This document shows, one piece after another, positions 1-43,038 of a stretch of DNA of 43,038 bases. How positions within the stretch are numbered: the stretch's first letter is position 1; every line of letters starts with the position of its first letter. Source of the DNA: Sedimentisphaerales bacterium (GTDB lineage: Bacteria; Planctomycetota; Phycisphaerae; Sedimentisphaerales; SM23-30); assembly GCA_016930855.1 (NCBI GenBank), contig JAFGFX010000047.1, positions 1 through 43,038 of the forward strand, in the 5' to 3' direction. A model generated the notes under the pieces. It was given only the letters and a program-made list of their open reading frames with translations. It did no database searches and was not told the origin of the DNA. The position numbers and the translations under genes are program-made.

Positions 1-448
1 CCACCCGCAGGCCGCCCAGGAAGGAATACTTGTTGTAACTGGCCCAGCCGCCCAGCAGCACGCCGTAGGTGCCCAGCCCGCTGAGCGCCAGGATGTAGAG
101 AATGCCGATATCGACCGAGGCGATCTGGAGGTCGATCAGGCGGCCGGCGACCCTGACCTGCCCGGCGAAGGGAACCACGGCGATCGCCGCGATGCCCAGG
201 CCCAGCGCGATCGCCGGCGCCAGGGTGAACAGGACCTTGCTGACGCCGCCCGGGTTGTAGTCCTCCTTGAAGAGCATCTTCACGGCGTCGCAGATCGGCT
301 GGAGGATGCCCCGCCAGAAGGCCCGGTTCGGCCCGATCCGGTCCTGGATCCAGCCGGCGATCTTCCGCTCGGCCAGGATCATGTAGGCGATCATTAAGAG
401 CATGATCCCCACGACGACGATGATTTTGATGAGGGCTTCCAGTATCAT
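1..448 (-). CDS. nuoH: NADH-quinone oxidoreductase subunit H (NuoH), N-terminal part
   Basis: This is the membrane-arm subunit of complex I that joins the peripheral arm near the quinone site. The 149 codons visible start at an ATG (448) and run off the window edge, so the C-terminal half is missing. It begins with a hydrophobic helix (MILEALIKII...) followed by the family motif AERKIAGWIQDRIGPNR at about residues 25-41, which lines the quinone pocket in this family. More hydrophobic segments follow at about 65-85 and 105-135. It lies 42 nt downstream of nuoG and is the last visible gene of the nuo operon; nuoI-N presumably follow outside the window. No frameshift is seen in the visible part. 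Confidence 0.93.
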   Translation of the reverse strand, partial: MILEALIKIIVVVGIMLLMIAYMILAERKIAGWIQDRIGPNRAFWRGILQPICDAVKMLFKEDYNPGGVSKVLFTLAPAIALGLGIAAIAVVPFAGQVRVAGRLIDLQIASVDIGILYILALSGLGTYGVLLGGWASYNKYSFLGGLRV

Positions 449-490
449 GTCTTTGGCGTATCCGTCGGCGGCGCTTGGCCGCGTGTAGAT

Positions 491-2083
491 CTATTTGGAT
501 TCCGTTTCCGTTGATCCCTTAATACCGAGGGCGTCGGCGATCTCCGCCTGCAAGCGCTGCCGGTCAAACGGCAGATCGCCTTGGCCGAGTCGCCACAATA
601 ATTCCGTATCGTCGACCGCCGCCCCGGCCGGCTCGATGGCCGCCTGGTAGGATTGGGCCAGGTCCTGGTCGTTGATGAAGGTGCCGGCCTTCTCGGCCCA
701 GGCCGCCCCGGCGAAGACCACGTCGGCCTGCCGGGTCAACTCGGAGTCCAGGATGTCCTGGGCGATCAGGAACTTCGCCTGGCGAAACAGCGCCAGCTGC
801 TCGCCCGTGCACCAGTGGCGCCAGGGATGACCGCCCTGGACCCAGACGGTCTCGGCCGCGCCGGATTCGATGGCTTGTTCCAGTTGTTGCCAGATCAGTC
901 GCGGGCCGCCGAAGTGGTCCAGGACCCGCTGCATGCCCCGGCGGTTGGGGGCCTTCTCGGCGGCGATGACAAAGCCGCCGGGGAAGGTTTCGTCCTGGTC
1001 GGCGCTAAAGACCGGTCCGGAGACCAGCGTCGCCTGCGCGGACAGGCCGCGGGCCCAGCGGCTAAGCAGGTATTGTTCCTCCAGGCAGGCAAAGGGGCTC
1101 AGCACCACGGCCAGCTTGTCCGCCGCCGGCTGGCCGCCGGCCAGATGCTCGCCGACCCGCTGGAGGGCCTCGGCCAGCGAGGCCGGCTGCTGGATGCGCT
1201 CCCGCCGCAGGCGGCATTCGCTGAGCCGTTCGTCGGCGTGCAGGAACGCCGAGCCGAATCGCCCCTCGTCGCAGATCCACTGGCCGTTGATCCGGTCGTT
1301 GCGCCGCGGCAGCAGCCGCCAGACGACGCCCTGGTTGTGACAGAGATAGATATTGCAGCCGCGGCTGCAGCGGGGACAGACGCTCGGGGTGTTCTCCAGG
1401 AACCAGACCCGCTGCTTGAAGAGAAAGGGCTTGGCCAGCAGGGCGCCCACCGGGCAGATGTCCGCCAGGTTGCCGGAGAGCTTGTTGTCGATGCCCCGGC
1501 CGCCAAAGATGTCGATCTCGCTCTTGTTGCCGCGGTGGACCACGGCCAGCTCCGCCGTGCCGCTGACCTCGCGGGTGAACCGCACGCACCGGGTGCACAG
1601 GATGCAGCGGTCCGAATAGAGCAGCAGGTATTTGCCGACGTCCTTTTTGGGCTGCTTGATCTTGTCGTCGGTTTCGAAGCGGCTGATCGAGCGGCCGTAG
1701 CGGAAGCTATAGTCCTGCAGCAGGCATTCGCCCGCCTGGTCGCAGACGGGGCAATCCAGCGGGTGGTTGATCAGCAGCAGTTCCAGGACCGATTTCTGGT
1801 GGTCCCGGACGCGCTCGGTGTCGCTTCGGACCGTCATGTCCTGGCGGACCGGGGTCTGGCAGCTCATCACCAGCGGCTGGATCATCTTCAGGTTGCCGTC
1901 CTTGTCCGGATGGCCCACCTCCACGGCGCAGAGCCGGCAGGACCCGGCGACACTGAGCCCTTCGTGATAGCAGTAGTGGGGGATCGTGTAGCCGGCGTCT
2001 AGGACGGCCTGGAGGACCGACAGGCCCTCCTCGGCCTCGATCGGGTGCCCGTTGAATGTGAATGTGACTTTCTTCTTGGCCAT
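491..2083 (-). CDS. nuoG: NADH-quinone oxidoreductase subunit G (NuoG), short form
   Basis: Iron-sulfur subunit of the complex I electron-input module. The start is ATG 2083 (MAKKKVTFTF); the frame stays open upstream, but that part has no NuoG similarity. Cluster ligands can be read directly: [2Fe-2S] C38/C49/C52/C75; N5-type H107/C111/C114/C120; N4-type C160/C163/C166/C210; and an N7-type set C236/C239/C243/C271 with the 27-residue spacing. At 530 residues it is shorter than many NuoG proteins: after the N7 domain only a compact, poorly conserved molybdopterin-oxidoreductase-like remnant is left, ending with a segment around TRQADVVFAGAAW. It lies between nuoF and nuoH. No clear Shine-Dalgarno sequence precedes the start, as with several genes in this operon. 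Confidence 0.93.
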   Translation of the reverse strand: MAKKKVTFTFNGHPIEAEEGLSVLQAVLDAGYTIPHYCYHEGLSVAGSCRLCAVEVGHPDKDGNLKMIQPLVMSCQTPVRQDMTVRSDTERVRDHQKSVLELLLINHPLDCPVCDQAGECLLQDYSFRYGRSISRFETDDKIKQPKKDVGKYLLLYSDRCILCTRCVRFTREVSGTAELAVVHRGNKSEIDIFGGRGIDNKLSGNLADICPVGALLAKPFLFKQRVWFLENTPSVCPRCSRGCNIYLCHNQGVVWRLLPRRNDRINGQWICDEGRFGSAFLHADERLSECRLRRERIQQPASLAEALQRVGEHLAGGQPAADKLAVVLSPFACLEEQYLLSRWARGLSAQATLVSGPVFSADQDETFPGGFVIAAEKAPNRRGMQRVLDHFGGPRLIWQQLEQAIESGAAETVWVQGGHPWRHWCTGEQLALFRQAKFLIAQDILDSELTRQADVVFAGAAWAEKAGTFINDQDLAQSYQAAIEPAGAAVDDTELLWRLGQGDLPFDRQRLQAEIADALGIKGSTETESK

Positions 2084-2094
2084 AAATTTATTCG

Positions 2095-3372
2095 TTACAC
2101 CGCGACGCGGTCTCGGGTGGATACCTTCGCCTCGAACTCGGATCGATACTTGTTGATGAAGGTCCGCGCGGCCCAGGCGGTGCCGTCCGACAGGCCGCAG
2201 ATGGTCTTGCCGGGGGCCATGCCCTGGGCGTCGGCCAGGTCCAGCAGGAGCTCCAGGTCCCGGCCGCGGCCCTGGCCTCCGAGCAGGCGGTTGAGGATCT
2301 GCAGCATCCAGCCGGAGCCCTCCCGGCAGCCGGTGCACTGGCCGCAGCTCTCGTGGGCGAAGAACCGCACGATGTTCCGCAGGGCCGTGACCATGCAGGT
2401 GTCCTCGTCCATGACGATGACCCCGGCGGTGCCCAGGCCCATGCAGCCGTAGCGGGGCGGGCCTTCGAAGTCCAGCGGGCAGTCGAGTTCGTCCCGGGTC
2501 AGCACGCCCATGCTGACCCCGCCGGGGATGACGCCCTTGCAGCGCTTGGAATCGCGGACGCCGCCGGCGTGCTTTTCGATCAGCTCCCGGCAGGGGACGC
2601 CCAGCGGCAGCTCCACCACGCCGGGCCGGTTGACGTGCCCGGAGATGCCGTAGAGCTTGGGGCCGGTGGATTTTTTCGTCCCCATCGATTTGAACCAGTC
2701 CGCGCCCCGCTGGATGATGGGCGGCACGCAGCAGAGGGTCTCGACGTTGTTGATGACCGTCGGCTGGCCGAAGGCGCCGGCCACCGCCGGGTAGGGGGGC
2801 TTGAGCCGCGGCCAGCCGCGCTTGCCCTCCAGGGCCTCGAGCATGCCGGTTTCCTCCCCGCAGATGTAGGCGCCGGCGCCGCGATGCAGGACGCATTCCA
2901 GGCTGTAGTCGCTGGAGAGTATGTTTTTGCCGAGCAGGCCCTCCTTGTAGGCCTGCTTGATGGTCCTCTGGAGGACCTCGGCCTGATGATGAAATTCGCC
3001 CCGGATGAAGATGTAGGCCGTGTCGATGCGGTTGATGTAGGCCGTGACGATCACGCCTTCGAGGATCTGGTGGGGATCGATATCGCACAGGTAGCGGTCC
3101 TTGAAGGTGCCCGGCTCGGACTCGTCGAAGTTGACCACCAGGTAGAAGGGCCCCGGATGATCGGCGGGCAGGAAATCCCACTTCACGCCGGCGAAAAAGC
3201 CCGCCCCGCCCCGGCCCCGCAGGCCGCTGTCCTTGACCGTCTGCTTGAGTTCATTACGAGGACTGGCCAGGGCCTGCCGCAGGGCTTCATAGCCGCCGCG
3301 GGATTGATAGACCTTCAGGTCGCCGATGTTCGGCACCCCCAGGTTGCGCGTCAGTACCGGTTCAAACTCCAT
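2095..3372 (-). CDS. nuoF: NADH-quinone oxidoreductase subunit F (NuoF)
   Basis: NADH-binding, FMN-carrying subunit of complex I (425 residues, normal length). The glycine-rich nucleotide-binding stretch LRGRGGAGF is at about residues 51-59 and NFDESEPGT at about 81-89. The FMN-site region AYICGEETGML is near 170. The C-terminal N3 [4Fe-4S] cluster motif ESCGQCTGC has its fourth cysteine about 45-50 residues later, in KTICGLSDGTAW. The ATG at 3372 lies 2 nt after the nuoE stop codon, so the two are translationally coupled; NuoE and NuoF together form the NADH dehydrogenase unit. It ends 11 nt before nuoG starts. Confidence 0.96.
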   Translation of the reverse strand: MEFEPVLTRNLGVPNIGDLKVYQSRGGYEALRQALASPRNELKQTVKDSGLRGRGGAGFFAGVKWDFLPADHPGPFYLVVNFDESEPGTFKDRYLCDIDPHQILEGVIVTAYINRIDTAYIFIRGEFHHQAEVLQRTIKQAYKEGLLGKNILSSDYSLECVLHRGAGAYICGEETGMLEALEGKRGWPRLKPPYPAVAGAFGQPTVINNVETLCCVPPIIQRGADWFKSMGTKKSTGPKLYGISGHVNRPGVVELPLGVPCRELIEKHAGGVRDSKRCKGVIPGGVSMGVLTRDELDCPLDFEGPPRYGCMGLGTAGVIVMDEDTCMVTALRNIVRFFAHESCGQCTGCREGSGWMLQILNRLLGGQGRGRDLELLLDLADAQGMAPGKTICGLSDGTAWAARTFINKYRSEFEAKVSTRDRVAV

Positions 3373-3374
3373 GC

Positions 3375-3893
3375 CTAGTCCAGGGCCCCCAGGATCTCAT
3401 CCAGTTGTTCGGTGGTCACGCACTTGTATAAGGTTTCGTCGATCAGGACGGCCGGGGCGAAGTCGCAGGCCCCCAGGCACTGCATCGTGATCAGGGTGAA
3501 TTTCCCGTCGGCGGTGGTCTGGCCGGGCTCGACGCCCAGTTTGTCCCGCAGGGCGGTTAATAGTTCGCCGCCGCCGCACAGCTCGCAGGAGAGCGATTCG
3601 CACACGCCGATCACGTGGCGGCCCCGGGGGGTCGTGCTGTACATGTCGTAGAAGCTGGCCGTGTCCATCACCTCGGCCGGGCTTAGTTCCAGCAGCTCGG
3701 CGACCTCCGCCAGGGCCTGGGGACTCAGGCAGCGGTGCTGCTGCTGGATACGGTGCAGGGCCGGTAGCAGCACCGCCCGCTTGGTGGGGTACTGCTTGAA
3801 CATCGCCCGGATCTGGCGGCGCAGCTTGTCGTCCAGCGCCGGCTCCTCGGGCGGCGTGAGGGGTGCTTGTCGGGTTTCTGCCTGCCAAACCAT
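3375..3893 (-). CDS. nuoE: NADH-quinone oxidoreductase subunit E (NuoE)
   Basis: Thioredoxin-fold [2Fe-2S] (N1a) subunit of complex I, 172 residues. Cluster ligands fit the family pattern C-x4-C...C-x3-C at C98, C103, C139 and C143 (CESLSC and CLGAC). The N-terminal helical part (about 20-75) contains the LSPxEV motif common to NuoE. It sits directly before nuoF, with stop and start only 2 nt apart. The first 20 residues are proline-rich and not conserved, but no better internal start is seen. A 74-nt gap separates it from nuoD upstream, the longest gap inside this operon, without an evident terminator or promoter. Confidence 0.95.
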   Translation of the reverse strand: MVWQAETRQAPLTPPEEPALDDKLRRQIRAMFKQYPTKRAVLLPALHRIQQQHRCLSPQALAEVAELLELSPAEVMDTASFYDMYSTTPRGRHVIGVCESLSCELCGGGELLTALRDKLGVEPGQTTADGKFTLITMQCLGACDFAPAVLIDETLYKCVTTEQLDEILGALD

Positions 3894-3967
3894 AATGTGT
3901 CGTTCTCTTGTCCCTATCGGCCCGCGAATTCGTGGTGCGGGCTTGTTCTGTTCTGTCGGCCCACCCC

Positions 3968-5212
3968 TCAGCGATCCAGTTCGGCGGCGATGATGTTCAG
4001 TCCCGGCAGGGCCACGACGATCTCGCTGATGGTGTGGCCCCGCAGCAGGCGGCCCACCGAGGCCAGGTGGGCAAACGACGGGCCCCGCGTCTTGGCCCGC
4101 CAGGGCCGATGGGTGCCGTCCGCCACCAGGTAGAAGCCCAGCTCGCCGTTGGCAGTCTCCTGGGCGGCGTAGACCTCGGCCAGCGGCGTGGCGAATCCGC
4201 GGTTGTCCATGACGTCTTCAAAGTGGTGGATGAGCCCCTCGATGCTGCCGTAGACCTCGTTCTTGTCCGGCAGGAGCGTCTTGTGGTCGCTGCGGGCGTT
4301 GATCTCGCCGGCGGGGATGTTCTCGACGGCCTGCCGGATGATGCGCAGGCTCTGTTCCATCTCCTCCATGCGGACCAGGTAGCGGCTGTAGGCGTCCCCG
4401 CCTCGGGCGATGGGGACCTGGAAGTCCAGATCGCCGTAGGCCAGGTAGGGCTCGTCCTTGCGCAGGTCCCGCTCGACGCCGGAGGCCCGCGCCACCGGCC
4501 CGGTCCATCCCCAGCCGATCGCCTCGTCGCGGCCCAGGACGGCGACGTTCTTGGTGCGTTCCACGAAGATGCGGTTGCGGGTCAGCAGGGTCCGGCAGTC
4601 CGCCAGCGTGCCCGGCAGCCGGCGGGTGACCTGCCGGACGCCGTCCACCCAGCCGTCGGGGATGTCCGCCATGGCGCCGCCGATGCGGGTCCAGCTGGTC
4701 GTGTAGCGGGCCCCGCAGAGGCGCTCGAAAAGGTCCATGATCAATTCGCGGTCGTTGAAGGTGAACACAAAGGCGGTCATCGCCCCGACGTCCAGGGCGG
4801 CCTCGCCGATGCAGAGCAGGTGGTCCTGGATGCGGGCCATCTCGGCGATCACGGTGCGGACATAGCGGCAGCGGGGTGTGATCTCGATGCCCAGCAGCTT
4901 CTCCACCGCGCCGTGCCAGGCGATGTTGTTGGCCATGGGCGAGACGTAATTCATGCGGTCCGTGACGGTTACGTATTGATCGTAGGTGTGGTGCTCGGAG
5001 AGTTTCTCAAAACCGCTGTGCAGGTAGCCGATATGGGGCGTGACGTTCAGGATCCGTTCGCCGTCCAGTTGCAAGACCAGGTGAATGGTCGTATGGGTCG
5101 CCGGGTGCTGGGGCCCGAAGTGCAGGATCCAGCTGTCCGGGCTGCCGGGGTCCCGCTCGAGCTCGACCGGATGCGGGGCGTATCGTTGCTTTAAGGTTTT
5201 GGTCGCGGTCAT
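3968..5212 (-). CDS. nuoD: NADH-quinone oxidoreductase subunit D (NuoD)
   Basis: The 49-kDa-type subunit of complex I, related to the [NiFe]-hydrogenase large subunit, which forms part of the quinone-binding cavity with NuoB. It has 414 residues, the usual length for a separate (unfused) NuoD. Family landmarks are HFGPQHPATHTTIHLVL at about 32-48, with the quinone-site His in GPQHPATH, IGYLHSGFEKL at about 61-71, and RIGGAMADIPDGW near 180. The hydrogenase metal-binding cysteines are absent, as expected. The start MTATKTLKQRYAPHP at 5212 has no strong Shine-Dalgarno sequence. It lies 50 nt after nuoC. Confidence 0.96.
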   Translation of the reverse strand: MTATKTLKQRYAPHPVELERDPGSPDSWILHFGPQHPATHTTIHLVLQLDGERILNVTPHIGYLHSGFEKLSEHHTYDQYVTVTDRMNYVSPMANNIAWHGAVEKLLGIEITPRCRYVRTVIAEMARIQDHLLCIGEAALDVGAMTAFVFTFNDRELIMDLFERLCGARYTTSWTRIGGAMADIPDGWVDGVRQVTRRLPGTLADCRTLLTRNRIFVERTKNVAVLGRDEAIGWGWTGPVARASGVERDLRKDEPYLAYGDLDFQVPIARGGDAYSRYLVRMEEMEQSLRIIRQAVENIPAGEINARSDHKTLLPDKNEVYGSIEGLIHHFEDVMDNRGFATPLAEVYAAQETANGELGFYLVADGTHRPWRAKTRGPSFAHLASVGRLLRGHTISEIVVALPGLNIIAAELDR

Positions 5213-5262
5213 GGTTTCGTTCGTTGCGGTTCTGGTCCGTTCCGTAGGCGGCGTCCGGCCGA

Positions 5263-5778
5263 TCAGGCCGAGTCGCGCGAGATCGGGGTGAAGGAGATTC
5301 GTTCGCCCGCGCCCCGTAGGGGGTAGTCCTTGCGGAGGGGGAAGACATTCTCAAACAGATCGCTCAGCAGCAGCCGGCGGGGATCGGGATGGCCCTCGAA
5401 GGTGAAACCGAACATCTCGGCGGCCTCCCGCTCGGCCCATTCGGCGCTGGGGTAGATCCCCGTCAGGCTGGGGACCGTCAGGTCGGGCTCTGCCAGCAGG
5501 ACCTTGACGATCAGCCGGCGGTTGTGCCGCAGGCTCAGCAGCGGATAGGCGATGGCAAACCGGGTCGGTTGGCCGGGGTAGCCCCGGTAGTCGATCCCGA
5601 CCACGTCGGTCAGCTGCTCGTAGGCGGACTCCGGATCGTCGTGCAGGAAGCGGACGATCTCGGGCAGGATGGATTTCGGCACGATCACCGTGGTCAACCC
5701 GGCGTGGCGCCGGGTTTGCAGGTGCTGGTCGCCGAGGTGTTCCTGCAGTCGGGTGAGGCTTGGATGTTCCTGGTCCAT
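5263..5778 (-). CDS. nuoC: NADH-quinone oxidoreductase subunit C (NuoC)
   Basis: The 30-kDa-type subunit of complex I, 171 residues, present as a free-standing protein and not fused to NuoD. The diagnostic region near residues 110-150 reads YPSAEWAEREAAEMFGF, followed by GHPDPRRLLLSDL and FPLRKDYPLRG, the classic NuoC signature (ERExxDMFG, HPDLRRIL, PLRKDYPL). It lies between nuoB (16 nt upstream) and nuoD (50 nt downstream). The start MDQEHPSLTRL is at 5778. It is a scaffold subunit of the hydrophilic arm without its own cofactor. Confidence 0.95.
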   Translation of the reverse strand: MDQEHPSLTRLQEHLGDQHLQTRRHAGLTTVIVPKSILPEIVRFLHDDPESAYEQLTDVVGIDYRGYPGQPTRFAIAYPLLSLRHNRRLIVKVLLAEPDLTVPSLTGIYPSAEWAEREAAEMFGFTFEGHPDPRRLLLSDLFENVFPLRKDYPLRGAGERISFTPISRDSA

Positions 5779-5794
5779 GGGGTTACTCTACGTA

Positions 5795-6370
5795 TTACTC
5801 CACGCGGGGCGGTTTTTGCCAGTCCTGCTCCTGGGGTTTGAGCTCATCGGGCACCGCGGCCCGCGGCGGGCCGACGACGATCCCCAGCGGCCGGGAGGTC
5901 TGCGGGTTGCCCAGGCGGCAGAATCTCTGGATGGCCATGATCCCTTCGAGCAGTTGCTCCGGCCGGGGCGGACAGCCGGGCAGATACACGTCCACCGGCA
6001 GGAACTGATCGATGCCCTGCACGACGGCATAGGTGTTGAACTCGCCTCCGGTGCTGCAGCAGGCGCCCATGCTGATGACCCATTTCGGCTCGGTCATCTG
6101 CAGGTAGATCCGCTGCAGGACGGGCAGCATCTTGACGGTGACCCGGCCGGCCACGATCAGGAGATCCGACTGCCGGGGGGAAAAACGCAGCGCCTCCGAG
6201 CCGAAGCGGGCGATATCGAAGCGGCTGCAGGCCGAGGCCATCAGCTCGATGCCGCAACAGGCCGTGGCGAACGGCAGCGGCCAGATGGAGTATTGCCGAC
6301 ACCAGCCGACCACCGCGTCCAGCCGGGAATGTAAGAAAGCCGGTAGCTTCGATTCGAGTTCCAAACTCAT
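5795..6370 (-). CDS. nuoB: NADH-quinone oxidoreductase subunit B (NuoB)
   Basis: This subunit carries the terminal N2 [4Fe-4S] cluster that reduces quinone (191 residues). The ligands are the adjacent pair C38-C39 (TACCGIELM), C104 ([10 protein letters not shown]) and C133 (LPGCPPRPE), all present. The [18 protein letters not shown] segment and the quinone-facing loop match the family. The start is at 6370 (MSLELESKL). It lies 57 nt downstream of nuoA; this gap is A/T-rich on the coding strand (a run of seven A after TTAT) but forms no clear hairpin. The C-terminal 30 residues are proline-rich and variable. Confidence 0.96.
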
Positions 6371-6427
6371 AGGTTTCGCGTAAACCCTTTTTTTATAATG
6401 ATTTAGTCTAATGCACCCCGAGGATCC

Positions 6428-6808
6428 CTAGCGCCAGTCGAAGATCTTCTTTTGCCAGGCGTAGATCAGGGCCACCAGCAGGATCGCCGTGAAGACCAGG
6501 ATTTCCACCAGATAGATGCCCAGGCGGTTTTGCCCGAACAGCACGGCGAAGGGATAGAAAAAGATCAATTCCACGTCGAACAGCAGGAACAGGACCGCGA
6601 TCAGATAAAAGCGGGCGTGGAACCGGCTGCGGGCCGTGCCGATCGGATCGACGCCGGATTCGTAGGGGATGCTCTTGATCGGACCCTGGCGGCCCGGCCC
6701 GACCAGGTAGCTCAGCAGCAGGATGACCGCCACCAGGGCCGCCGAGACAAGAAGCAGCAGGAGGATCGGGATGTAATTGTCTATCACGGCACAGGTTATT
6801 GGAAACAT
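6428..6808 (-). CDS. nuoA: NADH-quinone oxidoreductase subunit A (NuoA)
   Basis: Small membrane subunit of complex I with three transmembrane helices (about residues 9-31, 67-87 and 95-117 from MFPITCAVIDNY). The YESGVDPIGTARSRFHARFYLIA segment in the loop after helix 1 is the family hallmark (two-part motif: YESGVDP, then RFHARFYLIA). I chose ATG 6808 (126 residues, family-typical). The frame continues to a GTG at 6898, but those 30 extra residues are proline-rich and unlike NuoA. It is the first gene of the nuo operon and is preceded by the promoter at 6937-6966, giving a leader of about 120 nt. Confidence 0.94.
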   Translation of the reverse strand: MFPITCAVIDNYIPILLLLLVSAALVAVILLLSYLVGPGRQGPIKSIPYESGVDPIGTARSRFHARFYLIAVLFLLFDVELIFFYPFAVLFGQNRLGIYLVEILVFTAILLVALIYAWQKKIFDWR

Positions 6809-7297
6809 TGCGGATTCATGCGTCCTGTCAAATCGGATTGTTTGGCTAGGGGGCCGTGGCGGCCCGGTCGTTTCGGTCCATCCTGTCAAGTGATCCACTC
6901 GTGTTGATATCAGGGTCAGCCAGATTAATGGGGCTCACTATAGGGCATTACCCTTCCGTGCGTCAACAACCAAGCCAACTTTATCGCGCCGGCTCTGACA
7001 TAAGGACGGGGCGGGACGGGAATTTCGTCTGGATGGCCGGGAATTTCCGTGTCCATTTGCCGTGGGATATCGTTATAATGCAGCGGCGCTTCCGAAGGGA
7101 CAGGAATACAACGACTTAGAACACATTGCGGCGAGGGGTTCGTTTTTTTTGAAATGCCGAGGGCACCCCAACGACTATCTATACAGTAAGTGCTTGACAC
7201 AAAAAGAGATGCGGTGTTTTTCAATGTGGTTGCCTTGGCAGTCGCACCGGCAGGATCGTTCCGGGAAGCCGCCGGCGGCGCCGCGGAGGATAGTTGT
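6809..7297. other. Divergent intergenic region between nuoA and the NfeD-like gene
   Basis: 489 bp without a credible gene. It holds the minus-strand nuo promoter (6937-6966). Possible rightward elements are a TATAAT hexamer at 7074-7079 without a matching -35, and a TTGACA at 7194-7199 whose best -10 (TTCAAT, 7220-7225) is 20 nt away; neither is convincing. A run of eight T at 7143-7150 is not preceded by a stable hairpin. Open frames through this region are short and lack family features. Confidence 0.6.
6937..6966 (-). promoter_or_regulatory. Predicted sigma70-type promoter of the nuo operon
   Basis: Read on the minus strand: -35 TTGACG (6966-6961), an 18-nt spacer, and -10 TATAGT (6942-6937). 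Transcription would start near 6930 and leave a leader of about 120 nt before nuoA. Two near-consensus hexamers at correct spacing directly before an operon make this one of the better promoter calls in the window. Confidence 0.65.
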
Positions 7298-7969
7298 ATG
7301 GATACCGTACTTTTGGCCCTGAGTTTCCGTGATTGGAGCTCCCTGGAATTCTTTTTCCTGATCTGCGCGGCGGTGGGCGGATCGTTGTTTTTGATCCGGC
7401 TGGTCATGATGTTTGTCGCCGGCGGCGCCGATTTTGACGGCGATGCCGATGTCAACGTGGATGTCGATATCAATGCGGACGTGGACGCCGGTGGGGACGC
7501 CCATATGGACGCCCACGGGGACACCCACGGCGGTACCCACGGGGGCGATACGGATATCAGCTTTCGACTGCTGTCCATTCAGGGAGTTACGGCGTTTTTC
7601 ACCATGTTCGGCCTGGTCGGCCTGGCCATGATGCGCCAGAGCGGCCAGGATGAGATCCGCTCCATTGCCGCCGGCTGCGTCGCCGGGGCGGGGACCGTCT
7701 GGCTGATGAAGCTGATCTTCAGCAAGGTCAAGACCCTGCAGTCCAGCGGGAACATCTACATCCATAACGCCATCGGCCAGGAAGGCGACGTCTATCTGAC
7801 GATCCCGCCCGGCGGCGTGGGAAAGGCGCAGGTGCGGATCCAGGATCACCTGAAGATCTGGGACGCCCGCACCGAGGGCGACGGGAAGATCGAGACCGGC
7901 CGGCGGGTCCGCGTGCTGCGGGTGGTCGAAGGCAACGTGCTGATCGTGGAGGAGGTCGCCGAGGCCTAA
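7298..7969 (+). CDS. NfeD-like membrane protein with OB fold, flotillin partner
   Basis: 223 residues, starting at ATG 7298 with GGAGGA (7285-7290) at good spacing; the in-frame GTG at 7190 is less likely. It has three hydrophobic segments (about 15-40, 91-110 and 122-142) and a C-terminal soluble domain (about 150-223) with the glycine/valine pattern of the NfeD-type OB fold (VGKAQVRI, ending in VRVLRVVEGNVLIVEEV). Between the first two membrane segments is an Asp/His/Gly-rich loop (about 45-88) of alternating acidic and hydrophobic residues, then histidines. Such proteins (YuaF/YqiJ type) are encoded beside flotillins and are thought to act with them in membrane microdomains; here the flotillin gene follows 175 nt later. 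The partnership is inferred from family and position. Confidence 0.82.
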   Translation: MDTVLLALSFRDWSSLEFFFLICAAVGGSLFLIRLVMMFVAGGADFDGDADVNVDVDINADVDAGGDAHMDAHGDTHGGTHGGDTDISFRLLSIQGVTAFFTMFGLVGLAMMRQSGQDEIRSIAAGCVAGAGTVWLMKLIFSKVKTLQSSGNIYIHNAIGQEGDVYLTIPPGGVGKAQVRIQDHLKIWDARTEGDGKIETGRRVRVLRVVEGNVLIVEEVAEA

Positions 7970-7975
7970 ACCGAA

Positions 7976-7998
7976 CCGAATCCGGCCCCGGGATTCGG
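7976..7998 (+). other. Hairpin right after the NfeD-like gene
   Basis: Perfect 8-bp inverted repeat CCGAATCC (7976-7983) / GGATTCGG (7991-7998) with a 7-nt loop, starting 6 nt after the stop codon. No T-run follows, so it is not a standard intrinsic terminator. It could stabilise the upstream message or attenuate read-through into the flotillin gene. Confidence 0.45.
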
Positions 7999-8144
7999 CA
8001 GTCGAGTAGCGGCCGGCGCCGAAGGGCCTCGCTCCGGTCGGTGGGCTCGCATGCGAAGGGGATTGCCCGGTCGAAAGGTGGTTTGGAAATGGAGACGGAA
8101 CGATTGCAGACACGATCCATGATTCGTAAAACGGAGGCATGCGA

Positions 8145-9824
8145 ATGAACATTCAACAACAGGCAATGCTGGCGGTGAATATCACCAATTGGTGGGTATG
8201 GGTTTTGGTGTTTCTGTTTCTGTTTGTGTTCTTCACCCTGTTTTACCTGGCGTCGCGCTACAAGCGCTGTCCGTCGGACCGGATACTGGTCAAGTACGGC
8301 CGGGTGGGCGGGGCCAGCCGCTGCATCCACGGGGGCGGCACCTTTGTCCTGCCGCTGATTCAGGATTACGCCTACCTGAGCCTGACGCCCATGACCATCA
8401 GCATCCCCCTGCAGAACGCCCTGTCGCTGCAGAACATCCGGATCAACGTGCCCAGCACGTTCACCGTGGGGGTCAGCACCGATCCGGCGATCATGAACAA
8501 CGCGGCCGAACGCCTGCTGCGGCTGCCGCCGCGCGACATCGAGGAGATGGCCAAGGAGATCATCTTCGGCCAGTTGCGTCTGACGGTCGCGTCGCTGACC
8601 ATCGAGCAGATCAACCAGGACCGGGAAAGCTTCCTGGAGTCGATCCGCAAGAACGTGGAGCCCGAGCTGAACAAGATCGGCCTCTACCTGATCAACGTGA
8701 ACATCACCGACATCACCGACGAGTCCGACTACATCGAGAGCATCGGCAAGAAGGCGTCCTCCGAGGCGATCAACAAGGCCAAGGTCGACGTGGCCGAGCA
8801 GGAGAAAAACGGCGCCATCGGCGAGGCGCAGGCCAATCGCGAGAAGGAAATCCGCGTGGCGGAGAACATGGCCGAGGCCGAGAAGGGCAAGAAGAAGGCC
8901 GACGCGGACCGGCGGGTGTTCGTCCAGCAGCAGGAAACGATGGCCGCCATCGGCGAGGCCGAGGCGGACCGGGAGAAGGAGATCAAGGTCGCCGAAAATC
9001 TCGCCGCCGCCGACAAGGGCCGCAAGACCGCCGAGGCCGACAAGCGGATTTACATCCAGCAGCAGGAGGCCGGCGCCGTCAAGGGCGAGAAGCAGGCCGA
9101 GGCCGACCGGCGGATCTACGTCCAGGAACAGGAATCGCTGGCCATCGATGGCGAGAACAAAGCCAAGGCGGAGATCGCCGATTTCAATGCCACGCTCGCC
9201 ACCAAGGTGGCGGCCGCCCTGCAGAAGGGCGAGGTCGCCAAGCGCCAGGCCGAGGTCGAGATCCAGAAGGCCCAGTATCTCGCCGAGCAGGAGCGGCTCA
9301 ACGCCGAGGAGGTCGTCAAGAAGGAGATCGAGAAACGCAAGATCGAGATCGCCGCCGAGGCCGAGGCCGAGCGGCTGCGCCGGGAGGCCAAGGGGCAGGC
9401 GGACGCCATCCTGGCCAAGTATGAGGCGGAGGCCAAAGGGGTTCGGCAGGTGCTCGACGCCAAGGCCGAGGGCTATCAATCCCTGGTGGGCAGTTGCCAC
9501 GGCGACGCCAAGGCCGCCGCGACGCTGCTGATGATCGAGAAGATCGAGGAGATCGTCGCCCGCCAGGTCGAGGCCATCAAGAATATCAAGATCGACAAGG
9601 TGACCGTCTGGGACACCGGCGGTGACGGCAAGGGCGGCAACTCCACCTCGAATTTCCTGTCCGGCCTGATCCGCTCGCTCCCGCCGCTGCAGGATGTCGC
9701 GGGCATGGCCGGCGTGCAGTTGCCGGAGTATCTGGGCCGGATGGCCGAGACGAACGCCGGCGAAACCGCCGCCCAGACGACGGCTGCGGCCAAACCGGAC
9801 AAACCAAAGGGCCGGGACGCCTGA
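8145..9824 (+). CDS. Flotillin family protein (SPFH/band 7)
   Basis: 559 residues. I chose ATG 8145 because ACGGAGG (8131-8137) is 7 nt upstream; the ATG at 8139 is only 1 nt from it. One N-terminal membrane segment (about 15-36, very Phe/Leu-rich) is followed by the SPFH/band 7 domain (about 40-215) and then a long Ala/Glu/Lys/Arg coiled coil (about 215-430). The C-terminal part (about 430-520) resembles the flotillin oligomerisation region (AKAAATLLMIEKIEEIVARQ). The coiled coil holds near-repeats of 44 residues, made of 22-residue (two-hendecad) units. It likely forms ring- or cage-like membrane scaffolds with the NfeD-like protein encoded just upstream. It is closest in layout to YqiK/FloT-type flotillins, not FloA. 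A strong terminator follows. Confidence 0.9.
   Translation: MNIQQQAMLAVNITNWWVWVLVFLFLFVFFTLFYLASRYKRCPSDRILVKYGRVGGASRCIHGGGTFVLPLIQDYAYLSLTPMTISIPLQNALSLQNIRINVPSTFTVGVSTDPAIMNNAAERLLRLPPRDIEEMAKEIIFGQLRLTVASLTIEQINQDRESFLESIRKNVEPELNKIGLYLINVNITDITDESDYIESIGKKASSEAINKAKVDVAEQEKNGAIGEAQANREKEIRVAENMAEAEKGKKKADADRRVFVQQQETMAAIGEAEADREKEIKVAENLAAADKGRKTAEADKRIYIQQQEAGAVKGEKQAEADRRIYVQEQESLAIDGENKAKAEIADFNATLATKVAAALQKGEVAKRQAEVEIQKAQYLAEQERLNAEEVVKKEIEKRKIEIAAEAEAERLRREAKGQADAILAKYEAEAKGVRQVLDAKAEGYQSLVGSCHGDAKAAATLLMIEKIEEIVARQVEAIKNIKIDKVTVWDTGGDGKGGNSTSNFLSGLIRSLPPLQDVAGMAGVQLPEYLGRMAETNAGETAAQTTAAAKPDKPKGRDA
8814..9164 (+). repeat. Internal 132/66-bp repeats in the flotillin coiled coil
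   Basis: The segment coding AIGEAQANREKEIRVAEN starts at 8814 and its close copy AIGEAEADREKEIKVAEN at 8946, exactly 132 bp (44 codons) later. Shorter related units begin at 9075 (AVKGEKQAEADRRIYVQ) and 9141 (AIDGENKAKAEI), 66 bp apart. The period of 22 residues equals two hendecads, so the repeat builds a regular coiled-coil stalk. Copies differ at many bases, so this is an old duplication and not a recent slippage product. Confidence 0.7.
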
Positions 9825-9871
9825 ACGGTCGACCTGGATAACTGGTTTCGTGACCAATAAACTCAGTTGAT

Positions 9872-9904
9872 AAAAAACACCCCCGCAATCGGGGGTGTTT
9901 TTTT
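9872..9904. terminator. Strong bidirectional intrinsic terminator
   Basis: Stem AACACCCCC / GGGGGTGTT with a 6-nt loop, a run of T (9898-9904) on the plus strand and a run of A (9872-9877) that becomes T on the other strand. It lies between the convergent flotillin (plus) and Mce-protein (minus) genes and can end both transcripts. Confidence 0.92.
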
Positions 9905-9927
9905 GCCTTCTTGGCCGGCGGCCGGGT

Positions 9928-10998
9928 TCAGTTTTCCTTGTACAGGATGCCGCGTTCCTTCCAGACGGTGATCTGCTGGCGGAATTCCTCGATCGCCAGC
10001 TTGAGCGTGCCCAGCGTGTCGGTCAGGGCTTCATACAGGCGGGGGTCGTTTAGCAGCAGGCTGGCGGTGCCCGAGCCCTGGGACACGCTTTTTATGAGGG
10101 CATCGAGGCCTTGCAGTGCCCGGGCGAACTCGTCGGCGGCCGTCTGGATGTGGACGGCGGTCTCGTGGACGTCCTGGCCGGCGTTTTCGACGGCGCCGTC
10201 GATGCGGCCGACGGTCCGGCGGCCGTCGGCCAGCAGGGTTCGGGCGTCGCGGACGAGGTCCTGGATCTCCTGGATCGTCAGGCGGCCGGTCTCGGTCAGC
10301 TCGGCGAATCGGGCCAGAGATTCCTTGATTAGGCGGCGGTTGTCCGGATCGCCGACGATCCGGTCGAGATGTTCGCAGGTTCGATCCAGACGCATCACCA
10401 CGGTGGTCAGGTTGGCCCGCACGCGGTTGGGATCGGACCGGTCGACCAGTTCCGGCGGCAGGGGTTCCAGTTGGCTGCCAAGCTGCGTGCTCAGCCGGGT
10501 CAGCGAGTCGGCCAGGGCGTTGATTTTCTGCTGCATGGCTTCGGGGATGAACTGCCCGCCGGGATAGACGATGCCCTGCAGGACCTCGCCGCCGGAGAGC
10601 ATCTGGGTCGAGGCGGCCTCGTACAGGTCGAACTGGATGTAGCTGCTGCTCAGGCCGCTTTGGACGATCTTGGGCGTGATGTTGCGGGGGATGTGGTGCT
10701 CGGCGTCGAAGGCCGCGTGCACCACGATCTGGTAGCTCTGCCGCTCGGGATGATCCAGTTCGGCCAGCATGCGGGGCGGCTCCACCCGCAGGACGTATCC
10801 CACGCGATAGCCGCAGAAGTAGACCTCCGAGTTCTGCTGGATGCCCATGGCCTGGGGGAAATAGATGGTGACGGTCCGGGAATCCATCCGGTGGACCAGC
10901 AGGGGCAGGTCCCCGAATTGCAGGACCAGCCAGGCCAGCGCCGCCAGTCCCAGCGAGACGAACAAGGCCACCATGAGATTTCTTCGGGTTTCCTGCAT
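9928..10998 (-). CDS. MlaD/Mce-family lipid transport protein
   Basis: 356 residues from ATG 10998 (MQETRRNLMVALFV); AGGA about 9 nt upstream supports this start over the more distal one at 11076. It has one N-terminal membrane anchor (about 8-28), then a Mce/MlaD domain (about 36-120: VTIYFPQAMGIQQNSEVYFCGYRVGYV, split here as VTIYFPQAMGIQ and YFCGYRVGYV). A long helical C-terminal part with many Leu/Ala/Asp heptads (about 180-340) is expected to form a periplasmic needle or coiled coil. It is the third gene of a permease-ATPase-Mce operon and would be the periplasmic lipid-binding component bridging to the outer membrane. The length of the helical tail resembles PqiB/YebT-like or Mce-type rather than E. 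coli MlaD (about 180 residues). Confidence 0.88.
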   Translation of the reverse strand: MQETRRNLMVALFVSLGLAALAWLVLQFGDLPLLVHRMDSRTVTIYFPQAMGIQQNSEVYFCGYRVGYVLRVEPPRMLAELDHPERQSYQIVVHAAFDAEHHIPRNITPKIVQSGLSSSYIQFDLYEAASTQMLSGGEVLQGIVYPGGQFIPEAMQQKINALADSLTRLSTQLGSQLEPLPPELVDRSDPNRVRANLTTVVMRLDRTCEHLDRIVGDPDNRRLIKESLARFAELTETGRLTIQEIQDLVRDARTLLADGRRTVGRIDGAVENAGQDVHETAVHIQTAADEFARALQGLDALIKSVSQGSGTASLLLNDPRLYEALTDTLGTLKLAIEEFRQQITVWKERGILYKEN

Positions 10999-11096
10999 AG
11001 CGAGCGTATCCTGCTTTCCGATTGACTGCGGCCGTACAGCATACAACGGACCGCCCGCCGAATCAACCGGCCGCACGTGCCAATTTATAACCGCGG

Positions 11097-11885
11097 CTAG
11101 AGGAGGTCTCCATCCAGTCCGTCGCTGCGGCCCTGTAAAAAGTACTGGACCTCGTCCTGTTGGCTTTGCCGGATCTGGCTGGGGGTGCCGTCGGCGACGA
11201 TCCGGCCGTGGCTGAGCATGACGATCCGGTCGCCGACCTTGTAGGCGCTGTGCAGATCGTGCGTCACGACGATCGAGGTGATCTTCAACTCCCGCTGGAG
11301 CTTGATGATCAGGTCGTTGATGACCTCGGCCCGGATGGGGTCCAGGCCCGTGGTGGGCTCGTCGTAGAGGATCACCTCCGGCGAGAGGGCGATGGCCCGG
11401 GCCAGGGCCACGCGCTTGATCTGGCCGCCCGACAGTTCGCTGGGCAGCCGGTCGCCGAAGCCGGCCAGGCCGACGATCGCGAGCTTGTCCTGCACGATCC
11501 GGTCGATCTGCTCGGCGGGATAGTCCGTGTGCTGCACCAGGGGGAAGGCCACGTTTTGGGCGGCGGTTTCGCTGTCGAACAGGGCGCCGGCCTGGAAGAG
11601 AAAGCCGCAGCGGCGGCGCATGGCGGTCAGACGGCTTTCCGGCAGATTGTCGATGCGGACCCGGTCGAAGTACACCTCGCCCCGGTCGGGCCGGATCAGG
11701 ACGATCAGGTGCTTGAGCAGGACGGTCTTGCCGCAGCCGCTGGGGCCGATGATGACGGTGGTCTTGCCCCGCTCCAGGTGCAGGTGAATATCGGTAAGGG
11801 CCTGTACTCTGCCGAAACGCTTGATTACGCCTCGCAGCTCAAACAGGGATTTTGTCGATTCGATTTCGGTTGCACTCTGCGCCAT
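11097..11885 (-). CDS. ABC transporter ATPase, MlaF type
   Basis: 262-residue nucleotide-binding subunit of a phospholipid ABC transporter. Walker A GPSGCGKT at 47-54, signature LSGGQ at 151-155, Walker B with catalytic Glu VILYDEP at 171-177, D-loop TTGLDP, and switch His in VVTHDLHSA. The sequence between Walker A and signature (FLFQAGALFDSETAAQNV) is the typical MlaF/Ttg2A Q-loop region. It lies between the MlaE-like permease and the MlaD-like gene, all on the minus strand. The start MAQSATEIES at 11885 has a short, non-conserved N-terminal extension of about 12 residues before the ABC core. Confidence 0.93.
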   Translation of the reverse strand: MAQSATEIESTKSLFELRGVIKRFGRVQALTDIHLHLERGKTTVIIGPSGCGKTVLLKHLIVLIRPDRGEVYFDRVRIDNLPESRLTAMRRRCGFLFQAGALFDSETAAQNVAFPLVQHTDYPAEQIDRIVQDKLAIVGLAGFGDRLPSELSGGQIKRVALARAIALSPEVILYDEPTTGLDPIRAEVINDLIIKLQRELKITSIVVTHDLHSAYKVGDRIVMLSHGRIVADGTPSQIRQSQQDEVQYFLQGRSDGLDGDLL

Positions 11886-12011
11886 ACGACATTCCCGGTT
11901 CCTTTGGCCTGGTGCGATACCCCCGGCCGGCTGGCTGGCGGGGCTCAGCGGTTCGCTGTGGCCCTCGCCCGGAGACCGCGTCGACGAACCGGCCGGTGGG
12001 GTTTCTTTCGC

Positions 12012-12833
12012 TTAGAGGACGATCCGCAGCCCCCAGATGGTTTCGTAGATGCCCTTGAAGATCACCGCCAGGGCGAAATCCAACGCCAGGATGGTCAGGA
12101 AGCTGTTGACGAAGGCCTCGGTGCAGGCCTTGCCCACCCCATGGGCGCCCGGCTGGCAGTCAAAGCCCTTGAAGCAGCCGATCAGGGCGATCACGGCCCC
12201 GAAGAAGACGCCCTTGATCAGGCCGATCAGGATATCCCACTTTTCGACCACGTGGGCGCTGAAATACCAGTAGGCGTTGCTGTTGACGCCGAAATGACAG
12301 ACGGTGATGAGGTAGCCGCCCAGAACGCCCATGAAATCGGCGTAGATCGTCAGGCAGGGCGTCAGCAGCACGCAGGCCCAGAAGCGGGGCACGACCAGGT
12401 GCTTGATGGGATCGGCGCCCATGGCCCGCAGGGCGTCGATCTGTTCGGTCACGTGCATGGTGCCCAGTTCCGCCGTCAGGGCGCCGCCGACCCGCCCGGC
12501 CAGCATCATGGCGGCCAGCACCGGGCCCAGCTCCTTGACGACCGTTATGTTGATCAGGCTGCCCAGCCGCTCCTCCAGGCCGGCGCCCTTGAACTGTTGG
12601 TAACTCTGGACGGCCAGCGTCATGCCCACGAACGCCCCGGTGATCATGACGACGGGAACGCTCTTGTTGCCGATCTCGTACATCTGGGCCCAGATCCGGG
12701 CCCGTCCGGCGGAGCGCCGACCGGCGCCGGCGTGGAACAGGCCGTGAAACAAGACCTGCCAGTTGAACCGCCAGAATCGTCCCCACTCATCCAGTCGCGC
12801 CAGAAGTCGTGTCACTGCCTTCAGATTTCGCAT
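12012..12833 (-). CDS. MlaE-family ABC transporter permease
   Basis: 273 residues from ATG 12833 (MRNLKAVTRLLA); AAGGAA about 10 nt upstream supports it. The frame stays open upstream as far as 13451, but that part is not MlaE-like and holds a terminator and promoter. Family landmarks: GAFVGMTLAVQSYQQF near 65-80, the conserved core ELGPVLAAMMLAGRVGGAL at about 100-118, and the AELGTMHVTEQIDALRAMG coupling segment just after, followed by four to five membrane helices. First gene of the E-F-D type operon; together they are predicted to move phospholipids between inner and outer membranes. No MlaB (STAS) or MlaC gene is adjacent. Confidence 0.93.
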   Translation of the reverse strand: MRNLKAVTRLLARLDEWGRFWRFNWQVLFHGLFHAGAGRRSAGRARIWAQMYEIGNKSVPVVMITGAFVGMTLAVQSYQQFKGAGLEERLGSLINITVVKELGPVLAAMMLAGRVGGALTAELGTMHVTEQIDALRAMGADPIKHLVVPRFWACVLLTPCLTIYADFMGVLGGYLITVCHFGVNSNAYWYFSAHVVEKWDILIGLIKGVFFGAVIALIGCFKGFDCQPGAHGVGKACTEAFVNSFLTILALDFALAVIFKGIYETIWGLRIVL

Positions 12834-12956
12834 ACGCGATCGGTTCCTTCCACCGTCGGACAAAAGAGACGCCCGAGGAGCCGCGCTTGTCCGGGCGGCT
12901 TCGCTGGTCCTGGCCTTGGGCGGAAAAAGACGCTGCGGATTGCCTTGATGGGCTAT

Positions 12957-12985
12957 AAGATAGGGTTTGAAATCTTGTTTGGCAA
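12957..12985 (-). promoter_or_regulatory. Predicted promoter of the mla-like operon
   Basis: On the minus strand: -35 TTGCCA (12985-12980), a 17-nt spacer, and -10 TATCTT (12962-12957). The start of transcription would be near 12950, about 118 nt before the permease ATG, and just downstream of the terminator of the preceding gene. Confidence 0.55.
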
Positions 12986-13004
12986 TACCAACCTGGAAGA
13001 GAAC

Positions 13005-13046
13005 AAAAAAAAAGGCCCGTTCCGCCAGATGAGAAGGTCGGGACGG
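13005..13046 (-). terminator. Intrinsic terminator of the Ser/Arg-rich gene
   Basis: On the minus strand CCGTCCCG (13046-13039) pairs with CGGAACGG (13024-13017), 7 of 8 positions, loop 14 nt, followed by GCC and nine T (13013-13005). Placed between the secreted-protein gene and the mla promoter. Confidence 0.6.
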
Positions 13047-13104
13047 ATTCGGCCGGTGGACCGTCCAGGCATCCTGGCCGGACATTCGGCACAAACAAGC
13101 CATG

Positions 13105-13132
13105 ATGGGCCCGCCCGTTAGGGCGGGCCCAT
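13105..13132. other. Perfect 12-bp inverted repeat
   Basis: ATGGGCCCGCCC, loop GTTA, GGGCGGGCCCAT. A very stable hairpin 68 bp beyond the stop codon of the Ser/Arg-rich gene. No T-run follows directly on either strand, so it may act as a 3' stabiliser or work with the T-run terminator at 13005-13046. Confidence 0.7.
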
Positions 13133-13200
13133 CGGTTCGCTGGAACGTTTCCACACCGCCGCTGTCGAAAAACCTGCGCTCCCTTGGTCCGTTGGATGAC

Positions 13201-15093
13201 CTAAAACCGCAGGCCCAGGCAGAACTGGGTCCGGAAGAGATCCGGCCAGCATTGATTCCAGAGCAGGGACGCGTGCTTCCAGTGAAAGCGGACGCGGTGA
13301 TAGCCGAACGGATTGAGCCAGCGGAGCCAGAATCGCCGGGCCAGGCCGGACCAGCCGACATGGCTGTACGAGCCGGGGTACCAGCTGACGTATTGGCCGG
13401 CGGGATAGTAGGGATCGGCATAGACCGCCGAGCCGTAATACGGATCGACATACGGGTAATCGGTCACGACCGGATCGTAATACCCGCCGCCGTAGTATCC
13501 GCCATCGTAATAGCCACCGCCGTAATAACCGCCGTCGTAATAGCTGCCGTAGCCGTAGTCGCCGTAGTAGCAGGCCATCGACGGCAGGCTCACGGTGCTT
13601 ATCACCGGCGGATAGATCACCGGGTTGAGCCAGTTGGTGAAGTAGTTGATGGTGGTTCGGTTCCGGATGACGATCTTGGGCGGCCGGGCCACGAAGAGTC
13701 TGGGCAGGCTGCGGATGGCGCGGATCGCGCGGGTACCCCACTGAGGGTGATGGCCGGCGCTAATCAGCGGGCGGCCGTGGCCCCCCGGTCCGCCGAGGGC
13801 CGGCCGGCTGCGGTGGGGCAGGACCATCCGGGTGGTCCGATCCGGCCTTGCGGCCGATCCGATTAAGCGGCCGGTGTTCGCCAATCCGCTTCGAGCCAGG
13901 CCGCTGGTACGATCGCCGCGGGCCAGGCTGCCGGCATCCTGGCGCCGGGCCGCCAGGCCGCTGCCGCCGGTTCGCCGGCGGGACTCGGATGACGAGACCA
14001 TTCGGGTGGTGGTTTGGGTTTCGGCCAGTACGGACGAGCGGGTCTTCTCCGATCGGTTCGAAAGTGACTGCTGGCCGGATCGTACGATCCGCAGGCTGCC
14101 GGAAGAGGCCTCGGAAGTCGAGCGGCCGCGGGTCGCATTATCCGCCGGGCCGGTCGAATCGCTGCGAACCGTCCGAATGGTGCGGACCGTGCCCGCTGTC
14201 GCCGCGCTGTTGTGGCGCGATGGGTCGGCCTTGACCGCCGCGGCACCTGCGATGCCCGTTTCCTGCCGGCGGGAATTGTCCGCCAGGCGGACGGTGCTTG
14301 TCGAGCGGGTTCGATCCGGATTGGTCGAGCGGCCGGTATCGAGACGCATCGCCGAGCGGACGGAGCTGGTGTTGGCGTTACGGATTTCGCCAGCACTGGA
14401 CCGGCTCGTCGCAAGACGTTTCGACGGCAAGTCGATGGTGGTCGCCCGGCTGGAGGAGGAGCTTGCCGTGCGCGAGCTGGCGGTGCGGACCGCGGAACGG
14501 GCCGGGTCCGCGGGCGAACTTGGGGACAGGCGAATCGAGGATGTTTTTGAGGTCGAGCTGGAGCGCAGCGGGCTCGAGCGGGACGTGGTCCGCGAGATGG
14601 AGATCCGGCTCGATGCGGTGCCCGCCGAGGAGGACATCCTGCCGTTGACGCCGGCAGAGCGGTTCGAGGTGACGGCCCTCGGCGTCGAACGGGTCGATAT
14701 AGAGATGCTGGAGCGGTTGCTTATAGTGGGCGCGGCCGGCCGGGAACGGATCGTGCTGCGGCTCAGTGTCGCCGAGGGGCGGCTTGTGCTGCGGCTTGGT
14801 GCGGCGGCCGAACGGCTCATGCTGCGACTGGGTGTTGCCGGGGAACGCGCCGTGCGGCTGCCCAGCGCGGGCGCGGAGTGCGCTGGTGTGGAGCGGCTGG
14901 CGCGTTGCGCGGACGAGGAACTGGCCCGGCTGGTCCGCTGGGAGGCCGGACTGCGCGAGGAAGGGCGTTGGGCCGCCTGGGTTTTGGCCTCCGCCGCCGC
15001 CGCGGCCAGCAATCCCAGGATCGAGATGAACACAATGAATCCCGTCCTCTTATTACGGTGGGGTGATGTGGATGATATTGCGTGCCTGGCCAT
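13201..15093 (-). CDS. Secreted Ser/Arg-rich protein with Tyr/Gly repeats, function unknown
   Basis: 630 residues from ATG 15093; GGAGG 5 nt upstream decides this start. An N-terminal signal (basic MARHAISSTSPHRNKR, hydrophobic core GFIVFISILGLLAAAA, then AEAKT) predicts export. Residues about 40-430 are low complexity, dominated by Ser, Arg, Thr and Ala, with loose repeats such as PSRSTSRPSATLSRST. Residues about 430-505 are more globular (KIVIRNRTTINYFTNW). Residues about 508-551 are Tyr/Gly-rich, with two exact copies of DGGYYGGGYY. The last 80 residues are rich in Trp, Phe and Arg, with cysteines near the end. No enzyme motif is seen. A strongly basic exported protein with Tyr-rich repeats could bind anionic polymers in the envelope or matrix; that is speculation. 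It is monocistronic, with its own terminator. Confidence 0.75.
   Translation of the reverse strand: MARHAISSTSPHRNKRTGFIVFISILGLLAAAAAEAKTQAAQRPSSRSPASQRTSRASSSSAQRASRSTPAHSAPALGSRTARSPATPSRSMSRSAAAPSRSTSRPSATLSRSTIRSRPAAPTISNRSSISISTRSTPRAVTSNRSAGVNGRMSSSAGTASSRISISRTTSRSSPLRSSSTSKTSSIRLSPSSPADPARSAVRTASSRTASSSSSRATTIDLPSKRLATSRSSAGEIRNANTSSVRSAMRLDTGRSTNPDRTRSTSTVRLADNSRRQETGIAGAAAVKADPSRHNSAATAGTVRTIRTVRSDSTGPADNATRGRSTSEASSGSLRIVRSGQQSLSNRSEKTRSSVLAETQTTTRMVSSSESRRRTGGSGLAARRQDAGSLARGDRTSGLARSGLANTGRLIGSAARPDRTTRMVLPHRSRPALGGPGGHGRPLISAGHHPQWGTRAIRAIRSLPRLFVARPPKIVIRNRTTINYFTNWLNPVIYPPVISTVSLPSMACYYGDYGYGSYYDGGYYGGGYYDGGYYGGGYYDPVVTDYPYVDPYYGSAVYADPYYPAGQYVSWYPGSYSHVGWSGLARRFWLRWLNPFGYHRVRFHWKHASLLWNQCWPDLFRTQFCLGLRF
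13474..13533 (-). repeat. 30-bp tandem repeat coding for DGGYYGGGYY
   Basis: Two adjacent 30-bp units (13474-13503 and 13504-13533) with a few base changes, followed by a partial third unit from 13534. They encode the ten-residue repeat in the secreted Ser/Arg-rich protein. Copy number could vary between strains. Confidence 0.75.
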
Positions 15094-15481
15094 GACAACC
15101 TCCTTCCGCCTGCCGGTATTTGTCAATCCCGGCTCTGGGCCGTATCGGCCTATCGGATTGTCGGATGCGTTATGCAGCAACTAGAACGTATGACCCCCGC
15201 CGCGCCCGTCGGGTTAGGAACTATTTGCCGGCCGGGCCGGCGTTATCGCCGGAAAAATGCCCCCTATCGAGGTTGCCAAACGGCCCCGGGCAGTTTTTGT
15301 CCCAACGGGGGTCTCCAGCGGCGGGGAATATAGGGTTGTATCGCCCGGCCGGGAAAGCTAAGCTGGATATATCCTGTCACATCCCCCCCGAAGGGGGTAT
15401 GACGGCCGCGAGGGACGCACCGGAGGGGATATCCCGCGTCCGCGGCGGATTCGTTGGAAATACGTGGGAAAGGACGAGATC
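15094..15481. other. Divergent intergenic region between the Ser/Arg-rich gene and panB
   Basis: 388 bp without a gene. It includes a hairpin at 15376-15403. A TTGACA on the minus strand close to the Ser/Arg-rich gene is too near the start codon to serve it as a -35. I see no convincing promoter pair for panB; GGATATATCC at 15365-15374 is a palindrome of unknown meaning. Confidence 0.5.
15376..15403 (+). other. Hairpin in the panB leader region
   Basis: Imperfect inverted repeat: GTCA-C-ATCCCCC on the left and GGGGGTATGAC on the right around a short CCGAA-type loop, about 80 nt before panB. No T-run follows. It could be an RNA structure of the panB leader; I do not recognise it as a known riboswitch. 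Confidence 0.4.
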
Positions 15482-16354
15482 GTGGCGGAGAAGATCACGC
15501 TGGGCCTGTTAAAGAGACGCAAGCAGATGGGTCGCCCTTTTGCGGCGCTGACCTGTTACGATTATGCCATGGCGGTCCTGCTGCAGGAGGCGGGCATCGA
15601 GTGCATCCTGGTGGGCGATTCGCTGGCCCAGGTGGTTCTCGGCCATCCGACCACCTGGCAGGCCCGTCTGGATATCATGCTGACCCTTACGGCGGCCGTC
15701 CGCCGGGGGGCGCCGCAGGCCTACCTGGTGGGGGACATGCCCTTTTTGAGCTACCAGATCAATACGGAGGAGGCGATCCGCCATGCCGGCCGGTTTCTGC
15801 AGGAGGCCGGCTGCGACGCCGTGAAGTTCGAGTTGTCCGGGGCCGATCTGGACTTGGTGAAGGCCCTGAGCCGCGCGGGGATCCCGGTGATGGCCCACCT
15901 GGGGTACAAGCCGCAGTACGCCGGGCGGCTGGACAGCGTCGTTCAGGCCCGGACGGCCGACCAGGCCCGCCAACTCCTGGTTGACGCCGAGGCGATGGTG
16001 GACGCCGGCGCCTGCAGCATCCTGCTGGAATGCGTCACGGCCTGCGCCGCCCGCGCCGTGACCGAGCGGGTCTGTGTCCCGGTGATCGGGTGCGGCAGCG
16101 GACCGTACTGCGACGGGCAGGTGCTGGTTCTCCATGACGTGCTGGGCCTGCCGGGAGCGCAGAAGGTCAAGTTTTGCCGGGAGTTTGTCTCGCTGACCGA
16201 TCCCATCCGCCAGGCGGTCGAGACCTATTGCCGCGAGGTCCGCCAGGGCACGTTTCCGGATGACGCCCACAGTTATCACATGAAGCCGGATGAGTTGCCG
16301 GACGGCGTCGGGGAGCCGACCTGCCGGCCGGAGCCCCAGAAGCCCCCGGCCTAG
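15482..16354 (+). CDS. panB: 3-methyl-2-oxobutanoate hydroxymethyltransferase (PanB)
   Basis: First enzyme of pantothenate synthesis: it transfers a hydroxymethyl group from 5,10-methylene-tetrahydrofolate to 2-oxoisovalerate, giving ketopantoate. 290 residues, a TIM-barrel family of usual length. I chose GTG 15482 because AAAGGA (15469-15474) is 7 nt upstream; the GTG at 15464 lies before this site. With this start the metal ligands fall on D45 (VGDSLAQVVLGH) and D84 (VGDMPFLSYQ), the same numbers as in E. coli PanB, and the substrate Glu is E116 (VKFE). The tail after about 265 is Pro-rich and variable. panC is not adjacent. Confidence 0.95.
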   Translation: MAEKITLGLLKRRKQMGRPFAALTCYDYAMAVLLQEAGIECILVGDSLAQVVLGHPTTWQARLDIMLTLTAAVRRGAPQAYLVGDMPFLSYQINTEEAIRHAGRFLQEAGCDAVKFELSGADLDLVKALSRAGIPVMAHLGYKPQYAGRLDSVVQARTADQARQLLVDAEAMVDAGACSILLECVTACAARAVTERVCVPVIGCGSGPYCDGQVLVLHDVLGLPGAQKVKFCREFVSLTDPIRQAVETYCREVRQGTFPDDAHSYHMKPDELPDGVGEPTCRPEPQKPPA

Positions 16355-16436
16355 GAGACTGCCGGGTACGCCTTGCGGTTGGCCCCCCGTTTGCCGGGCG
16401 TTTGGCCGCTGTGAGCCGCGGGTTAGGTGGATGCCT

Positions 16437-16446
16437 GGGGGGGGGG
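16437..16446 (+). repeat. Ten-G homopolymer tract upstream of the HtrA gene
   Basis: Ten consecutive G between panB and the HtrA-type protease gene, about 190 nt before its start codon. Such tracts are prone to slippage in cells and to errors in sequencing. It is non-coding in my annotation. Confidence 0.8.
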
Positions 16447-16636
16447 TGACCCGAAGCGGCGGGAGTTTTCCGGATGGTTCAATCGTTTTAGGTGCATGGA
16501 AATCCGGCGCGGCCGATCTATACTATAGTAATAGGATGTGAGGTTGCCAAGACGACCGCGCCGAAGGGGTAGCCTGCCGCACGGTTTTATGCAACTCCAT
16601 TTACGACAAGGCATAAAGAGAACGGAGGTTCCGAAA

Positions 16637-18160
16637 ATGAACAAAAGGAAATGGTATATGCCGCTGGGGGTGGTTTTGCTGGTTCTGTTGCCGGCGGCGG
16701 TCAATCCGGCGATCGCTGAGGTAAAACCGCTAACGCCGGAGGAGCGGAACCTGGTCGCCCAGATCAACAACGTGTTCCGCCGGGCGGTCGAGCAGGTCGG
16801 GCCGGCGGTCGTCTCGATCCAGGTCTCCAAGGAAAGCAGCGACGATCCCTACCGCCCCGGCAGCAATATCGGCCTGGGCAGCGGCTGCATCGTTGACGGG
16901 CGGGGATATGTCGTTACCAACAACCACGTGGTCGAGGACACCGACAAGATCGAGGTGATTTTGGCGGGGGGCCGGCGGTTCGTCGCCCAGGAAAAATACG
17001 TCGATCCGGATACGGACCTGGCGGTGGTCAAGATCGACCCGGCCGGCGAGCCGCTTCCCGTCGCCCGCTGGGGCGATTCCGAGCAACTGCACGTGGGGGA
17101 CATGGTCCTGGCCGTCGGCAATCCCTTTGGCCTGGAACAGACCATCACCTCCGGGATCGTCAGCTATGTCGGCCGCCAGACCGGCATCTTGGGCAAATGG
17201 GGCTACGAGGATTTCATCCAGACCGACGCGGCCATCAACAAGGGCAACAGCGGCGGACCGCTGGTAAATCTGTACGGCGAGGTGGTGGGGATCAACTCCA
17301 ATATCCTGACCCCGACGGGCACGTCCGCCGGCTACGGCTTTGCGGTCCCCAGCCGGATCAGCCGCTACGTGGCCGAACAGCTCATCCAGAATCAGCAGGT
17401 GGTGCGGGGTTGGTTGGGTGTGCAGATGATCGGTCTGAAGGACGCCCGCGAGATCCCGGCCGATCAGCTCTCGCGGGTCTTGGAGGCCTCCATCCGCGAA
17501 TCATTCGAGGCGGTTCCCGCCGAGGTCCAGGGCGTGTTGGTCACCCAGGTGCTGGATAATTCCCCGGCGCGGGCGGCCGGCCTGGAGTCGGGGGACGTCA
17601 TTACCCGCCTGAACGGCCGGCCGATCACCGAATCCAAGGAGCTGCGGGACCAGATCGCCAGTCTACCGCCCGGCGGCGAGGCCCGGCTGGACATCTGGCG
17701 CCGGGAAAAAACCGAACAGGTGGTCGTGACCCTGGGGGACCGCTCGATTGCCCAGGAACTGGAAGAGCAGCGCAATACCCGAATCGCCAATCGGGTCGTG
17801 ACCCCGGACTTGCCGGGCCTGGAGGACCTGCCCCTGCTGCCGGCCATTCCGGAGAAACCCGATAAACCCCTCAAGCTCGGCGTGGTGGTGCGGGCCCTGA
17901 CCGAACAGACCGCGCCGCTGTACGGCTACGAGAGCGAGATCCGCGGCGTGGTGATCGCCCATGTATATCCCGACAGCGTCGCCGAGCATTCCGGGCTGCG
18001 GCAGGGGGACGTGATCCTCCAGGTCGATGATCATAAGGTGGAGACGACCCAGGATCTCAAGGCCGTGATCGCGGGGGCGGACCTGAACCAGGGTGTCCGC
18101 ATGCAGATCCTGAACGAAGAGGGAACCAAAATCCGGATTGTCAAGCAGGGCGCCGATTGA
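16637..18160 (+). CDS. Periplasmic serine protease, HtrA/Deg family
   Basis: 507 residues from ATG 16637, with GGAGG 8-9 nt upstream. The signal peptide has a basic start, the hydrophobic core PLGVVLLVLLPAAV and the likely cut site AIA-EVK near residue 28. The trypsin-like protease domain (about 45-255) has the complete triad H97 (NNHVVED), D127 (DTDLAVVKID) and S205 (GNSGGPLVN). Two PDZ domains follow (about 270-380 and 405-505; carboxylate loops near GWLGVQM and KLGVVVRAL). This is the DegP/DegQ layout: a periplasmic protease and chaperone for misfolded envelope proteins. TATACT/TATAGT-like boxes lie at 16519-16529, but no -35 and no sigma-E-type promoter can be read. An intrinsic terminator follows. 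Confidence 0.95.
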   Translation: MNKRKWYMPLGVVLLVLLPAAVNPAIAEVKPLTPEERNLVAQINNVFRRAVEQVGPAVVSIQVSKESSDDPYRPGSNIGLGSGCIVDGRGYVVTNNHVVEDTDKIEVILAGGRRFVAQEKYVDPDTDLAVVKIDPAGEPLPVARWGDSEQLHVGDMVLAVGNPFGLEQTITSGIVSYVGRQTGILGKWGYEDFIQTDAAINKGNSGGPLVNLYGEVVGINSNILTPTGTSAGYGFAVPSRISRYVAEQLIQNQQVVRGWLGVQMIGLKDAREIPADQLSRVLEASIRESFEAVPAEVQGVLVTQVLDNSPARAAGLESGDVITRLNGRPITESKELRDQIASLPPGGEARLDIWRREKTEQVVVTLGDRSIAQELEEQRNTRIANRVVTPDLPGLEDLPLLPAIPEKPDKPLKLGVVVRALTEQTAPLYGYESEIRGVVIAHVYPDSVAEHSGLRQGDVILQVDDHKVETTQDLKAVIAGADLNQGVRMQILNEEGTKIRIVKQGAD

Positions 18161-18191
18161 GGCGGCCCGGCCGGCTGAAGGAATCCGACAG

Positions 18192-18223
18192 GCACGTTTG
18201 CCCCGGCGAACGTGCTTTTTTTT
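18192..18223 (+). terminator. Intrinsic terminator after the HtrA gene
   Basis: GCACGTT (18192-18198) pairs perfectly with AACGTGC (18209-18215), loop 10 nt, followed by eight T (18216-18223). It separates the HtrA gene from lon. Confidence 0.9.
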
Positions 18224-18280
18224 CGGGCGGATCGGATAGACCGATGCCAGGGTCGGCTCCGGATGGTTTTCAAGGCCTGT

Positions 18281-18309
18281 TTGACAGCGGTCCGGTCCGG
18301 TTGTAAGCT
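18281..18309 (+). promoter_or_regulatory. Possible promoter of lon
   Basis: Consensus -35 TTGACA (18281-18286), 17-nt spacer, and a weaker -10 TAAGCT (18304-18309). It starts about 58 nt after the terminator of the HtrA gene, and the leader to lon would be about 80 nt. No CIRCE-like or other heat-shock operator is visible. Confidence 0.45.
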
Positions 18310-18397
18310 ACCGGTGTTTGGCACATGCCGCTTCCGGCGGCACGGAAGGCAGCGATCCGCCCGGTGAACGATCGCAAGCAAGGATAGAGTATCGGTT

Positions 18398-21130
18398 ATG
18401 GTCTCCAAGAAGGACAAAAAGGCCCGTACGGCGGAGCCGCCGGCAGAACCGGCCGCGCCGCCATCCGGCGGTGAGGATCGATTCGGCGTTTCGCAGGTGA
18501 ATACCGAGGACATCGATCCCGACAGCATCGACGTCAATTCGGACCTGATCGACGTGCCGAAATTGACCAGCGCCCGCCTGGCCAGGCCCGCCGAGCGCCG
18601 CGGGTCCGGCAGGCGGAAACAGCCGCCGCCGCCGGCCGCCGGCGCATCGTCCGACGACGCCGGCCCGGCGATCGATGCGGAAGCCGACGAACCGGATCGG
18701 CTGACGATCCCGGACGAGCTGGGATTGCTGGCCCTGCGCAACGCGGTGGTGTTCCCGGGCACGGTCATCCCGCTGGCCGTGGGGCGGCCGCGCAGCCGGC
18801 GGTTGCTGACCCAGGTGCTGGGACCCGGCCGCTCCGACCTGCCCGGCGACAAGGTCATCGGGGTGATCACCCAGAAGCGCTCGGAGGTGGATACGCCGCA
18901 GTTCGGCGACCTGTATTCGGTTGGGACGGTCGTCACCATCGTCAAGCTGCTCAAGCAGCCGGACGGCCAGAACAGCCTGGTGGTGCACGGCCTGGTCCGC
19001 TTCCGGGTGGTCGAGTGGCTCTCCGACGAGCCCCATCTGCGGGCCCGGATCGAGGTGTTGACCCCGCGGATCGAATCGGGCAAGAATCTCGATGCCCTGG
19101 TGACCAGCGTGCGCCACGCCGCCCAGCGGATGGTGGAATTGTCGCCCAACATCCCGGACGAGGTCCAGGTCGTCCTGAACAACATCGACGACGCGGGGGC
19201 CCTGGCGGACTTCCTGGCGGCGAACATCAATATCCCCTCCTCCAAGAAGCAGGAACTGCTCGAGACGCTCGACGTGACCGAGCGGCTCAAGAAGCTGTCC
19301 CTGTCGCTGGCCGAGCAGATCGAATTGCTGGAGATGAGCGCCAAGATCCAGCAGCAGGTCAGCCGCTCGATCGATAAATCCCAGCGGGAATATTTCCTGC
19401 AGGAGCAGCTCAAGGCCATCCAGACGGAGCTGGGCCAGACCGACCAGAAATCGGCGGAGATCGAGGAATTGCGCCGCAAGATCGCCCAGGCCCACATGCC
19501 GGAATCCGTCCAGGCCGAGGCCCTGCGGGAGCTGGACCGGCTCCGGCAGATCCCGACGATGAGCCCGGAGTTTTCCGTGCAGCGCAATTACCTCGAGTGG
19601 CTGAGCGAGCTGCCCTGGGCCCTGGACACCCGCGACAAGCTGGAATTGGGCCGGGCCCGGCGGATCCTCAACGCCGACCACTACGACCTGGAAAAGGTCA
19701 AAAAGCGGATCCTGGAATGCCTCGCGGTCCGCAAGCTCAACCCGCACGGCCGCAGTCCGATCCTGTGTTTCGCCGGCCCCCCCGGCGTGGGCAAGACCTC
19801 GCTGGGCCGCAGCATCGCCCGCAGCATGGGCCGCAAGTTCGTGCGGATTTCCCTGGGGGGCATCCGGGACGAGGCGGACATCCGCGGGCACCGGCGGACC
19901 TATATCGGGGCGCTGCCCGGCCGGATCATCCAGGAGCTGCGCAAGTGCGCCAGCAACAACCCGGTGTTCATGCTGGATGAATTGGATAAAATAGGACAGG
20001 ATTTCCGCGGCGATCCGGCCTCCGCCCTGCTGGAGGTCCTCGATCCCGAGCAGAACAATACCTTTACCGACCACTATATCGATCAGCCGTTCGATTTGTC
20101 CAAGGTGATGTTCATCGGCACGGCCAATTACATGGGCCCGGTGCCGCCGGCTCTGCGGGACCGGATGGAGGTGCTGGAGCTGCCGGGCTACACCGCCGAG
20201 GAGAAGCTCGCCATCGCCCGGAAATATCTGGTGCCCCGCCAGTTGGCCGAGAACGGCCTGACGGACAAGCTCCTGCTCTTCCGGCCGGAGGCCTTGGAGT
20301 CGCTGATCCGCGACTACACGCGGGAGGCGGGCGTGCGGGAGCTGGAGCGGAAGATCGCCGCGGTCTGCCGGGCGGTGGCCGCGGACGTCGCCGGCGGCCA
20401 GCGCCAGAAAGTGACCATGACGGCCCGCGGCCTGGTGCGGCTGCTGGGCCCGGCGCGATACGAGTCCGAACTGGCCCTGCGGACCGCGACGCCGGGGGTG
20501 GCCACCGGACTGGCCTACACCCCGGTGGGCGGGGAGATCCTGTTTGTCGAGTCCACGCTGACGACCGGAACGGGCCAGTTGATCCTGACCGGCCAGCTGG
20601 GCGAGGTGATGAAGGAGAGCGCCCAGACGGCCGTCAGTGTGCTCAAGAGCCTGGCGCTGGACAGCCAGAAGGGCAAAAAGGGGATCCTGCGGGGGTCGGC
20701 CTGCGTGCGGGCCAAGTTAACCGAGGTCCTGGCCGACAAGGAATGGCTCCGGCAGCGGGATATTCACCTGCACGTTCCGGCCGGGGCCGTGCCCAAGGAT
20801 GGCCCCTCGGCCGGGGTGGCGATGTTTCTGTCCCTGGCCAGTCTGTTTTGCGATCGGCCGGTCCGGCCCGATATCGCCATGACCGGGGAGATCACCCTGC
20901 GGGGGTTGGTCATGCCCATCGGTGGGGTCAAGGAAAAGCTCCTGGCGGCCAAGCAGGCGGGGATTCGCACCGTGATCCTGCCGGAACGTAATCGCAAGGA
21001 TTTACACGAGTTACCGAAAAAGTCCCTGCGGGGGCTCCGCTGTGTGTTTGTCAGCCGGGTCGAGCCGGTTCTGCGGCTGGCCCTGGGAAAGGCCCCGGCC
21101 GACGGAGAAAAAAAGACCCGGGCCAAATAA
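18398..21130 (+). CDS. lon: ATP-dependent protease Lon (LonA type)
   Basis: 910 residues, longer than the usual about 780-820 because of an N-terminal extension of about 105 residues rich in Pro, Ala, Asp and Lys that looks disordered. The Lon substrate-binding domain starts near residue 108 (ELGLLALRNAVVFPG). AAA+ Walker A GPPGVGKT is at 460-467, Walker B is in VFMLDELDKIG, and the protease dyad is S804 (KDGPSAGVAMF) and K847 (GGVKEKLLAAK). The 43-residue spacing of the dyad equals that of E. coli Lon. It degrades misfolded and regulatory proteins in the cytoplasm. AAGGA lies about 13 nt before the ATG. A later start would remove the extension; the RBS evidence is not decisive. Confidence 0.95.
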   Translation: MVSKKDKKARTAEPPAEPAAPPSGGEDRFGVSQVNTEDIDPDSIDVNSDLIDVPKLTSARLARPAERRGSGRRKQPPPPAAGASSDDAGPAIDAEADEPDRLTIPDELGLLALRNAVVFPGTVIPLAVGRPRSRRLLTQVLGPGRSDLPGDKVIGVITQKRSEVDTPQFGDLYSVGTVVTIVKLLKQPDGQNSLVVHGLVRFRVVEWLSDEPHLRARIEVLTPRIESGKNLDALVTSVRHAAQRMVELSPNIPDEVQVVLNNIDDAGALADFLAANINIPSSKKQELLETLDVTERLKKLSLSLAEQIELLEMSAKIQQQVSRSIDKSQREYFLQEQLKAIQTELGQTDQKSAEIEELRRKIAQAHMPESVQAEALRELDRLRQIPTMSPEFSVQRNYLEWLSELPWALDTRDKLELGRARRILNADHYDLEKVKKRILECLAVRKLNPHGRSPILCFAGPPGVGKTSLGRSIARSMGRKFVRISLGGIRDEADIRGHRRTYIGALPGRIIQELRKCASNNPVFMLDELDKIGQDFRGDPASALLEVLDPEQNNTFTDHYIDQPFDLSKVMFIGTANYMGPVPPALRDRMEVLELPGYTAEEKLAIARKYLVPRQLAENGLTDKLLLFRPEALESLIRDYTREAGVRELERKIAAVCRAVAADVAGGQRQKVTMTARGLVRLLGPARYESELALRTATPGVATGLAYTPVGGEILFVESTLTTGTGQLILTGQLGEVMKESAQTAVSVLKSLALDSQKGKKGILRGSACVRAKLTEVLADKEWLRQRDIHLHVPAGAVPKDGPSAGVAMFLSLASLFCDRPVRPDIAMTGEITLRGLVMPIGGVKEKLLAAKQAGIRTVILPERNRKDLHELPKKSLRGLRCVFVSRVEPVLRLALGKAPADGEKKTRAK

Positions 21131-21292
21131 GCCGACTATAATACACAGTTGGATACGATACGTCGTTGAGGCCGGCCCCGGGTGGGCCGGGCCCGAACCG
21201 ACCGGACCGTTTGCGGCCGGCGGGCCCAATCCGCCTGCCGCCGGGACGGGGGCAGGTTCCGGCAGCGCCGCAGGAATGGGAGTGCAGCAATC

Positions 21293-21664
21293 ATGACGGA
21301 ACAGACCGGTTTGCACGTTCGCCAGCGAGAGGACGTCTCGGTGGTCGAATTCACCGAGCCGATGCTCCTGGATGCCTATCATATACAGGACAGCTCCAAG
21401 CAGTTGTATGCCCTGATCGAAAAGCACGGCCTTCGCCGGCTGGTCCTGGATCTGTCCACGATACGCATGCTCAGCAGCCAGTCGCTGGGCGTGTTTTTGA
21501 GCATGCGGCAGAAGCTGGAGACCTGCGAGGGAAAGATGGTTCTCAGCGGGATCGACCCGCGGCTCTCGCGGGTGTTCAAGATTACCAACCTGCAAAACGT
21601 GTTCGAGTTTTACCCGGACACCGACGCGGCCGTGGAGAGCTTCCAGAGCCTCGACGCGGTCTAG
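21293..21664 (+). CDS. STAS-domain protein (anti-sigma factor antagonist-like)
   Basis: 123 residues covering one STAS domain. The core beta strand and helix read RRLVLDLSTIRMLSSQSLG (about 48-66), with serines at the position where anti-anti-sigma factors are phosphorylated (S61/S62). That makes a role in a partner-switching system possible, but no serine kinase or sigma factor gene is adjacent. ATG 21293 has GGAG about 10-12 nt upstream. It lies 162 bp after lon; a perfect TATAAT sits at 21137-21142 but without a -35. STAS domains also serve in transporters and other regulators, so the pathway is unknown. Confidence 0.85.
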   Translation: MTEQTGLHVRQREDVSVVEFTEPMLLDAYHIQDSSKQLYALIEKHGLRRLVLDLSTIRMLSSQSLGVFLSMRQKLETCEGKMVLSGIDPRLSRVFKITNLQNVFEFYPDTDAAVESFQSLDAV

Positions 21665-21831
21665 CCGAGTCCGTTTCGCGCCGGCCGAGACGACGAGCTC
21701 GATCCGGCCGGGGCTTCGTGGGGCGTCCGACAAAACCAACCCCGCCGGTGGCGCCGGAGGATAGAAATGTCTGGATGGCGGGCGGTGTCAGGCGCCGGCA
21801 GCGTCCGATAACGCGAGGCGAGGTGGTGATT

Positions 21832-22293
21832 ATGCATGTGGATATCCAGTTTTCGATTTTTTTGATCAACAAGCCCGGCGTGCTGGCCCAGGTGCTCAAC
21901 GAGCTGGCCAGGGAGAAGATCAACATCATCGCGATGACCATGATGGATTCGGTCGAGCACGGCGTCCTGCGGGTGGTGACCACCCGGGCCGGTCGCACCC
22001 GCGAGATCCTGGAAAAACTCAATGCCTCCGTCAACGAATCGGAGGTGTTGTGCATCAACATGCCCAACCAGGCCGGCGCCCTGGCGGATATCTGTTCGCG
22101 GCTGGCCGAGGCGCATATCAATATCAACTACGCCTACTGTACGGCCGGGGCCCGCGGCGGACGCACCACCGGCGTGCTTCGGGTGGCCGACATCAAGAAG
22201 GCGACCAAGGTCCTGGCAAAATCCTACGGCGTCAAGGGCGCTGAGAAGAAGGACCCCAAGGTCCGCCCGTCGCACGCCCGCCGCGGCCGATAG
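21832..22293 (+). CDS. Tandem ACT-domain protein
   Basis: 153 residues from ATG 21832, with GAGGTGG (21819-21825 region) upstream. It has two ACT domains: about 5-70 (NKPGVLAQVLNELAREKINI) and about 74-135 (NQAGALADICSRLAEAHINI). The tail (about 136-153) is basic. ACT domains bind amino acids and control enzymes; stand-alone pairs of this kind occur widely without a known enzyme partner. The second domain is followed by a Gly/Arg turn (TAGARGGRTTGVL). No amino-acid biosynthesis gene is adjacent, so the ligand is unknown. It is convergent with the metallopeptidase gene. Confidence 0.85.
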   Translation: MHVDIQFSIFLINKPGVLAQVLNELAREKINIIAMTMMDSVEHGVLRVVTTRAGRTREILEKLNASVNESEVLCINMPNQAGALADICSRLAEAHININYAYCTAGARGGRTTGVLRVADIKKATKVLAKSYGVKGAEKKDPKVRPSHARRGR

Positions 22294-22297
22294 ATCC

Positions 22298-22314
22298 CCG
22301 GCCGATCCGGCCGG
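22298..22314. other. GC-rich hairpin between convergent genes
   Basis: CCGGCC / GGCCGG with a 5-nt loop, 4 nt after the ACT-protein stop. No T-run. It may help end or stabilise the message of the convergent genes. Confidence 0.35.
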
Positions 22315-22431
22315 CCAGGCGGTTCGCCGATCGTGAGAAGGGACGCCGCCGCGAAGGAAAGCGGCCGAAACGCCGGCCGCGCCCGATCCGACCAGGCCGC
22401 GTAAAAACCAAAAGCAGGTGAAATATCCGCC

Positions 22432-22800
22432 CTAGTAATCCAGTTGGCGGATCTGCTGCTCGTCCATGCCCAGGTAATGGCCCAGCTCATGGATGAGGGT
22501 TTTGCGAATCTGATCGGCCAGTTCCCGCCGGCCGGCGCAGTATCCCAGCAGGTTCTGTCGATAGAGCACGATGCGGTTGAGGTGAACGGCGTCGTCCGAG
22601 CCGCGCTGGGTCCGCGGCACCCCCTCGAACAAACCCAGCAGTCCCCGCCGATCGGGCAGGCCCATGCGCCGGCAGACCTGCTTTTCCGGCCGGTCCTGGA
22701 CCACCACCGGCAGGTATTCCAGGTACTGCCCGTATTCCGGGGGGATGGCCTCGATGGCCTCCTGCACCAGTCGATCGAATTCCTCGGGCGGGATCTTCAT
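22432..22800 (-). CDS. Small zinc metallopeptidase (zincin, DUF/PF06262-like)
   Basis: 122 residues from ATG 22800 (MKIPPEEFDRLV). The zinc motif HELGHYLGMDE is at 104-114 (H104, E105, H108, with acidic D113/E114 as in the minimal metalloprotease family). The region before it (LYRQNLLGYC) matches the usual IxLYRxPI-type strand. An in-frame start at 22860 exists but would lie upstream of the predicted promoter's -10 box and is therefore unlikely. The -10 box TATACT ends 7 nt before the ATG, predicting a leaderless mRNA. Substrate unknown; proteins of this family are small soluble predicted peptidases. Confidence 0.83.
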   Translation of the reverse strand: MKIPPEEFDRLVQEAIEAIPPEYGQYLEYLPVVVQDRPEKQVCRRMGLPDRRGLLGLFEGVPRTQRGSDDAVHLNRIVLYRQNLLGYCAGRRELADQIRKTLIHELGHYLGMDEQQIRQLDY

Positions 22801-22807
22801 CCGTGGC

Positions 22808-22835
22808 AGTATATCCGCCGGCCGGATCGAGGCAA
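22808..22835 (-). promoter_or_regulatory. Predicted promoter of the metallopeptidase gene (leaderless)
   Basis: On the minus strand: -35 TTGCCT (22835-22830), 16-nt spacer, -10 TATACT (22813-22808). Only 7 nt separate the -10 box from the ATG at 22800, so transcription would begin at or next to the start codon. Confidence 0.65.
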
Positions 22836-22936
22836 GTGCCGGCCGGAGCCGGACGGGCATCTTGGCCTGGCGGCGTGATCCGTCGATAGAGTACGGATCA
22901 CCGGGCTCTCTTCTCGCCGTCCGGTTCGGTTTGCGG

Positions 22937-22965
22937 TTGTTTCGCCGGGGTCATTGCCCTAGAAT
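22937..22965 (+). promoter_or_regulatory. Predicted promoter of the AsmA-like gene (nearly leaderless)
   Basis: -35 TTGTTT (22937-22942), 17-nt spacer, -10 TAGAAT (22960-22965). The ATG at 22977 is 11 nt after the -10, giving a leader of about 5 nt. No Shine-Dalgarno sequence precedes the ATG. Confidence 0.5.
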
Positions 22966-22976
22966 CACGGCCTGCC

Positions 22977-25900
22977 ATGTGGAAAAAACGACTCAAACGA
23001 GGTATCCGCATCCTGCTGTGTCTGTTTTGCCTGGGAACGGCGGGCTATGCGCTGCTGCCCAGTTGCCTGCCGACGGGGATGGTCCGCAGCCGGCTGATCG
23101 CCCAGTTGGAGCGGGATTTCCAGCGGCGGGTTCAGATCGGCCGGATCCATATCAGTTGGTCCCAGGGGGTGCGCATCGAGGACCTGGTCATCCAGCGCAA
23201 GGCGAAATTCGGCCCGGGCCCGCTGCTGCAAATCGACCGGGTCCATACGGCCTTTCGACCGTGGATGCTCCTGCGGCAGGGGTTGCAGACCGTTTACCTG
23301 GAAGACGTCACGCTGTATGTCGTGGCGACCGAGAAGGAGCTGAACGTCATTGATCTGCCGCCCCTGGAGATGTCCCGTCTGGAGGTGGACCGCGCCACCG
23401 TGCATTTCGAGAGCCGCTTGAACGGCCTGGCGACGGAGTCGGTTTTTTCGGTGGGTGCGGCGGTGTTCCTTCAGGATCAGCGCTACGGCGGCACCCGCTG
23501 GCAACTGCAGGCGACCCAGCAGGGCCAGACCGGCCCGACGCTGGTCAGCGGCGGCCAGATCGGGGATTTCCGCGTTCCCGACGCCGGCTTCGGGGGGGCC
23601 AACCGTCAGAATCTCACCCTGAACGTGCAGGAACTGGATCTGCGGCCGCTGCGGCTGGACCGCTGGTTGAATCTGGCGCTGGACCGATCCGAGCGGCCGG
23701 CCGGCGAACCCCTGCCGGTATGTACTGCCCTGGGCGGGGTGTGTTCCGCCGCGCTGCAACTGGAGAACGTGGACGAGGGCGACCTGCAGATTTCGGGCGA
23801 TTTCAAGACATCGAACGTCCAGGTGCAACTTCTCTCGCCCCGCTGGGAGGCGCCCCGGACGTTTGAGCCGGCCGATTGGAGCGGCCAGATCGAACTGGCA
23901 GTCGATCCGATCGGGCCGGCGATCCGGTGTCCGCGGTTCCGACTGGAAGGCCCCGGTCTGCTGATCGCCGGCCAGGGGCTCTATGACGCCCGGCCGGATG
24001 CGTTGACGGGCGTTTCCCTGACGATCGAGCAGGGGCGTCTGGAACCGAACCAATGGATCGCGTGCCTGCCGGCGGACCTGGTCGAGCCGTATCGGGACGC
24101 CCTGGGTTCCGGCCCGATCGAATTTCAATGTCAGTATGACGCCGCCGGGCCGCAGGAGGTCGGCCGGATCCAACTGGACGGCGACCGCTGGCGGTTTCGC
24201 ACCCCCCAGGTGCAGAAGGATTCCCCCGAGCCGTTGCGGCTGGAAGCCCGCTGGACGTTTCATCGGCCCCGCGGCCAATTGGAGATTAACCCCATCCACC
24301 TGCGGTGGGGGACGCTCGAGAGCCGGTCGGAATTGGTGCTTGCCGATGCCGGGAATCTGGCCGGTCTGATCCGGGACGGCCGCTGGGCCCAGCTCTGCCG
24401 GTCGCTGCTGGATGATCTCGGTCAGCCCAGCGGGCAAGCGTCCTGGCAAACGGCCGTCCGCATCGAGCGGCTGGATCAATGGCGCAGACATTTTCCGGCC
24501 CTGGCGCCGCTCGAAGACGATTGGATAAGCCAGGGCCCCCTGGAGATCCACGGCCAATGCCTCAACACCGCCGAGGAACCGAACCAGATCCGTTTGACGG
24601 TGGATCTGCCGAGCGAGGCCCGCTGGCAATGGCTCCAGGACGGCAAGATCCGTTTCAACAAGCCGCCGGGCCAGACATTGCATTGCGAATTGTCCGGACG
24701 TCGGCGGGCAGGATGGGACATCGACGCGCTGCGGATCCGGGCGCGATACGATCAGGCGGAGATCATTTTCGGTCCCGGCCGGCTTGTCTCGGCGAACCCG
24801 ATCCCGATCGCCGCGGCGGATCATCCCCAACTCGCCGACGGCCCGGGGGACCCATCAGCCCTGCAGGATTGGTACGATCTGAGCGGTCGGTACCGGGATC
24901 TCACCGTTCAAGAGCTTGGCGGCGACTGGCAGGTCACCCGCCTGGAGGAATGGCTCGCGTTGCTGCCGGAGATCCGCGCGGATCTTCAGCAGGAAGGCAT
25001 CGACCTGGAGGGGGCCTGCCGGGGTCGGATCGACTATCGCCATGAGCCCGGCCAAAGCTGGGACGGATCCTGCCAGCTGCAATTGCGGGATCTGGCAATA
25101 CGGGCGATCGAGGCTCGGACGGAGTCGGCCCGGAAGAACGCAGCCGCGTCAACAACAGTCCTGTGGCAAAAGCCCGCCGGGACTCCGGCGGCCTGCCGCC
25201 TGCAACTGACCGAAGCGGAGCCCAACGGTCTGGTGGCATATCGCCTGCGGGCCGAACTGCCGGACTTGCAGGTGCAGGCCGACGGTCAGGCCGTCCGGCT
25301 GGCCACGGCGGCCGATAGTCTCGGTCCCCTGCGCCAACGGCAATGGCAGTTCGACGCGCACGTATCCGATTGGGCGACGCTGCGGCGGTACCTGCTGCCC
25401 GATCGCGACTGGGTCGCCACCGTCGGGGATAGCCGCTTATGTTTCGACCGCCTGGCGGGCGGCGGGCATTTTGCCGGAATCCTGCAAATCGGCGAGTTGT
25501 CCGAATCGCTGACCTTTTCCCTTCAGGCGGATGACAGTTCCGCTCGTGTGCAACTATTCGAGGCCGGCGGCGGGGTCCGGCCGCTCTGGCAGAAATCCGC
25601 GGGGACGCCCCTGCGGCTCGACGGGAAGATCGAGCTGGCGATGAAGAACGACTGGCTGGGCATCTTCTGGGACGACGGCCAGTCCGAATCCTCCGGCCGG
25701 CGGCTCCGCTGGAACGAGATATCCCTGCGGACCGACGGCCTGACCGGAACGTTTTCGGGCTATCTGGATTATGAGATCCCGCCGGAGGATTTCGGTCCGG
25801 CCCTCGGCAACCGCTATCTGAAGCTGTTTGGCCGCCAGCGGTTCCGGCTGGACCACGATCGTCTGGATGGAAACTCCTGGCCGTTTTGGCAGGAGATGCG

Positions 25901-27779
25901 ACAGGGGCAGGAAAAGCTGGAGCAACTGGATCTTTCCGGCGTCACGGATATCCAGACCGAATGGACCTGGGACGCCGGCCGGCGGCAGTGGTCCGCTTCG
26001 GCCTGGGCGGATCTGACCGCCACGGATATCCGGGCCGCTTGCCGGTTTGATCCGAACGATCCCGAGCCGTTCCGCTGGGAAAAACCGGCGGCCGAGTCCC
26101 TGCGCCTGGAGGCGGCCGGCCGGGTGGGCTTCTCTTCGGACAGCTGGGATCTGGATCAATGTCGGATTCTTTTCGGATCGAATACCGTTTCGGTTTCCGG
26201 TCGATTTCGCCCGCAAGAGTCAACGGCGGCCGGCGACTCTTTGGATCTGGATCCCGTGGCCGAGCCGTGGATACCGCCGGCGGTGTCGTTGCGGCCGGAG
26301 CGGCTCGAGGTCAGCCTGCGGGCGCCGGACATCTCCGGCCCGGCGAACTGGTTTCCCGCCCTGAGCGGCCTGGACGTGCAGGGAAATCTGGACGCCGATG
26401 TGCAGATCTTCCGGCCGCATCCGTCCGACCCGCTGCGCTGGGAACCATCCCGCGTGCAGGGCCGGATCGCCGCCGTCTGGCAGGACTATCCGCTGGCGCT
26501 GGAGATTCGGGATTGGAAATTCGCCGACAATCACCTGATCCTGCCGGAGGCGTACTTCCAGGTGGGCCAGAATCAGGTATCGCTGGTAGCGGACCTGGAA
26601 CATCCGATTTTAACGCTCCAGGGCTGGAAGGAGGCGTCCAGCCATCCGGCCGGCCGGCTCGATTTGATCTCCCAGCGGGTGGATATGGACGATATCCAGC
26701 GGTTCCTGGAGACCCTGCCGGATCCGTCCGCGCGGACCGGATCGCCGCCGGGAACTCTTCCGGCCGGATCGTCCGCCGAGACGTCCGCCGAGACGTCCTG
26801 CGGGTCCTTTCAATCCTGGTTGACCGGCCTGCAATCGAGTCGCCTGCACGGCGTGTGCCTGTTCCAGGAGCTGGGATACACCGATCCGGCCAGCGGGGTG
26901 CGGATGGACCTGGAGAAACTGGGAGGCAGTTATGCCCTGGCGGCCGGCCAACTCGATCTGGAGTTCACCGCCGGCCTGGGCGGCGGGGCGGTGGAAGGAT
27001 CCTTCCGCATGGATATTCGAGGCCCGGACCCGCAGATCGAGTACCATCAGCAAGCCCGCGAGATCCAGGCCCGCCCGATGCTGCGGGGCCTGGTGGAAAG
27101 CGAGTTTCCCGGCCTGGAGGTGACCGGTTCCATCTCGGAGACCAAGAAGCTTAGCGGCAGTCTCTGCCAGATCCTGCACAGCGGATTCGGCTGGCAGGGA
27201 ACCGGCACCACCCAGTGTCAGCAGGGGATTCTCTACGGTCCCGGCGGTCCCGGCTGGGTCCTGCGGGTCTTCCCCGGCCTCCAGCTGGTCAAGTATGCCT
27301 GGCGGGAATTCACCAACGAATACACGCTGGCGCCGGACGGCACGAAGAAAAACACCATGCTGTTCAAGGGCAGCCCCATCGATATCTACGTGGACGGGGA
27401 TTCCCGGCCGGTCCGGGACGAGGGCGAATACCGCACGCTGATGGAGACCCTGCAGAAGGATCTGGAGATCAGCCGCCGCAAGCTGGGGGACCTGGTCGCC
27501 TCGGGCGCCGACGATACCACGGGCGAGGCGGGCTACATCCGCCGCCGGACCGAGGGGCTCGAGCAGTTGTGGCGCCGGCATCAGGCCGGCCAAACCCTGC
27601 GGGCGGCCCGGGCGAACTACACCGTGGGCGGCCTGATCAGCACCAAGCGGCGGGAGGATTTCGCCAAGCCGACCGAGATCCTGCGGATCCCGATCTTTCA
27701 GACCCGCAGTTATATCGTCGACCGCCAGATGGTCGGCATCGAAACCAGCAACGTGCCGTTCAATCCCCTGGGACTCTGA
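22977..27779 (+). CDS. Very large AsmA-like envelope protein
   Basis: 1600 residues. A basic N-terminus is followed by one membrane anchor (about 9-30: IRILLCLFCLGTAGYALL), and then the typical AsmA/TamB-family opening, a first beta-rich unit with FQRRVQIGRIHISWSQGVRI and IEDLVIQRKA. The rest is a long series of beta-strand-like segments expected to fold as a hydrophobic groove that spans the periplasm. The C-terminal region (about 1310-1520) has the AsmA-C features (GGGAVEGSFRMDIRGP, then HSGFGWQGTGTTQCQQGILYG). A short charged helix follows (about 1475-1545), and the end is FQTRSYIVDRQMVGIE. Such proteins are implicated in phospholipid transport to the outer membrane. It is one gene without frameshift. 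The family assignment is by pattern, not by search. Confidence 0.75.
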   Translation: MWKKRLKRGIRILLCLFCLGTAGYALLPSCLPTGMVRSRLIAQLERDFQRRVQIGRIHISWSQGVRIEDLVIQRKAKFGPGPLLQIDRVHTAFRPWMLLRQGLQTVYLEDVTLYVVATEKELNVIDLPPLEMSRLEVDRATVHFESRLNGLATESVFSVGAAVFLQDQRYGGTRWQLQATQQGQTGPTLVSGGQIGDFRVPDAGFGGANRQNLTLNVQELDLRPLRLDRWLNLALDRSERPAGEPLPVCTALGGVCSAALQLENVDEGDLQISGDFKTSNVQVQLLSPRWEAPRTFEPADWSGQIELAVDPIGPAIRCPRFRLEGPGLLIAGQGLYDARPDALTGVSLTIEQGRLEPNQWIACLPADLVEPYRDALGSGPIEFQCQYDAAGPQEVGRIQLDGDRWRFRTPQVQKDSPEPLRLEARWTFHRPRGQLEINPIHLRWGTLESRSELVLADAGNLAGLIRDGRWAQLCRSLLDDLGQPSGQASWQTAVRIERLDQWRRHFPALAPLEDDWISQGPLEIHGQCLNTAEEPNQIRLTVDLPSEARWQWLQDGKIRFNKPPGQTLHCELSGRRRAGWDIDALRIRARYDQAEIIFGPGRLVSANPIPIAAADHPQLADGPGDPSALQDWYDLSGRYRDLTVQELGGDWQVTRLEEWLALLPEIRADLQQEGIDLEGACRGRIDYRHEPGQSWDGSCQLQLRDLAIRAIEARTESARKNAAASTTVLWQKPAGTPAACRLQLTEAEPNGLVAYRLRAELPDLQVQADGQAVRLATAADSLGPLRQRQWQFDAHVSDWATLRRYLLPDRDWVATVGDSRLCFDRLAGGGHFAGILQIGELSESLTFSLQADDSSARVQLFEAGGGVRPLWQKSAGTPLRLDGKIELAMKNDWLGIFWDDGQSESSGRRLRWNEISLRTDGLTGTFSGYLDYEIPPEDFGPALGNRYLKLFGRQRFRLDHDRLDGNSWPFWQEMRQGQEKLEQLDLSGVTDIQTEWTWDAGRRQWSASAWADLTATDIRAACRFDPNDPEPFRWEKPAAESLRLEAAGRVGFSSDSWDLDQCRILFGSNTVSVSGRFRPQESTAAGDSLDLDPVAEPWIPPAVSLRPERLEVSLRAPDISGPANWFPALSGLDVQGNLDADVQIFRPHPSDPLRWEPSRVQGRIAAVWQDYPLALEIRDWKFADNHLILPEAYFQVGQNQVSLVADLEHPILTLQGWKEASSHPAGRLDLISQRVDMDDIQRFLETLPDPSARTGSPPGTLPAGSSAETSAETSCGSFQSWLTGLQSSRLHGVCLFQELGYTDPASGVRMDLEKLGGSYALAAGQLDLEFTAGLGGGAVEGSFRMDIRGPDPQIEYHQQAREIQARPMLRGLVESEFPGLEVTGSISETKKLSGSLCQILHSGFGWQGTGTTQCQQGILYGPGGPGWVLRVFPGLQLVKYAWREFTNEYTLAPDGTKKNTMLFKGSPIDIYVDGDSRPVRDEGEYRTLMETLQKDLEISRRKLGDLVASGADDTTGEAGYIRRRTEGLEQLWRRHQAGQTLRAARANYTVGGLISTKRREDFAKPTEILRIPIFQTRSYIVDRQMVGIETSNVPFNPLGL

Positions 27780-27865
27780 GACGCTTGCGACCGCGTTCTT
27801 ACCATCGCCGGCCGACGATGGCGTGTGCCGCACTTCATCCCAACCACTCCGATGCGCCCGGCGTA

Positions 27866-29305
27866 TCAGGGGGTGTCCGCCTCGGTGGTGGGCATGGCCG
27901 GCGGTGTCGACGTCGCCGCCAGCGGGTGGATCTCGATGACCCGCATGGATTTCCACTTGCCGTGCAGGAACCGGGACAGATACACCAGCGACAACACGCA
28001 GACATACACGGTGGCGAATGACCAGGCCGCGTACAGGCCCCAGCCGAACCGCACCGCCAGAAAGGTGGGCAGCACCATGATCAGCCAACTGAGAACCACC
28101 GCCACCAGCATGACAAAGCGGGTATCGCCGGCGCCTTTCAGGGCGGCGGCGAAGATGATGTTGCCGGTGTCGAACAGGCAGTAGAAGCCGATGAAGCGCA
28201 GCAGGTTGGTCACGATACCGGCCAGCCGGGTGAAATCCTCCGGGGGATTCTGGCCGGCGAAGGGCAGCAGAAACAGGTCCGGCACGATCCAATAGCCCAG
28301 GGCGACCAGGGACATGTAGGATATCGTCAGGCAGAACGCCGACCAGGTGGTCCGCTGGGCCAGGCCGGGTTGATTGCGGCCCAGGGCCTGGCCGACCAGC
28401 GTGGTGACCGCGATGCCCAGCCCGATCATGGGCAGGAAGGCCAGCAGGTTGATCCGAAAGGCGATGGTCGTCGCCTCCAGGGCGTGTTTGTCCATGCGGC
28501 CGATGAGGATCAGAAACAGGTTGAACGCCAGCATGTCGAGCATGAACTGCACGCCGTTGGGGGCCCCGAAGCGCAGCAGTCGCCCCAGCAGGTCCCCGCT
28601 TAGCCTGCGGCCGCTGAGGGTGGCGAACGGCCGCCGGTATTTCGCCCGGAGAAACAGGGCGAAAAACACCGCGGCGGTAAAGCAGTGCGACGCCACCGTC
28701 GCCCAGGCCGCCCCGGCGATGCCCCATTCGGGGAATATCCAGTGCCCGTAGATCCAACAGTAATCCAGGACCAGATTGACGATGGTCCCGCCGCAGTTGA
28801 CCGCCATGACGATCCACATCTTGCTGCGGCCGGTGAAAAATCCGGCGACCGAGGAGCTCAGCAGCATCGGCGCGGCGCTGAAGCAGATGATCCGGAAATA
28901 GATGATCTCGTTTTGGCGATGGACCGGATCGTGCCCCACCCATCGGAAGAAGGGTTCGGCCGTGGGGATCAGGCCGAGGATCAGCAGCCCGGAAGCCAGC
29001 GAGAAGAAGATCCCCTGCCAGACCGCCGGTCCCACCCGCTGGTGCCGGTTGGCCCCGGTGTATTGGGCCACGAAGGTGTTGACGTATTGAACGGTCCCCA
29101 GAAAGAAGCTGCAGATCGCGAACATCGCCAGGCCCGCCTGCACCGCCGCGGCCATCTCCGCCTGGGAGTGGCGGGCCAAAAACACGCTGTCGACGAACAT
29201 CTGGATCGTGTGGGCGCTGGAGTTCAGGATCAGCGGAAACGCCAGGGTCAACACCTCCGCGGCCCCGCCTGGTCCCTGCCAGCGATGTCGTAAAGGGGTT
29301 ATCAT
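27866..29305 (-). CDS. MATE-family efflux transporter
   Basis: 479 residues from ATG 29305 (MITPLRHRWQGPGGAAEVL). Twelve hydrophobic segments are spread evenly over the protein in two similar halves, as in MATE/NorM proteins. Family landmarks are the N-terminal LAFPLILNSSAHTIQMFVDSVFLA region (split: LAFPLILNSSA, then MFVDSVFLARHS), FLGTVQYVNTFVAQYTGA near 75-92, and VTTLVGQALGRNQ near 285. Likely a Na+- or H+-coupled exporter of organic compounds; the substrate cannot be read from sequence. The -10 box with extended TG lies 7 nt before the ATG and there is no Shine-Dalgarno sequence. It is convergent with the AsmA-like gene. Confidence 0.93.
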   Translation of the reverse strand: MITPLRHRWQGPGGAAEVLTLAFPLILNSSAHTIQMFVDSVFLARHSQAEMAAAVQAGLAMFAICSFFLGTVQYVNTFVAQYTGANRHQRVGPAVWQGIFFSLASGLLILGLIPTAEPFFRWVGHDPVHRQNEIIYFRIICFSAAPMLLSSSVAGFFTGRSKMWIVMAVNCGGTIVNLVLDYCWIYGHWIFPEWGIAGAAWATVASHCFTAAVFFALFLRAKYRRPFATLSGRRLSGDLLGRLLRFGAPNGVQFMLDMLAFNLFLILIGRMDKHALEATTIAFRINLLAFLPMIGLGIAVTTLVGQALGRNQPGLAQRTTWSAFCLTISYMSLVALGYWIVPDLFLLPFAGQNPPEDFTRLAGIVTNLLRFIGFYCLFDTGNIIFAAALKGAGDTRFVMLVAVVLSWLIMVLPTFLAVRFGWGLYAAWSFATVYVCVLSLVYLSRFLHGKWKSMRVIEIHPLAATSTPPAMPTTEADTP

Positions 29306-29312
29306 GGTCTGG

Positions 29313-29341
29313 AGTGTAGCATAAATCGCGGGCAGGTTACA
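29313..29341 (-). promoter_or_regulatory. Predicted extended -10 promoter of the MATE gene (leaderless)
   Basis: On the minus strand: weak -35 TGTAAC (29341-29336), 17-nt spacer ending in TGC, -10 TACACT (29318-29313), giving TGCTACACT. The ATG is 7 nt further on, so the message is predicted to start at the start codon. Confidence 0.55.
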
Positions 29342-29596
29342 CCGGTAAATGAACATCGGGTTCACAACGCGTCAAAATCGCCGGTCGCGGACGGGATTAT
29401 CCAATCGCCCGCGGCGCCGATTGCGAGACGTTGTCGGTGTTGAGGTCCGCTCTTGCTTTCGTTTGTCCTTTCGGGCAGGCGGAAGAATGGCAGCACTTTC
29501 GCCGGGGCGTAAGGAGTGCTCCTGCGGATAAACGCTTGAAGGTCAACGATGTGGATTTCAAGACAAGGGTTGCTGCGCGGAATCCGGGATGCGCTG

Positions 29597-30661
29597 CTAT
29601 TCGAACAGGGAGGCGTCTTCGGGCGGATCGGGTTGCCTCTCGGTACGCGCCGGCGGCGCCGCCGGCGGTTGCAGGCCCAACTGCCGGTAGGCCGCCGCCA
29701 GGGCGGTGCGGCCGTTGCGGGTCCGGGCGACAAAGCCGATCTGGAGCAGATACGGCTCGACTACGTCCTCCAGGGTGTCGCGGTCTTCTCCCAGGGTGGC
29801 CGCCAGGGCCTCGATGCCGGCCGGACCGCCCTGGTAGGTGGCGATCAGGGTTCTCAAATAGGTTCTGTCCAGCGGGTCCAGTCCCAGCTCGTCGATCTCC
29901 TCGATCCGCAGGGCCTTCTCGGCCAGGGCCCGGGTGATCCGGCCGTCAGCGCGGACCTGGGCGTAGTCCCGCACCCGCCGCAGCAGGCGGTTGGCGACGC
30001 GGGGCGTGCCCCGGCTGCAGCGGCTCAGCAGGTTGAGGGCCTCGGTCTCCACCGCAAGTGCCAGGATCCTCGCCGAGCGGGCCAGGCACTGGGCCAGGTG
30101 ATCCTGCGACCAGAATTCCAGATGCTGCTGGATGCCGAACCGGGCCCGCAGCGGCGCCGAGATCATCCCGGCCCGGGTGGTCGCCCCGATCAGCGTGAAC
30201 GGCTGCAAGGGGATGTTGATCGTCTTGGCGTGCACGCCGCTGTCGACGGTGAAGTCCACCTGGAAATCCTCCATCGCCGGGTACATGAATTCCTCGACCA
30301 CCGTCGGCAGCCGGTGGATCTCGTCCACGAACAGGATGTCCGCCTGCTGTAGATTCGTCAGGATGCCCATCAGGTCGCCCGGCCGGGTCAGCGCCGGGCC
30401 GCTGCTGGTCCGCAGGCGGGCGCCCATCTCGTGGGCGATCACGTGGGCCAGCGTGGTCTTGCCCAGTCCCGGCGGGCCGTGCAGCAGGATGTGCTCGACC
30501 GGCTCCGCCCGCTGCTTGGCCGCCGTCAGGGCGATGCGCAGCTTGGCGATGACCTTCTCCTGGCCGATGCACTCATCGAGCGTTTCCGGCCGCAGCGCCA
30601 GATCGTAGCGGCGCTCCTCCGGGTCCTGGCTCGATGCGTCGATGATTCGTTCCCGCGCCAT
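29597..30661 (-). CDS. ruvB: Holliday junction DNA helicase RuvB
   Basis: AAA+ motor that drives branch migration of Holliday junctions together with RuvA. 354 residues from ATG 30661; an in-frame GTG at 30676 is possible and would add five residues. Walker A HGPPGLGKTT at about 61-70, Walker B ILFVDEIHRL at about 109-118, sensor GATTRAG near 165-171, and the winged-helix C-terminal domain with RTYLRTLIATYQGGPAGIEA. The tail after about 325 is Pro-rich. It lies downstream of the threonine aldolase gene, not directly after ruvA as in many genomes. Confidence 0.96.
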   Translation of the reverse strand: MARERIIDASSQDPEERRYDLALRPETLDECIGQEKVIAKLRIALTAAKQRAEPVEHILLHGPPGLGKTTLAHVIAHEMGARLRTSSGPALTRPGDLMGILTNLQQADILFVDEIHRLPTVVEEFMYPAMEDFQVDFTVDSGVHAKTINIPLQPFTLIGATTRAGMISAPLRARFGIQQHLEFWSQDHLAQCLARSARILALAVETEALNLLSRCSRGTPRVANRLLRRVRDYAQVRADGRITRALAEKALRIEEIDELGLDPLDRTYLRTLIATYQGGPAGIEALAATLGEDRDTLEDVVEPYLLQIGFVARTRNGRTALAAAYRQLGLQPPAAPPARTERQPDPPEDASLFE

Positions 30662-30720
30662 AATGCCCGCACTCACCCTGTCGTGTTGGGGATTGTTCGT
30701 TTCCTGTCGGCACTATTCCA

Positions 30721-30747
30721 CCGCGGCCGCCGCGGCCGCCGCGGCCG
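30721..30747. repeat. Three perfect 9-bp GC-only repeats
   Basis: CCGCGGCCG three times in a row between the threonine aldolase gene and ruvB. Each unit overlaps two palindromes (CCGCGG and CGGCCG). Non-coding in this annotation. Confidence 0.85.
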
Positions 30748-30807
30748 TCCGTCTGGTATCATCGCCAGCCGGCGAATCCTCCGCAAGCGCCGATTGGAAA
30801 ATCCGTT

Positions 30808-31830
30808 TCAGGCCGTCAGGGTATCGTGAAGGATCCCGATGGCCTCTTCGATCTGTTCGGCCGAGACATCCAGATGGGTCACGGCGCGGAGGGTGTCCGG
30901 CCCGACGGCCAGCATCCGCAGGCCGGCCTGTTCCAGTTCGACGGCTAGGCGGTCCGCCGGCCGGTCGGTCAGGCGGATGAGGACCATGTTGGTTTCCACC
31001 TCCGCCGGCCGCAATGCGATCCCCGGCAGCTCGGCGATTCCCTCGGCCAGCCGCCGGGCGTTGGCGTGGTCCTGGGCCAGGCGCAGGCGATGGTTCTCGA
31101 GGGCATAGAGCGCCCCGGCGGCGAGGATGCCCGCCTGCCGCATGGCCCCGCCGAACATCTTGCGGAAGCGCCGCGCCCGGTCAATCAGGGCCTTGGTGCC
31201 GGCCAGGACCGAGCCGACCGGGGCGCCGAGCCCCTTGGAGAAGCAGACGCTGACCGTATCGAAATATTTGGCGTAGGTGCGCTCGGAAAGGCCGCTGGCG
31301 ATCGCGGCGTTCCACAGGCGGGCGCCGTCCAGGTGCAATGCCAGGTTCGCTTCTCGGGCCGCCTCGGCGACCTCCGCGATTTGTTCAAGGGGCCAAATGG
31401 CCCCGCCGCCGCGGTTGTGCGTGTTTTCCACGCAGACCAGCTTCGTCGGCGGAAAGTGCAGGTTCCGCGGCCGCAGCGCCGCCCGCAGGTCGCCGGCGCT
31501 GAATATCCCGCGTCTACCCGGCAGCAGCCGGCACATCACCCCCGACAATCCCGCCGGTCCGCCCGCCTCGTAGTAGTAGCAGTGGGCGTTGGCGTCGCAG
31601 AGGATCTCGTCGCCCGGTTCGGTGTGGGCCCGGATCGCCGCCTGGTTGGTCATGGTCCCCGAGGGCATGAAGACCGCCGCCTCCTTGCCGAGCAGCCTGG
31701 CCGTCTGCCGTTCCAGCTGCTTGACCGTCGGGTCGTCGCCCAGGACGTCGTCGCCCACCTCGGCGTCGGCCATCGCCTGCCGCATCGCCGGCGTCGGCCG
31801 CGTGATCGTGTCGCTGCGCAGATCAATCAT
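30808..31830 (-). CDS. ltaE: Low-specificity L-threonine aldolase
   Basis: PLP enzyme that splits L-threonine or allo-threonine into glycine and acetaldehyde (340 residues, family length). Start at ATG 31830 (MIDLRSDTITRPT), the canonical N-terminus; the upstream extension to 31878 lies between promoter and gene. H83 (NAHCYYYE) stacks on PLP, D168 (HLDGARLWN) binds the pyridine ring, and K199 (CFSKGLGAPVGS) forms the Schiff base. It sits between ruvA and ruvB on the same strand but has its own promoter (31908-31937), so it may be a separate unit that carries ruvB along. Confidence 0.93.
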   Translation of the reverse strand: MIDLRSDTITRPTPAMRQAMADAEVGDDVLGDDPTVKQLERQTARLLGKEAAVFMPSGTMTNQAAIRAHTEPGDEILCDANAHCYYYEAGGPAGLSGVMCRLLPGRRGIFSAGDLRAALRPRNLHFPPTKLVCVENTHNRGGGAIWPLEQIAEVAEAAREANLALHLDGARLWNAAIASGLSERTYAKYFDTVSVCFSKGLGAPVGSVLAGTKALIDRARRFRKMFGGAMRQAGILAAGALYALENHRLRLAQDHANARRLAEGIAELPGIALRPAEVETNMVLIRLTDRPADRLAVELEQAGLRMLAVGPDTLRAVTHLDVSAEQIEEAIGILHDTLTA

Positions 31831-31907
31831 CAAACCAGCCCTTGTCTGACGCGAAACCGCGCCGTTCGTTATTCTCATCCGGCCGCAAAAGGCCCAGACA
31901 TAATTCT

Positions 31908-31937
31908 GGTATAGTCATGCCCGTGCACGATTGTCAA
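31908..31937 (-). promoter_or_regulatory. Predicted promoter of the threonine aldolase gene
   Basis: On the minus strand: consensus -35 TTGACA (31937-31932), 18-nt spacer, -10 TATACC (31913-31908). Leader about 71 nt. It would also transcribe ruvB, 146 bp beyond the aldolase gene. Confidence 0.65.
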
Positions 31938-32071
31938 TCCGGCGAAGGTAGGGGCGGGCATTCGTCTTTTCGTTGGGTTCCTGGATCCTGCCCGCGAGGG
32001 AGCACCATAAAAAGACATATTTGTACCATTTTGTATCTATTCCATTTTTATCCATCCGCGCCTCTCGCCGG

Positions 32072-32710
32072 TCAGGGCGCGATGGCGCCGGCCTTGAGGC
32101 GATAGACCGCCTGGATCAGGGCGTCGGTGGTGGCGATGTTGTCGAAGCCCTGGACGGCGCGGCCGATCAGGTCCTCGGCATCCTGCGGCCGTTCGCCCAG
32201 TTGCAGCAGGATCTCCAGGGCCTCCCGCTCCATGTCGCTCAGGGGCTTGCGGGCCGCGCCGATCCGGGCGGCCTGCCGGGCGAAATCGCCCATCTTGCCC
32301 CGCAGCTCGGCGATGATCTGCACGGCGGTGCGCTTGCCGATCTCCGGCAGGGTGGCCAGCATCTTGTCGTCGCCGCTCTCGATGTAGGCGGCGATCTGGT
32401 CCAGCGGCCGGGCCAGCGCCCGCAGCGCCTTGCGGATGCCGATGCCCTTGACCGACAGGAAGCGCCGGAAAAAGTCCTTGTCCAGCGCCCGGGGAAACCC
32501 GACGATCCGCGGCACCAGGTTGCCGCCGGCCGAGCTGCCCTCGTAATATTCCAGGCAGTACAGCGTGATCGGCCGCTGGATCTGCCCCGACAGATCACAG
32601 ACCGCGTAGCCCGGCACCATCAACTCGTAGCCGATATCGCCCACCTCCAGGATCACGGTATTCGACTCGGTATCGAGCTGGGCCAGAATTCCGGTTATCC
32701 GCGCTATCAT
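32072..32710 (-). CDS. ruvA: Holliday junction DNA helicase subunit RuvA
   Basis: Binds four-way junctions and loads RuvB. 212 residues from ATG 32710 (MIARITGILAQ), the standard N-terminus; an extension to 32755 would overlap ruvC. It has the OB-fold domain I (about 1-64), the helix-hairpin-helix domain II (FLSVKGIGIRKALRAL, ATLPEIGKRTAVQIIAEL), and the C-terminal RuvB-binding domain III (about 160-212). It lies 13 nt downstream of ruvC, in the usual ruvC-ruvA order. Confidence 0.94.
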   Translation of the reverse strand: MIARITGILAQLDTESNTVILEVGDIGYELMVPGYAVCDLSGQIQRPITLYCLEYYEGSSAGGNLVPRIVGFPRALDKDFFRRFLSVKGIGIRKALRALARPLDQIAAYIESGDDKMLATLPEIGKRTAVQIIAELRGKMGDFARQAARIGAARKPLSDMEREALEILLQLGERPQDAEDLIGRAVQGFDNIATTDALIQAVYRLKAGAIAP

Positions 32711-32723
32711 GGATCCGCTGCCC

Positions 32724-33215
32724 TCACATCGCGCCCGTTGGTTTCGACAGTTCATCGACGCAGCACATCGCGACCGCCAGGGCGTCGGCCACGTCCGCCG
32801 GCTCCGGCAGCCGGGCCAGTTGCAGCTGCGTTTGCACCGCCCGCTGCATCTGCTGCTTGCTCGCCCGCCCGCTGCCGGTCAGCGACTTCTTGATCCGGGT
32901 CGCCGCATAACCCCGCACCGCGATGCCCCGCTGCGCCGCCGCCAGTAGGAACATCCCCCGGGCGTGTCCCATCAGGATGGCCGTGCGCGGATGGCGGTAG
33001 TGGGCGTACAATTCCTCGATGGCCATACAGTTAGGCGCGTGCTCGGCGAGCAGGGCGTCGGCGTCGGCGAAGATCTGGGCCAGCCGACGCGCCAGGGGCA
33101 ACTCCTCGGCCGCCCGGATCGTGCCGGCGTCCAGCACCTGCACCTGACCCGCCCGCAGTGCGATCACCGCGTAGCCGCTGGTCCGCAGTCCCGGGTCCAC
33201 TCCCAGCACCTTCAT
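32724..33215 (-). CDS. ruvC: Holliday junction resolvase RuvC
   Basis: Endonuclease that cuts Holliday junctions (163 residues). The four acidic catalytic residues are present: D7 (LGVDPGL), E67 (MAIEELY), D141 and D144 (PADVADALAVA). The start is ATG 33215 (MKVLGVDPGLRTSGYAV), with AAGG about 14 nt upstream. It lies 92 bp downstream of cysS, after a possible weak terminator, and 13 nt before ruvA. Confidence 0.96.
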   Translation of the reverse strand: MKVLGVDPGLRTSGYAVIALRAGQVQVLDAGTIRAAEELPLARRLAQIFADADALLAEHAPNCMAIEELYAHYRHPRTAILMGHARGMFLLAAAQRGIAVRGYAATRIKKSLTGSGRASKQQMQRAVQTQLQLARLPEPADVADALAVAMCCVDELSKPTGAM

Positions 33216-33245
33216 GATCCGCCGGCCTTATACACTCTAGCAAAA

Positions 33246-33275
33246 CTCCCGGCCGAGGGGCAAAACCACCCTCGG
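33246..33275 (-). terminator. Possible weak terminator after cysS
   Basis: On the minus strand CCGAGGG (33275-33269) pairs with CCCTCGG (33259-33253), loop 9 nt; only a short T stretch (AGTTTTG) follows a few bases later. It may reduce transcription from cysS into ruvC. Confidence 0.4.
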
Positions 33276-33307
33276 TTGGTTTATCGCATTGGTTTTATTG
33301 GACGCCC

Positions 33308-34819
33308 TTAGTCCTTTCGCCAGGTGGTGCCCTGGTCCGGATGGTCCTCCAGGGCGACCCCGATGGCCTTGAGCCGGTCCCGGATCGCGTCCGAGAGGGC
33401 GAAGTCCTTGCGCCGCCGCGCCTCGGCCCGCAGCTCAATCAGCAACTGCATCAGCGCGTCCGTCAGGCCGTCGGCGGCGTCGGCCCTCGCCGGCGGCCCG
33501 GTCAGCAGGCCCAGCGTCTGGGCCAGGCCGGTCACCATCCGCCCGCCCTCCAGCATGAGCGTTCCGGCCTGCCGGTTCGCCTGGATCTCCTGGCGCTGCT
33601 GATCGATGTAGCGGTTGATCCGGGTGCACAGCTCGTGCAGCACCGCGATGGCCGCCGCCGTGTTGAAATCGTCGTCCAGCGCCTCCAGGTAGCGCAGCTT
33701 CGCCTGGGTGACCGCCTCGATGAACTGCTGATCCGCCTCGGTTTGGGCCCGATCCTTCCAGCGTTCGATGGAGCAGGCCGTCTGAAAAACGTCCTGGCCG
33801 CCCAGCCGCTCGATCCGCTCGAAGAGCCGGTGGATGCCCGCCAGGCCCTTTTGCGTCGCCTCGAGCGCCTCGTCGGAAAAATCGATCGGCCGGCGGTAAT
33901 GGGTGCTCAGCAGGAAGAAGCGGATCAACTCCGGCGGGTACGCCGCCAGCAGCGCGCCCAGCGGCCGGATGTTGCCCAGCGATTTGCTCATCTTTTCCGC
34001 TTTCCATTCGCCGCCGGCGGCCTTGGTCTGGATCCGCGTCAGTCCGTTGTGCATCCAGTATTTCGCGAAGGGCCGGCCCGTGGCCGTCTCCGATTGGGCG
34101 ATCTCGTTTTCGTGATGGGGAAACACCAGGTCCAGGCCGCCGCCGTGGATGTCGAAGGACTCGCCCAGGTATTTCATGCTCATGACGGAGCATTCGATGT
34201 GCCAGCCCGGCCGGCCGCGGCCCCAGGGCGAGTCCCAGGCGACCGGCTCGTCGTCCTTGGCGGCCTTCCACAGGGCGAAGTCGCCGGGATTGTGCTTGCC
34301 CTGGCCGCTCAACTGGCGTGAGGCCTCGAGTTGCTCGGATGGCCGACGGTTCGAGAGCCTGCCGTACTGGGGGCACTTGGCGACGTCGAAATACACGTCC
34401 GAGCCGGCCGCGTAGGCCGCCTGCCGCTCGCCCAGCCGCTGGATCAGGTGGATGATGTCGGCGATGTGCTCGGTCGCCCGCGGATAATGGTCCACGCTGG
34501 TGACGCCCAGCTTCTCCATGGCCTCGAAATAGGAATCGCTGATCTGGGAGGCCAGCTGCTCGGTGGGGACGCCCAGCCGCTGGGCCTCGGCGATGATCTT
34601 GTCGTCGACGTCCGTGATGTTGATGACCAGCGTGACCTGGTAGCCCTTGTAGGTGAGATATTTCTTCAGGGCGTCGAAGATCACCGGCCCGACCGCGTGG
34701 CCGATGTGGCTCTCCTTGTAGACCGTCGGCCCGCAGACGTAGATGCCCACCTTGCCGGGCCGGATCGGTTCGAAAAGCTCCTTTTCCTTCGTGAGCGTGT
34801 TGTAGATTCGCAACGCCAT
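33308..34819 (-). CDS. cysS: Cysteinyl-tRNA synthetase
   Basis: Class I synthetase charging tRNA-Cys, 503 residues. ATG 34819 (MALRIYNTLTKEKELFEPI) is the family-typical start, with GAGGATGCAGG upstream; a TTG at 34837 lies before that site. Zinc ligands C29 (VCGPTVY), C210 (GWHIECSVMS), H235 and E239 (PHHENEIAQ) are all present. HIGH is at 38-41 and KMSKS at 276-280. The C-terminal helical bundle (DALT/anticodon region, about 330-503) is complete. It is encoded after ispF, 60 nt apart, the same neighbourhood as in many bacteria (ispF-cysS). Confidence 0.97.
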   Translation of the reverse strand: MALRIYNTLTKEKELFEPIRPGKVGIYVCGPTVYKESHIGHAVGPVIFDALKKYLTYKGYQVTLVINITDVDDKIIAEAQRLGVPTEQLASQISDSYFEAMEKLGVTSVDHYPRATEHIADIIHLIQRLGERQAAYAAGSDVYFDVAKCPQYGRLSNRRPSEQLEASRQLSGQGKHNPGDFALWKAAKDDEPVAWDSPWGRGRPGWHIECSVMSMKYLGESFDIHGGGLDLVFPHHENEIAQSETATGRPFAKYWMHNGLTRIQTKAAGGEWKAEKMSKSLGNIRPLGALLAAYPPELIRFFLLSTHYRRPIDFSDEALEATQKGLAGIHRLFERIERLGGQDVFQTACSIERWKDRAQTEADQQFIEAVTQAKLRYLEALDDDFNTAAAIAVLHELCTRINRYIDQQRQEIQANRQAGTLMLEGGRMVTGLAQTLGLLTGPPARADAADGLTDALMQLLIELRAEARRRKDFALSDAIRDRLKAIGVALEDHPDQGTTWRKD

Positions 34820-34879
34820 AAGCCTGCATCCTCGCAATGTACGGCCAACGCCGGCGTAGTCGACGGCAAACGTTAAACG

Positions 34880-35383
34880 TCAACCCTCGGGGGCCGGGTT
34901 TGCCTTGGGTCCGGTCAATCCCGCGACCGCCCAGCAGGCGACGGCCTGGCCGGCGCCGACCGAATCCAGTCCCTCCTGGGTCTTGGCCTTGATGTTGACG
35001 GCCTGGGTCGGCAGGTCGAGCAGCTCGGCCAGTCGGGCCCGCAGCCGCGGCTTCCAGGCCGACAGTTTGGGCCGTTCGAGCTGGATCGTGACGTCCACGT
35101 TGACCAGCTCGTAGCCGCCGGAGCGGATCTCGCCGAGCACCCGCTCCAGCAGCCGGCGGCTGTCGATGCCCGCGTATTCCGGCTGGCTGTCCGGAAACCA
35201 GTCCCCGATATCGCCCCGGCCGGTGGCCCCCAGGACCGCGTCGATCACCGCGTGCAGGACCACGTCGGCATCGCTGTGGCCGACCGGGCCGCGATCCGCC
35301 TCGAGATCCACGCCCGCCAGCCGCAGGGGCCGCCCGATCTCCAGCCGATGCAGGTCGTAACCCAGCCCAACGCGCTCTATCAT
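34880..35383 (-). CDS. ispF: 2-C-methyl-D-erythritol 2,4-cyclodiphosphate synthase (IspF)
   Basis: MEP-pathway enzyme forming the cyclodiphosphate intermediate (167 residues). Metal ligands D10 and H12 (GYDLHRL) and H44 (DADVVLHA) are present; the other conserved parts are GDIGDWFPDS near 57-66 and the C-terminal NIKAKTQEGLDSVGAG (about 129-144). The start ATG 35383 is fixed by the exceptional ribosome-binding site 4 nt upstream. It is not fused to IspD. Together with dxs and the prenyl synthase nearby it shows that this organism uses the MEP route. Confidence 0.96.
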   Translation of the reverse strand: MIERVGLGYDLHRLEIGRPLRLAGVDLEADRGPVGHSDADVVLHAVIDAVLGATGRGDIGDWFPDSQPEYAGIDSRRLLERVLGEIRSGGYELVNVDVTIQLERPKLSAWKPRLRARLAELLDLPTQAVNIKAKTQEGLDSVGAGQAVACWAVAGLTGPKANPAPEG

Positions 35384-35387
35384 GGCG

Positions 35388-35397
35388 GATCACCTCC
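35388..35397 (-). promoter_or_regulatory. Unusually complete Shine-Dalgarno site of ispF
   Basis: GGAGGTGATC on the minus strand, complementary over ten bases to the usual 3' end of 16S rRNA, 4 nt before the ispF ATG. It contrasts with the many genes here that have no visible site. Confidence 0.8.
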
Positions 35398-35416
35398 GAA
35401 TCCCCCGTCCGGGCCT

Positions 35417-35444
35417 ACAGTACCAAAATCCTCCGTAAAAGCAA
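35417..35444 (-). promoter_or_regulatory. Possible promoter of the ispF-cysS unit
   Basis: On the minus strand: -35 TTGCTT (35444-35439), 16-nt spacer, -10 TACTGT (35422-35417). Leader about 27 nt, just enough for the ribosome-binding site. Confidence 0.4.
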
Positions 35445-35635
35445 GCGGCAAAGGGATTTTGGCCCGCGGCGGGCCGATTTGGCCGGCTCGCGGTGCTGCG
35501 CTCGCTCGAGGGAAACGGAATCATAAAAGGGGTGAGCTTTGCCGATATTTCTGTTAGAGTGATCCATCGAACGATAAGGAAACATCCGACCTGAGGGAGA
35601 TCGTCTTGCACGCAAATATGCATTCTGAGGAATCC

Positions 35636-36337
35636 ATGCCGACGGAAAGTCATTATGCCCAGGAAACCTGGCGGGTATTTCGCATCATGGCCGAATTTGT
35701 CGAGGGCTTCGACGAGCTGGGCAAACTGGGCCCGGCCGTCTCCATCTTTGGTTCGGCGCGGACCCGGCCGGGCGATCCCTACTACCGGCTGGCCGAGGAG
35801 ACCGCGCGGGCCCTGGCCCAGGCCGGCGTGGCCGTGATCACCGGCGGCGGGCCCGGCATTATGGAGGCGGCCAACAAGGGGGCCTACCAGGCCGGCGGCT
35901 ACAGCGTCGGGCTCAATATCGAGATCCCCGAGGAGCAGGTCGCCAACAAGTATCAGAATCTGTCCTTGAGTTTTCGCTACTTCTTCGCCCGCAAGATGAT
36001 GTTCATGAAGTACGCCCAGGCCTTCATCATCTTTCCCGGCGGATTCGGCACCATGGACGAGTTCTTCGAGTCCCTGACCCTGATCCAGACCATGAAGATG
36101 GCCCACTTCCCGGTCATCCTGATCGGTCGGTCCTTCTGGCAGGGCCTGATCGACTGGCTCCGGAGCGTCATGATGGGACAGCAGCATAATATTTCGCAAG
36201 AGGATATGGATATCTTCTATCTGACCGACGATCCGCAGGAGGTGGTGCGGATCGTGCTGGAATCGGGCGAGAAGTATTGGATCGAGCCCGGCGGCGTGGT
36301 CAAGTTCCGCAAACCCGTTCCCCGTCCCGGCGATTGA
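35636..36337 (+). CDS. LOG family protein (TIGR00730-type)
   Basis: 233 residues from ATG 35636. The Rossmann-like LOG/lysine-decarboxylase-like fold is marked by SIFGSARTRPGDPYY (about 36-50), GGGPGIMEAAN (70-80), the R-containing FARKMMF, and the active-site motif PGGFGTMDE (134-142). Members release the free base from cytokinin or purine nucleotides (phosphoribohydrolase), but the larger subgroup seen here has no proven substrate. The start is uncertain: GAGG lies 5 nt before ATG 35636, while a strong GAGGGAG lies 7 nt before an in-frame TTG at 35606, which would add ten residues. Divergent from ispF. Confidence 0.87.
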   Translation: MPTESHYAQETWRVFRIMAEFVEGFDELGKLGPAVSIFGSARTRPGDPYYRLAEETARALAQAGVAVITGGGPGIMEAANKGAYQAGGYSVGLNIEIPEEQVANKYQNLSLSFRYFFARKMMFMKYAQAFIIFPGGFGTMDEFFESLTLIQTMKMAHFPVILIGRSFWQGLIDWLRSVMMGQQHNISQEDMDIFYLTDDPQEVVRIVLESGEKYWIEPGGVVKFRKPVPRPGD

Positions 36338-36362
36338 TCGGCCCGGGCGCCGGATATTTTGC

Positions 36363-36407
36363 ATAATCAGAATAATCCACATAATCGGAATAACCGGTAT
36401 AGGCGGA
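36363..36407. repeat. Five 9-bp tandem repeats before hisA
   Basis: Units ATAATCAGA, ATAATCCAC, ATAATCGGA, ATAACCGGT and ATAGGCGGA lie head to tail between the LOG gene and hisA. The first three share ATAATC exactly, and the last two are decayed. They are A/T-rich against a GC-rich background. Confidence 0.8.
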
Positions 36408-36550
36408 TACAAGGGCCGAATGGGGGAATCCGGCCGGGATCGCCAAACAAATTCTGTCGTAAGTTCTTGTTTTACACGATAGTGCTGAATCAAACTGCCG
36501 GCGGGATACGCCTGATGCGCTTTATCTGAACCGACTCTGGGGATTCATTC

Positions 36551-37270
36551 ATGGAGATTTTACCGGCGATTGATCTGCGGGCGGGCAAATGCGTGCGGCT
36601 CTTACAGGGCGATTATGACCGCCAGATCGATTATCACGACGATCCGGCGGCCCAGGCCCGCCGGTTCCAGCAGACGGGGGCCCGCTGGCTGCACGTGGTG
36701 GACCTGGACGGCGCCAAGGCCGGCCGGCCGGCCAACGCCGAGGTGATCCGCCGGATCGTGGAGGCTGCCGATCTGCACGTCGAGGTCGGCGGGGGGATGC
36801 GCCGGCAGGCGGATCTGGAGGCGATGTTCGCCGCGGGCGTCCGGCAGGTGGTCATCGGCACCCGGGCCCTGGAGGACTGGTCCTGGTTCGAACGGATGGT
36901 GCGGCATTTTGCCGGCCGAATCGTGCTGGGCCTGGACGCCCGGGATGGTTTGCTGCGTACGCGGGGCTGGATCGAGGCGAGCGACCGTTCGGCCCTGGAG
37001 GTGGCCCGTCTGGTAAATGACTGGCCGCTGGCGGCCATCGTCTATACCGACATCAGCCGCGACGGCATGCTCACCGGCCCGAACGTCGAGGCGACCCGCC
37101 AGATGGCCGAACAATGCCGCGTGCCGATCATCGCCTCGGGCGGCGTCGGCTCGCTCGACGACGTGAAGCGCCTGGCCGAAATACCTCTGTTCGGCATCAT
37201 CATCGGGCGGGCGATCTACGAGGGGGCGGTGGACCTGACAGAGGCCCTGGCGGTTGTGGGCCGGGAATAG
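36551..37270 (+). CDS. hisA: ProFAR isomerase (HisA), histidine biosynthesis
   Basis: Converts N'-[(5-phosphoribosyl)-formimino]-AICAR ribonucleotide (ProFAR) to its ribulosyl form. 239 residues, a TIM barrel with two phosphate-binding half motifs: VEVGGGMRR (about 78-86) and IIASGGVGSLDDV. Catalytic Asp residues are D8 (PAIDLRAG) and D129 (VLGLDARDG). YTDISRDGML near 171-180 identifies HisA rather than HisF, as does the N-terminal MEILPAIDLRAGKCVRL. It stands alone; hisF and hisH are not adjacent. Only a weak ribosome-binding site (CTGGGGA) is seen. The upstream gap carries the 9-bp repeats. Confidence 0.94.
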   Translation: MEILPAIDLRAGKCVRLLQGDYDRQIDYHDDPAAQARRFQQTGARWLHVVDLDGAKAGRPANAEVIRRIVEAADLHVEVGGGMRRQADLEAMFAAGVRQVVIGTRALEDWSWFERMVRHFAGRIVLGLDARDGLLRTRGWIEASDRSALEVARLVNDWPLAAIVYTDISRDGMLTGPNVEATRQMAEQCRVPIIASGGVGSLDDVKRLAEIPLFGIIIGRAIYEGAVDLTEALAVVGRE

Positions 37271-37332
37271 ACAGGTCCGGTAGGAGTGACTACACGTCAA
37301 TAATTGCGGTCGCAAACCGGCCCCGGTCGAGT

Positions 37333-39261
37333 CTAATGGGTCGCACGGGCCGGGATCTCCAGGATCTGGCGGACATGGCGGGCGATGGATTCGGCGTCGA
37401 TGCCGGCCTCGGCCAGCTGGCGGCCGCGGGATTTGTGCGCGATGAAGCGGTCCGGTATGCCCAGCCGGGTCAGGTGGCGGGTTTCGAGACCGAGTCGCTG
37501 GGCCTGCTCCAGTACCGCCGAGCCGAAGCCGCCCATCAAGGCGTGGTCTTCGACGGTCACCACCGGCAGGGCGTCATCGCCGGCGAGCAGGGTTTCGATT
37601 AGTTCGGCATCCAGCGGCTTGGCGAATCGGGCGTTATAGACGGCCAGCTCGCAGCCCTCGGCGTGCAGAATATCAGCCGCCTGGAGGCCGGCCGCCGCGG
37701 TGGAGCCGTAGGCCAGGATCGCGGCGTGGGTTCCGGGCCGAAGTCGTCGGGCCCGACCCAGGCAAAAATCCTCCTCCGCGCCGGCGGTCGCGGAACCGTC
37801 CGGGTCCGCCGGCAGGTGGATTTCCGGCAGCAGGTCACGGGGATAGCGGATGACGCAGGGCCGGTTGCCGTCCAGGGCGAAACGCAGGGCGGCGTGCATC
37901 TCGGCCTCGTCCCAAGGGGCCATCAGGACCAGGTTCGGCAGCGACCGCAGCAGGGCGATATCGCAGAAGCCGTGATGGACGGCGCCGTCGCCGCCGACCA
38001 GGCCGGCCCGATCCACCGCGAAGACCACCGGCAGGTTCTGCAGGGCCACTTCCTGGAAGATCATGTCGAAGCAGCGCTGCAGGAAGGTGGAATAGATGGC
38101 CACCACCGGCCGCAGGCCCGCCTTGGCTATGCCGGCGGCGATATCGACGGCGGCGCTCTCGGCGATGCCGACGTCCAGGACGCGGTCCCCGAATCGCTGC
38201 CGGACGCGGGCCAGGCCGGTCCCGTCGGGCATGGCGGCGGTCAGGGCCACGATCCGCTCGTCAGCGGCCATCCGCTCGATCAGGCCGCGGGCGAAGGCGG
38301 CGGTGTAGCTGTCCTCGCCGCCGCTGGGGAAGGAGGCCTCCGTGCCGTTGATCTTGAAGGGTTGGGGGCTGTGGAAGGTGCAGGGGTCTTTTCGGGCCGG
38401 ATCGAAGCCGCGGCCCTTTTCCGTCTGGATGTGCAGGACCACGGGGTGGTTGACCTGCTTGAACTCGCCGAGCAGCTGGATCAGGGCGCTGACGTCGTGC
38501 CCGTCGATGGGCCCGAAGTAGGGGATGCCCAGTTGTTCGAAGATCTGGCGGCTCAGCAGGGTGGACTTGATGCCGCCCTTGATCCGGTGCAGCCCGTCGT
38601 GCAGGGTGTTGCCGATGTAGGGCAGGCGGCGCACGAGGATCTTGGTGTGGCGGTGGAGGTCCTCGTAGGAGCGGCTCAGCCGCAGGCGGGACAGATAATT
38701 GGCGAACGCGCCCTGGGTGGCGTCGATGGCCATGGAGTTGTCGTTCAGGATGATGAGCATCTGGCGGTTGACCAGCGAGGTGTTGTTGAGACCCTCGAAG
38801 GAAAGGCCGTTGACGATGCTGGCGTCCCCGACGACGGCGACGATTTTCTCGCTGGTCCGCCGTTTCTGGGCGGCCAGGGCCAATCCCAGGGCGGTGGCCA
38901 CGGCGGTGCCGGCGTGACCGACGTAAAACTGGTCATAGTCGCTTTCGGCGGGGCTGGGAAAGCCGCTGAGGCCCCCCTCCTGGCGAAGAAAGGGGAATCG
39001 ACCGGCCCTGCCGGTGAGGATCTTGTGCACGTAGCATTGATGGCCGACGTCCCAGGTGAGCCGGTCCCGGGCGAAATTGAATACGTAATGCAGGGCGATG
39101 GTCAGTTCGACGATGCCGAGGTTGCTGGCCAGGTGCCCGCCGGTGTGGCTGACCGTTCTCATGATCAACTGGCGGATCTCCTCGGCCAGTTGGCCCAGTT
39201 GTTCGATCGCGAGCCGCCGCAGATCGGCGGGCGACCGTATTTGTTCTAGTAATTCTCCCAT
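37333..39261 (-). CDS. dxs: 1-deoxy-D-xylulose-5-phosphate synthase (DXS), divergent type
   Basis: First enzyme of the MEP isoprenoid pathway; it condenses pyruvate and glyceraldehyde-3-phosphate with thiamine diphosphate. 642 residues with the normal three-domain layout. H74 (DVGHQCYVHK) and H116 (YVGHAGTAVATALG) are kept, the TPP motif GDASIVNG starts at 145, the catalytic Glu is E368 (DVGIAES), and DRAGLVGGDGAVHHG is near 430. It differs from the common form at two places: GIAEQH-AV reads GIAES-AAV here, and GHSSTS reads GHAGTA. The start is ATG 39261 (MGELLEQIRSPADL). It has its own promoter and a structured leader of about 185 nt. Convergent with hisA. Confidence 0.92.
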   Translation of the reverse strand: MGELLEQIRSPADLRRLAIEQLGQLAEEIRQLIMRTVSHTGGHLASNLGIVELTIALHYVFNFARDRLTWDVGHQCYVHKILTGRAGRFPFLRQEGGLSGFPSPAESDYDQFYVGHAGTAVATALGLALAAQKRRTSEKIVAVVGDASIVNGLSFEGLNNTSLVNRQMLIILNDNSMAIDATQGAFANYLSRLRLSRSYEDLHRHTKILVRRLPYIGNTLHDGLHRIKGGIKSTLLSRQIFEQLGIPYFGPIDGHDVSALIQLLGEFKQVNHPVVLHIQTEKGRGFDPARKDPCTFHSPQPFKINGTEASFPSGGEDSYTAAFARGLIERMAADERIVALTAAMPDGTGLARVRQRFGDRVLDVGIAESAAVDIAAGIAKAGLRPVVAIYSTFLQRCFDMIFQEVALQNLPVVFAVDRAGLVGGDGAVHHGFCDIALLRSLPNLVLMAPWDEAEMHAALRFALDGNRPCVIRYPRDLLPEIHLPADPDGSATAGAEEDFCLGRARRLRPGTHAAILAYGSTAAAGLQAADILHAEGCELAVYNARFAKPLDAELIETLLAGDDALPVVTVEDHALMGGFGSAVLEQAQRLGLETRHLTRLGIPDRFIAHKSRGRQLAEAGIDAESIARHVRQILEIPARATH

Positions 39262-39353
39262 CCGCTGGCTGTTTCCTCGTACCTATTTACTTCATGCCTT
39301 TTAACACCGGGCGCATCTTTCGGTGCCGCCCCGAAGCAACATGGAATCCCACT

Positions 39354-39403
39354 CGTCAGGAAAGGGGCACGTCAATGACGGGCCGCGGGCGGACCGCCTG
39401 ACG
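39354..39403 (-). promoter_or_regulatory. Nested inverted repeats in the dxs leader
   Basis: CGTCAGG (39354-39360) and CCTGACG (39397-39403) form a perfect 7-bp outer stem. Inside are CGTCA-A-TGACG (39370-39380) and GGCGG-A-CCGCC (39388-39398, overlapping the outer arm, so the two folds compete). In the dxs leader RNA these could make alternative structures. No T-run follows. Confidence 0.45.
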
Positions 39404-39452
39404 GATATAAACCCACCGTTCGACATGGTTGCTCTAAGCCACGTGACACTAT

Positions 39453-39481
39453 AGTATAACGGTGCATCGGGCGAAAGACAA
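39453..39481 (-). promoter_or_regulatory. Predicted strong promoter of dxs
   Basis: On the minus strand: -35 TTGTCT (39481-39476), 17-nt spacer, -10 TATACT (39458-39453). Transcription would start near 39446, giving a leader of about 185 nt. Confidence 0.7.
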
Positions 39482-39627
39482 CAGGATACCCTCTCCCGGG
39501 GGGAAAATGCGCTCCGCCCCGTCGTAAAACATTATTCCGCAACGCAATATATTCACAGCGGCACCCGAAAAACCGCGCAATGCCTCTTGAGTGCATCCGC
39601 CTTGTGTGAAAGTCAGGGAGCGACATG

Positions 39628-40563
39628 TTATTGGTTTCTATGGGATATTTTACGAGCCAGACGGCGGAGGGGTTCGGCGGGTTTTCCCAGGTCAGCCAGG
39701 TCGGCGATCGCCTCGTCGATCAGTTTTTGGGCCTGTTGGCGGGATTGCTCCAGTCCCACCACGGCCGGGTAGGTCAGTTTGCCGGCCTGCCGGTCCTTCT
39801 GGGTGCGTTTGCCCATCTGCTCGGTGGTGGCGGTGATGTCGAGCAGGTCGTCGATGATCTGGAAGGCCAGGCCGGTTTTCAGGCCGAATTCACCCAACAT
39901 GTCGATGGCGGCGGGCTCGGCCTCGGCGCACCAGCCGCCCATGCGGCTGGCGGCCTGGAACAGCATGGCGGTTTTCTGGGTGTGGATGAAGGTGACGGTT
40001 TTCAGGTCCGGCTCGCTGGAGGCCGTCGGGTTCGGCCCGGCGGGGTTCCCGCGGCTGTCCGGTTTCTGGCAGAGCAGGTCGGCCGCCTGGCCGCCGATCA
40101 TGCCGGCCGCCCCGGCCGCGGTGGATAGCTCCAGGATCAATTGGCGGACGAGCCGGTCCTTCTGGATGTGCCGGGCCAGGATGTGGAAGGCATAGGTCAG
40201 CAGGGCGTCGCCGGCCAGCAGGGCGATGCCCTCGCCGAAGACCTTGTGGTTGGTGGGCTTGCCCCGGCGGATGTCGTCGTCGTCCATGGCGGGCAGGTCG
40301 TCGTGGATCAGCGAGTAGGTGTGCACCAGCTCGATGGCGGCCGCGGCCGGCAGGGCGCGAACCTCCTGGCCGCCCAGGGCCCGACAGGCCCACAGCACCA
40401 AGACCGGCCGCAGCCGCTTGCCCCCGGCCTGGAGGCTGTAGGCCATGGATTGGGCCAGGATTTCCGGGGTGCCGGGATCGTGGACCAGGTAGCCGGCGAT
40501 GGCCTCCTCGACCATTTGGGCCGCTTTTTGAAGCTGGTTCTGGAAGTCGGCGTCGTTTGGCAT
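39628..40563 (-). CDS. Polyprenyl diphosphate synthase (farnesyl/geranylgeranyl type)
   Basis: Builds C15-C20 prenyl diphosphates from IPP and DMAPP. 311 residues from ATG 40563 (MPNDADFQNQLQ). The first Asp-rich motif DDLPAMD is at 88-94, and the second, IIDDLLD, near 240. GGKRLRP (48-54) and GDALLTYAF are also typical, and the layout matches the bacterial IspA/short-chain group. A further in-frame ATG at 40632 overlaps the predicted -10 box (40631-40636), so it cannot be used from that promoter. It is followed by dxs on the same strand after 366 bp. Product chain length cannot be decided from sequence alone. Confidence 0.92.
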   Translation of the reverse strand: MPNDADFQNQLQKAAQMVEEAIAGYLVHDPGTPEILAQSMAYSLQAGGKRLRPVLVLWACRALGGQEVRALPAAAAIELVHTYSLIHDDLPAMDDDDIRRGKPTNHKVFGEGIALLAGDALLTYAFHILARHIQKDRLVRQLILELSTAAGAAGMIGGQAADLLCQKPDSRGNPAGPNPTASSEPDLKTVTFIHTQKTAMLFQAASRMGGWCAEAEPAAIDMLGEFGLKTGLAFQIIDDLLDITATTEQMGKRTQKDRQAGKLTYPAVVGLEQSRQQAQKLIDEAIADLADLGKPAEPLRRLARKISHRNQ

Positions 40564-40630
40564 CTGGCTATCTATCCACAAGTTACCCTGTCCGGCGGGC
40601 CGCGGTCCCGCCCGCGAGACACTGGGAGCC

Positions 40631-40639
40631 ATTGTATCA
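40631..40639 (-). promoter_or_regulatory. Possible extended -10 promoter of the prenyl synthase gene
   Basis: TGATACAAT on the minus strand (40639-40631): a TACAAT -10 with the TGn extension. No good -35 is visible. Leader to ATG 40563 about 61 nt. Confidence 0.45.
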
Positions 40640-40705
40640 TCTGCCTGGGCCGGTTCACGTGGAAAATGCCCGTAATTGCCGAGGCGTTCGCCGCGAGCGG
40701 ACGGG

Positions 40706-41161
40706 TCATTCCAGGGGATTGCTTTTGCGGGGGTGACTGGTTCGCCGGCGGGATTTGATCAGCGTATCCAGGGAGAATCCCCCGGGCCCGCCCAGCAGGA
40801 TGGCCAGCGCCAGCAGCAGGAGGGTCAGGCAGTATTCGTAGCCCTGGTTGCGGATGTCGAAGCCGTTGGAGCCATGGACGGTCAGGATCGCCACGGCCAT
40901 GACCGCCCCCAGGCCCAGGGCCCAGAGCCTGCTCAGCAGGCCGATGCCGATCAGCAGGCCGCCGGCCAGTTCGGTCAGGCCCGCCAGCCAGCCGAGCAGG
41001 CCGGGCAGCGGCGCCGCCTTGGCCGCCATGAGCTGGGCGATGCCCTCGTGACCGCCCTGGAAGACCTTGCCGTAGCCGTGATAGATGAAGATGACGGCCA
41101 GCGTGATCCGAACGAACAGCGGGACCAGATCCACGTTACGTATCGTTTGCGGACGGGTCAT
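40706..41161 (-). CDS. DoxX family membrane protein
   Basis: 151 residues from ATG 41161 (MTRPQTIRNVDLVPLF), with AGGAGC 6 nt upstream. Four hydrophobic segments (about 14-33, 52-75, 80-98 and 107-130). The first holds the family pattern RITLAVIFIYHGYGKVFQGG, and the second GLTELAGGLLIGIGLLSR. DoxX proteins are small membrane proteins linked to redox or quinone metabolism in some species, but a general function is not established. The C-terminal tail is basic (KSRRRTSHPRKSN). It appears monocistronic. Confidence 0.88.
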   Translation of the reverse strand: MTRPQTIRNVDLVPLFVRITLAVIFIYHGYGKVFQGGHEGIAQLMAAKAAPLPGLLGWLAGLTELAGGLLIGIGLLSRLWALGLGAVMAVAILTVHGSNGFDIRNQGYEYCLTLLLLALAILLGGPGGFSLDTLIKSRRRTSHPRKSNPLE

Positions 41162-41568
41162 GAAAAGCTCCTCATAGAAAAGGATGATGGATTCATTGCG
41201 CCGGTCGCGCAGGTTCCGATAACTGCTCAACCGGCCAACGCTTGTATCCTACCGCATCGCCGGGTATAGGTAAAGGGCCGTCTTGGCCGAAGGCGGCCGG
41301 CTGGACGGCGGGCCCGATTGGCCAAAAAGCATTCGCCAGGGGCTTCGCCGGCGGGTACTATATCGGCGACGACCATGTGTCGGTTCCGGCCGGAGAAGGG
41401 AGCGGGGTGCGTCCGGCGGGCGCGTTGGAGATATCTCGGCTTGAGGCAGGAGGATCTCTGGGCAAGGGACGAATGTGCGGATTCGGGCATGTTTTCGGGT
41501 GACCGGACCGCTCGATCATTAGGCCATGCCGTGGTTACAACCGGATCAGTAAGGAGAAAGGACAGGCT
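41162..41568. other. Divergent intergenic region between DoxX and rhamnosidase genes
   Basis: 407 bp without a credible gene. It holds the DoxX promoter (41246-41274). A 10-bp palindrome GAGATATCTC lies at 41428-41437, about 130 bp before the rhamnosidase gene. No convincing promoter pair is seen for the rhamnosidase. Confidence 0.55.
41246..41274 (-). promoter_or_regulatory. Predicted promoter of the DoxX gene
   Basis: On the minus strand: -35 TTTACC (41274-41269), 17-nt spacer, -10 TAGGAT (41251-41246). Leader about 78 nt. Confidence 0.5.
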
Positions 41569-43038
41569 ATGAGCAAGCTGAAGTGGATTCTGACGCTGGG
41601 GATTCTGGGCTGGCTGCCGGTGCAGTTGGGTTGCCAGGTATGGGATCGGATCACGGCGTCCGGTTCGGCCGGCCGGATGAAGGTGACGTATTTGCGGATC
41701 GAGTACCTGGAAAATCCCCTGGGCATCGAGGCGGTCCCGCCGCGGTTCAGTTGGCTGGTGACTTCGAGCCTGCGGGGCCAGCGGCAGACGGCCTATCGGA
41801 TCCTCGTGGCGAGCGATCCGGACATCCTCAAGCGGGATCAGGGCGATCTGTGGGATACGGGCAAGGTCCTCTCGGATCGGACCAGCCAGGTGGTCTATGG
41901 CGGCAAACCCCTGGACTCGCGGATGGCGTGCTTCTGGAAGGTCCGCGCCTGGGACAAGGACGACCGGCCGACGGCCTGGAGTACGCCGGCACAGTGGACG
42001 ATGGGCCTGTTGGGCAAGGAAGACTGGCAGGCCGGTTGGATCGGCTACGACGCCCCGCCGCCCCCGTCGCATCAGCGGCAAGCCGCGTCCGAGGCGATCA
42101 GTTTGAATGATTGTCCCTGGATCTGGTTCGCCCAGGGCCAACCGCGGACCGGCGCCCCGGCGGGCCTGCGGTATTTTCGGCGGGAATTTCTGCTGGCGGA
42201 CAAGCCCGTCGCCAAGGCCCGGATGCTGTTGAGCGTGGATAACGAGCTGGAGCTGTTCGTCAACGGCCGGCGGGCGGGATCGGCGGCGGGCTGGAAGCCG
42301 CCCAAGCCGTTGGATCTGGCTGGGCATCTGCAGGCGGGCCAGAACGCCCTGGCGATCGCGGCGAAAAACACCGACGGGCCGGCGGGCCTGGCGGGCAAGC
42401 TGGTCATTGCCTACGCGGACGGCAGCGATCAGGTCATCCGGATCGATTCGTCGTGGAAGGCGTCCGAACAGGCCGCCGACGGCTGGGACGCCGCCGGCTT
42501 CGACGACAGAGGCTGGCCGGCGGCGCTGAAGATCGCCGCGGTGGGCGATAGCCCCTGGGGCAAGCTCGAGGCGGACCCGCTGCACATCCCGCCGCCGCCG
42601 TACCTGCGCAAGGAATTCCCCGTGGCCCGCCCGGTCCGCCAGGCGACGGTCTACGCCTCGGCGCTGGGCATCTACGAGCTGCACCTGAACGGCCGGCGGA
42701 TCGGGGCGGATTACTTTACGCCGGGCTGGACCGACTACAAAAAGCGGGTGTATTACCAGGCGTATGACGTGACGGATGCATTGGAGAAGGGCGACAACGC
42801 CCTGGGCGCGGTCCTGGCCGACGGCTGGTATGCCGGATACGTCGGCTTCGGCCGCCAGCGGGACCACTACGGCGATGCGCCGCGGCTCATGGTGCAGCTC
42901 GAGCTGGAGTACGACGACGGGACCCGGCAGATCGTCGCGACGGATTCTTCCTGGAAGGCCGCCTACGGTCCGCTGCTGGAGGCGGACTTCCTGATGGGCG
43001 AGACCTACGATGCCCGGCTGGCGCAGGCCGGCTGGACG
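41569..43038 (+). CDS. Alpha-L-rhamnosidase (GH78-like), N-terminal 490 residues
   Basis: The gene runs off the right edge, so the catalytic (alpha/alpha)6 barrel is not in the window. ATG 41569 follows AAGGAG and AAAGGA. The signal is MSKLKWILTLGILGWLPVQLGC, and the Cys at 22 suggests a lipoprotein although Q at -3 is not ideal for a lipobox. Residues about 38-150 form the N-terminal beta domain typical of GH78 (NPLGIEAVPPRFSW, RQTAYRILVASD, FWKVRAWDK). Two jelly-roll domains follow, each with an ExxVNGRR-like core: about 195-310 (NELELFVNGRRAG) and about 340-460 (GIYELHLNGRRIGADYF), the latter being the standard GH78 N domain. Predicted to release rhamnose from plant or algal polysaccharides outside the cytoplasm. 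Confidence 0.87.
   Translation, partial: MSKLKWILTLGILGWLPVQLGCQVWDRITASGSAGRMKVTYLRIEYLENPLGIEAVPPRFSWLVTSSLRGQRQTAYRILVASDPDILKRDQGDLWDTGKVLSDRTSQVVYGGKPLDSRMACFWKVRAWDKDDRPTAWSTPAQWTMGLLGKEDWQAGWIGYDAPPPPSHQRQAASEAISLNDCPWIWFAQGQPRTGAPAGLRYFRREFLLADKPVAKARMLLSVDNELELFVNGRRAGSAAGWKPPKPLDLAGHLQAGQNALAIAAKNTDGPAGLAGKLVIAYADGSDQVIRIDSSWKASEQAADGWDAAGFDDRGWPAALKIAAVGDSPWGKLEADPLHIPPPPYLRKEFPVARPVRQATVYASALGIYELHLNGRRIGADYFTPGWTDYKKRVYYQAYDVTDALEKGDNALGAVLADGWYAGYVGFGRQRDHYGDAPRLMVQLELEYDDGTRQIVATDSSWKAAYGPLLEADFLMGETYDARLAQAGWT

Follow-up and report, generated by a model that had tools for sequence, protein, structure and literature searches.

Gene content of the locus

The window, as we call the whole stretch of 43,038 nucleotides that was analysed, carries on its minus strand a gene for a putatively exported protein, P0001, directly upstream of mlaE. 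The features of this gene and its surroundings are the following.

12012..12840, minus strand: mlaE (Pfam MlaE, PF02405), the downstream neighbour; start approximate
13104..13133, minus strand: GC-rich 13-bp hairpin 3′ of P0001 (-31.9 kcal/mol, z -5.7)
13201..15093, minus strand: P0001 coding sequence, stop included, 630 aa from ATG, backed by same-locus relatives
13204..13224, minus strand: C-terminal heptapeptide FCLGLRF, outer-membrane-protein-like by its likeness to the lineage BamA end FSFGLSF
13204..13338, minus strand: aromatic C-terminal segment, residues 586-630, conserved in G006 and G011 (comparison)
13474..13569, minus strand: Tyr/Gly patch, residues 509-540 (translation and DNA repeat)
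13570..13803, minus strand: linker, residues 431-508, with PRLFVARPPKIVIRNRTTINYF..NPVIYPP, in part common to relatives (comparison)
13804..14985, minus strand: low-complexity basic Ser/Arg/Thr/Ala arm, residues 37-430, presumably disordered (composition)
14986..15093, minus strand: signal peptide, residues 1-36, with cleavage placed by inspection between AEA and KT (translation)
15098..15105, minus strand: Shine-Dalgarno sequence AAGGAGGT, just before the P0001 ATG

A 450-aa open frame runs antisense to P0001 (13832-15184, plus strand). Coding on the minus strand is preferred because P0001 uses codons much as the adjacent genes mla, panB, deg and lon do and because relatives carry a gene of like layout at this position; the P0001 frame is real. 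Its good Shine-Dalgarno sequence bears out the strong ribosome binding site described in the first-pass annotation, and the gene is probably expressed. The terminator that had also been assigned to it stands only in part: the hairpin at 13104-13133 is very stable, but it has no T-run and a terminator scan found none.

The gene order lon-deg-panB, P0001, mlaE is the same in the related genome G001. Beyond mlaE, the mlaE-mlaF-mlaD genes (9928-12840, minus strand) lie tail to tail with a flotillin/SPFH gene (8139-9824, plus strand). Elsewhere in the window, a 1600-aa frame (22977-27779, plus strand) has a hydrophobic N-terminal segment and matches nothing in Pfam at E 1e-5; it is possibly a large AsmA/TamB-like envelope protein.

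Layout of the protein

The signal peptide of P0001 shows, on inspection, a basic n-region and the core TGFIVFISILGLLAAAAA ahead of the AEA/KT site, as had been claimed, and by sequence signal peptides also start those relatives whose N-terminus is present in the contig. The stretch of about 390 low-complexity residues was likewise correctly recognized, Ser, Arg, Thr and Ala making up 66% of residues 37-430. Two exact DGGYYGGGYY units were found where the earlier reading had seen them, at residues 520-529 and 530-539 (13477-13536), within a 15-bp/30-bp tandem repeat (13474-13550) of about five 15-bp units. The C-terminus, described before as rich in Trp, Phe and Arg and as containing cysteines, is indeed rich in W, F, R, H and Y, and cysteines are present (508, 615 and 625 in the chain), but their positions are not kept in relatives. 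A very basic exported chain had also been proposed; this applies to P0001 itself (pI 11.7), but not to the family at large, since the G001 member, basic in its N-terminal half but acidic in the half that holds the Tyr patch, has a pI of 6.5.

No credible match for P0001 or its relatives came from Pfam, NCBIfam, PHROGs or the PDB sequences, in agreement with the first-pass view that no named family or domain has this layout. A match of the C-terminal half to a characterized domain, which the earlier reading would have taken as a refutation, was thus not obtained. Matches to Pfam, NCBIfam and PHROG entries at E 0.0002-0.5 each involved one to three members, under names mutually unrelated and foreign to the layout, and are ascribed to chance or to the composition of the arm; PDB matches at E 0.2-0.65 were rejected. 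Pfam detected a YadA-like anchor domain in none of the five members, nor an MlaA domain in any of them. A literature search for Tyr-rich exported planctomycete proteins found none.

Relatives and distribution

A search of related genomes with the C-terminal 180 residues returned two weak matches, in G006 and G011, both from genes that, like P0001, immediately precede mlaE. With mlaE (P0002) as an anchor, further members were located in G001 and G012. Genes of the same layout stand directly upstream of mlaE, on the same strand, in the window and in these four genomes.

By alignment, the window, G006 and G011 proteins score as clear homologues: their Smith-Waterman scores exceed those of all 300 local-composition shuffles, with z values of 5.5-7.5 for the C-terminal part and 6.0-7.1 for the last 75 aa. 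The G001 and G012 proteins are homologous to each other, and third-position changes between them exceed those at first and second positions. Their sequence link to the window protein is weak (z 2.5 and 3.2). Because a profile built from this pair matched neither the window protein nor that of G006, their membership is based mainly on position and layout, the features concerned being the position, the signal peptide (seen in G001 but not readable in G012, where the contig is cut), the basic arm, the Tyr patch, a partial "IRNxTT" linker, and the C-terminal end.

The gene lies beside mlaE in five of the 13 genomes of the window's family. Presence in close relatives had been put forward earlier as a check on the reading frame, with a mixed outcome: the frame recurs in the four relatives named above, but it is missing beside mlaE in the closest relative by MlaE (G002, 83% identity), in G004, which has panB immediately next to mlaE, in G009, and in G010 (within about 0.9 kb of upstream contig). 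Four genomes were left out of this count, G003 and G008 for contig ends and G005 and G007 for want of a close mlaE. None of 40 genomes from the order's other families has a gene of this kind upstream of mlaE. From these absences we regard the gene as a lineage-restricted, patchy neighbour and not as a core or essential part of Mla.

Profiles run against 118 genomes of the order and 392 of the phylum produced no further credible member, at a sensitivity that could miss very divergent ones. Weak order-level matches (L008-L010, E 0.03-0.08) were not accepted as relatives, and a match in G400 from the phylum search proved to be an Omp85 protein aligned outside the conserved C-terminus, which we attribute to chance. 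On the strength of these searches, the gene represents a small, fast-changing orphan family, known to date from a single family of Sedimentisphaerales (Phycisphaerae).

What varies and what persists

The arm is S/R-rich in the window protein, Q/A/R-rich in those of G001, G012 and G011, and K/N/R/S-rich in that of G006. The net charge of the N-terminal two thirds is about +52 in the window, +82 in G006, +16 in G011 and +26 in G001, and the arm is net positive in all members despite the change in composition. A wholly changed composition with the layout kept is what would be expected of a flexible charged chain. The Tyr patch is also kept, built from differing short repeats (DGGYYGGGYY, YANDTYADDTYASGTY and YDNGYYQEDVYDNSYYDD); the exact decapeptide is not conserved in relatives and has to be given up as a family feature.

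The persistent element, on comparison of the five sequences, is the aromatic C-terminus, and within it chiefly the final seven residues: FCLGLRF, FSAHLHF, LNMALGF, WSLGFEW and WSLGFEW. The outer-membrane-protein-like character of this end had gone unremarked in the first-pass annotation. The terminal residue is aromatic (F or W) in all five, and position -3 is hydrophobic in all five. We expressed this as a pattern with a terminal aromatic, hydrophobic residues at -3, -5 and -7, and no bulky hydrophobic residue at -2, -4 or -6. Of 229 ORFs in the window and the fetched loci, the five members fit it and none of the other 224 does, figures that are to be read with the pattern having been framed after the members were seen, with an ORF background holding many spurious frames, and with related members that are not independent.

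The C-terminus and the outer membrane

Among BamA proteins of the same bacterial family, eight of nine fit the pattern, with FSFSFGLSF-like ends. This end is very constant in L086-L094, as F[SN]F[STN]FG[LMV][STN]F (one ends in L), and offers a useful lineage-specific outer-membrane signal. LptD-like proteins of the lineage, the second control, end without the pattern, which weakens the generality of the signature; a further outer-membrane control, BBP2, had no match anywhere. The presence of BamA in relatives, together with a weak LptD match in the organism's own genome, is consistent with an outer membrane being present.

The published β-signal reads zeta-x-G-x-x-[aromatic/hydrophobic]-x-[aromatic/hydrophobic], with -8 polar, Gly at -6, and -3 and -1 aromatic or hydrophobic (PMC10945584). 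P0001 shares with this signal of BAM substrates the terminal aromatic, the hydrophobic residues at -3, -5 and -7, and the polar -8, but it has Cys at -6, and its Gly is at -4 instead of -6 (PMC10945584). The lineage BamA also has its Gly at -4, in the same register as P0001. In the window, G006 and G011 proteins taken as a set, the final 7-14 residues show β-strand periodicity (p about 0.007-0.03) and no helical periodicity; the segments before this strand show no clear β periodicity and so far give no evidence of barrel strands ahead of the last one. AlphaFold, run with two sequences, returned no usable model for the C-terminal 190 residues (pLDDT 34), and for the last 67 residues a weak helical model with no strands (pLDDT 57). 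Outer-membrane targeting of P0001 through its C-terminus is, from these comparisons, a supported possibility.

Interpretation

Our tentative preference is for P0001 as a Sec-exported, largely disordered, cationic and Tyr-rich envelope protein whose C-terminus positions it at the outer membrane, with presumed disorder, polyanion binding, location and structural role. The signal peptide would direct the chain to Sec, and the C-terminus would serve as a positional anchor, with a last strand that resembles the signal read by BAM, so that P0001 would probably come to lie at the outer membrane or within it. The flexible positive arm, its sequence free to vary, would be likely to bind anionic polymers of the envelope by charge (LPS, or peptidoglycan-linked or surface polysaccharide), and Tyr/Arg contacts, together with the Tyr patch, may help self-association. 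If BAM inserts the protein without autotransport, the arm would be periplasmic and might link peptidoglycan with the outer membrane; if surface-exposed, it might form an adhesive coat. A bolder version, which we hold to be quite unlikely, would make it a new minimal surface protein of Phycisphaerae, in which a very short BAM-read C-terminal anchor displays a freely exchangeable, cationic, low-complexity arm which bears Tyr repeats and self-associates at the cell surface.

Low-complexity Tyr/Arg proteins of the FUS/TAF15 type and Tyr-rich structural proteins form a natural comparison class, in which Tyr and Arg are known to act as stickers. P0001 has the Tyr-Gly repeats and the Arg-rich, presumably disordered stretch of this class, but unlike the FUS/TAF15 type it is bacterial, exported, unrelated in sequence and without a nucleic-acid-binding domain. 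Such sticker behaviour, and the occurrence in the members of Tyr-rich patches with turn residues beside basic arms, speak, in line with the earlier idea, for a protein that is released to serve as extracellular matrix or adhesive and is set by Arg/Tyr coacervation or by dityrosine cross-links. At the locus, however, no secretion partner or peroxidase was seen adjacent to P0001, and the conserved C-terminus points to a product kept at a membrane, not to one set free, so that we consider this rather unlikely. A holdfast role, binding of mineral or polysaccharide and cross-linking through tyrosine, all proposed in the first-pass annotation, are conjectural. Patchy presence, extreme divergence and the failure to find homologues elsewhere would suit an orphan that evolves rapidly within one lineage and is dispensable or redundant in the envelope, its C-terminal pattern inherited from one ancestor and devoid of sorting meaning. 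Yet members that can otherwise scarcely be aligned still share the pattern, and the excess of third-position changes between G001 and G012 also argues against it; we judge it unlikely.

The chromosomal position raises the question of lipid transport. In five family genomes the gene is next to the Mla operon (MlaE PF02405, MlaF, MlaD PF02470), immediately upstream of mlaE and co-directional with it, and MlaA (PF04333) was found in one of the 13 family genomes (G002) and not in the other 12, while MlaE was found in 12. One could imagine P0001 working with the adjacent MlaE-MlaF-MlaD transporter, as an accessory protein or as an outer-membrane partner in place of MlaA, but this strikes us as very unlikely: P0001 has no Mla domain and is absent beside most mlaE genes examined, mlaE being kept without it in G002, G004, G009, G010 and all 40 genomes sampled from other families; the gene is likewise missing from other genomes that have no MlaA; and in the window about 360 bp and a strong hairpin separate P0001 from mlaE. 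Trimeric autotransporter adhesins (type Vc; PMC6604945) have, like P0001, a signal peptide, a long variable low-complexity passenger and a short C-terminal segment. The β-signal-like end that follows the long variable passenger, and the Q/A-rich, probably helical repeats in the arms of G001, G012 and G011, would fit a new short oligomeric outer-membrane anchor of this kind with an exposed low-complexity passenger. We give this little credence as well, because P0001 differs from these adhesins (PMC6604945) in having no YadA-anchor match, no coiled-coil stalk leading into the C-terminus and no four predicted strands, and by inspection it is Tyr/Pro/Gly-rich sequence, not coiled coil, that precedes the C-terminus.

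If the C-terminus does direct the chain to the outer membrane, as the reading that we prefer has it, a small anchor of a new kind would be at hand, and the protein would show, in a group of which few members are in culture, that a bacterial envelope protein can keep its layout while its sequence changes. To the envelope biology of planctomycetes the finding contributes a defined orphan family whose putative sorting motif can be tested.
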